Source: Prevotella sp.
Lineage (GTDB): Bacteria > Bacteroidota > Bacteroidia > Bacteroidales > Bacteroidaceae
Reading direction: 5' to 3'
Assembly (NCBI GenBank): GCA_017476785.1
Contig: JAFUZD010000114.1
Span: 1 to 39,552 of the forward strand
DNA length: 39,552 bases
Shown one piece after another: positions 1 through 39,552 of this stretch; the first letter of the stretch is position 1, and each line of letters begins with the position of its first letter. The position numbers were made by a program, and so were the translations under genes. The notes under the pieces were generated by a model. The model had not been told where the DNA came from, ran no database searches, and saw nothing but the letters and a program-made list of their open reading frames with translations.

Positions 1-666
1 CACCACGACGATACCCTTCTCACGGGCAAAGCGCACCAGCCGCTCGTAGGTCTCGCGGCGGGCATTGCCACCTGTGGGCATATTGGGATAGTTGGTCCAC
101 ATCAGCTTGACGCGCGACAGGTCCATCTGCTCCAGCTCGTCGAAGTCGGGCTGCCAGCCGTGGTCTTCGCGCAGATTGTAGTTCACGATCTTGGCACCCA
201 GCAGCTTCGACAGCGAGGTGTACGTAGGATAGCCGGGATTGGGCACCAGCACCTCGTCGCCGGGATTGACGAAAGCCAGCGTCACGTGCAGGATGCCTTC
301 CTTCGAGCCGATGAGCGGCAGAATCTCTGTCTTGGCATCCAGCGTCACGCCGTACCACCGCGCGTAGAACTGGGCCATTGCCTCGCGCAGCTCGGGGGTG
401 CCCATCGTGGGCTGATAGCCGTGGGCCGTGGGGTCGTGGGCCACCTCGCACAACTTCTCTACCGTCTGTGCCGACGGCGGCATATCGGGACTGCCGATAG
501 CCAGACTGATGATGTCGTGCCCCTCGGCATTGAGGCGCGCCACTTCTTTCAGCTTGCGGCTGAAGTAATACTCACTGACGAGCGACAGACGCTCGGCGGG
601 CACCCATCCCCTGCCCTTCCCGTTCGAGGGGGCGGTCTGATTATTGTTGTCTGTATGCTGTTCCAT
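1..666 (-). CDS. PLP-dependent class I/II aminotransferase, 3' end outside window
   Basis: Fold-type I aminotransferase, probably transaminating aromatic keto acids given its neighbour. The first 222 codons are visible, from ATG at 666; the PLP lysine lies beyond the left edge. Family motifs seen: AERLSLVSEYYFSRKLKEVA near residue 24, LAIGSPDMPPS near 55, GYQPTMGTPELREAM near 83, NPGYPTYTSL near 143 and TNYPNMPTG near 190. It starts 27 nt after the pheA stop, so the two are probably co-transcribed and share the attenuator upstream of pheA. In Bacteroidales a similar aminotransferase commonly lies next to prephenate dehydratase in an aromatic amino-acid operon (recalled, not checked). The first ~20 residues are a polar, low-complexity extension partly encoded by a C/G-run segment (600-640). 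The aminotransferase class is solid; substrate is inferred, and a diaminopimelate-type annotation is the main alternative. Confidence 0.9.
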   Translation of the reverse strand, partial: MEQHTDNNNQTAPSNGKGRGWVPAERLSLVSEYYFSRKLKEVARLNAEGHDIISLAIGSPDMPPSAQTVEKLCEVAHDPTAHGYQPTMGTPELREAMAQFYARWYGVTLDAKTEILPLIGSKEGILHVTLAFVNPGDEVLVPNPGYPTYTSLSKLLGAKIVNYNLREDHGWQPDFDELEQMDLSRVKLMWTNYPNMPTGGNARRETYERLVRFAREKGIVVV

Positions 667-693
667 AATCTTCTAAATCTCTTTTCACGGTTC

Positions 694-1524
694 TCAACAC
701 CCCACGTATTCGCCTAAGATTTTCAACTCGCGCGTCAGCGGCTTGATGGCCTCGATTGACTGGCGGTAGCGCGTCAGGCTATCATAGGTCACGTCGACGT
801 AGAACAAGTATTCCCATTCGTGGCCGATAATCGGAAGCGACTGTATCTTGGTCATATTGATTTTATAGAACGACAGGATGCTGAGCACCTGCGACAGCGA
901 GCCCTCTTCGTGGGGCAGGGCAAAGACGAGACTCGACTTGTCTGTCTCCTCCACCGCGCGCAGATGATCGGCCTTGCGGGGCGCACAGCAAACGAGGAAG
1001 CGCGTAAAGTTGTGCTTGTTGTCCTCGATGCCGTCTTCCAAGATGCGCATTCCGTTGAGCCGCGCTGCCTCGGCATTGCAGATGGCTGCCTGACCGCGCA
1101 GTCCCTGCTCGCTGATCCACTGTGCCGCCCCAGCCGTATCTTCGGCCTCCACCGCCTTCAGCTGCGGATGGTTGGACAGGAAGCGGCGGCACTGCATCAG
1201 TGCCACGGGATGGGAGTGTACCTCACTGATGGTCTCCCACGAATCCTCGGGCAGGCAGCAGATGGCGTGGCGGATGTGCAGCTTGTGCTCACCTACGACA
1301 ATGGTTCCTGAGTCGCGCAGCAGCTCATAGTTGTGCAGCAGGGAGCCCGCAATGGTGTTCTCGATGGCCACCACGCCGATGACTTCCGGGTCGCGCTTGA
1401 TGTTCTCGAACACCTGCTCGAACGTGGCGCAGCAGATAAGCTGCAGTTCCTCGCCCTCGAAATACTGGTGCGAGGCAATGTCGTGGAACGACCCTTTCAG
1501 TCCCTGTATCGCTATTCGTTTCAT
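694..1524 (-). CDS. pheA: Prephenate dehydratase with C-terminal ACT domain
   Basis: Cytoplasmic enzyme converting prephenate to phenylpyruvate in phenylalanine synthesis. The 276-residue product has the usual length of the monofunctional type, with no chorismate mutase domain. The catalytic domain spans about residues 1-180, with IENTIAGS (54-61, the PxENSxxG region) and TRF (174-176), whose threonine is the family's key catalytic residue. An ACT domain follows from about 198, with GSLSQVL (208-214); the usual ESRP segment appears as IQSLP (227-231), so phenylalanine feedback binding is plausible but altered. It lies 27 nt upstream of the aminotransferase. A terminator ends 13 nt before the ATG and is preceded by a leader peptide rich in Phe and Tyr codons, so expression is very probably controlled by attenuation. 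Confidence 0.96.
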   Translation of the reverse strand: MKRIAIQGLKGSFHDIASHQYFEGEELQLICCATFEQVFENIKRDPEVIGVVAIENTIAGSLLHNYELLRDSGTIVVGEHKLHIRHAICCLPEDSWETISEVHSHPVALMQCRRFLSNHPQLKAVEAEDTAGAAQWISEQGLRGQAAICNAEAARLNGMRILEDGIEDNKHNFTRFLVCCAPRKADHLRAVEETDKSSLVFALPHEEGSLSQVLSILSFYKINMTKIQSLPIIGHEWEYLFYVDVTYDSLTRYRQSIEAIKPLTRELKILGEYVGC

Positions 1525-1537
1525 TCAACTCTTAACT

Positions 1538-1575
1538 AAAAAAGCTCCCGCTTTCACTCATCGTGAAGCGGGAGC
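1538..1575 (-). terminator. Attenuator terminator in the pheA leader
   Basis: Read on the minus strand, GCTCCCGCTTCAC (1575-1563) and GTGAAAGCGGGAGC (1557-1544) form a 13-bp stem with a single bulged A and a 5-nt loop. Six T residues (1543-1538) follow immediately. This is an intrinsic terminator placed between the leader peptide and the pheA ATG at 1524. No gene ends here that it could serve, so it acts on transcripts entering pheA. Confidence 0.88.
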
Positions 1576-1638
1576 CATATTCTTTCATTTCTTCAATCTT
1601 TCAATTTCTTCGTTTTCATTACAGCTTTCCCGCTTCAC
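1563..1638 (-). promoter_or_regulatory. Antiterminator pairing in the pheA leader
   Basis: GTGAAGCGGGA (minus strand, 1638-1628) lies inside the leader-peptide gene, after the Phe/Tyr codons. It is exactly complementary to TCCCGCTTCAC (1573-1563), the 5' arm of the terminator. The 11-bp pairing and the terminator exclude each other. A ribosome stalled on the Phe/Tyr codons would leave the first segment free and permit antitermination; one that reaches the stop codon would cover it and let the terminator form. Confidence 0.82.
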
Positions 1639-1693
1639 AGTTACCCGTAAAGTAAAAATAAAAGCCGTAAAAGTAAGCACCGTTATGCTTCAT
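1619..1693 (-). CDS. Phe/Tyr-rich leader peptide of the pheA operon
   Basis: A 24-codon gene from ATG at 1693 to TAA at 1619. It begins MKHNGA, continues with YFYGFYFYF (four Tyr and four Phe in nine residues) and ends TGNCEAGKL. Its start resembles the MKH start of the enterobacterial pheL leader, but the Tyr/Phe alternation is its own. It lies between a TAnnTTTG promoter (1722-1729) and the attenuator terminator, and its codons 19-22 encode one strand of the antiterminator. The peptide itself probably has no function after synthesis; the codon run is the sensor for charged Phe and Tyr tRNAs. The frame, composition and exact position between promoter and alternative hairpins make chance unlikely. 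Confidence 0.85.
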   Translation of the reverse strand: MKHNGAYFYGFYFYFTGNCEAGKL

Positions 1694-1721
1694 TTTTCTT
1701 CATTTCTTGGTTTATCGTCTG

Positions 1722-1753
1722 CAAAAGTAATGCTTTTCTGGAAATTGAGCAAA
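1722..1753 (-). promoter_or_regulatory. Promoter of the pheA leader and operon
   Basis: Minus-strand TACTTTTG (1729-1722) matches the Bacteroidetes -7 consensus TAnnTTTG, with TTTG (1753-1750) 20 nt upstream as the -33 element. Transcription would start near 1715, about 20 nt before the leader-peptide ATG. Confidence 0.75.
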
Positions 1754-1825
1754 CATTTTGAAAGAAATTTCTGTTTTTTCTTTTCAATTCATCGCTTGCG
1801 AGTCTGACGGCTCGGCCGATTGTCA

Positions 1826-2953
1826 CTATTTCAAATAGTTGCCGAAAAATTCTGCCAGCTTGTCCCACGGGATGAGATTCTTGCTCTCACCCTTTCCGGC
1901 ACCCTCTGTCCAACCGCCATCGTAGAGGTCGCAGTGGGAAGCATCGGGGATGATGAGCAGTTGCTTGTTCTCCGGCACGGGATTGGGCTTGCCAATAGTG
2001 TTGTAGCCTTCGGCCTTGCCATCCACCATATAGTGATAGGCAGCCTCACCGAAGTAACGCGAGTGAGCCTTCTCGCCGTGCATCACGAGGACGGCAGAGC
2101 GGATTTCGTTGATGTAGTAGAGGAAACGAGCGTTGGCATAGGCCTGAGTGCCGATGACCCGCCAGCCGTCATTCGAGTTGCCGCTACGCTTGTGGTAGCC
2201 ACGAGGGGTGATATAATAGTCGTGGTAGTCCTTCACGAACTGTGGCGCATCGGCGGGCAGCGGATTGACCACGCCACCACCCATCGCCTCGGGGGCGGTC
2301 AGGCGCTGCTTCGAACGTGCCTCACGGGCAGTATGGCGTGCCTCTTCGTTGTCCTCACTGTCATAATAGCCGTTGCCACTGACGCGTGTCATATCGTACA
2401 TCGTAGAGGCTACCGTAGCCTTGATGCGAGTGTCGGCAGCAGCCTCGTTCAGGGCGATGCCTCCCCATCCGCAGACGCCGATGATGCCAATTTTCTCGGC
2501 ATCCACGTTCTCCAGCTGTGACAGATAATCGACCGCAGCCATAAAGTCTTCGGTATTGATGTCGGGCGAAGCCGTACGACGAGGTTCTCCACTGCTCTCA
2601 CCAGTGTACGAGGGATCGAAAGCCAGCGCCACAAATCCGCGCTCTGCCATCCGCATTGCATAGAGTCCACTCGACTGTTCCTTCACAGCACCAAACGGGC
2701 CGCTCACGGCAATGGCTGCCAGTTTTCCCTGAGCATCTTTCGGTTCATAGAGGTCTGCTGCCAATGTCAGTCCATACTGTGTTTCAAACGTTACCTTCCG
2801 ATGGTTCACTTTCTCGCTCAGCGGGAACACTTTGTCCCACTCCTGCGTCAAATTCAATGTTGTCATACCTTCTTCTGTTTTAGCTTGATTCTTGTCTGTG
2901 CAGGCAATGAGTGTCATACCCATAAGTGCTGCGAGCAATACTATCTTTTTCAT
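1826..2953 (-). CDS. Lipoprotein alpha/beta hydrolase (dienelactone hydrolase/YcjY-like)
   Basis: Predicted envelope lipoprotein of 375 residues with an alpha/beta-hydrolase fold. The signal peptide ends in a lipobox (LIAC, Cys18). The nucleophile elbow reads GVCGWGG with Cys161, a Cys nucleophile as in dienelactone hydrolase and in YcjY-like proteins. A likely catalytic His is His340 in DASHCDLYDGG; the oxyanion-side segment AVSGPFGAVKEQSSGLYA sits near residue 83. Residues 110-130 (AFDPSYTGESSGEPR) are also typical of the family. The start codon overlaps the stop of the upstream cyclophilin-like gene (ATGA), so the two are translationally coupled. Substrate unknown; esterase or lactonase activity is the most one can say. 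The hydrolase class is secure. Confidence 0.88.
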   Translation of the reverse strand: MKKIVLLAALMGMTLIACTDKNQAKTEEGMTTLNLTQEWDKVFPLSEKVNHRKVTFETQYGLTLAADLYEPKDAQGKLAAIAVSGPFGAVKEQSSGLYAMRMAERGFVALAFDPSYTGESSGEPRRTASPDINTEDFMAAVDYLSQLENVDAEKIGIIGVCGWGGIALNEAAADTRIKATVASTMYDMTRVSGNGYYDSEDNEEARHTAREARSKQRLTAPEAMGGGVVNPLPADAPQFVKDYHDYYITPRGYHKRSGNSNDGWRVIGTQAYANARFLYYINEIRSAVLVMHGEKAHSRYFGEAAYHYMVDGKAEGYNTIGKPNPVPENKQLLIIPDASHCDLYDGGWTEGAGKGESKNLIPWDKLAEFFGNYLK

Positions 2954-3495
2954 CTGATTACCTTTTTCCCGCTTTTAATGACGATTCCTTTGGTTCCTGC
3001 TTGTGCCAATGTGCCTTGGAGCGTGTAGCAGCTTTTACTTCTTATCTCTTCACTTTTAACTGTACCGATTCCAGTTGGGTCGTTCACAGACAGAGTCACA
3101 CTGATGTTGCTCTCGCCAGCTTTTAAGAACGTCATCAAGTCACTCTCCGTCAGGCCGTCAATCTTGCCCAGACGGGTGTAGCTGTACGAGTTGGAGCCGT
3201 AGAAGATGCAGATATACTGCCCACTGTAAAGAACAATATCGCCCGGCTGAGCGCTTACCTGTTCATTGCTTGTTGTCAGGGAACGGCCCAGTGCCCCCCA
3301 AATCTCGAAATGATTGTCGTTAAGAGTCACCGCGATGGGCGCATTCTGCAAAGCCGCTACTAACTCCCGCGTGGCAGAATTATCAACCAGCGTAGCCGTC
3401 TCTGTCCGTCCGTCAATCGTAATGTATATTTTCTGTGCCATCATCATCGTATTTGCGAGCAGCATCGCTGCCCAAAACATCATCAACCGTTTCAT
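2950..3495 (-). CDS. Secreted cyclophilin-like fold protein
   Basis: 181 residues: signal peptide (about 1-20, ending MMMAQ), then a domain resembling the Cyclophil_like family (about 21-115) with AVTLNDNHFEIWGAL, GDIVLYSGQYICIFYGSNS and SYTRLGKI. From about 155 there is a tail reading YTLQGTLAQAGTKGIVIKSG. That tail resembles the short C-terminal repeats of many secreted Prevotella/Bacteroides proteins, some of which are sorting signals; whether it is one here is unknown. The gene is coupled to the downstream hydrolase by an ATGA overlap and starts 22 nt after a TACCTTTG promoter with a dyad operator. No enzymatic role can be assigned. Confidence 0.78.
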   Translation of the reverse strand: MKRLMMFWAAMLLANTMMMAQKIYITIDGRTETATLVDNSATRELVAALQNAPIAVTLNDNHFEIWGALGRSLTTSNEQVSAQPGDIVLYSGQYICIFYGSNSYSYTRLGKIDGLTESDLMTFLKAGESNISVTLSVNDPTGIGTVKSEEIRSKSCYTLQGTLAQAGTKGIVIKSGKKVIR

Positions 3496-3516
3496 ATCGT
3501 CTTATATTTACGAGTG

Positions 3517-3548
3517 CAAAGGTAGCATACGGATGATACGCCGTATGC
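3517..3548 (-). promoter_or_regulatory. Promoter with overlapping dyad operator
   Basis: TACCTTTG on the minus strand (3524-3517) is a -7 element for the cyclophilin-like/hydrolase operon. Directly upstream lies the perfect inverted repeat GCATACGG (3525-3532), 8-nt spacer, CCGTATGC (3541-3548). The dyad fills the space where polymerase sits, which suggests a repressor or activator site. Confidence 0.6.
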
Positions 3549-3570
3549 GATTTTATTTATATTTATTGGA

Positions 3571-4611
3571 CTAAAAATACTCTCTTACGGCAAATTCGAA
3601 CTGGTCGATGAAAATCTGCTTGAAGGCATAGAGATTGTTCTGCTCGTAGAAAATGAGCATCGCCTTCTTGTAGTCAATAGAATCGACCGTCCGGAAGCTT
3701 AACGGGCAATAGCCGTTGGCTATCAGTATGGCATTGCTCGTAATGCGGGCTGTGCGCTTATTGCCGTCAGAGAATGCCTGAATATACGACAGGAGGACTA
3801 ACGTCAAAAGGGCTTTTTCAAAGACATTCTCCTTGCTGTTTATCAAGTCACACGAGTCGTGCATAGCCTCACGAATCTGGAATTCATTATCCAAAGGATG
3901 GTAGTTGGTGCCTGTGATACCCACACGACGATGACGGATGCCACGGTCTACGGAGAGTTCCTTGGTGAGCAACTGGTGAATATCCTCAATATGACTGACG
4001 GTCAATGTCTGCAGATAGTCTGGATTATCAAGAATGAAGCGTAACGCATCCTTGTGATTGAGCAGCATAACGGCTTCTTCTTTGGTCTTACCGTCGGCAG
4101 TCTTACTCTCACGAAGCAGACGCTCGGTCTCTAACAGCGAATAGGTGTTACCTTCTATCTGCGACGATTTCCAACTGAGGTCGATGCCCAAGCGTTCCAT
4201 CTCCTTGCGATATTCGTTTGGGGACATCTCACCTACGTGCTGACGGAACTCTGCCTGCAACTCCTGCAGATGTGTAGTCTCTTCGTCAGTAAAAAGTCTG
4301 ACGGCAGGGAGCTGTTCACGAATCAACTCAAAGTTAAAAGAAGTCTGCACTTGCCTTTGGTCCACATCAAACGCAAGATAAGTGTCCAGATTGAGCAGCA
4401 TCAACAGATGTGCCTGATCAGACAGACGATAGCGTGTGGCACGAGCTTTGCCTTCAACGACTATATCGCCATTCTGAACACCCGTAGCAATGAGGCGCTT
4501 CAATGTGGCATCGCTGCCATTGAAGGCTGTGCCCTTTGCTATTTCTTCGCGTGATGACAGCGGATGATAATGCAGAAATTGTAATATGTCTCTTGATATC
4601 TCCATCAGCAA
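3571..4611 (-). CDS. Fic-domain protein with winged-helix N-terminus and Gln-variant motif
   Basis: 346 residues. The N-terminus (about 5-65) looks like a winged helix. An inhibitory helix motif, SSQIEGN (149-155), matches the [S/T]xxxE[G/N] signature of class II Fic proteins and lies before the Fic core. The active-site loop reads QAFSDGNKRTAR (278-289): all Fic residues are present except the catalytic histidine, which is Gln278. The preceding segment RHRRVGITGTNYHPL (227-240) is the usual flap region. Canonical Fic enzymes transfer AMP to a protein hydroxyl and need that histidine, so this one may bind nucleotide without classical AMPylation or have another activity. Gln variants recur among wHTH-Fic proteins as I recall them, so this need not be decay. 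It has its own promoter and no partner antitoxin gene next to it. Confidence 0.88.
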   Translation of the reverse strand: MLMEISRDILQFLHYHPLSSREEIAKGTAFNGSDATLKRLIATGVQNGDIVVEGKARATRYRLSDQAHLLMLLNLDTYLAFDVDQRQVQTSFNFELIREQLPAVRLFTDEETTHLQELQAEFRQHVGEMSPNEYRKEMERLGIDLSWKSSQIEGNTYSLLETERLLRESKTADGKTKEEAVMLLNHKDALRFILDNPDYLQTLTVSHIEDIHQLLTKELSVDRGIRHRRVGITGTNYHPLDNEFQIREAMHDSCDLINSKENVFEKALLTLVLLSYIQAFSDGNKRTARITSNAILIANGYCPLSFRTVDSIDYKKAMLIFYEQNNLYAFKQIFIDQFEFAVREYF

Positions 4612-4627
4612 AAACTCTAAATCAGTG

Positions 4628-4705
4628 CAAATTTAGTGATTAATTTCTGATTATCGGCTCATCGTGAGCTTAAAAATGCATAAATCGGATAGATTTTGAG
4701 CCGAT
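4628..4705 (-). promoter_or_regulatory. Fic gene promoter and upstream inverted repeats
   Basis: TAAATTTG on the minus strand (4635-4628) is a -7 element 17 nt before the Fic start. Upstream are ATCGGCTCA (4653-4661) and its exact inverse TGAGCCGAT (4697-4705), plus a nested GCTCA-tcg-TGAGC. The first arm lies in the polymerase-binding region, so this is a candidate operator, possibly for the Fic protein's own winged helix. Confidence 0.5.
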
Positions 4706-4778
4706 TTGCATATAGAGGCATTACTTTCTCCGCTGTTCCTCAAGGCGCTCGGCTCTGCCCGCTTTCTTGCGCTCCTTT

Positions 4779-5171
4779 TTATAATATTGTTCTTTGTCTC
4801 TTGAATATCTTGTCCATCGTCTCTATGCTGAGCGGTGAGAGGTCTTGCAATTTGAGCGACTTCACCATATGGAGTGTGCCCTGCTTGTATTTCTGGAAGC
4901 GGGTGGTCTGGATGTGGTGCTGATAGGCATCCTGCGAGGCATAGATTTCGAGGATGCGAATCTGGGTACTATCCTCCTTCAGCTGCGAGGGGAACAGACA
5001 AAGTACGCCGGGCTCCGACTTCAGACTCTCTTGCTGAATCTCCTTTGCGGCAGCCAAGTATTCCGTGAGGTACTGAGGGTAGACTTCAATTTCGGCAAGA
5101 CGGACGAGCATCGTCTGTGCCATTGTGTTCATCACCACCATACTTAATATAAATGTAACTATTCTTCTCAT
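4779..5171 (-). CDS. Exported antibiotic-biosynthesis-monooxygenase (ABM) domain protein
   Basis: Small alpha/beta-barrel protein of the ABM type. I start it at ATG 5171 because this gives a signal peptide (MRRIVTFILSMVVMNTMAQT); an upstream ATG at 5210 would add 13 residues in front of the signal and lies upstream of the promoter. The ABM domain covers about residues 20-115, with MLVRLAEIEVYPQYLTEYL, EPGVLCLFPSQ and IRILEIYASQDAYQHHIQT, the usual pattern of these dimeric proteins. Family members act on quinols or heme or have unknown substrates; nothing here narrows that. The preceding TAACTTTG (5181-5188) would place the transcript start only a few bases before the ATG. ABM assignment is good; function open. 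Confidence 0.82.
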   Translation of the reverse strand: MRRIVTFILSMVVMNTMAQTMLVRLAEIEVYPQYLTEYLAAAKEIQQESLKSEPGVLCLFPSQLKEDSTQIRILEIYASQDAYQHHIQTTRFQKYKQGTLHMVKSLKLQDLSPLSIETMDKIFKRQRTIL

Positions 5172-5180
5172 AACTGCGTG

Positions 5181-5188
5181 CAAAGTTA
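5181..5188 (-). promoter_or_regulatory. Promoter -7 element of the ABM gene
   Basis: TAACTTTG read on the minus strand. It ends 9 nt before the chosen ATG, which implies a leaderless or almost leaderless message. Confidence 0.5.
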
Positions 5189-5277
5189 CAAAAAAATCCA
5201 CAAACCGCACTTACGCGATTTCTTCCTTAGGCAAGCGCGTAGCGATTTACGGATTTATCTATCCGCTTTACGGAATC

Positions 5278-5793
5278 TTATTCCATTGCGTCCTTTCGCA
5301 GATTAATCAGCACGTAGCCACCCACCACTTGCAGCAGCAGTCCCGGCCAGCCAATGGTGAAGTCGGCAATAGTGGCGGTCAGGCCGCCCGTCAGCAGCCA
5401 CTCTCCTGCCCCACCGATTAACTCGGCGGCCAGCACCACGCCGGCCAGCAGTACCATCGTAGCGCGCCCGGTGCGCCGTGCCACCAGTCCGGCCACGACG
5501 GCCAGCACAGACAGCTTCAGTGCCATCAGCCCCATCACGCCTGCGGCAGGCATCCCGAAAGCCAAGTGATTGGCCACGGGCGAGGCTACGGCCGCCAGCA
5601 GTCCCGTAAGCCAGCCGAAACGGTAGGCAGCCACGAGGATGACCAGCGACAGGGGTGCAAAGATGATGCCGCCCTGCGGAATGAGATGGAACAGCTGGGG
5701 CACCAGCATATTACAGCCTACAAACAAGACTGCCCACGCATAGGTGCGCACGTCAGAATAACCCAGAGTCGTCAGTTTCGTGTCAGTTGTCAT
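5278..5793 (-). CDS. ECF transporter S-component-like membrane protein
   Basis: 171 residues with about five to six hydrophobic helices and very few charges: WAVLFVGCNMLVPQLFHL (20-37), FAPLSLVILVAAYRFGWL, TGLLAAVASPVANHLAFGMP, VMGLMALKLSVLAVVAGLVA, MVLLAGVVLAAELIG, and a C-terminal helix. The size, the N-P-rich loop (SPVANHLAFGMP) and the general pattern fit the S (substrate-binding) subunit of energy-coupling-factor vitamin transporters. No ATPase or T subunit is in the window, so it would use a shared module encoded elsewhere. It starts 28 nt after the alcohol dehydrogenase stop and is probably co-transcribed with it. Substrate unknown; another small integral membrane family cannot be excluded. 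Confidence 0.65.
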   Translation of the reverse strand: MTTDTKLTTLGYSDVRTYAWAVLFVGCNMLVPQLFHLIPQGGIIFAPLSLVILVAAYRFGWLTGLLAAVASPVANHLAFGMPAAGVMGLMALKLSVLAVVAGLVARRTGRATMVLLAGVVLAAELIGGAGEWLLTGGLTATIADFTIGWPGLLLQVVGGYVLINLRKDAME

Positions 5794-5821
5794 TGTCTTT
5801 ATCCTTTTTTTCGTCCAACGT

Positions 5822-6988
5822 CTATAAACTCTCGCGCAGAATGCTGATTACCTCATCGCGGGTCAGCGTCTTATAGCCGCCCGTCAGCAGGAAGGTGCCG
5901 TCGGCAATGCGAGGCAGCAGTGCCTCCGTGGCCCCGAGGTCAGTGATATTCATCACCACGCCTATCTCGCGCATCCAGTTCTCCAATGCCTGCAAGCCCT
6001 CGTCGGCCAGCTGACGCTCACTCTTGCCCTCGGCAGGAATGCCCCATACAGCCGTGGCGAAACGGGCAAACTTATGCAGGCCGCCCTCCATCACGTGGCG
6101 ATAGTAAGGTATCGATACGGCGGCCAGCGTCATTCCGTGGGTAGCGTCGGTCAGCGCGCCGATGGCCTGCCCAATCATATGCACTTCCCAATCGGTGGTC
6201 TTCCCTTTGTCCAGCAGCGTATTCAGTGCCCACGTGGCCGTCCACATTATGTTCGAACGGGCCTCGTAGTCCTGCGGATTCTTCACGGCTACGCGACTGC
6301 TGTTCACCAGCGAGCGCATCAGTCCCTCGGCCAGATAGTCGGTGGTGTTGTCGTCGCTGTCAGAGAAATACTGCTCCATTATGTGCGACATAATATCGAA
6401 GAAGCCTGCCACCATCTGATACTGCGGCACGGTGAACGTAAACTTGGGATTGAGGATGGTAAACTTGGGGAATGCCTCGGGACCGAACACCTTACCGATT
6501 TTCAGTCCTTCCGCGTGGTTCGATATCACGCTACCGCCATTCATCTCCGACCCCGTGCCCACCATCGTGAGCACCGAGCCCACGGGTACGATGCGGCACG
6601 TGGGGTCCTCCATTCTCAGATAGTATTTCTGCCACGGGTCTTCGTCGCACCACGCCGACACGCTCACGCCCTTAGCATAGTCGATGGTTGAGCCGCCGCC
6701 CACAGCCAGTATCAGGTCTACGTTGTTCTCGCGAGCCAGCCGTGCCCCCTCGTTCAGTTTTTCCACCGTCGGATTGGGCATCACGCCAGCATCCTCGACG
6801 ATGGTCTTGCCGGCCTCGCGCAGGATAGTCGTCACAGCGTCATAGATGCCGTTGCGCTTAATCGAGCCACCGCCATAGGAGAGCATCACCGTAGGGCCAT
6901 AGTTCTTGAGTTCGTCACGGAGGAACTTCAGCGAGTCGTCGCCGAAATAGAGTTTCGTTGGGTTGTAGTAAGTAAAGTTGCCTTGCAT
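5822..6988 (-). CDS. Iron-containing alcohol dehydrogenase (YqhD/butanol dehydrogenase type)
   Basis: 388 residues, the usual length for group III alcohol dehydrogenases, which reduce aldehydes with NAD(P)H in the cytoplasm. Nucleotide-binding features: LSYGGGSIKRNG near residue 36 and LAVGGGSTIDYAKGV near 94. Metal ligands follow the family pattern: Asp and His in FDIMSHIMEQ, and two histidines in HMIGQAIGALTDATHGM. The N-terminus FTYYNPTKLYFG is typical of the YqhD/BDH branch. The gene has its own canonical promoter and is followed by the ECF-S-like gene after 28 nt. A role in aldehyde detoxification or redox disposal is likely from the family; the physiological substrate is not visible. 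Confidence 0.93.
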   Translation of the reverse strand: MQGNFTYYNPTKLYFGDDSLKFLRDELKNYGPTVMLSYGGGSIKRNGIYDAVTTILREAGKTIVEDAGVMPNPTVEKLNEGARLARENNVDLILAVGGGSTIDYAKGVSVSAWCDEDPWQKYYLRMEDPTCRIVPVGSVLTMVGTGSEMNGGSVISNHAEGLKIGKVFGPEAFPKFTILNPKFTFTVPQYQMVAGFFDIMSHIMEQYFSDSDDNTTDYLAEGLMRSLVNSSRVAVKNPQDYEARSNIMWTATWALNTLLDKGKTTDWEVHMIGQAIGALTDATHGMTLAAVSIPYYRHVMEGGLHKFARFATAVWGIPAEGKSERQLADEGLQALENWMREIGVVMNITDLGATEALLPRIADGTFLLTGGYKTLTRDEVISILRESL

Positions 6989-7027
6989 CGTTGTATTTGT
7001 TTTTTAGGATTCTTGTATTCGTGACCG

Positions 7028-7058
7028 CAAAGATAGGCATTTCTGCCGACATAACCAA
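7028..7058 (-). promoter_or_regulatory. Promoter of the alcohol dehydrogenase gene
   Basis: Minus-strand TATCTTTG (7035-7028), with TTGG (7058-7055) 19 nt upstream, fits the -33/-7 pattern. The leader to the ATG at 6988 is about 30 nt. Confidence 0.75.
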
Positions 7059-7183
7059 TTCTCTTGCTCACATTTTTGCTTCGGCTGAGCTATAATATAA
7101 ATAAGGTGGAGATTGGGCTGTCGTACCGATTTCAATCGCTATGTGACCGCTCGTAGCAAGGAAACTTGCAAGGACAACTGGAA

Positions 7184-7199
7184 TGGCATACTTTTTGCC
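7184..7199 (+). promoter_or_regulatory. Sigma-54-like -24/-12 sequence before copA
   Basis: TGGCATACTTTTTGCC has GG (7185-7186) and GC (7197-7198) exactly 12 nt apart, matching the RpoN consensus TGGCAC-N5-TTGC. A short inverted repeat CTGTC-tctt-GACAG (7199-7212) follows at the expected transcript start. No clear TAnnTTTG promoter for copA was found on the plus strand. Candidate only. Confidence 0.42.
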
Positions 7200-7255
7200 T
7201 GTCTCTTGACAGCAATATCACCTATAAGAATATGACCAAAGGCAGACATTGACAA

Positions 7256-9160
7256 ATGGAGAAACGGACTTTTGCAGTATTGGGAATGATGTGCGCCGGC
7301 TGTGCAGCCAATGTGGAGCGGCGACTGGCAAGCATCGAGGGGGTAAGTGAGGTGGCGGTGAACCTGCCGGCACGGACGGCACTGGTGAGCTACGACGCAG
7401 AGCGGGTAACACCCCTGCAGATGAAAGAAGCACTGGCACAGACGGGCTACGAACTGGTGGTAGAACAAGACCGCAACGTGGAGGCCATTGAGCAGCGCGC
7501 CTATCAGCAGCTGCGGCGGCGCGTGGCTGTCTCGTGGCTGCTGGCCGTGCTGTGTATGTGTATCTCAATGGGCTGGCTCAGCGTCGGCTCGCGCGACACG
7601 ACGAACCAAACACTGCTGCTCATCGCACTGGCCAACTTCATCTGGTGCGGCCGCAGTTTCTTTGTCACTGCCCTGCGCCAACTGCGCCACGCGTCGGCCA
7701 ATATGGACACGCTGGTGGCACTGTCTACGGGCATCGCTTTCCTCTTCAGCACGTTCAACACGTTCTGGGGCGAGCAGGTATGGGGGCAGTGCGGCATTGC
7801 GTGGCACACCTACTACGATGCTTCTGTGATGATTATCACGTTCGTCCTCACCGGCAGGCTGCTCGAGGAGCGCGCCAAGCAAGGCACAGCCAGTGCCATC
7901 CGCTCGCTGGTGGGCCTGCAGCCGAAGACGGCTCGTGTCGTCGCTGACGACGGCCAAACCATAGAAATGCCCATTGCTGCCGTAGGCGTAGGCGACGTCA
8001 TAGAAGTGCATTCCGGCGAGAAGATTCCGGTAGATGGACAGGTGGAAGAGTGGAGAGAGAATCGTTCAGAGCACTTGAGCCATTCGACCACCCCCTTTCC
8101 CTCCGTCGACGAATCGATGATGACGGGCGAGGCCATACCGGTGGAGAAGCGACCGGGCGACCGTGTGCTGGCCGGCACCATTGTAAGCAGCGGCACACTG
8201 CGCTTCCGCGCCCAGCAGATAGGTCAGCAGACTGTGCTGGCCAATATGATCAGGATGGTACAGGAGGCACAAGGCTCTAAAGCACCCGTGCAGCGCATCG
8301 TAGACCGCATAGCCCTCATCTTCGTGCCTGCCGTGGCAGCAACGGCCGCCGTCACCTTTTTGCTATGGTGGCTCATCGGTGGCAACGAAGCGTTGCCGCA
8401 GGCGATACTGTCGGCCGTCAGCGTGCTGGTCATCGCCTGCCCCTGTGCGATGGGGCTGGCCACCCCTACTGCCTTGATGGTGGGCATCGGAAAGGCAGCC
8501 CAACTGGGTATTCTGGTCAAGGACGCCGCGGCACTGGAGCTGCTGCGCCGCGTTGATGCTATCGTGGTAGACAAGACGGGCACGGTGACGATGGTAACTG
8601 CGGGGGACTCCGAATCCCTCAAGCCCTACGCCCGTGAGGCGATGGAACAGCTGCAGACACAGGGCATTGAGGTGTATATGATGAGTGGCGACCGCGAAGA
8701 GCGCGTCAAGCGCTGGGCCGAGGCGGCCGGCATCCGTCACTATCGGAGCGAGGTGATGCCACAGGATAAAGAAAACCTCGTCCGACAATTGCAGGACGAG
8801 GGACATCAGGTAGCGATGGTGGGCGACGGCATCAACGACTCGCAGGCACTGGCCGCGGCCGACGTGAGCATCGCAATGGGACGCGGCACAGACGTGGCAA
8901 TGGACGTGGCACAAGTGACGCTGATGAGCGACGATCTGCGCCGCATTCCCGAGGCCATTGCGCTGTCGAAGCGCACGGTGGGAATGATTCGCCAGAACCT
9001 GTTCTGGGCCTTTATCTACAATATTATCTGTATTCCGCTGGCTGCCGGCGCACTGAAAGGGCTGACTGACTTCCAGATTACACCGATGTGGGCATCGGCA
9101 CTGATGGCGATGTCGAGCATCAGCGTAGTGCTCAACAGCCTGCGACTTAAGTTCACCTGA
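7256..9160 (+). CDS. copA: Copper-type P1B ATPase lacking the nucleotide-binding domain
   Basis: Inner-membrane heavy-metal P-type ATPase of the Cu(I) branch by motif, 634 residues. In order: an HMA domain with GMMCAGCA (about 10-17), TM helices, an A-domain with MTGEA, TM6 CPC in IACPCAMG, phosphorylation site DKTGT (Asp439), hinge GDGIND, then YN and MSSISVV motifs of Cu(I) pumps. Between DKTGT and the SGD motif (near 477) there are only about 40 residues, where roughly 150 are normal. The N-domain, with its HP motif and glycine motifs that bind ATP, is absent, although the frame is intact. The A-domain also carries a ~15-residue insertion (near 263-278). The protein should be unable to pump in the normal way; it may be a decaying gene, or metal-binding without transport. 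Its end overlaps the convergent gene by 8 bp. Confidence 0.9.
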
Positions 9161-9830
9161 CGTAGAAACGGGGCATCCGCTGCTCGTAGACACTCATCTG
9201 GATGCTGAACGAGGGCGAGAAGTTATAGCGCACGGCGGCTCCTATCCTGTCGCCCAGCTCGCTGATGTCGTAGAGAGCCAGCGGCATCTTGGGTGTCATT
9301 ATCGACTTCTCGCCAAAGATATATCCTTCCCAATGCTCATTGAACCGATAGCCCAGTACGGCCGACAGACCGGCATTGCTGAAGGAACGCCCGCCCCAGT
9401 CTAAGTGCGAGTAATAGCCGCCGACAGCCAGTGACAGGCGCGATGACAGCGGCAGGGCATACATCAGCGAAACAGACTGGCTGAAGCCCGACCCGCCGTG
9501 CTTTCCCAACCCAAAGATGGCTGCGGCCGAGAGTGAGCCGTTGAGACCGGGATGCAGGCTCCACGTGCCCCACCCTGTGTAGAGATTGCCCTGCGCATAA
9601 CGCGTCAGCGTTCCGTCATAACCCAATTGCGGCAGCACTAAGCTGTCAGCCTGCAAGACGGGAATGGTACTGCGGAGGCTTCCCGTAGTGGCTGCTGCCG
9701 ACAAGCCCATCGGCTGGCCTACCACCGGCGATGCAACATCGGCAGTCAGCGATTCTGTCTGCACTTCCTGCGCCGCAGCACCGGCCCAGCAAGCCATCAA
9801 TGTCCATATCAGCACTATTCGTCTCATCAA
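9153..9830 (-). CDS. Secreted outer-membrane-type beta-rich protein, unknown function
   Basis: 225 residues with a signal peptide (about 1-20, ending GAAAQ). After a linker, the sequence alternates short amphipathic strands with turns: [76 protein letters not shown]. It ends in MPRFYVR rather than the usual terminal aromatic of a barrel. This looks like a small outer-membrane beta-barrel or porin-like protein. I do not recognise the family. It lies 30 nt upstream of a terminal overlap with copA and 30 nt downstream of the pepC stop, so it could be transcribed with pepC. Translation might start one codon later at the second ATG. Confidence 0.75.
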
Positions 9831-9860
9831 CGCTCAACTGTCATCACTTAACAAAGAATA

Positions 9861-11258
9861 CTATTCATCCATCAGGAACAGCGGATCCTCAGGCATCACC
9901 AGCGTAGGCTGCTGTTCATACTGCGTCAGGATGGAGGCCGGCACATACTTGCGATCCACCACCAGACGGAACATATACTCGCGCAGCCAGCGGTCGCTCA
10001 TAATGATATAGCCGTTATGCCCCCACGAAGCCCCCCACGAGTTCTCCACTTTCCATTTTGTCGGCCGTCCCTCGCTGTCGAGGTCGACGGCCGTCAGCGT
10101 CATTGCGTGGGTGGAGCCGCTGTCGAAGGTCATAATGCGCTGCGCTTTATCCATTCCGAAGGTCGTGCCAAACAACGCACCATAGCCGTAGTTCTCCGTG
10201 TCGGCATAGCCACGTTTGCGGTCGAGCATCTTGCCCACATCGTAGGACGAATACATCTTGTGGCCGTCTTTCAGCGACGCAATGGCCATCTGCTCAATGT
10301 CCTCCATCGGCAGGTTGATGTATTTCCAGTTGTGGCCGTCGTAGGTGTGGCGGTCGTACTCCACCTCGTAAGTCTTGTAGTACGGGCGGCGCGGGTCGTT
10401 CATTGCCATAATGAAAGTGCCATTAAGCGGACCGCCCACCACTTCCTCATAGAACGACGTCGGGGTGTACTGCCGGGGCTGTCCTATCTGCTTGCCGTTC
10501 TTATCGCGAAACGCATAGGTGAACTGCGTCGGCGGCTCGCCCAGCGTGAGCTGCAACATACCATAGACCATACCCAGCATCTCCGTCTTGCGCCGGTCGA
10601 TGGCTGCGGTTTTCTTGCCGTCGGCCACCATCTGGCGCAGTTCCAGTCCGAACTCGCGCAGCTTCGAGGCCAGCAACCGCGACATCCGCGACGTGTTGTC
10701 GGCCGAATAGGTCTCTGGCATCACGGCCTTTGGCACCAGTCCATACTTCTCGGCCAAGTCGGCCACGCCGCAGAAAGTACCTCCGTCGCCAATCGGACTC
10801 TTAAAGAAGAAGCGCACGCGCTCGTCGTCAATGGGCTTGCGTCCCGTATCGATGATTCCCTGCAGGAAGAGGTTGGCTTTCTCCAGCTGGTCCCAGAAGA
10901 AGAGATAGTCCTGCGAGAACTCCACGGTGAGCGAATCGGTGCGCTGGGCAAAGTTGGCGCGCAGCACATTGAGCCCACTGAACATCCAGCAACGGCCCGA
11001 CGACTGTTGGTCGGTGATAGACTGCTTCTTGGTCTCCACGCTGAAGTAGGTATCCAGCTCGCCCGCGTTCTGATGGTTGCGTGCCAGATTGTCTATCGAG
11101 TTGGCAGCAATCGCATTCTGCAGGGCGCGTGCCTGCGGCGATGCAGTGTTCTGTTGTCTGATTTGCTGCAGCATCTGCGGCGAGATGCCGCCTGCGGTCT
11201 GTGCATTGGCCAGCGTGGCTATTGCCACGGCAAAGGCTGCGAGAAATGTCCGTTTCAT
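9861..11258 (-). CDS. pepC: Secreted aminopeptidase C / bleomycin hydrolase-type peptidase (C1B)
   Basis: 465 residues, the normal length for C1B cysteine peptidases. The catalytic triad is visible: Cys90 in QSSGRCWMFSGLN, His384 in SGSTHAMTL and Asn406 in VENSWGASWG. The substrate-site segment GDGGTFCGVADLAEKYGLVP is also typical. Unlike most cytosolic bleomycin hydrolases it begins with a signal peptide (MKRTFLAAFAVAIATLANA), so it probably acts in the periplasm on peptides, as in other Bacteroidetes. The promoter is about 110 nt upstream. The next gene downstream begins 30 nt after the stop and may be co-transcribed. Peptidase assignment is secure; the physiological substrate is not known. 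Confidence 0.95.
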   Translation of the reverse strand: MKRTFLAAFAVAIATLANAQTAGGISPQMLQQIRQQNTASPQARALQNAIAANSIDNLARNHQNAGELDTYFSVETKKQSITDQQSSGRCWMFSGLNVLRANFAQRTDSLTVEFSQDYLFFWDQLEKANLFLQGIIDTGRKPIDDERVRFFFKSPIGDGGTFCGVADLAEKYGLVPKAVMPETYSADNTSRMSRLLASKLREFGLELRQMVADGKKTAAIDRRKTEMLGMVYGMLQLTLGEPPTQFTYAFRDKNGKQIGQPRQYTPTSFYEEVVGGPLNGTFIMAMNDPRRPYYKTYEVEYDRHTYDGHNWKYINLPMEDIEQMAIASLKDGHKMYSSYDVGKMLDRKRGYADTENYGYGALFGTTFGMDKAQRIMTFDSGSTHAMTLTAVDLDSEGRPTKWKVENSWGASWGHNGYIIMSDRWLREYMFRLVVDRKYVPASILTQYEQQPTLVMPEDPLFLMDE

Positions 11259-11364
11259 CTTACAAGTCTAATATAATAATATGTGTGAGTGCGAAAGTCG
11301 AGTGCAATACAAAAGAACTCGTTCTTTTTTTTGCAGAGACGGAGTCGCTTCGCTAACTCGTTGG

Positions 11365-11372
11365 CAAAGTTA
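11365..11372 (-). promoter_or_regulatory. Promoter -7 element for the pepC gene
   Basis: TAACTTTG on the minus strand, giving a leader of about 100 nt. That leader contains the perfect palindrome-like repeat AAAGAAC-tc-GTTCTTT (11312-11327), of unknown role. Confidence 0.55.
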
Positions 11373-11500
11373 CGAATAAAATCTGAGCCCTGCACATCCT
11401 TAGCGACAAATAATGGCTTAAATAGAATGAATTTAAGCTAAATTTCAGTGAATTTAAATTTAATATGCAGAAAATATGCGATTGTTCCATCCTTTTTCAC

Positions 11501-11508
11501 TATATTTG
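11501..11508 (+). promoter_or_regulatory. Promoter -7 element for ptb-buk
   Basis: TATATTTG matches TAnnTTTG exactly and lies 33 nt before the ptb ATG. No good -33 element is seen at the usual spacing. Confidence 0.6.
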
Positions 11509-11541
11509 CAACTGAGATAACTTTAAACTCTAAACAGAACT

Positions 11542-12453
11542 ATGGCAAAAGCAATTTCCAACTTCCACGAGTTGATAGCCAGCCTGTCTACCCGCAACGA
11601 GCGTAAGCGTGTGGCCGTGGTATGGCCCGAGGACGAGTCGACCCAATACTCCGTAGGACTGGCACTGGACTACGGGCTGATAGACGTCATCTGCGTGGGA
11701 TGCGAGCGGCAGGTGCGCAGCAATGAGCATTTGGCTCCCTATGCCGAGCACTTCAGTTTTGTCGATGCTGCCGACCGCGACGAGGCGGCACGGCTGTCGG
11801 TACAGCTGGTGCGCGAGGGGAAGGCCGACATCCTGATGAAAGGACTCATCAACACCGACAACCTGCTCCGCGCCGTGCTCGACCGCCAGACCGGCATCCT
11901 GCCCGAGGGGCGCGTGCTCACCCACGTCACGGCAGCCACCATTCCCAGCTATCCCAAGATGCTCTTCTTCACCGACTCGGCCGTCATCCCCTATCCCACC
12001 AATGCGCAGCGCCGCCAGCAAGTGATGTATGTGGCCGATGTGTGCCGCTCGTTCGGCATTGCCGAGCCGCGCATCTCGCTTATCCACTGCACGGAGAAGG
12101 TGAGCCAGAAACACTTCCCCTTCACCGTGCACTACCGCGAACTGGCCGAAGCGGCACAGCGCGGCGAATTCGGTCCCTGCATCGTGGACGGGCCGCTGGA
12201 CCTGAAGACATCGGTCAGCATCGAGAGTATGCGCACCAAAGGCATCCAGTCGCCCATCAACGGCGAGGCCGACGCACTGGTATTCCCCGACATTGAGGCA
12301 GCCAACGTGTTCTACAAGACCATCACGCTCTTCTGCGACGTGGAGACGGCCGGAATGCTGCAGGGGGCAATGGCACCCGTGGTGCTGCCCTCACGCAGCG
12401 ACAGCAAGCTCTGTAAGTTCTACTCGCTGGCACTGGCCATTATCAGCTGCTGA
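11542..12453 (+). CDS. ptb: Phosphate butyryltransferase
   Basis: 303-residue member of the phosphate acetyl/butyryltransferase family, exchanging CoA for phosphate on short acyl-CoAs in the cytoplasm. Family segments: KADILMKGLINTDNLLRAVLD (near 94-114), LTHVTAATIPSYPKMLFFTD, and SPINGEADALVFPDIEAANVFYK with the conserved GEADALVFP..EAAN pattern. The gene is followed after 41 nt by the butyrate kinase homolog; together they would make ATP from butyryl-CoA or branched acyl-CoA. The kinase is interrupted by stop codons (see that entry), so the pathway may end at the acyl phosphate or be non-functional. The gene itself appears intact, and its promoter is 34 nt upstream. Confidence 0.93.
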   Translation: MAKAISNFHELIASLSTRNERKRVAVVWPEDESTQYSVGLALDYGLIDVICVGCERQVRSNEHLAPYAEHFSFVDAADRDEAARLSVQLVREGKADILMKGLINTDNLLRAVLDRQTGILPEGRVLTHVTAATIPSYPKMLFFTDSAVIPYPTNAQRRQQVMYVADVCRSFGIAEPRISLIHCTEKVSQKHFPFTVHYRELAEAAQRGEFGPCIVDGPLDLKTSVSIESMRTKGIQSPINGEADALVFPDIEAANVFYKTITLFCDVETAGMLQGAMAPVVLPSRSDSKLCKFYSLALAIISC

Positions 12454-12494
12454 ATACCAAACTTAAAAGTGCTAAATTAAAAAACAGAAGAGAT

Positions 12495-13556
12495 ATGCTT
12501 ATCCTCGCCATTAACCCCGGTTCCACCAGTACGAAGGTGGCCGTCTATGATGATGCCAAGCCACTGCTGCTACGCACCATACGCCACTCGGCCGAAGAGC
12601 TGAGCGGATTCAGCGAAGTGACCGACCAGTTTGAGTTCCGCAAGCAGATAGTCATCAACGAACTGCGGCAGATGGACATTCCCTTTGAGTTCGATGCCGT
12701 CATCGGACGCGGCGGACTGGCCAAGCCCGTCAGTGGCGGCGTGTACGAAATCAACCAGCAGATGCTCGACGACACGAAGGCAGCCATCCACAAGCACGCC
12801 TGCGACCTCGGATGCCTCATTGCCTACGAGATAGCCCGCGACATACCGGGATGCCGCTCGTTCATCGCCGACCCGGGCGTGGTGGACGAGCTGAACGACT
12901 ATGCCCGCATCAGCGGCTCGCCACTGATGCCGCGCATCTGCATCTGGCACGCCCTCAACCAGCGCGCCATCGCCCAGCGCTTTGCCAACGAGATAGGCAA
13001 ACGCTACGAGGACCTGAACCTCATCGTCTGCCATCTGGGGGGAGGCATCTCTATCGCAGCCCACGCCCACGGGCGCGCCGTGGATGCCAACAACGCACTC
13101 GACGGCGAGGGGCCTTTCTCGCCCGAACGGGCCGGGTCGCTGCCGGCTGCCGACCTCATACGCCTCTGCTTCAGCGGACGGTTCACGGAGGAGCAGTTGC
13201 TCAAGCGCATTGCCGGACAGGCCGGGCTGACCGCCCATCTGGGCACCAACGATATGCGCGAGATTGAGCGGCGCATCAGCGACGGCGACGAGCACGCCCG
13301 CCTCATCGTTGACGCGATGATCTATCACACGGCCAAGCACATTGCCGCCGAGAGTGCCGTGCTCTGCGGATAGGTGAACGCCATCCTGCTCACGGGCGGT
13401 ATGGCGCGCTCGGAGTAAGTCATCAGCCGGCTGCGCCGCCGCATCGACTTCCTCGCGCCGGTCTACTGCTATCCCGGCGAAGACGAGATGGGCGCGCTGG
13501 CACTCAATGCGCTGGCCGTGCTGCAGGGGCGGCAGCAGGCAAAGGAGTACGTGTAA
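12495..13556 (+). pseudogene. buk: Butyrate kinase interrupted by two in-frame stops
   Basis: Acetate/butyrate kinase family (ASKHA fold). LILAINPGSTSTKVAVY at the start is the phosphate-binding signature; VCHLGGGISIAAH and the ALDGEGPFSPERAG segment are typical of butyrate kinase. The natural frame runs 354 codons to TAA at 13554, the family's usual length. It is cut by TAG at codon 293 (13371-13373) and TAA at codon 308 (13416-13418). The sequence after both stops is still perfectly family-like (VNAILLTGGMARSE, then DFLAPVYCYPGEDEMGALAL) in the same frame, with no insertion or deletion. Likely ancestral codons are AAG and TAC by comparison with the family pattern. Translation stops at 292 residues, losing the C-terminal part of the second domain. 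Either a recent double nonsense pseudogene or sequence error. Confidence 0.88.
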
Positions 13557-13577
13557 GCCCTCGATTCGCAACGACAT

Positions 13578-13625
13578 CCGGCCTATTCTCAGGCGAATTC
13601 ATCCTGTTCGCTTGAGAATTGCCGG
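13578..13625. other. Hairpin between buk and clpS
   Basis: ATTCTCAGGCGAA (13585-13597) pairs with TTCGCTTGAGAAT (13607-13619) across a 9-nt loop, with one G-T position. Outer arms CCGGC (13578-13582) and GCCGG (13621-13625) extend it. No T-run follows, so it is not a standard intrinsic terminator. It may end ptb-buk transcription weakly or be a regulator site for clpS, whose -7 element begins 32 nt further on. Confidence 0.55.
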
Positions 13626-13656
13626 CCACGATGGCCTCGTTTCGCTTTTCTTTTTG

Positions 13657-13664
13657 TATCTTTG
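13657..13664 (+). promoter_or_regulatory. Promoter -7 element of clpS-clpA-aat
   Basis: TATCTTTG, a canonical -7 element, 28 nt before the clpS ATG. It is the only strong one upstream of the three-gene operon. Confidence 0.7.
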
Positions 13665-13692
13665 CACGCATTAAAACAATAAAAGAGCAACG

Positions 13693-13995
13693 ATGCCCAA
13701 GGAACAGGGAGCCCTGCGCGAGCGGCAACACACCGACTTACGTGAACCGCGACGCTACAAAGTGCTGATTCACAACGACGACTTCACAACGATGGAATTT
13801 GTGGTGAAGATTCTGGTGGAAGTGTTTTTCAAGTCGGAGTACGAGGCCGAGCAACTGATGCTCAACGTACACCACGCTGACAAGGCCGTCGTGGGCATAT
13901 ATAGCTACGACATCGCCGTGTCAAAAGTGAATAAGGCCACCAAGATGGCCCGCGCCGAAGGATTCCCCCTGCTGCTCACCTGCGAACCGGAATAA
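13693..13995 (+). CDS. clpS: ClpS adaptor (N-degron recognition)
   Basis: 100-residue cytoplasmic adaptor that delivers proteins with destabilising N-terminal residues to the Clp unfoldase. The flexible, charged N-terminus (1-20) is followed by KVLIHNDDFTTMEFVVKIL, whose NDD and MEF segments form the N-degron pocket, and by NVHHADKAVVGIYSYDIA with the conserved pocket histidine. Length and ending are normal. It begins the operon, 10 nt upstream of clpA, which in turn overlaps aat. This order puts recogniser, unfoldase and the enzyme that makes N-degrons in one transcript. Confidence is high because the pocket residues are intact. Confidence 0.95.
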   Translation: MPKEQGALRERQHTDLREPRRYKVLIHNDDFTTMEFVVKILVEVFFKSEYEAEQLMLNVHHADKAVVGIYSYDIAVSKVNKATKMARAEGFPLLLTCEPE

Positions 13996-14005
13996 ACGAG
14001 AGACT

Positions 14006-16259
<2,254 letters not shown>

Positions 16260-16276
<17 letters not shown>

Positions 16277-16910
16277 CCAAGAGCTGAGCTTTCCCGACCC
16301 ACATCTGGGCGACCCGGACGGCTGTCTGGCCGTAGGCGGCGACCTGAGCGTAGACCGTCTGCTGCTGGCCTACTCGAACGGCATCTTCCCGTGGTACTCG
16401 TTCCGCCACAACCACCAGCCTGTGTGGTACTGCCCGCTGCAACGCTTCGTCATCTTTCCCGACGAGATCCACGTATCCCACTCTATGCGCACGCTCCTCA
16501 ATAAGTCCACCTATCAGCTGACCGTCAACCACGACTTCGAAGGGGTTATCCGCCAGTGCGGCAAACTGCGCATCGAGGAAGAGGGGGCGTGGCTGGGCGA
16601 GGCAATGACGCAGGCCTACACCGAGCTGCACCGGCAGGGATTTGCCGCCAGCGTTGAGGTATGGTCGGCGGCTGACGACAGGCTCGTGGGCGGACTGTAC
16701 GGCGTAAACATCGGGCGCAGCTTCTTCGGCGAGAGTATGTTCTCCCTCGTGCCCAGTGCCAGCAAACTGGCACTCATCCATCTTGCCCGCATCCTCGCTG
16801 CCAACGGCGGCAGCCTCATTGACTGCCAGTTTGAGACGCCCCATCTCCGCTCAATGGGCGGCCGCTACATCTCCTACGAGGAGTATATGCGCATCATCTC
16901 TGCCTCTTAA
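16260..16910 (+). CDS. aat: Leucyl/phenylalanyl-tRNA-protein transferase
   Basis: 216-residue member of the L/F-transferase family, which adds Leu or Phe from aminoacyl-tRNA to proteins with N-terminal Lys or Arg and so creates N-degrons. Visible family segments: FPDPHLGDPDGCLAVGGDLS near the N-terminus, LLLAYSNGIFPWYS, VWYCPLQRFVIFPDEIHVS, and the GNAT-like core with YGVNIGRSFFGESMFS and LIDCQFETPHLRSMGG. Slightly shorter than the E. coli enzyme but with all blocks. The ATG lies inside the last codons of clpA (17-bp overlap), indicating coupled translation. A strong hairpin follows after 26 nt. Confidence 0.96.
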
Positions 16911-16936
16911 TCCACATCTTGAAGAACCTACACAAC

Positions 16937-16985
16937 GCAATGGCGCCGGCTCCGCAGTGAGTAACTGCAGAACCGGCGCCATTGC
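16937..16985. terminator. Bidirectional hairpin between aat and the M48 peptidase gene
   Basis: GCAATGGCGCCGG (16937-16949) and CCGGCGCCATTGC (16973-16985) pair perfectly over 13 bp. A nested GCAGT-gagta-ACTGC lies at the tip. It is between two convergent genes. No long T-run follows on either strand, so termination is inferred from position and stem strength. Confidence 0.7.
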
Positions 16986-17002
16986 ATTGGTCGCCATCGG
17001 CC

Positions 17003-17884
17003 TTACTTCTTCGACGAAATCTTGATGGTCTTAGAAGAAGTGGTAGACTTCTTGGCCGTTGTAGAAGAGCCGGCGGCGGGCTGATAGTAGCCTTTGGCCT
17101 CGCTCATCCACCCCTGAATCTGCTGGATGCGCTTGGCGTCGGTGGGGTGGTCGCTGAAGATGGACGACGAACCGCCACCCGTGGCCGACGACATACGCTG
17201 CCAGAAGGCTACAGCCACCTCGGGGTCGTAGCCGGCCATCGCGGCGAAGATGAGTCCCATATGGTCGGCCTCGCTCTCCTGCGAGCGCGAGAAGCCCGAC
17301 GACCACGCCTGTGCTCCCAGTCCGAGCACGGTCTGGCCCAGCTGTGTCAGGTCGCTGCTCACACCTGCTCCCTGTGCCAGCACGCCGATGACGTTGAGAC
17401 CAGTCTGCTGGCGGTAGGCATTGCTCAGCCGCTCAGCCGAGTGCTTGGCCACGGCGTGGGCTATCTCGTGGCCCAGCACGATGGCCAGCGATGCCTCGTC
17501 CTGCGTGACGGGCAGCAGACCTTCGTAGACCACAATCTTGCCACCGGGCATACAGAAGGCGTTGACCTGCTGATCCTGCACGAGGTTAAACTCCCACTGG
17601 TAATGGCTCAGCTCGCTGCCGAGGCCGTTGTTGGTGAGATAGGTCTCTACGGCGGCGGCCAGCTTCTGCCCCACCCGCTTGACCATTGTCGTATTGGTCG
17701 TGTTGGTCGAAGCCTTAGCCGACTGCATATACTCCTGATACTGCTGGTTGCTCAGGCTGAGCACCTGCTCGTCGCTGACCAGCAGACGCTGCTTGCGTCC
17801 GGTGATGGGCACGGTGGACGACGTGCCGCAACTGACGAGAATGGCTGACACGACGGTCAGCAGAATCCATCTGATTTTCTTCAT
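17003..17884 (-). CDS. M48 family zinc metallopeptidase lipoprotein
   Basis: 293 residues from ATG 17884, chosen because it gives a lipoprotein signal (AILVSC, Cys19); the open frame extends 69 codons further, but only through tandem repeats. The zinc site is HEIAH (139-143) in LGHEIAHAVAKHSAERLS, with the third ligand in ESEADHMG. Family members such as BepA and LoiP are periplasmic, membrane-anchored proteases for outer-membrane protein quality control. The segment VNAFCMPGGKIVVYEGLL is highly characteristic of M48 proteins. The C-terminus is Thr/Ser/Lys-rich. It faces aat across a strong hairpin. A near-consensus TTCCTTTG (17914-17921) may be the -7 element. Assignment to M48 is secure; specific substrates are unknown. 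Confidence 0.93.
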   Translation of the reverse strand: MKKIRWILLTVVSAILVSCGTSSTVPITGRKQRLLVSDEQVLSLSNQQYQEYMQSAKASTNTTNTTMVKRVGQKLAAAVETYLTNNGLGSELSHYQWEFNLVQDQQVNAFCMPGGKIVVYEGLLPVTQDEASLAIVLGHEIAHAVAKHSAERLSNAYRQQTGLNVIGVLAQGAGVSSDLTQLGQTVLGLGAQAWSSGFSRSQESEADHMGLIFAAMAGYDPEVAVAFWQRMSSATGGGSSSIFSDHPTDAKRIQQIQGWMSEAKGYYQPAAGSSTTAKKSTTSSKTIKISSKK

Positions 17885-18010
17885 TGTTCTGTTTGTTTGC
17901 TTGATTGATGGTACAAAGGAACGGAAAAAAAACGAGATATACAAATTTTCGGGGAAGTTCTTTTTAAAAGGAGTTAAGGGCATTAGTGAAATCGAAAAGA
18001 GGCTGTTCGG

Positions 18011-18099
18011 TTTTGTTCCTGCGGCAAAAACAGTTTGTTCCTGTGGCAGAAACAGTTTGTTTTTGTCACAGAAACGACTTGTTTTCGCCACGCAAACAA
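18011..18099. repeat. Four tandem 22-23-bp dyad repeats
   Basis: Units at 18011-18033, 18034-18055, 18056-18077 and 18078-18099 follow the pattern TTTGTTCCTGTGGCAGAAAC with divergence increasing to the right. Each unit is itself a dyad (TGTTCCTG / CAGAAACA, with one mismatch in unit 2). They lie upstream of the M48 gene, about 90 nt before its probable promoter. Confidence 0.8.
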
Positions 18100-18172
18100 A
18101 ACTGGAACGGCTGCGGCCGCGAGCTCAGCCACCGGGAATCAATGGCTGATGCGGGAGGGACCGAAGACAAAG

Positions 18173-18207
18173 AAGGGAGCTACAGACCCGTTGTCCTTAG
18201 CTCCCTT
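18173..18207 (-). terminator. Terminator of the 120-residue secreted protein gene
   Basis: AAGGGAGCTA (18173-18182) and TAGCTCCCTT (18198-18207) form a perfect 10-bp stem with a 15-nt loop, 23 nt after the minus-strand stop. Read on the minus strand the stem is followed by CTTTGT, a weak U-tract. Confidence 0.65.
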
Positions 18208-18230
18208 AACGACTTTAACTCCTAAATGAA

Positions 18231-18593
18231 TTAATAGTTCAGCCCGCGGTTGTTGAGCGTTACGTTGAGCAACATCACGTACTTGCGGTACTGCTCGGCA
18301 TTGAGCACGTAGTGCATATAGGCGAGGTCCTTTGTCACAGCCTTCTTCACCATCAGCTGGCGGTCATCGCGAGAGGCCTGTGCAGCCAGCTTCAGTTCGC
18401 CGCTGAAAGTACGATGAATGTCGGCTACGCTCTCCAGCTGGTCGGATGTCAGTCCGAGTGCGCTGCCCAGCTTGTTGACATTGATGTTCATCTCGTAGGC
18501 CTCAGCATTGTTTGTCACGTTGTTCTTCTCGTCATCTGCGAATGCTACGGTCATCGTGAGCATTGCCATTACCATTAAAAACAATCTTTTCAT
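18231..18593 (-). CDS. Small secreted protein of unknown function
   Basis: 120 residues with a signal peptide (MKRLFLMVMAMLTMTVAFA) and a mature part that looks fully helical and charged: EAYEMNINVNKLGSALGL, TSDQLESVADIHRTFSGEL, VKKAVTKDLAYMHYVLNAEQ, YRKYVMLLNVTLNNRG. The phrase LNAEQYRKYVMLLNVTLNNR resembles short Bacteroidetes periplasmic proteins with a Spy-like helical layout, but I cannot name a family. It has a clean promoter with a 73-nt leader and its own terminator, so it is a single-gene unit. Its role is unknown; a helical periplasmic chaperone-like protein is only a guess. Confidence 0.8.
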   Translation of the reverse strand: MKRLFLMVMAMLTMTVAFADDEKNNVTNNAEAYEMNINVNKLGSALGLTSDQLESVADIHRTFSGELKLAAQASRDDRQLMVKKAVTKDLAYMHYVLNAEQYRKYVMLLNVTLNNRGLNY

Positions 18594-18673
18594 TTTTGTT
18601 ACCCTTTCTTTCTTTAATTATAATAATGTTATCCTGTGTGCGTCGGACGCTTCTTTTCGTCCTAAACACGATG

Positions 18674-18704
18674 CAAAGATACGCCGTTTTTCCGGTTCGG
18701 CAAT
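18674..18704 (-). promoter_or_regulatory. Promoter of the small secreted protein gene
   Basis: Minus-strand TATCTTTG (18681-18674), with ATTG (18704-18701) 19 nt upstream. The transcript start falls about 73 nt before the ATG at 18593. Confidence 0.75.
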
Positions 18705-18877
18705 GGATTTTGAGCGACTGTTTGCGCACACACCGTCTTTTATTGACCTGCGTCAAATAATCACGAAGTTACAACTTTTTTAGCAAATCTGAATTAAACG
18801 GGCCGCCTTTTCCCTACAATCTGTAAGCACTCAGCGACTTGCATTTCGCAGCTGACGACTGCCGCGCACAGGGAAAT

Positions 18878-18911
18878 GCCCGAATTGTTTTGGCTGTTCG
18901 GGCGGTTTTTT
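18878..18911 (+). terminator. Terminator-like hairpin overlapping the slyD promoter
   Basis: GCCCGAA (18878-18884) and TTCGGGC (18897-18903) form a 7-bp stem followed by GG and six T (18906-18911). The -33 element of the next promoter lies in its loop. No plus-strand gene ends upstream, so its target is unclear. Confidence 0.5.
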
Positions 18912-18920
18912 GTAACTTTG
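18889..18920 (+). promoter_or_regulatory. Promoter of the SlyD-like gene
   Basis: TTTG (18889-18892), 20-nt spacer, TAACTTTG (18913-18920): an exact match to both Bacteroidetes promoter elements, 25 nt before the ATG. Confidence 0.78.
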
Positions 18921-18945
18921 CAGCCAATACATCATCAACAAAATT

Positions 18946-19515
18946 ATGGAAGAGCAAAAGCAAAACAAATTTATCTCAGTGACCTACCGCCTGTACACAA
19001 AGGGTGAGATGGGGCGCGAACTCATTGAAGAGGCTCCCGTGGCACAACCGTTCCAGTTTATCAGCGGATTCGGATTCACGCTCGACGCTTTCGAGCAGCG
19101 AATCATTGAGCTGCCACAGGGCTCCGACTTCGACTTTGAACTGACCAAAGACGAGGCCTACGGCGACTTTGACGAGGCACACGTCATAGACCTCGACCGC
19201 GAGATATTCACTATCAACGGACACTTTGACCACGAGCACATCTATAAAGATGCCGTGGTGCCCCTGCAAAACGAGGACGGCAACCGCTTCTACGGACGCG
19301 TGGTGGAAGTCGGCGACGACAAAGTGAAGATGGACCTGAACCATCCGCTGGCTGGCAAGACCATCAACTTCAAAGGCCGCGTGCTGGAAAATCGCGAGGC
19401 GACGACGGAGGAGATTCAGCGCATCACCACCCAGCTGAGCGAGGACGGATGCGGATGCGACGAATGCGAAGGGCACCAGCACGAAGGACACTGCGGCTGC
19501 GGGCACTGCCACTAA
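18946..19515 (+). CDS. slyD: SlyD-type FKBP peptidyl-prolyl isomerase with metal-binding tail
   Basis: 189-residue cytoplasmic isomerase and chaperone. The FKBP part starts with ISVTYRLYTKGEMGRELIEEAP and contains PFQFISGFGFTLDAFEQRI, where SlyD proteins have the characteristic glycine-rich FKBP strand. The inserted flap (IF, chaperone) domain spans roughly 77-125 (YGDFDEAHVIDLDREIF and following). The FKBP fold closes with DLNHPLAGKTINFKGRVL. From about 168 a tail holds six Cys and five His in 22 residues (for example CGCDECEGHQH), as in nickel-handling SlyD. It stands alone, 112 nt upstream of aroC. Metal delivery is plausible from the tail but unproven. Confidence 0.93.
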   Translation: MEEQKQNKFISVTYRLYTKGEMGRELIEEAPVAQPFQFISGFGFTLDAFEQRIIELPQGSDFDFELTKDEAYGDFDEAHVIDLDREIFTINGHFDHEHIYKDAVVPLQNEDGNRFYGRVVEVGDDKVKMDLNHPLAGKTINFKGRVLENREATTEEIQRITTQLSEDGCGCDECEGHQHEGHCGCGHCH

Positions 19516-19627
19516 GCGCAAGAGGCTGAGCCCGAATATGGGTCCAGACAGAATGGAGCCGGGCTGCAACCGGAGCCACCACAGCCCAAATGGAGCGAAT
19601 GGAAATACAGAATAAAGAGTTGGGACT

Positions 19628-20710
19628 ATGAGCAATACTTTCGGCAAGATATTCACGCTGACGACGTTCGGCGAGAGTCACGGCGAGGCCGTGGGAGGTA
19701 TCGTCGACGGGATGCCGGCCGGCATCGCCGTAGACATCGACTTCATCCAGAGCGAGCTGAACCGCCGCCGCCCGGGACAGAGCAAGATTACCACCAGCCG
19801 CAACGAGGCTGACCAAGTGGAGCTGCTGAGCGGCGTCTTCGAGGGCGTCAGCACGGGCAGCCCCATCGGATTCATCGTGCGCAACACCAATCAGCACTCT
19901 GCCGACTACGAGAATATGCGCACGGTGTTCCGACCGTCGCACGCTGACTATACCTATTTCAGCAAGTACGGCATTCGCGACCATCGCGGCGGAGGGCGCT
20001 CGTCGGCGCGCATCACCATCAGCCGCGTGGTGGCGGGTGCACTGGCCAAGCTGGCACTGCGCCAACTGGGCATCACGGTCAACGCCTACACCTCGCAGGT
20101 GGGCCCAATCGCGCTGGAGCGCGACTACCGCCTGTACGACCTCGCGCGCACTGAGACCAACGCCGTGCGCTGTCCCGACCCGCAGAAAGCGGCCGAGATG
20201 GAGCAACTCATCAAGACCGTGAAGGCTGAGGGCGACACAATCGGCGGCACCATCACCTGCGTCGTGGCAGGCTGTCCGGCAGGACTGGGCGAGCCCGAAT
20301 TCGGCAAGCTGCACGCACAGCTGGGAGCCGCAATGCTGAGCATCAACGCCGTGAAGGGATTTGAATATGGCGAGGGGTTCGGCGGACTGACGGCCCGCGG
20401 CTCTGAGCAGAACGATCTCTTCGACCCTGAAGCAGGACAGGACCGGGTAAGCACGAAGACCAACCACAGCGGAGGCATTCAGGGAGGCATCTCCAACGGA
20501 GAAGACATCTACTTCCGCGTAGCGTTCAAGCCCGTGGCTACACTGCTGCGCGAACAGCCGACCATTGACCAGCAGGGCAATGCCACCTCGCTGACGGCTC
20601 GCGGCCGCCACGACCCCTGCGTGTTGCCTCGCGCTGTACCGATTGTCGAAGCAATGGCAGCAATCGTCATTCTCGACGCCTATCTGCAGAATAAGGCCGT
20701 TAAATTGTGA
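19628..20710 (+). CDS. aroC: Chorismate synthase
   Basis: 360 residues, normal length. It catalyses the last shikimate-pathway step, EPSP to chorismate, with reduced FMN. Signatures: GESHG (15-19) near the N-terminus, [19 protein letters not shown] for phosphate and FMN contacts, [20 protein letters not shown] in the middle, and [20 protein letters not shown] near the C-terminus. It provides chorismate for the pheA branch also found in this window, although the two are 18 kb apart and not linked by transcription. Preceded by a 112-nt gap with only a small GGGCTG/CAGCCC inverted repeat; followed by a terminator hairpin. Confidence 0.97.
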
Positions 20711-20732
20711 TTTTCGCATTTAAATACAAAAA

Positions 20733-20758
20733 AAATCCGCAAAAGTCATTGCGGATTT
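20733..20758. terminator. Terminator after aroC
   Basis: AAATCCGCAA (20733-20742) and TTGCGGATTT (20749-20758) form a perfect 10-bp stem with a 6-nt loop, flanked by A-rich sequence on the left (giving a T-run on the minus strand) and a short T stretch on the right. It ends aroC and could work in both directions. Confidence 0.75.
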
Positions 20759-20778
20759 AAAAATAATGCTTATCTTTG
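20748..20778 (+). promoter_or_regulatory. Orphan promoter between aroC and pyrD
   Basis: ATTG (20748-20751), 19-nt spacer, TATCTTTG (20771-20778) on the plus strand, pointing at the minus-strand pyrD gene. No plus-strand gene follows; a terminator lies about 70 nt downstream. Confidence 0.62.
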
Positions 20779-20784
20779 CACTGC

Positions 20785-20880
20785 TATTCGGGGTTTGTGA
20801 AAATCCTAATAAGCTTTAGTTAAGTCTAGTTTAGTTTTTGTGTTGGTTGAGGGCGAACGATTGTTCGCCCTCAAATTTTT
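20785..20880 (+). ncRNA. Candidate ~95-nt small RNA
   Basis: A strong plus-strand promoter is followed by about 65 nt with stop codons in all frames and then a perfect 10-bp terminator hairpin (GAGGGCGAAC-gatt-GTTCGCCCTC, 20849-20872) with an AAATTTTT tail. This arrangement predicts a short untranslated transcript. Its 3' end lies at the stop codon of convergent pyrD, so it could be antisense to pyrD mRNA ends. I do not recognise the RNA. Start is estimated from the -7 element. Confidence 0.5.
20849..20880. terminator. Terminator hairpin between aroC and pyrD
   Basis: Perfect 10-bp stem (20849-20858 with 20863-20872) and GATT loop, followed by TTTTT (20876-20880) on the plus strand. It would end the small RNA; it lies directly after the pyrD stop on the minus strand and may serve pyrD as well. 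Confidence 0.8.
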
Positions 20881-21790
20881 ATGCCTGCAGCGCACCGATA
20901 ATCTCTTGCACCGAGCTACAGCCGTGACTGCTGAGCCACGCATCAATGCCGTCGCGCACCTTAATGGTCACGGCTGGGTCGACGAAATTGGCCGTACCAA
21001 TCTCTATCGCCGTAGCGCCGGCCATCAGGAACTCAATGGCATCGGTGGCCGTAGAGATGCCTCCAAGCCCTACAACGGGAATCTGCACTGCCTTAGCCAC
21101 CTGCCACACCATTCGTAAGGCCACCGGTTTCACGGCTGGACCGCTCAGTCCGCCGGTGGAGATGCTCAGCACGGGGCGGCGACGCTCAATATCGACGGCC
21201 ATTCCCATCAGGGTGTTGATGAGCGAAACGGCATCAGCTCCTGCCGACTCGCAGGCACGTGCAATCTCAGCAATATCCGTCACATTGGGCGACAGCTTCA
21301 CAATGAGCGTCTTGTGATAACGCGCACGCACAGCCTTCACCACGCTCTCGGCCCCGGCACAAGTCACGCCGAAGGCCATTCCGCCATCCTTCACGTTGGG
21401 ACACGAGATATTGAGCTCGATGGCGGGAACGTGCTCCAGCGCGTCGATGCGGGCGGCACACTCGGCATAGTCATCGGGCGAGGAACCGCTGACATTGACA
21501 ATGACGTTGGTGTCGATGTCTTTCAGCTGCGGATAGATGTGCTGGCAGAAATAGTCGACACCCTTATTCTGCAGCCCCACACAGTTGAGCATTCCCATCG
21601 GCGTCTCGGCCATACGGGGATAGTCGTTGCCCTCGCGGGGCTTCAGCGTAGTACCTTTCACAATGAAACCACCCAGCCCGTCGAGCGGAATGAAGTCGGC
21701 AAACTCCAGTCCGTAGCCAAACGTGCCCGAAGCCGTCATCACGGGATTCTTCAGCGACAGCGCGCCGATATTCACTCTTAAATCTGCCAT
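20879..21790 (-). CDS. pyrD: Dihydroorotate dehydrogenase B, catalytic subunit
   Basis: 303-residue FMN enzyme of class 1B, oxidising dihydroorotate to orotate in pyrimidine synthesis. It begins with [24 protein letters not shown]; the active-site segment is [14 protein letters not shown] with the catalytic-base Cys of class 1 enzymes. Later [21 protein letters not shown] is the FMN phosphate site. It overlaps the upstream pyrK by 13 bp, as expected for the class 1B heterotetramer, in which PyrK passes electrons to NAD+. The stop codon sits in the T-tract of the adjacent terminator. Length and motifs are all normal. Confidence 0.96.
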
Positions 21791-22563
21791 AACAATCGTT
21801 TTACGTTAAACACGGGGCCTTCCTTACATACACAGAGGTTGCCCTCCGTCGTTTTCTCCACACAGCACAGGCACGCCCCCAGCCCACAGGCCATCATATT
21901 CTCGAGCGAAGCCTCACAGTCGATGCCGGCCTGCTGCGCATAGCGGGCCACGGCCACCATCATCGGCTTGGGGCCGCAGGTAGCAATGCGGTCAAAATGC
22001 GCCGTCTGGAGCACCGAATGATTGGTCACGAAGCCACGCTCACCGGCCGAACCGTCTTCGGTAGTGATGCAGACACGACCATAACGACCAAACAGGTCGA
22101 GCTCCAGCAGGTCGCTCGCCGAGCGGGCTCCCAGCAGGAAGGTTGGCTCAAAGCCCTGCTTCTGCATCACGGCACCCATATATAATAAAGGTGCAACACC
22201 CACGCCACCCCCTACGAGCAGCACACGCTCACCGGGCACGGAGGGCATCGTGAAACCATTGCCCAGCGGAAGGACGCAGTTGACCGCGTCGCCGGCTGCC
22301 AGTCTACCCAGCTGTCGCGTGCCGTCGCCGATGCAGGCCACCAGCAGCCACAGCTCGTTCTGCTCCTCATCCACGAAGTTGATGCTGATGGGACGGCGCA
22401 GATAAGTGGATTGCGAACCGTCTACGCGCACCTCGACAAACTGCCCGGGCAGCATCGCCGGCAGCGGCTCGTCGGCCGTCAACCGCAGCAGCACGTGCTT
22501 CTCACTGACGCGCTCGGCCGAGCGCACCGTCAAGTCCAGAATACATTTCTTCATTTCCATCAT
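21778..22563 (-). CDS. pyrK: Dihydroorotate dehydrogenase B, electron-transfer subunit
   Basis: 261-residue FAD and [2Fe-2S] protein that links PyrD to NAD+. FAD site: [10 protein letters not shown] with the RxxS pattern. NAD-binding part: [19 protein letters not shown]-terminal Cys cluster, CGLGACLCC followed by [11 protein letters not shown], supplies the iron-sulfur ligands. It overlaps pyrD by 13 bp, so the two subunits are made together. Three ATGs lie within the first four codons (22563, 22560, 22554); the first is used here, but the exact start is uncertain. A TAACTTTG promoter lies about 65 nt upstream. No pyrimidine-type attenuator was seen in the leader. Confidence 0.95.
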
Positions 22564-22625
22564 TTTGCTGTTCTTTCAAAATGGCCACACCTTTTATCGT
22601 TGTCTCAGGGAGGGCGATTCGAGGG

Positions 22626-22633
22626 CAAAGTTA
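22626..22633 (-). promoter_or_regulatory. Promoter -7 element of pyrK-pyrD
   Basis: TAACTTTG on the minus strand, 63 nt before the pyrK ATG. A clear -33 element is not obvious. Confidence 0.6.
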
Positions 22634-22695
22634 CCGTTTTTTTTCCGAAAAGCCATACATATCCCGTTTTTTCTTCTGGGTCACACAGCTGATGA

Positions 22696-22731
22696 CAAAA
22701 AAATCGGGGTGCTCTGTTGGAGCGCCCCGAT
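22696..22731 (-). terminator. Terminator of the fimbrillin operon
   Basis: On the minus strand ATCGGGGCGCTC (22731-22720) pairs with GAGCACCCCGAT (22714-22703) through a 5-nt loop, with one mismatch, and is followed by a run of T (22702-22696). It lies 20 nt after the stop codon of the fimbrillin gene. Confidence 0.85.
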
Positions 22732-22750
22732 TTTCATTTTGCCGATGGCT

Positions 22751-24364
22751 TTAGAATGCGAAGAACGGACGGATACGGCCTGAGGTTTCCTTTCCTTGGT
22801 AGCCTATCCAAGTGTAGGACTTAGAAGTCGATTCAAAGAAGTAAATGTGTATACCATTCTCTGAATCATACTCTGATGAACTCCAATAGATTACATCTTT
22901 GACACTATCATATAGACTTGTCTTATTATTCGTGGCCGATTTCATCGAACCATCTAAAGAGTAAGCAACAGAGCTTCCAATGTTGTCTGCACACCATACG
23001 GTCGACCAATCGCTCAGCCCTGTAGCTTCTATCCACTGACCGATGCTGGGGATGAACCACGGCGTTACGTCGCCGCTGATGGGATGAGCCTCGCGCCAGT
23101 CGGCGATGGCATTGGCAAAGGCGCTGCCGCCGGGCACCTGAGCAAGCAGATACTCCGTCTTGGCCAGTCCGTTGTAGTCCGTCTTGCAGGCCTCGTCCTT
23201 GTCGGCCGCATCAGCAATGTTGGGAAAGATGTCCACTCCGTCCACCAGCTGGCTCTCATCGGCAAGTCCGGGGATGATGTGCCACGTTCATGCAGCCGAC
23301 TTCAATGCCATTGCCAAGCCGTGGCCCTTGCCCTCGGTAATGTCCGCATCGCTGCCACTATAAACCACAATAGCCACAGGGTCGGCATCGAAGATATCGA
23401 CGGCACGACCCGAGTTGTAAATCTCGGCTACGCCGCCCTTCACGCCAATAGGCTTCCTGTAATCGTCGTCGGCTTGCGAGAGTGGCTTTCGCGCCACGTT
23501 CATCTTGAGCGTCGGGCGATAATAGGTACCGGCTTTGAAGTCATTCCCAGTAAGTGTGCCCGTCTCATAGACTTGGCTGGCCGTGGCTGCGGTGAATACC
23601 CACCCCAGCCACGTCTGGATGTAAGACAGCGTTCCGTTCATCGGAGCCGCCATAAACACCTCGTCTAAACCGGCGTCGTTGGTCACCGACGAGGAGAGGA
23701 ACCAGTCTGCACCAGAAGCCGTGCTGTAAATGCCTTTGGTCAGCCAGAACTTCTTGACACCCGTCAGCGGATTGCCCTCGCCGTCCTTCAACGCGAACTT
23801 GAAGATGATGAAAGCGTTGGCCATCGTCACGTTACCGTCCAGCGAGGCCGTGGAGCCGTCGACGCGGAGCGTTCCGTTGCCCGTCGACACATCGAGGTTC
23901 TGGCTGATATAGTCCAGCGTGCCCTTCTGGTCTTCCAGTAGGTCGTTCTTGAGCGTCAAGTAGTCGTCGCTCTCGGGGGCGGTGCCCGTGGCGGCATAGG
24001 GGTAAATCAAGCGGACGCTGGTGCCGTCGGGCACGTCGCCGGGTAGGTCGGCCTCGATGGTGGCCACGCCGCCGGCGACGGCCGTCACCGAGGCTTCAAA
24101 CTTCAGTGAGCCATAGATGAGGGCCACTTTCTCGCCCGCTTTCCATTCGGCTTCCAGCGTCGTTCCGTCGTCGGACAGCGCAAGCGAGCGCGTGTCGTCA
24201 CCGGCTCGGTTGACGTCGGTCTTGAAGTGGATGGTCGCCGAGGGGGTAACACTGGGGGTCGGTTGCTCGATGGGCGTTTCGTCGTCGTTCGAGCACGCGG
24301 TCAGGGCTGTCAGACTCACCAGTGCGACAGCCATCGTCAGGGTTTTCAACAATGTCTTTTTCAT
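22751..24364 (-). pseudogene. Fimbrillin-family lipoprotein with FISUMP/lectin-like C-terminus, split by TGA
   Basis: A 538-codon frame from ATG 24364. Lipoprotein signal MKKTLLKTLTMAVALVSLTA followed by lipobox LTAC (Cys24). Residues to about 350 match the fimbrillin-like pattern (TLEAEWKAGEKVALIYG, VRLIYPYAATG, and strands ending GKGHGLAMALKSAA). From about 425 the C-terminus reads WFIPSIGQWIEATG, VIYWSSSEYDSENG and SGRIRPFFAF, which resembles FISUMP/DUF1566-type C-type-lectin folds. Codon 359 (23290-23288) is TGA, immediately followed in the same frame by TWHIIPGLADESQLVDGVD. A one-base change from TCA or TGG would restore the reading. Such proteins are surface pilus or adhesin subunits. 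Here either a nonsense pseudogene or two products. Operon partner: the 50-residue peptide 22 nt upstream. Confidence 0.8.
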
Positions 24365-24386
24365 TTTTTCTCGCGTTTTTTGATGT

Positions 24387-24539
24387 TTAGTCTTCTTCTT
24401 GGTGGAATAGGTCGCCCTCTCCGCCATCTGCATAGTTACTGCGCTTGCTCAGCCCACCAGAACCGGCCAGCAACACGGTTTCACACCGCAGCCCCACAAC
24501 TTCCGTTGTCGGCTGCCTGTACGTTCGCTTTGTTTTCAT
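24387..24539 (-). CDS. 50-residue peptide upstream of the fimbrillin gene
   Basis: ATG at 24539, TAA at 24387. It begins MKTKRTYRQPTTEVVGLRCE, then TVLLAGSGG, and ends in an acidic tail (GGEGDLFHQEED). Short Bacteroidales genes with this plan (KxxYxxPxTEVV, then a small hydrophobic stretch with LxAGSG, then Gly/Asp-rich tail) are common just before fimbrillin-like genes as I recall. The stop is 22 nt before the fimbrillin ATG, so they are co-transcribed. Function is unknown. No signal peptide or Cys lipobox is evident. The pattern and location make it a real gene rather than chance. Confidence 0.75.
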   Translation of the reverse strand: MKTKRTYRQPTTEVVGLRCETVLLAGSGGLSKRSNYADGGEGDLFHQEED

Positions 24540-24606
24540 TGTTCTTCTTACTTTTATTTGCTTTTAATGAGTTAATAAAAAAGGTTTCTCCATTCGGGGC
24601 AGGCGC

Positions 24607-24789
24607 AAAAAAAGTGCAGACCTACCATATCCCGATCAAGCCTACCACAGCTTCTAAGTCATTATGGAGAAGTCTGCACAATATAGTGCGGCCTCTTAAT
24701 GACTTAGCCATTGCTCTTAGGTTCCTTTTCAGAGGTGGTAGTTCGATCGGGAATTTGAGCAAATAAAAGTGTCGTGCTTGTATGAAAGC
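24607..24789 (-). ncRNA. Structured leader RNA with alternative hairpins and U-tract
   Basis: Minus-strand transcript from the TATCTTTG promoter. A 5' hairpin (CGTGCTT/AAGCACG, 24792-24773) is followed by a long fold. P1 pairs 24754-24735 with 24648-24629 (CCCGATC and CTACCAC arms). P2 pairs TAATGACTTAG (24707-24697 region) with its exact inverse at 24654-24664, 11 bp. P3 is GCAC/GTGC (24686-24689 with 24676-24679). Alternatively the segment at 24672-24679 pairs over 8 bp with 24614-24621, directly before seven U (24613-24607). That terminator-like pairing breaks P3 and encloses the 3' strands of P1 and P2. It is either a switchable leader of the fimbrillin operon or a free RNA (a 6S-like shape is possible). 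Confidence 0.6.
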
Positions 24790-24795
24790 ACGCTG

Positions 24796-24803
24796 CAAAG
24801 ATA
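24796..24803 (-). promoter_or_regulatory. Promoter -7 element for the structured RNA/fimbrillin operon
   Basis: TATCTTTG on the minus strand; the predicted start is within the first hairpin, near 24789. No other good promoter was found between here and the peptide gene at 24539. Confidence 0.65.
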
Positions 24804-25033
24804 AGTATTATTTCTGAAACCAAGAAACTTTTCCCGCGTTTTTGCCCATCGGTCCCAACTTTCTCCTTTTCTAAAAAAGCGCAAAAGAGTTGACATTCGG
24901 ATGCGCGTGAGAATCACGCAGAAGTCAGCAGCATTGCAGACGAGCGGAAATACGCGAATTATGAGGTGTTATGACAATCCCACTGATAGCCACATAATTA
25001 GATTAAAATATGAAAAAATCGGAGCGAAAACAC

Positions 25034-25236
25034 GCGACAACTCGGCCTCAAACAGGCTTCGCGACAATGTGAAACAGGCCGATTGACCACGCAAGAAGGC
25101 ATCGGCGACGCGGCAAGACAGGCTCCTCGGCAATGTGAAACAGGCCGATTGACCACACAAGAAGGCATCGGTGACGCGGCGAGACAGGCCTCTCGGCAAT
25201 GTAAAACAGGCCGATTGACCACACAAGAAGGCATCG
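25034..25236. repeat. 66-bp tandem repeats, about three copies
   Basis: Full units at 25078-25143 and 25144-25209, each starting GCCGATTGACCAC and differing at several bases. A partial unit starts at 25210 and a more diverged partial unit lies before 25078. The period is a multiple of three, so all frames stay open and produce spurious repeat peptides. They lie in the gap between the fimbrillin operon promoter and the XRE gene. Confidence 0.85.
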
Positions 25237-25379
25237 AAGGGCAGACAAAAGTGGGCATCGGACGGCGAGAGAGCGTCCGCTGCCCCCTGCGGCGGCGCTA
25301 GTTGGGAGGCTGCGGAAGTGTTAAATTCTTACCAAAAAAGCGGACACCATCGGGATGCGACCGCCAGTGCAGCGGCGTG

Positions 25380-25850
25380 TCATTTCTTGGAGGGGACGAA
25401 ACTTTCCCACGTCTGATCGTCATAGTAGACACGGATTTCAGTCACGTGACGCTGAATTTTGTCAATAGTTTTTACCTCAATACGAGGCTGTTCTAAGCGT
25501 GTATTTCGTACACCGTTATGATGAGCCGACGATTGGACAGCATATTGAGGGGTAGGAGTAAGGGGGGCATCAAACTCGAGAATCGGTTCTGACGGATTCC
25601 CAGTACCCGACACCGGCTCATCCGGAAGTGATTTGGAAGCCGAATGGAACATTTCGCCTTCACCAAAAGCAAGCCAGTCGGTATTGATGTCGGGAAACTT
25701 CTTCCTGATCTTTTCCACCAACTTGAGGGTAGGTTGGGTACGTTCGTTGAAGATGCTGCTCAGAGTGGCAGGCGATACATCGATGAACTGAGCGAACTCT
25801 TGCTGGGTCATTCGCTGAGCTTCCATCAGCTCTCTAATTCTATCTTTCAT
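25380..25850 (-). CDS. XRE-family transcriptional regulator
   Basis: 156-residue DNA-binding protein. The helix-turn-helix occupies about residues 1-60 (RIRELMEAQRMTQQEFAQFI, then DVSPATLSSIFNERTQP, with TQQEFAQ and SPATLSSI as the two helices). TLKLVEKIRKKFPDINTDWL is the usual closing helix pair of this Bacteroidetes group. The middle is a Pro/Ser-rich linker, and the C-terminus (EVKTIDKIQRHVTEIRVYYD) may be a dimerisation or ligand part. A dyad TTTTAC-aaag-GTAAAA overlaps its own -7 element, suggesting autoregulation. No phage or mobile genes adjoin it. Target genes are unknown. Confidence 0.9.
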   Translation of the reverse strand: MKDRIRELMEAQRMTQQEFAQFIDVSPATLSSIFNERTQPTLKLVEKIRKKFPDINTDWLAFGEGEMFHSASKSLPDEPVSGTGNPSEPILEFDAPLTPTPQYAVQSSAHHNGVRNTRLEQPRIEVKTIDKIQRHVTEIRVYYDDQTWESFVPSKK

Positions 25851-25895
25851 ATCTGTGATGCGTGTTTAAGGGGCATTTTGCCCATTTTTCTTTGA

Positions 25896-25911
25896 TTTTA
25901 CAAAGGTAAAA
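25896..25911 (-). promoter_or_regulatory. Promoter and dyad operator of the XRE gene
   Basis: TACCTTTG on the minus strand (25908-25901) lies inside the perfect dyad TTTTAC (25896-25901), AAAG, GTAAAA (25906-25911). More GTAAA/TTTAC half-sites occur near 25956-25980. Binding of a repressor here would block the promoter. Confidence 0.55.
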
Positions 25912-25939
25912 CTTTTTTTTGAGACACGCAACAAATGTA

Positions 25940-26565
25940 GAACGAATTTTATTCCGTAAAGTTTTGATTTATTGTTTTACATTTCCAAATGCGACCATCG
26001 GGCCATCGCAAAAAGTAGGTTTAGTATTACAAATCAAAATTTAAACGTAAAAATCATATCAAAGAGTTCATTCAGCAACTTTTGCTAAACAACTGGCTCA
26101 AAATAGGATAGTTATCGATTCAGTTTTGCAAATACGGCCTCTCGTCATTGATTATGCACCCCTAAAGTCCCTTTTGAGTGAAAGTATTTTTAAAGAATCG
26201 GTATAATACACAGATTTTCAGCTTCTTTTAACAACAAATGCGCTTTTGAATAAAAATCGATTTGCGGTTTTAAACACAAAGATTTGTATTTACATATCAA
26301 TATTTGATGCCGTTGTTTATGCCGTTCGGTTTCTTGAATTTGGTTTTAAAACACAAATAGACGCCCGCCTCCTTTTCGGATTTAGTATTTTAAATCCACT
26401 AAACTAAATGTTAAAGAAACAAAAGGCTAAATTTTGGACACGCAAAAATGGGAAAATGAAGCATTTTTGAAGAATTCTGAAAGGCGTGGTCGAAAAGCTG
26501 AAAAAACGCGAGTTTTGAGGGGGTAAAAAGAGGCAAATTCCCTTTTGTTATCAGCATTTGAGGCA
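25940..26565. other. AT-rich stretch without genes
   Basis: About 625 bp, strongly AT-rich, between the XRE promoter and the holA terminator. No convincing coding frame, RNA gene or promoter pair was found. A motif recurs: TTTAGTATTACAAATC (26029 region) and GATTTAGTATTTTAAATC (26379 region), the second being a dyad. Many TTTTAAA/TTTG runs occur. No cluster of DnaA-box-like sequences was seen. Confidence 0.6.
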
Positions 26566-26566
26566 C

Positions 26567-26590
26567 AAAAAAAGCGTCCGCAAGAACGCT
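26567..26590 (-). terminator. Terminator of holA
   Basis: On the minus strand AGCGTTC-TTGC-GGACGCT forms a 7-bp stem (26590-26573) with one G-U pair, followed by six T (26572-26567), 38 nt after the holA stop. On the plus strand the same position would be a C-A mismatch, so it fits minus-strand termination. Confidence 0.75.
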
Positions 26591-26627
26591 CATTCTGGAA
26601 AAAAAAGAGCCAAAAATGGCCACTTTT

Positions 26628-27656
26628 TCAATGCAAAATATAGAAAATAAGCTCTTTCATCAGCTCACCAGCAGGCGTATTTGGGTTGTTTACGCCCTTA
26701 CTTTTGGCATCAATCTCTCTAATTTTCGAAATAATCTGCATCACTTTCACGCCCGAATAATTTCTCATTCCTGCCAGATAATCTTTCACGCCCCAAAGAT
26801 TCTTGAGGCCCAACCATTCTGCAAGTGCATTCTGGTCATTCCGGTTAGGACAATAATAGGCAAGCAGCAAATTTTGGAAGTAATTGAAGAGCATCGGGAG
26901 AAAGGAGTAGATGTTTCCTGCTTTCGGATTTTCGTCAAAATATTTTACTATCTGATTAGCCTTAAAAACATTGCGGTTGACAATCGAATTGCGCAGCTCG
27001 AAAGCATTGAAATCCTTACTCACTCCTATTTGGTCCTCCACCACCTGTGGCGTCACTCGCTTATCGTCCTCTGGCAGTGCAATGAGCACTTTGTCCAGTT
27101 CACTGGTCAGGCGGTGCAGGTCGGCCCCTATCGAGTCGGCGATGAGTTGTGTTGACTTGCGGTCAATGCTCGCCCCGCGCCCCTTCAGATAGTTCTCGAT
27201 AAAAGGAATCAGCGCCCATTCCTTCAGTTTTTTGCTCTCAAAGAGGATACCGGCATCGCGGATAGCTTTCACATATTCGCGTTTGCGGCCGTCAATAGTG
27301 CCGTTTTTGTGGCACATTACGAGGATTGTCGATGCCAACGGAGCCTTCAGATACTTCTCTATCGGCTCCGTACTCTTCACATTTTGCGCCTCTTTCACGA
27401 TGACCACCTGATATTCCGACATCATCGGATAGCGTTTGGCGGTATCAGCAATCTGCGAGCCAGTGACATCCGAACCGAACATCACCGTCTGGTTAAAGTC
27501 GCGCTCTTCGGGCTGCAGCACGTTTTCAGCTATCCAGTCCGATATTTTATCGATATAGTACGGCTCGTCGCCCATCAGATAGTAGACGGGACGGAAATGG
27601 CGCGCAGTCAGGTCGCGCATTATCGAGTCGTAGGTTACAGTTTTTGTCTCTGCCAT
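26628..27656 (-). CDS. holA: DNA polymerase III delta subunit
   Basis: 342-residue clamp-loader subunit that opens the sliding clamp. Family features: PVYYLMGDEPYYIDKISDWI near the N-terminus, where delta begins its AAA+-like domain I; MFGSDVTGSQIADTAKRYPMMSEYQVVIVKEAQN; and later LHRLTSELDKVLIAL and AFELRNSIVNRNVFKANQIV in domains II-III. No Walker A motif, as expected for delta. The length is typical for Bacteroidetes HolA. The promoter is unclear: the upstream region has a TACCTTTG at 27886-27893 that would give a 220-nt leader. A gene resembling the HsdR-N protein at 38.2 kb is often found beside holA in related genomes (recalled). Confidence 0.93.
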   Translation of the reverse strand: MAETKTVTYDSIMRDLTARHFRPVYYLMGDEPYYIDKISDWIAENVLQPEERDFNQTVMFGSDVTGSQIADTAKRYPMMSEYQVVIVKEAQNVKSTEPIEKYLKAPLASTILVMCHKNGTIDGRKREYVKAIRDAGILFESKKLKEWALIPFIENYLKGRGASIDRKSTQLIADSIGADLHRLTSELDKVLIALPEDDKRVTPQVVEDQIGVSKDFNAFELRNSIVNRNVFKANQIVKYFDENPKAGNIYSFLPMLFNYFQNLLLAYYCPNRNDQNALAEWLGLKNLWGVKDYLAGMRNYSGVKVMQIISKIREIDAKSKGVNNPNTPAGELMKELIFYILH

Positions 27657-27669
27657 TCTTCTTTTATGA

Positions 27670-28030
27670 GATTATTCTTAAATTTGGATAAAATCGCAAA
27701 ATCTTTGCAAGCAGTCTGAGGAATCGGGAAAAACAGGAGTTATAGTTAAAAACTTTTCTAATTTCCACATTCTACCGTAACTTGCGTATCAAACTCATTA
27801 CCTCCTCTGCCACGTGCTGCCAAAAGGACGCAAGAACTCTCGACTCTGAGCCACCATCCTGTCCCGATGACCCATTGTCGGAAGACAAAGGTAATGCTTT
27901 TATTCGGAACGGCCAAATCTTATATCTACAATTTAACGACAGGCTTAGCTTCATATTGCCTCTGTACGCAGTCCCCATTCCTTCCTCTATTCTTTCCTCC
28001 ATTCCTTCAAAAAAACAAATTCCTTATCTC
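27670..28030. other. Intergenic region between holA and the envelope operon
   Basis: No supported gene. A minus-strand frame (27772-28002, 76 residues, ending AEEVMSLIRKLR) is open, but its composition and lack of recognisable family do not support it. A minus-strand TACCTTTG (27893-27886) could be a distant holA promoter. The C/T-rich tract at 27975-28010 has no clear function. Confidence 0.5.
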
Positions 28031-28033
28031 GAC

Positions 28034-28066
28034 TTGCTCATAATTCGAGATTTTTATTTACCTTTG
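28034..28066 (+). promoter_or_regulatory. Promoter of the envelope operon
   Basis: TTGC (28034-28037) and TACCTTTG (28059-28066) separated by 21 nt on the plus strand. Transcription would start near 28073, about 305 nt before the first gene; no other promoter is seen in that interval. Confidence 0.68.
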
Positions 28067-28132
28067 CACACGGCATCGGGGAGAAATCCCGACCACAAAC
28101 GCATTAGCTTATTATTTCGCGCTTAGCCAGAA

Positions 28133-28335
28133 GTGCCTGAGAAACTCTTTTTGGAATATTCACGAGATAATATAAGTGAGGCTGCCAGAGCAATCTGGAT
28201 GTCTGCCTACGGTGTAAAGCTATGTACACGCCTTTATGGCGTGATATATTCTTATTACACGACAGGCAGGGGTTCCATTTTCTCAGGCACGCCCCACGGT
28301 TAAGCGCATAAGAATGGTCACGCCATTCTTTATGC
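28133..28335 (+). ncRNA. Highly folded leader of the envelope operon
   Basis: Nested helices: P1 GTGCCTGAGAAA (28133-28144) with TTTCTCAGGCAC (28279-28290), 12 bp perfect; P2 CCAGA-GCAA-TCTGG (28185-28198), a GNRA-loop hairpin; P3 CTGCC (28203-28207) with GGCAG (28265-28269); P4 GTGTAA (28212-28217) with TTACAC (28255-28260); P5 CACGCC (28227-28232) with GGCGTG (28238-28243). P3-P5 are concentric. P6, GCATAAGAATGG with its inverse (28306-28335), follows. It is probably a 5' regulatory RNA of the waaA-like operon; no known class was recognised. A relic of an IS200/IS605-type element, whose ends are palindromic, is an alternative. Confidence 0.6.
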
Positions 28336-28380
28336 TCTTGCTTTTGCATACAGGGACTTAAATTAAAGGCTGCAAGAGAG

Positions 28381-29646
28381 ATGGTATACTTATTATATAA
28401 TATGGTGATGGAACTCGTGGAAAAATTATTCCCCGTAATCCGCATCTTGAGAAATCAGAAACTGCGAAAGTTTGTGGCAGGCCAATCCTTGCTGCTGCAA
28501 ACCATATGCGATAAAATGGCAGAAGAGGACAAAGAAATCATCTGGATACACGCATCTTCACTGGGTGAATATGGTGTCGCCCGCCCCATTATCCATCAAT
28601 TGCGCTCAGAAAAGAGAACCATCGTATTCACTTTCTTTTCGCCATCGGCTTACGAGGTCTTGAATGGCAGGAACAGGGAAGAGACGGGTATTGACTATGT
28701 GTTCTATCTACCGTGGGACACACAACACAATGCTCAGCAGTTTCTTGATGCCGTGCATCCGGCTAAGGCCATCTTCATTATATCAGAATACTGGATAAAC
28801 TATCTACGAGAATTGGATCAAAGACAGATACCCACGTATTTCATTTCTTCATTGGTTCATCGGGAGTCCTATCTGCTGAAGTGGTATGGTCGTCCTATCC
28901 GCAATGCCATTCCTAAGAATTCTTGTTTCTTTGCTTTAGATGAGGACACCAAGCGAAATTTAAACAGCATCGGGTTTCATCACGCGACTGTGATAGGCGA
29001 CTCTTTGTTTGATAATGCCATCGGAATTTCCCAGACGCCGTACAGCAACGACATCATTCAGCACTTCTGTGCTACAGCAGATAAGGGTGTAATGATTGCG
29101 GGTAGCATCAGCGACCGGCACGATATGGACATCGTCTGCTCGTTTGCCAATACGCACCCGGGCATAAAGTGCATTTTCGTTCCGCACGAAATCAGCGAGG
29201 AGGGGCTTAACGAGATTAAATATCATTTAGAAGGATGGGCAGAATTGTATTCCGACTGTACGGCAGAGACTGATTTTAGCCGATGTCAGGTACTGATTAT
29301 CGACTTTATGGGTAGTCTGTCACGACTTTACCGCTATGGCCGTTGGGCATACGTTGGCGGAGGCTTTACCCCATATCTGCACAATGTGATTGAGCCTATT
29401 GTCTATGGATTACCTGCAGCTTTCGGCCCTCGCATATACCGTAAGACAACCCCGCAGCAGATGATAAGTCTGGGCGTAGGGCACATCGTGAGATCAGCGA
29501 GGGAATTTTCCGCGTGGTTTGACCGCCTGTATGCTAATGAGCAAGAGATGGAAAAAATCAAAACTGTGGCTCTATCGTATGTCAGCAAAAATAGCGGTGC
29601 AACGCAAAAGGTAGTACGGATAATCAACGACCATATAAGGCTATGA
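28381..29646 (+). CDS. waaA: Kdo transferase-like protein (WaaA/KdtA family), divergent
   Basis: 421-residue GT30-like glycosyltransferase expected to add Kdo or a related sugar from its CMP form to lipid A precursor at the inner membrane. Family features: IIWIHASSLGEYGVARP near residue 53-69, with the catalytic Glu in LGEYG; FVPHEISEEGL; VLIIDFMGSLSRLYRYG; and the nucleotide-binding YVGGGFTPYLHNVIEPIVYG. The N-terminal region lacks the usual long hydrophobic anchor, and several blocks are altered from typical Bacteroidetes WaaA, so it may be a second, specialised enzyme. First gene of the operon; its stop overlaps the next start (ATGA). AGAGAG before the ATG supports this start; ATGs at 28402 and 28408 are alternatives. 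Confidence 0.83.
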   Translation: MVYLLYNMVMELVEKLFPVIRILRNQKLRKFVAGQSLLLQTICDKMAEEDKEIIWIHASSLGEYGVARPIIHQLRSEKRTIVFTFFSPSAYEVLNGRNREETGIDYVFYLPWDTQHNAQQFLDAVHPAKAIFIISEYWINYLRELDQRQIPTYFISSLVHRESYLLKWYGRPIRNAIPKNSCFFALDEDTKRNLNSIGFHHATVIGDSLFDNAIGISQTPYSNDIIQHFCATADKGVMIAGSISDRHDMDIVCSFANTHPGIKCIFVPHEISEEGLNEIKYHLEGWAELYSDCTAETDFSRCQVLIIDFMGSLSRLYRYGRWAYVGGGFTPYLHNVIEPIVYGLPAAFGPRIYRKTTPQQMISLGVGHIVRSAREFSAWFDRLYANEQEMEKIKTVALSYVSKNSGATQKVVRIINDHIRL

Positions 29647-30545
29647 ATACGACAGCACTTAAGGCTAATGTTGTACTGACCCTTCTGAGGCTTATTGCCT
29701 GTATGCCCTTCCGCTTGTTGTATTTGATAAGCGATGCCATATGCTTCATTATACAACGTATTGTCCGTTACAGATGGTATGTAATTACGGGCAACTTGAA
29801 AAGGTCATTTCCTGAGAAGAACGAGACAGAAATCAAAGAAATAACTTCGCGCTTCTACCATCATCTGTGCGACTGCATCGTGGAAACTATAAAGTTGCTA
29901 CACATCAGTGATTTGCAGCTGGAACAACACATCCGTGTTTTGGGCGGCGATTTGATAGAAAACCTTGCTGCCGACGACAGACCCATCATCGTATTTCTTG
30001 GGCATTACGGAAACTGGGAGTGGGTGCAAGAAGTGACCAGACACTACAGACGGCCAGCTATCAATGCAGAAATTTATCGTCCCGTGAAAAATGCTGTGAT
30101 GAATGAGGTTATGCGGCACATTCGAGGTCGCTTCCGCACACAGCCCATACCTCAGAAGCAAGCCATCCGCCATCTGCTAAGAATGAACAAAGAGGGACGA
30201 CAGTTCCTCGTAGGTTTCATTGCCGATCAGCGTCCCAATAGCAAAAACCTATATCATTGGACAACATTTCTCAATCAAGACACAGCCTATGCTACGGGTG
30301 GAGAAGAGATAGGGTTGCACCTGAATGCCCATTTTGTATTCCTAAAAGTTGAGAAACCACAGAGGGGACATTATGTGATGACATTCCAAAGAATACAACC
30401 CTTAGCAGAAACGACAGAATATCCCTATACCCTGCAGTTCCTGCATCTGATGGAAGAGAATATCCGCCAAGAACCTGCCTATTGGTTATGGTCGCACAAT
30501 CGTTGGGAGTTTGACCGTGAAGGAAATACTATACATAAAAAATAA
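29643..30545 (+). CDS. Lipid A acyltransferase-like protein (LpxL/HtrB family)
   Basis: 300-residue membrane-bound acyltransferase of the LpxL/HtrB type. A hydrophobic N-terminus (VLTLLRLIACMPFRLLYLIS) is followed by GNLKRSFPEKNETEI, then the active-site motif HYGNWEW (the family's HX4E/D), AEIYRPVKNAVMNEV and GRQFLVGFIADQRPNSKN, all in the expected order. The C-terminal YWLWSHNRWE is the common ending of the group. It overlaps waaA by 4 bp and lies 6 nt before the CMP-Kdo-synthetase-like gene. It would add a secondary acyl chain to Kdo-containing lipid A. Acceptor and chain length cannot be read from the sequence. Confidence 0.9.
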   Translation: MNTTALKANVVLTLLRLIACMPFRLLYLISDAICFIIQRIVRYRWYVITGNLKRSFPEKNETEIKEITSRFYHHLCDCIVETIKLLHISDLQLEQHIRVLGGDLIENLAADDRPIIVFLGHYGNWEWVQEVTRHYRRPAINAEIYRPVKNAVMNEVMRHIRGRFRTQPIPQKQAIRHLLRMNKEGRQFLVGFIADQRPNSKNLYHWTTFLNQDTAYATGGEEIGLHLNAHFVFLKVEKPQRGHYVMTFQRIQPLAETTEYPYTLQFLHLMEENIRQEPAYWLWSHNRWEFDREGNTIHKK

Positions 30546-30551
30546 GACGTT

Positions 30552-31277
30552 ATGAATATCATCTGTGTAATTCCTGCGCGAGCAGAGTCATCGCGCTTTT
30601 TTGAAAAGCCATTGGCACTCATATTGGGCAAGCCTATGATACAATGGGTATATGAGCATTGCAAGGCTGTGCCCGAATTCAGTGAAGTGTATGTCGCTAC
30701 GGACAGTGACCATATTAAAGCAGCCGTAGAGGTATTCGGCGGAAAGGTCATTATGACATCACCCCGTCACGACACAGCCACAGAACGCCTCTATGAAGTA
30801 TCAACCCGTGTGGAAGCCGACCTCTATGTGATGGTCAACGGCGACGAGCCACTTCTCACCCGCGAAGCTATCGTGCAATGCATTCCCGACCACATTGAAG
30901 AAGGGCAACTCTATGTATCGAACCTGATGACAGACTTCTCGAATCCTGTGGAAGTGGTGGATGCCACCAACCTAAAGATTGTCACCGACGGTCAAGACCG
31001 TTGTCTCTTCATTTCGCGCAGCCCGATCCCATACCCTAAGGGGAATATGGATTACGTCTATCATAAATTCGTGGGAGTAGGTGCCTTTAACCAAAAGGCA
31101 CTCGAATTCTATCACTCAACTCCACGCGGCCCTATTGAGAAGATTGAAGAAAACGACTCGTTCCGTTTCATAGAGAATGGTGTACCCATCTACTATTACA
31201 ACTGTCATTGCAAGTCGCTTTCGGTGGATACCCGTAAGGACATTGAGGGTGTAGAGAACTACTTCCTAAATCTGTAA
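30552..31277 (+). CDS. CMP-Kdo synthetase-like cytidylyltransferase (KdsB family)
   Basis: 241 residues, the size of KdsB, which activates 3-deoxy-sugars with CTP. The N-terminal nucleotide loop is VIPARAESSRFFEKPLALI, where the common form has LPGKPL; the Lys is kept but the loop is altered. Other blocks: VYVATDSDHIKAAVEVFGG, VMVNGDEPLLTREAI with the metal-binding Asp, and FISRSPIPYP. The usual QAESLEQLRFLENG reads IEKIEENDSFRFIENG here. The gene lies 6 nt after the acyltransferase and 6 nt before GT90. The operon thus encodes both activation and transfer of a Kdo-like sugar. Sugar specificity is uncertain because of the loop differences. Confidence 0.85.
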   Translation: MNIICVIPARAESSRFFEKPLALILGKPMIQWVYEHCKAVPEFSEVYVATDSDHIKAAVEVFGGKVIMTSPRHDTATERLYEVSTRVEADLYVMVNGDEPLLTREAIVQCIPDHIEEGQLYVSNLMTDFSNPVEVVDATNLKIVTDGQDRCLFISRSPIPYPKGNMDYVYHKFVGVGAFNQKALEFYHSTPRGPIEKIEENDSFRFIENGVPIYYYNCHCKSLSVDTRKDIEGVENYFLNL

Positions 31278-31283
31278 TATCTT

Positions 31284-32285
31284 ATGAACTACCACATTGC
31301 CTCTTTTCGGAAAGGCCTCTCCAACGCCGCCTACTTTGCCGGCCATTTCATTGATTATGCCCTGTTGCCCCGGTGGTTCTGGCGCCGTCGGCTGGCTGAT
31401 GTGTTGGGAAGCCTTAGCGAAGAAGAACTTCAAGAGGTGAGGCTGCGGGCAGACTATTATAATAAACTCGACGGGCATATTCCCATAGATGGTGGCATAC
31501 GAGTGGGCAACTACCGTTTCCCTTACCGAAAAATTTCCTATGAGGGACGGCAGCGACGCTTCGCTGCTTATTTCTTCGACCAGTATGACGTGCTGAAGTA
31601 TTTTCCCTCTTTCTATAAATTCAGACATATACACGGTGATGTGCGCACCATACCCGAGCAACCTACGTTTGTCAAGAGTCGTCCCATAGCAGGCGACAAT
31701 GCCAATGCCGTGTTGCTAAAGCTCAATAAGCGCCGCCATTATCATTTTGTAGACGACCACAAGCCCTTTGCCAAGAAAAAAAATATGTTAGTGTCAAGAA
31801 CGACTTGGTGCAATGCCCGTCCTTGGCGGCGACGGTTCTGTGAGATGTTCTGGAACCATCCTATGTGTAATGTCGGCAAAACCCAAGCTGAACCAGCTGA
31901 GGACTTTCCCGAAAGTATCAAAGGCTTTATGAGCATAGAGGAACAACTGGACTACAAGTTCATCGCCTGTATTGAGGGCATTGATGTAGCAACTAACTTG
32001 AAGTGGGTTATGTCATCCAACTCAGTGGCAGTCTCGCCACCCCTACATTACGAGACGTGGTTTATGGAGGGCACACTCATTCCCGATTTTCATTACATTG
32101 AGGTGCGCCCAGACTTCTCCGACCTCATTGAGAAAATCAGCTATTACATTGCCCACCCCTCGGAAGCCGAGGCTATTGTCGAGAATGCTCATCAGTACGT
32201 GTCGCAGTTCAAGAATCCGCGCTTAGAACTGGCAACCCAGTTGACCGTGGCTCAGAAGTATTTCGAAAAGACCGCACCACTATGA
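31284..32285 (+). CDS. GT90-type LPS glycosyltransferase
   Basis: 333 residues resembling the GT90 (LpsA/CAP10-like) family. Features: RQRRFAAYFFDQYDVLKYFP, then FVKSRPIAGDNANAVLLKLN with KSRP, a motif that recurs in LpsA-type proteins, and EQLDYKFIACIEGIDVATNL followed by KWVMSSNSVAVSPP, the nucleotide-sugar region. The first residues (NYHIASFRKGLSNAAYFAG) do not form a signal peptide. The stop overlaps the next start by 4 bp. It probably adds a sugar such as galactose, xylose or glucose to the LPS core; donor unknown. The family assignment is firm from the YKFIACIEGIDVATN block. Confidence 0.88.
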   Translation: MNYHIASFRKGLSNAAYFAGHFIDYALLPRWFWRRRLADVLGSLSEEELQEVRLRADYYNKLDGHIPIDGGIRVGNYRFPYRKISYEGRQRRFAAYFFDQYDVLKYFPSFYKFRHIHGDVRTIPEQPTFVKSRPIAGDNANAVLLKLNKRRHYHFVDDHKPFAKKKNMLVSRTTWCNARPWRRRFCEMFWNHPMCNVGKTQAEPAEDFPESIKGFMSIEEQLDYKFIACIEGIDVATNLKWVMSSNSVAVSPPLHYETWFMEGTLIPDFHYIEVRPDFSDLIEKISYYIAHPSEAEAIVENAHQYVSQFKNPRLELATQLTVAQKYFEKTAPL

Positions 32286-33430
32286 AGAAAGACCTACATA
32301 TTGCCTTCATCCATCAGGAATTTCCCTATGGCGGAGCCGAAAAGATCACCCTCCTCACGGCCAACTATCTTTGTACTCACGGTTATAAGGTAACCATCTT
32401 GACCGCCCGACACAACGAGCATCTCTATCCACAGGGGAGTGTACGGCAGTTCTGTGTAGAGTTGCTACCATCCCGACATATCAAATCTTCCAAAGCTGTG
32501 GCACAAGCCATTCGCAGTTATGCCTGCGAACGCGACATCCATATACTTGTCACTTCCCGCGAGTTGCTTTATGCCAAATGGCTCAAAGCAAAGACTGGCA
32601 TCAAGCTGGTGTTCCAACTCCACAGCTCGCCCTATTATGAGTTTCGGGATATAGCGGAGAAAAAAGCCAACAGCCCAGTCCTGCAGTTGCTCTATGGTTG
32701 CGGCGTGGAGCGACTGCTGACTCAGTTCTATAGAAACAAATACCGCAGAGTGTACGGATGGGCAGACGCCTATGGTGTCCTGTGCAATGCCTACAAGCAA
32801 GTGGTTGTCGATGAGCTACGGCTTAGTAGCACAAGCAAGTTGTGGGTGCTGCCCAATGCCATAGAACCTGTTGGTTCCGTCGTTTACGATAAGCAGAAGA
32901 CCATTCTCTTCGTCGGACGGCTCAGCCACCGCGACAAGCGTGTAGATCGCTTGCTACGCATCTGGCAGTTGGCTCAACCGCAAATGCCCGGCTGGAAGCT
33001 AAAGATAGTCGGCGATGGGCGCGAACGAAAAAAGCTACAAGTGCTGGCATCGCGACTCCAACTACAGCAGCTGTCTTTTGAAGGTCATACTAACAACGTA
33101 AAAAACTATTACGACGAAGCCTCACTGCTCTGTCTCACTTCCTCATTCGAAGGATGGCCGCTGTCTGTTGCAGAAGCTCAAGCCTATGGTGTGGTTCCCA
33201 TTATGTTCGACAGTTTCTTGGGAGCTCACGAACTGATACAAACCACAGATGATGGCATTCTTGTTGCACCGTTTGACGAGATGGCATACGCTAAGGCTCT
33301 CGTGGAACTGAGCACAGATCTCCCGCGGTTGACCAAGATGCGACATCGGGTTATAGAGAAAGCCAAGGAATACACCATTCAAAAAATGGGAGAGGAATGG
33401 CAACATATGCTAAATCACATTGTAGAATGA
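32282..33430 (+). CDS. GT4-family glycosyltransferase
   Basis: 382-residue retaining GT-B enzyme. N-terminal domain: IAFIHQEFPYGGAEKITLL, the typical GGAE loop, and VTILTARHNEHLYP. C-terminal domain: KTILFVGRLSHRDKRVDRLL, LKIVGDGRERKKL, and the E-x7-E motif in SSFEGWPLSVAEAQAYGVVP. No transmembrane segment is seen, so it acts on a cytosolic-side lipid-linked acceptor. It overlaps both neighbours by the sequence ATGA, linking it tightly to GT90 and GT9. It presumably extends the LPS core or a related surface glycan. Donor sugar cannot be told from the sequence. Confidence 0.92.
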   Translation: MKKDLHIAFIHQEFPYGGAEKITLLTANYLCTHGYKVTILTARHNEHLYPQGSVRQFCVELLPSRHIKSSKAVAQAIRSYACERDIHILVTSRELLYAKWLKAKTGIKLVFQLHSSPYYEFRDIAEKKANSPVLQLLYGCGVERLLTQFYRNKYRRVYGWADAYGVLCNAYKQVVVDELRLSSTSKLWVLPNAIEPVGSVVYDKQKTILFVGRLSHRDKRVDRLLRIWQLAQPQMPGWKLKIVGDGRERKKLQVLASRLQLQQLSFEGHTNNVKNYYDEASLLCLTSSFEGWPLSVAEAQAYGVVPIMFDSFLGAHELIQTTDDGILVAPFDEMAYAKALVELSTDLPRLTKMRHRVIEKAKEYTIQKMGEEWQHMLNHIVE

Positions 33431-34464
33431 ACCGCCAACATATACTTGTCATCAGGCTATCGGCCCTTGGCGATGTGGCTATGACCATACCGGCCATCTA
33501 TAGTGTGGCCCGTGCCTATCCTTGGTGCACATTCCATATGCTGACTTCCGAATGGTGTGGGCACCTTTTCATCTATGCACCGACCAATGTCACCATACAT
33601 TCCCTACCGACACCTGACCTCCACGGAGTTCGAACCACTCTCCGACTATTGACTTTCGTCAGAAGAATACCCACTGATGTTGTGGCCGACTTGCATTGCG
33701 TCCTGCGCTCTTGGATTGTTGATGCGTTCTGCCTCTTACGTGGAAAAAATGTAGCCGTGCTTGACAAGCATCGTCTGGAACGCAGAGCCATTTTAAATCA
33801 GCACCAATGCGCCAGCCAATCCTACGTCAGTCGCTACTTTGAGGTGTTTGCGCGCCTTGGGTTTCATTGTGAGCAGAGCTTCACAAGCCTTTTTTCTAAC
33901 GCATTGCCTGTTCTGCCCGACGGTTTTCCCAAATACCAGCGGCGGACTTGGGTAGGAATAGCTCCCTTTGCCCGCTACAAGAACAAGACCTATCCTATCC
34001 AGCAGATGCGTACCGTCGCGGAACATCTGGCGACCGAAGGCGACAAAGAGATTTTTCTTTTTGGCAGTAAAGGTAAAGAAACAGAACTACTGTCATCGTG
34101 GTGCAAATACTCCCCCCATATCCATTGTCTTGCCGGCCAGTTTACACTCAGCGAAGAATTGGCACTAATGGCGCATTTAGATGTTATGGTAGCGATGGAC
34201 TCGGCCAATATGCATCTGGCGTCCTTGGTTGGTGTACGCGTCATCAGCATCTGGGGCAGCACCACACCGGCTTGTGGCTTTATGGGGTGGCAACAAAGAG
34301 ATACCGATGCCGTGGTGGCCGGATTACCCTGCCAACCTTGTACCATAGCGGGCAGCGAACATTGCAGCCGTGGCGATTTTCTGTGTTTGACCTCATTGTC
34401 GCCCATTTGTCTTATCAACAAAATTAAATCAACAATAAAGCAACAACGCAAACAAGCAAGATGA
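33427..34464 (+). CDS. GT9-family heptosyltransferase-like glycosyltransferase
   Basis: 345 residues starting at ATG 33427, chosen because it overlaps the GT4 stop by ATGA and yields the proper N-terminus ILVIRLSALGDVAMTIPAI. This is the glycine-containing start of ADP-heptose:LPS heptosyltransferases (family GT9). The second half has WVGIAPFARYKNKTYPIQQM and AMDSANMHLASLVGVRVISI followed by WGSTTPA, the donor-binding region with D.ANMHLA. The C-terminus carries a Cys-rich stretch (PCQPCTIAGSEHCSRGDFLC), also seen in related enzymes. Heptosyl transfer is the family role, but some GT9 members use other sugars. It overlaps the next gene by 4 bp. Confidence 0.9.
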   Translation: MNRQHILVIRLSALGDVAMTIPAIYSVARAYPWCTFHMLTSEWCGHLFIYAPTNVTIHSLPTPDLHGVRTTLRLLTFVRRIPTDVVADLHCVLRSWIVDAFCLLRGKNVAVLDKHRLERRAILNQHQCASQSYVSRYFEVFARLGFHCEQSFTSLFSNALPVLPDGFPKYQRRTWVGIAPFARYKNKTYPIQQMRTVAEHLATEGDKEIFLFGSKGKETELLSSWCKYSPHIHCLAGQFTLSEELALMAHLDVMVAMDSANMHLASLVGVRVISIWGSTTPACGFMGWQQRDTDAVVAGLPCQPCTIAGSEHCSRGDFLCLTSLSPICLINKIKSTIKQQRKQAR

Positions 34465-36281
34465 AAAAAGACCTTTTAGTGCTTTTGTGGCTGTTTGTGG
34501 CCATCACGTTTCTGTTCATTGGCATACAGAAACCCTTATTCCTTATCTATAATCACGGTTTCGGCGGAACGGTGCTGACAGCCCACGACATTGCAGACAT
34601 CTACAGACACGGGCTGGCCATCGACTTGGCCACCACTGGTTATCTGATGGTAGTACCCGTTATTCTGGCCGGCCTGCATTGGTGTTTTCCAAAGTTTTCC
34701 TTCAGCCGCTGGGTCAATGCCTATGCAGTCATACTGGCCGTGCTGCTGCCTTTGGCCATACTGGCCGACGCCTCGCTCTATGAGTTCTGGGAGTTCAAAC
34801 TTGACCGTATGGCATTCTTCTATCTGGGCGACCCTAAGGATGCCTTTGCCAGTGTATCCATAGGCTATCTGCTGGTCCGCCTCTTAGGATGGCTGATGCT
34901 GGGAGCCATTGCCTATCTGCTGCTGGCGTGGCCGCTTCGCCGACTCCGTTCGGACAATGACCTCACAGTCTCGCCGTGGCTTCGTGGACTGGTCTTCGTA
35001 CTTGTGGGCACAGTGATGTTTGGCATCATCCGCGGCATCCGAGTCTGGCCGAACACGCCGGGGCGGGTATTCTATTGCAATACAACCTATTTCAACCACG
35101 CAGCCTTGAACCCTGTATTCAATTTGCTGTATAGTCTCAACAAGAGGGAGGATGACTACAAGCAGTTTGATGCCTTCGACGAAGAGACTCGTGCAGCACT
35201 CTATGAAGGTCTGTTTCCTACTCGCGCCGACTCTACCGAATTGCTCATTAATAACCGCCGTCCCAATGTGCTGGTCGTAGTGCTTGAAGGTTTCGGTTCC
35301 TGTTTCATTGAGGGACTGGGTGGTATGCCCGAGGTGGGTATCGGTATCAACCGACTGCTGCCTCATAGCGTAGTATTCGCCAACTGCTATTGTGGCAGTT
35401 TCCGCACCGACCGTGGCATTGTCTGTGCCGTGAGCGGCTACTTGGGGCAGCCCACGACCAGCATTATGCGCTTTGCCCACAAGATCAAGAATCTTCCCGG
35501 ACTGCCCAAGACGCTGAAAAAATATGGTTATGCCACGCAAGGTCTGTATGGCGGTGACTTATCGTTTTTCAATATGTCGGAGTATTTCATTACCTCTGGG
35601 CACGACAAGCTGGTTACTGAGGACGATTTCCCTGTTTCGGACCGCACGACAAAATGGGGAGTACCCGACCATATCACGTTCGACTGGCTCTATAAGGACA
35701 TTACAAGTCGCCACAAGCAGGGAGCTGAGCCGTGGTATACCACTTTCCTTACCATCAGTTCACACAATCCTTTCGACGTCCCCTATCATAGGCTGAAAAA
35801 CGAGAAGTATAATGCCTTTGCCTATACCGACAGCTGCTTCGCAGATTTCATCGGTAGGATAAGGCAGACACCTGCTTGGGAGAATCTGTTGATAGTGGTA
35901 GTGGCCGACCACGGTTTCAATTGGGAAGAGATAGCCTCTCCAAAATTTCCCTTCGTGCCGTTCCTGATGATGGGCGGTGCTGTCAAGGAGCCTCGTCGCA
36001 TAGAGACTCTGATGAGTCAGACGGATCTTCCTGCCACCGTATTGGGTCAGTTGGGACTTCCTCACGACGACTTTCTGTTCAGCCGCGACGTAATGGGCAA
36101 TACCTATCGTTATCCCTTCGCCTTCAATACTTTCAGCAACGGCTTCAATTTCCGCGACTCTACGGGCTGCACCGTCTATGACAATACAGCTCGCAAGGCT
36201 ATTTATGGTGCTGACGAGCGACGAGAGCAGCTGGGCAAGGTCATTCTGCAGACTCTTTATCACGATATGAGTAACCGATGA
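34461..36281 (+). CDS. LTA synthase-family sulfatase-fold transferase
   Basis: 606-residue inner-membrane enzyme with about five N-terminal helices (residues 5-195) and a periplasmic sulfatase-fold domain. Active-site features: VVLEGFGSCF with the first metal-binding Glu, FRTDRGIV with the catalytic Thr, and VVVADHGFNW with metal-binding Asp-His. WYTTFLTISSHNPFDVP is another conserved block. In Gram-positives such enzymes polymerise glycerol phosphate; Gram-negative homologs transfer phosphoglycerol or phosphoethanolamine to lipids or glycans. The position in an LPS operon favours modification of lipid A or core. It overlaps the next, EptA-like gene by ATGA, so two different phospho-transferases end the operon. 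Confidence 0.9.
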   Translation: MKKDLLVLLWLFVAITFLFIGIQKPLFLIYNHGFGGTVLTAHDIADIYRHGLAIDLATTGYLMVVPVILAGLHWCFPKFSFSRWVNAYAVILAVLLPLAILADASLYEFWEFKLDRMAFFYLGDPKDAFASVSIGYLLVRLLGWLMLGAIAYLLLAWPLRRLRSDNDLTVSPWLRGLVFVLVGTVMFGIIRGIRVWPNTPGRVFYCNTTYFNHAALNPVFNLLYSLNKREDDYKQFDAFDEETRAALYEGLFPTRADSTELLINNRRPNVLVVVLEGFGSCFIEGLGGMPEVGIGINRLLPHSVVFANCYCGSFRTDRGIVCAVSGYLGQPTTSIMRFAHKIKNLPGLPKTLKKYGYATQGLYGGDLSFFNMSEYFITSGHDKLVTEDDFPVSDRTTKWGVPDHITFDWLYKDITSRHKQGAEPWYTTFLTISSHNPFDVPYHRLKNEKYNAFAYTDSCFADFIGRIRQTPAWENLLIVVVADHGFNWEEIASPKFPFVPFLMMGGAVKEPRRIETLMSQTDLPATVLGQLGLPHDDFLFSRDVMGNTYRYPFAFNTFSNGFNFRDSTGCTVYDNTARKAIYGADERREQLGKVILQTLYHDMSNR

Positions 36282-38071
36282 CAGGTACTAAAAAAGAGAC
36301 GCACGATATGAAACAGCACATCAGTAAACTCTTCTTTCTCTTCCGACAGCACGATGGATGGTTGCAACCCATCGTCCGACAGTGGCATATATTCCTTGCC
36401 TACATTTTTATGGTGGGCTGGACGTCGGTGCTGCAGAACTTCACCAACAGGGCTTTTGTGATTTTCCTCCATTCCTATGTGGCAGTAGCATTGGTGCACT
36501 GGACGCGTAGCCGATGGACAAAGGCACTGGTGCTGACGATGATGTTCACGCTGTTTCTGATTAACGCCTCGCTGGAGGTAAACTTCGACTTGAACATCTC
36601 GCCAAGTATGCTGACGCTGCTGGCAGAGACCACACGTCAGGAGAGCGCAGAGTTTATTCACACGCTATGGCGCATATCGACCATATGGATTGTCCCGGTA
36701 CTGGCGGTGCTGGTGGGACTGTTCCTGTGGTGGGGAGAGCACGGAGGTTCCCAGCGTGTAGCCGAAAGGATTCGGCACAGCAGGGCATACGGCGGTCTCC
36801 AAGTGGTTTCGGCCATAATGCTGGTGGCGGGTATCCTGTCCAGCTGGTGCTACGTGACGCTGTTTCAGTGCAAGACACCCGACGACGTGTCTGCGTGGAA
36901 TTCCCATATGCGCTATCCCAGCGATGCACTGACCCGTACCGTCATTGCATTCTATGACACCCATCTTGCAAAGATGGAAATAGAGGAAGCCATCCGTGTG
37001 GCAAAGAATACGGAACCATCGGCATACGAAGGTAATTCGGAGGACTCCCTTAATGTCGTATTGGTCATTGGGGAGTCATACATAAAGAGCCACTCTTCGC
37101 TCTATGGCTACAGATTGGACACTAATCCTTTTCTGACGAAAGAACAGGAAGAGGGAAGGCTCTTCGTTTTCAATGATGTCGTAGCGCCTTACAACTTGAC
37201 TACCAACGTAATGCGCAATCTCATTAGCTGCAATAGTCTGTCAGATGGACAACGATGGAAAGACTATCCACCATTGACTGCCGTGTTCAAAAAGGCGGGT
37301 TATTGGGTGTCAATGTACGACAATCAGAAAACATTTAGTTTGGCAGCCACCTTTACCTTTGCCTTAAACACATATCTGTACACCCCACGTATGGCGAGTC
37401 TCTGTTATGACGAACTCAACGACACCACTTTTGCTTACGATGCACAAATGGTAGAGCACTATAAAGAGGCCATCTGTAGACCCAAGAAACTTAGCCTTAC
37501 CATATTTCATTTAATGGGGCAGCACGCAACATTCAGTATGCGATACCCACCAGAATTTGAACATTTCACGGCAGACAGCATCAAGCGAAACGAGAAATGG
37601 ATGACTAAAAGCAAGAGAAGATATATTGCTCAATATGACAATGCAACGCTTTATAATGACTACGTTATGAAGCAAATCATCAGTTGTTTTACTGATCAAG
37701 AAACGGTACTGGTATATTTGGCAGACCACGGCGAAGAGGTGTATGACTATCGAAATAGAACAGGACGCTTTGGTGGCAACGATTTAAAACAATTGCTACG
37801 CTATCAGTATAGTGTGCCATTCTTTGTATGGTGTTCAGACCGGTATATGCAAAAATATCCGGAAAAGATAAATCTGCTGCGTCAGTCTATCTGTCGTCCT
37901 TTTATAACAGATAACACGTGCCAGTTGCTGTTTCATTTAGGTGGACTTCGTCATTCTCCATATTACCAATCACAAAACGACATACTTAATCCCAATTATA
38001 TGTGTAAACAGCGTATTCTGGACGACAGATATGATTATGACCAGATTCAATCTGAATTAAACAAAAAATAA
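36278..38071 (+). CDS. EptA-like phosphoethanolamine transferase
   Basis: 597-residue membrane sulfatase-fold protein. Hydrophobic helices in the first ~190 residues (HIFLAYIFMVGWTSVLQNF, ALVLTMMFTLFLINASLEV and others), then a periplasmic domain with VVLVIGESYIKSHSSLYGYR (metal Glu), NLTTNVMRNL with the nucleophilic Thr and LVYLADHGEEVYD. The LIxCNSLSDG block and the GQHATFSMRYP stretch fit lipid A/Kdo phosphoethanolamine transferases. The ATG overlapping the previous stop is used; ATG at 36308 is an alternative. The first ~700 bp are visibly more GC-rich than the rest, suggesting a mosaic. In Bacteroidetes, addition of phosphoethanolamine to lipid A is well known, so a similar role is likely. 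Confidence 0.9.
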   Translation: MTGTKKETHDMKQHISKLFFLFRQHDGWLQPIVRQWHIFLAYIFMVGWTSVLQNFTNRAFVIFLHSYVAVALVHWTRSRWTKALVLTMMFTLFLINASLEVNFDLNISPSMLTLLAETTRQESAEFIHTLWRISTIWIVPVLAVLVGLFLWWGEHGGSQRVAERIRHSRAYGGLQVVSAIMLVAGILSSWCYVTLFQCKTPDDVSAWNSHMRYPSDALTRTVIAFYDTHLAKMEIEEAIRVAKNTEPSAYEGNSEDSLNVVLVIGESYIKSHSSLYGYRLDTNPFLTKEQEEGRLFVFNDVVAPYNLTTNVMRNLISCNSLSDGQRWKDYPPLTAVFKKAGYWVSMYDNQKTFSLAATFTFALNTYLYTPRMASLCYDELNDTTFAYDAQMVEHYKEAICRPKKLSLTIFHLMGQHATFSMRYPPEFEHFTADSIKRNEKWMTKSKRRYIAQYDNATLYNDYVMKQIISCFTDQETVLVYLADHGEEVYDYRNRTGRFGGNDLKQLLRYQYSVPFFVWCSDRYMQKYPEKINLLRQSICRPFITDNTCQLLFHLGGLRHSPYYQSQNDILNPNYMCKQRILDDRYDYDQIQSELNKK

Positions 38072-38112
38072 AATCTACATCTCAACAGACTTATAATCTC
38101 AGCATTTTTATC

Positions 38113-38120
38113 TATCTTTG
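38113..38120 (+). promoter_or_regulatory. Promoter -7 element of the HsdR-N-like gene
   Basis: TATCTTTG, 79 nt before the ATG at 38200. It starts a separate transcription unit after the envelope operon; no terminator was seen between eptA and it. Confidence 0.68.
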
Positions 38121-38199
38121 CACCCGACAGCGAGCCAGAGAAGGGGAAATGGCTCAATGCCGGGTGCTGAGCGACTTCGGCAAAGTTAAAACTAAGAGA

Positions 38200-38649
38200 A
38201 TGTATCGACTAAACCTACCGCAATATGCAATAAAAGTCGGCGGAACACGCGAACGGCCGGAAATTTTCGATTTCCTGCGCCGCCGCTTTGTGGCCCTGAC
38301 ACCCGAGGAGTGGGTGCGCCAACACTTCACCCACTGGCTCGTTGAGCACAAAGGCTATCCGAAAGGTCTGCTGGGCAATGAGATTGAGCTGCGCATCGGC
38401 GAGAAGCGGTTGCGCTGCGACAGCGTATTATATAATAAGGTGGCGCAACCGCAGATGATTATCGAGTACAAAGCTCCTACGGTTGCGCTCAACCAGCGCG
38501 TCTTCGACCAGATTACGACCTACAACATCCTGCTCCACGTTGACTATCTCATCGTCAGCAACGGCCTGCAACACATCTGCTGCCGAATGGACTACGAGCA
38601 TCGCAGCTATCAGTTCCTGCCCGACATTCCGGCCTACGAGGAGCTGTAG
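38200..38649 (+). CDS. Small HsdR-N-like PD-(D/E)XK protein
   Basis: 149 residues from ATG 38200; an in-frame ATG at 38149 would add 17 residues that do not look conserved. Resembles the N-terminal nuclease domain of type I restriction R subunits (HSDR_N family), standing alone: PEEWVRQHFTHWLVEHKGYP, then LRCDSVLYNKVAQPQMIIEY with the D...E-x-K core (Asp in RCDSV, EYK near residue 98), and VFDQITTYNILLHVDYLIVS. There is no helicase or motor domain and no methylase nearby. Stand-alone copies of this gene are widespread in Bacteroidetes and often neighbour holA (recalled); function unknown, perhaps nucleic-acid repair or housekeeping. Here holA is 10.5 kb away, separated by the envelope operon. 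Confidence 0.88.
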   Translation: MYRLNLPQYAIKVGGTRERPEIFDFLRRRFVALTPEEWVRQHFTHWLVEHKGYPKGLLGNEIELRIGEKRLRCDSVLYNKVAQPQMIIEYKAPTVALNQRVFDQITTYNILLHVDYLIVSNGLQHICCRMDYEHRSYQFLPDIPAYEEL

Positions 38650-38686
38650 CCGTCTCTTTTCGCTATTACGAGTTTCTTTCGAAATA

Positions 38687-38764
38687 CAAAGTGCGGGGGT
38701 ATGTAAGAACGAGAATCACTGTTATATCCAAATTATTCTCGTACTCACATACCCCCGCACTTTG
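38687..38764. repeat. Large inverted repeat with 18-bp perfect arms
   Basis: CAAAGTGCGGGGGTATGT (38687-38704) and ACATACCCCCGCACTTTG (38747-38764) are exact inverses. Inner arms ACGAGAAT (38709-38716) and ATTCTCGT (38735-38742) add a second helix; the loop is 18 nt. It lies 37 nt after the stop of the HsdR-N-like gene and could end transcription from both sides, but no T-run follows. It may also be one copy of a dispersed palindromic element. Confidence 0.8.
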
Positions 38765-38885
38765 GGAAGAAGGTTTTCTCGGAAGAAGGCTTTCTCGGAA
38801 GAAAACGTCCCTGAAAGAGAATCTCTCCGGAAGAAGACGTTCTCGAAAGAGAATCTTCTCAGAAAAGAAGACTTCCCTCGAGAAG
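38765..38885. repeat. Purine-rich 16/32-bp degenerate tandem repeats
   Basis: Units GGAAGAAGGTTTTCTC (38765-38780) and GGAAGAAGGCTTTCTC (38781-38796), then two 32-bp units (38797-38828 and 38829-38860) that also start GGAAGAA and contain GAAAGAGAATC. One of these holds TTCTC-GAAA-GAGAA, a stem with a GNRA-type loop on the plus strand. It lies between the large inverted repeat and the zinc-ribbon remnant. Confidence 0.75.
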
Positions 38886-38887
38886 AA

Positions 38888-39112
38888 TTAATCCTCAGCA
38901 GCCTCAGGCACTTCGCCTTCTGCTTTCTTCGTCGACTTGCGAATGGCGCGCTTGCGCGTTTTCTTCTCTTCCACGGGCTGAACGGACTTGACGCCAGCCA
39001 GTTCGGGATCAATCAGAATGCGGCCGCAATACTCGCACACGATGATTTTCTTGTGCATCTTTATCTCCATTTGGCGTTGTGCCGGGATGCGGTTGAAGCA
39101 AAAGCCATCTGC
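38888..39112 (-). pseudogene. 5'-truncated zinc-ribbon protein (C4 type, CdsZ-like)
   Basis: Only the C-terminal part of a zinc-ribbon/coiled-coil protein is present: FCFNRIPAQRQMEIKMHKK followed by IIVCEYCGRILIDPELAG and a charged tail. Intact relatives are about 250 residues, with a long coiled coil and two Cys pairs; the first pair (normally CGGC before FN) is reduced to GFC here, and nothing before 39112 matches. The frame meets TAA about 20 codons upstream. An ATG at 39070 could still give a 60-residue peptide containing one CxxC. The remnant indicates a rearrangement between it and the neighbouring barrel gene. Confidence in the family comes from the QMEIKMHKKIIVCEYCGR block. Confidence 0.72.
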
Positions 39113-39176
39113 GGATAAAGTCGATTGCCTGACAACATCATAAGAAACTAGCCAGAATGCTTAATTCTAAATAGCT

Positions 39177-39552
39177 TTATCTTAAGATGGAGATACCCTC
39201 TTCTGTGCTATCCAAAACTTTGCCAAGCTTATGCTTCTTGTCTGCGTTTTTACGGAAAGTATATCTCAGAATCGCCCAAGGACGGAATTTCTGGTCTTTG
39301 TAATGATTCACTGTCACGGAATGGAAAGAGCCATCTATGGTGGTCGTCTTGCTTTGGTATTCCCCAGTGATATGCTGTAGGCATATGCCAATGTAAAAGT
39401 CGGGTGTGATATTGTAATTCACTTGGAGGTTGGCAACGGAAAGTCGCATGTATTTTGTGCAAGCCAAGGCCGTGTAATCTCTTGAATTATAATCTACATC
39501 GCCATAGAAAGAATAATCCTTCACGTGCGCATTGAAGCCGAATGAGGCATAG
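39177..39552 (-). CDS. Outer-membrane beta-barrel protein, C-terminal part
   Basis: The last 124 codons of a larger gene entering from the right edge. It reads FNAHVKDYSFYGDVDYNSRD, then strands NLQVNYNITPDFYIGICLQH, KFRPWAILRYTFRKN and the tail KLGKVLDSTEEGISILR. This ending (RYTFRKN..K..LGKVL.S.EEGI) is typical of the OMP_b-brl_3 group of TonB-receptor-like barrels in Bacteroidetes, as recalled. Its stop is 64 nt from the truncated zinc-ribbon gene. No plug domain or signal peptide can be judged, because the start lies outside the window. Confidence 0.75.
   Translation of the reverse strand, partial: YASFGFNAHVKDYSFYGDVDYNSRDYTALACTKYMRLSVANLQVNYNITPDFYIGICLQHITGEYQSKTTTIDGSFHSVTVNHYKDQKFRPWAILRYTFRKNADKKHKLGKVLDSTEEGISILR

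Follow-up and report, generated by a model that had tools for sequence, protein, structure and literature searches.

What decides whether transcription coming from the promoter in front of pheA enters the gene? In a Prevotella contig, a short reading frame full of Phe and Tyr codons and a hairpin with a T tract separate the two. The window, that is, the whole stretch of DNA that was analyzed (39,552 nt), is the entire contig. We consider it very probable that the element between promoter and pheA is a ribosome-mediated transcription attenuator of a Phe/Tyr operon, responding to charged tRNAPhe and tRNATyr. Its parts can be read directly from the minus-strand sequence.

Layout of the leader and its helices

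The features are, in the order of transcription:

1722..1753, minus strand: putative promoter (from the sequence), with a −33 element TTTG at 1753-1750 and a −7 element TACTTTTG at 1729-1722 (TAnnTTTG)
1619..1693, minus strand: leader peptide gene MKHNGAYFYGFYFYFTGNCEAGKL, 24 codons plus stop (ORF list; similar leaders in relatives)
1649..1675, minus strand: regulatory codons YFYGFYFYF, the candidate sensing segment (from the sequence; F/Y run kept in relatives)
1645..1652, minus strand: segment 1 (CTTTACGG), overlapping the last aromatic codon (1:2 helix in the alignment and in per-locus folds)
1628..1640, minus strand: segment 2 (CTGTGAAGCGGGA), 3′ strand of the 1:2 hairpin and 5′ strand of the antiterminator
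1638-1628, minus strand: antiterminator 5′ strand GTGAAGCGGGA, with its partner TCCCGCTTCAC at 1573-1563
1563..1575, minus strand: segment 3 (GCTCCCGCTTCAC), antiterminator 3′ strand (1573-1563) and 5′ arm of the terminator
1544..1557, minus strand: segment 4, 3′ arm of the terminator hairpin
1538..1543, minus strand: T6 tract of the intrinsic terminator (from the sequence and the terminator scan, L081)
694..1524, minus strand: pheA, prephenate dehydratase (Pfam PF00800, E 8.7e-53)
1..666, minus strand: class I/II aminotransferase (Pfam PF00155), cut by the contig end

The coordinates given in an earlier note on this DNA all hold. The promoter and the 24-codon leader with YFYGFYFYF lie in order, as it stated, and its terminator with six T does end 13 nt before pheA (T6 at 1543-1538, ATG at 1524). 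The −33 and −7 elements follow what we take to be the Bacteroidota-type promoter consensus. A second small ORF, MKKNEA (6 codons, 1683-1703), overlaps the start of the leader ORF in a different frame.

Upstream of the operon there is thus a short ORF rich in codons for the amino acids produced, and an intrinsic terminator lies between this leader and the first gene. The antiterminator is exclusive with the terminator and has its 5′ strand right after the control codons. The region folds better than 200 of 200 dinucleotide shuffles (z −4.54). That antiterminator and terminator share 1563-1573, as the earlier note proposed, is upheld: segment 3 serves both, and the exclusive helices are supported on an alignment of 86 leaders (see below). 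The same note called the attenuator complete; this stands for the 2:3 and 3:4 parts, but it overlooked a 1:2 hairpin in which the aromatic codons themselves take part. In the window it reads CUUUACGG-GUAA-CUGUGAAG (1652-1645 with 1640-1633), with a possible extension of segment 1 by TTTT (1657-1654), and its stability (−7.9 kcal/mol) is far lower than that of 2:3 (−24.8 kcal/mol). In per-locus folds from the last aromatic codons to the antiterminator, UACUUU and the next bases pair with segment 2, recurrently in relatives. In class-level leaders the hairpin is less regular, and it was unseen in several (e.g., L173, L177, L184, L189). The set of classical helices 1:2, 2:3, and 3:4 is complete, with the final control codons within segment 1; the 1:2 hairpin is present as a covarying helix of low predicted stability.

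Conservation and covariation in relatives

A strict pattern was defined with at least six F or Y within nine residues for the leader, a terminator of −9 kcal/mol or below, and an antiterminator duplex of −10 kcal/mol or below starting 8-18 nt past the last aromatic codon. A scan of genome contigs with PheA yielded the genus set, whose 80 loci carry the title Prevotella, Prevotellaceae, or Xylanibacter in 78 cases; for the family, order, class, and phylum sets, the best pheA matches per search were taken, not random draws. Most named loci are metagenome-assembled and the genomes are mutually related; L112 apparently repeats L065. The strict pattern occurs upstream of pheA in 74 of the 80 genus loci (0/237 in dinucleotide shuffles), in 26/32 family-search loci, at least seven of them from the window's own genus (shuffles 0/96), in 21/28 loci of the order search, from other families (shuffles 0/81), and in 22/45 class and phylum loci, from other orders or classes (11/24 in L171-L194 and 11/21 in L195-L215; shuffles 0/135). 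Upstream of other ORFs, it was found in 0/41 regions of the window and 0/273 regions of the relatives' loci. Single parts do occur there: terminator-like hairpins in 23/41 window and 174/273 relatives' control regions, a loosely F/Y-rich short ORF in 15/273 of the latter. The combination is therefore not due to chance, being absent from shuffles and from the regions before other ORFs and yet so frequent before pheA.

The six genus loci that miss the strict pattern lack the leader (L003, L006, L020), have a weak duplex (L021), lie at a contig end (L029), or have a terminator that the scan did not recognize (L072). In L006 and L020, pheA stands directly behind a promoter-like element and the leader is gone; L006 retains a terminator-like hairpin. 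No leader was seen either in L144 and L151 of the order set or in L178, L179, L182, L185, and L191-L193 of the class set. With pheA present without a leader in these genus, order, and class loci, the leader is dispensable. In L117, L118, and L134, leader and hairpin are present with a poor T tract. Inspection by eye gives a leader with at least six F/Y/W in nine residues in 21/21 of L195-L215; L195, L200, and L203 come from genomes outside the window's class, with the strict pattern in L203 only. Among 20 distant pheA matches of other classes, none shows six or more F/Y/W in nine residues, and in several of these a longer frame (up to 736 aa) encloses the match, so that the region read is not always upstream of the gene. 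A PheA match is missing in 37/200 genus genomes, which suggests frequent loss of Phe synthesis or incomplete genomes.

The promoter element is kept with the leader. TAnnTTTG occurs at most 80 nt before the leader ATG in 76/76 genus-set leaders (1.75/76 expected from mononucleotide shuffles), in 26/27 family leaders, and in 27/40 order-and-class leaders; a TTG stands 18-26 nt above the −7 element in 70/76 of the genus set. A lack of conservation in close relatives, which the earlier note had named as a ground for rejection, is thus not what was found: the −7 element is kept, as are the peptide with its codon run, the antiterminator, and the terminator, and the helices covary.

For the covariation, 86 distinct leaders were aligned (alignment A1). 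Left out were the leaderless loci L003, L006, and L020, L029 at a contig end, L072, which has a leader but whose terminator the scan missed, L077, which is the stretch of L047 again, and any of L082-L110 duplicating named loci; L021 was included though below the strict thresholds. In the 1:2 helix, 98.0% of the cells are paired (46-70% in slid controls), in 2:3, 92.8% (41-49%), and in 3:4, 89.9% (33-57%). The covariation score is matched by 0 (1:2), 1 (2:3), and 0 (3:4) of 500 shuffles, all covariation counts being of sequences and not of events. Other measures discriminate less: only two pairs of 1:2 are changed on both sides, as many as 238/500 shuffles reach; in 2:3, there are 10 doubly changed cells (slid versions up to 11), and its further pair types are reached by 45/500 shuffles.

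The closing pair of the 1:2 helix (columns 16 and 22) is A–U in 47 leaders, G–C in 34, and C–G, U–A, and GoU in one each, with one unpaired and one gap; it is paired in 84/85 rows with letters on both sides, and at least 13 changes fall on a FastTree pheA tree. In unshifted leaders, this pair joins the first base of a codon with a variable amino acid to the third base of the following codon (often one for Asn or His). Since the first base codes and the third base is mostly silent, the mostly silent site follows the coding one.

An additional hairpin, AAGUUG/CAACUU (columns 34-57), is found inside the antiterminator loop of many Prevotella-type leaders. It is paired in 78.6% of the cells (slid 21-51%) and its covariation score is reached by 28/500 shuffles; it was rejected as a core part, the window being without it.

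Ribosome position and competing explanations

Transcription would begin near 1717 and the leader peptide would be translated at once. With Phe- or Tyr-tRNA scarce, a ribosome would stall within YFYGFYFYF, cover segment 1, and halt just before segment 2, so that the 2:3 antiterminator could form; the terminator would then be absent, and pheA and the genes behind it would be transcribed. With Phe- and Tyr-tRNA ample, the ribosome would pass over segment 2, 3:4 would pair, and transcription would stop at the T tract. The 1:2 hairpin may hold segment 2 until the ribosome comes and may also pause RNA polymerase.

The spacing agrees with such a switch. Counted from the first base of the final aromatic codon, the antiterminator starts after 11-15 nt in 74/76 genus leaders. 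A ribosome was modeled as a mask from 15 nt before to 12 nt after the first A-site base (a footprint assumed from E. coli), on RNA ending before segment 4, and the values are those at equilibrium. The predicted genus mean of P(2:3) (n = 76) is 0.82-0.85 across the nine positions through the last aromatic codon; it is 0.83 with that codon in the A site and then falls codon by codon to 0.53, 0.13, and 0.01. The corresponding values for the window are 0.99, then 0.76, 0.51, and 0.00. The switch point would thus lie, in the model, at most three codons past the last aromatic codon. The family set (27 leaders) behaves like the genus set, and the order-and-class set (40) drops earlier (0.63 at the last codon, 0.34 one codon on). 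Some family leaders have their stop codon far beyond segment 2, and a ribosome at the stop then leaves segment 2 unmasked; with the ribosome there, the model gives P(2:3) of 0.79 in L123 and a family mean of 0.38.

Without a ribosome, P(2:3) is predicted at 0.99 in the window and 0.68 as the genus mean, that is, readthrough at equilibrium; kinetics could alter this outcome. Because of this prediction, and because 1:2 is so much weaker than 2:3, it is uncertain whether 1:2 truly acts as a protector. On the wider reading considered next, this weakness would make an untranslated leader read through rather than super-terminate. In the trp operon, the default without leader translation is the reverse, super-termination.

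On a wider and rather doubtful reading, to which we would give only a minor chance, the element would belong to an ancient attenuator for aromatic amino acids (Phe and Tyr, in some lineages also Trp), already present in the ancestor of the window's class and perhaps before it, with the last aromatic codons as segment 1, a polymerase pause that synchronizes ribosome and polymerase, and readthrough as the default if untranslated. A pause pattern G−10, Y−1, G+1 occurs about 11 nt past 1:2 in 56/67 genus and 16/25 family leaders, and it fits at 9 and 13 nt too. If this reading is true, the element would directly attest, for Bacteroidota, a coupling of transcription with translation that is tight enough for attenuation.

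Attenuation has to be weighed against control of translation, in which the last hairpin would hide the pheA start and a leader ribosome would open it, with no termination. The window by itself is compatible with this, its last hairpin ending only 19 nt before the pheA ATG. The distance is variable in relatives, however: in a hairpin scan that required a T-rich tract after the hairpin, the ATG lies more than 30 nt from where the T tract begins in 51/76 genus, 10/27 family, 11/25 order, and 6/15 class leaders, and up to 320 nt away, too far for masking of the start site in the long-distance leaders. Masking was dropped on account of this variable distance and appears very unlikely.

Codon choice bears on a further explanation, a functional small protein or arrest peptide with selection on its amino acid sequence. 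The tail FAxNCEAGSCV, or a close variant, is indeed kept in most leaders of L001-L080. But synonymous positions are fixed where the pairing requires it, and the numbers of F and Y vary. In 75/75 distinct genus leaders, the last aromatic codon is TTT and the preceding one TAC (also in 75/75); at earlier codons of the same leaders, TTT is used in 104/153 cases and TAC in 151/248, and in pheA in 176/820 and 377/721. The terminal TAC and TTT are each present in 26/27 leaders of the family set; in the order set, TTT in 17/25 and TAC in 9/25. The fixed TAC TTT is accounted for by the stem, not by the peptide. The reading frame tells the same: the core GCGGG of the antiterminator is in frame 0 in 63/65 genus leaders with the core and in frame 1 in 2/65, and in the family set it is in frame 2 in 19/27, in frame 0 in seven, and in frame 1 in one. 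Indels in the 1:2 loop shift the frame with the stem retained (one base more in L013, L015, L038, and L091; one less in L027). In other lineages and in the frame-shifted Prevotella leaders, the same RNA stretch yields VKRE or an early stop. With that stretch read in three frames, the NCEAGSC tail was dropped as a functional peptide, and an explanation through the peptide is even less probable than one through masking. Least credible of all is a simple terminator, belonging to a small RNA or to the gene upstream, that senses nothing: terminator-like hairpins are common before other ORFs of the window (the 23/41 regions above), but this one comes with a −7 element upstream of the leader in 76/76 genus leaders, an aromatic codon run, and covarying antiterminator and 1:2 helices.

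Operon content, known attenuators, and variant leaders

The attenuator would sense Phe and Tyr jointly, as the earlier note had suggested from the alternation of codons. Two or more F codons together with two or more Y codons are present in each of the 76 genus-set leaders called as attenuators (2-6 F and 2-7 Y) and in 22/25 of the order set. These counts, together with an operon making both amino acids, support joint sensing. That the operon makes both, with an aminotransferase as the next gene, had been called likely in the same note, and Pfam agrees: PF00155 is found in the window, and the operon of a relative (L238) has PF00800, PF00155, PF00793 with PF01817, and PF02153, that is, pheA, aminotransferase, DAHP synthase/chorismate mutase, and prephenate dehydrogenase, in this order. 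Judged by these domains, an operon of this type would make Phe and Tyr and also supply the first step that they have in common.

A covariance model of the 86 leaders has matches in 123/150 genus genomes at E 0.01 (119 with a best E < 1e-6), a rate that is partly by construction since many of the genomes supplied training sequences. Fifteen matches that were weak or did not obviously coincide with a listed pheA were inspected. In five strong ones (L226-L230), an aminotransferase comes next (PF00155 in 5/5) with no pheA in between; in the two followed further along, L226 and L228, DAHP synthase/chorismate mutase comes after it, and in L228 also prephenate dehydrogenase. The genomes G116, G072, and G097 have pheA on a different contig, and G029 has no pheA match. 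The aminotransferase-side matches indicate that the leader stays with the operon even in genomes where pheA has been lost or lies at another place. Four other matches precede pheA (L238 by Pfam; L234, L237, and L239 by resemblance), and at L240 the stretch ends at a pheA-like start. The weak matches L231, L232, L235, and L236 (in G143, G052, G098, and G077), with no aromatic operon behind them, were taken as chance. L233 has a terminator relic, without an aromatic leader, before DAHP synthase/chorismate mutase.

At the gathering score, Rfam gives no match in the whole window, T-box and other riboswitches included. At a lax threshold there are sub-threshold matches only, among them Phe_leader (RF01859; 19.5 bits and E 0.59, against a gathering score of 55 bits). 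The enterobacterial pheA attenuator described by RF01859 has, like the window, a leader with cognate codons, a terminator and an antiterminator, and prephenate dehydratase as its target. The window differs in having Tyr as well as Phe codons, another sequence, and another type of promoter; in the E. coli pheA leader, the control codons are for Phe alone. To judge from its anatomy, the element would work as the enterobacterial attenuator does. The sensing of more than one amino acid is known from the thr (Thr/Ile) and ilvGMEDA attenuators of E. coli. The Leu/phe leader (RF01743) is another multi-amino-acid attenuator, according to the part of the source cited (PMC2864571). In all of these, as presumably in the window, a single leader senses more than one amino acid; the set here is Phe/Tyr, plus Trp in some genomes.

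Within the same phylum, the Bacteroid-trp motif (RF01692) is listed in the cited part of PMC2864571 and is in Rfam. It is attenuator-like, with a Trp-codon peptide (e.g., L287, MNRMNNNIWWWRNSRFK) in contrast to the Phe/Tyr codons of the window. At its gathering score of 49 bits, it has no match in the window or the whole genome and is above the cut-off in 2/40 relatives searched. For Flavobacterium psychrophilum, a conserved element 5′ of pheA, found also in other genera of Flavobacteriaceae and without Rfam hits, is reported together with strong clues for leader-peptide attenuation before amino acid operons (PMC9723704, in the passages available). Gene, phylum, and absence of Rfam hits are the same as for the window, the comparison being by description and not by sequence. 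Beyond that proposal, as far as those passages go, are the Phe/Tyr(/Trp) codons, the three helices, the spacing, and the occurrence beyond Prevotella, in other families and orders. Leader-like sORFs have been noted in B. thetaiotaomicron (PMC7366714, in excerpt). The kind is therefore already known, given the proposal for F. psychrophilum and Bacteroid-trp in Rfam, and the element of the window is a widespread further member of it.

A comparative study of 2004 reportedly mentions Bacteroidetes/Chlorobi. The earlier note knew of no experimentally described Phe/Tyr case in Bacteroidales. In the open-licence literature (most subscription journals lie outside it), none was found, nor any description of a Phe/Tyr element with the full anatomy; the idea of attenuation itself has precedent in the phylum, in the parts of PMC9723704 and PMC2864571 cited above. 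In 2010, no leader-peptide system was known as shown outside Proteobacteria and Actinobacteria, according to an excerpt of PMC2965389, and a comparative analysis has given the amino acid attenuator motifs in Rfam at its own time a possible γ-proteobacterial origin with very few transfers (PMC3766115, in the part cited). A widespread aromatic attenuator in another phylum makes the mechanism broader than that set of motifs. Here is a complete, covariation-backed, and experimentally simple attenuator in a phylum abundant in gut and rumen, about whose RNA regulation little is known. Whether transcription and translation are coupled in Bacteroidota could be tested on it directly, and the 86-leader alignment is ready for a new Rfam family.

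Several variants occur among the relatives. Tandem leaders with aromatic codons lie upstream of pheA in L141, L145, L148, L176, and L205; each has its own terminator-like hairpin and T tract in the first four, and in L205 a hairpin was seen for the first leader only. Trp codons are present in or beside the Phe/Tyr run in L163, L171, L172, L180, L186, L189, L197-L199, L201, L202, L204, L208, and L212, loci of the order, class, and phylum searches, as though such leaders responded to Phe, Tyr, and Trp alike. Leaders with His codons (e.g., MRFYSRHRVHHHHHHLSG) precede hisG in 5/6 order-level loci (L271, L272, L273, L278, and L286), followed by a terminator-like hairpin in the three examined for one (L271, L273, and L286), and were found in 0/10 genus-level loci; the scan upstream of hisG was better than a pattern search for His-codon runs, which matched 40/40 genomes and was uninformative. 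Finally, a TGTATG/TATATG-like motif recurs 20-45 nt past the last aromatic codon in relatives. TGTA is present there in 18/27 family and 13/23 order leaders (1 and 3 in the next 25 nt; 6 and 0 after shuffling), and TATG in 16/36 class and phylum leaders (2 in the next 25 nt; 8 after shuffling). The motif is possibly a pause site of the polymerase.
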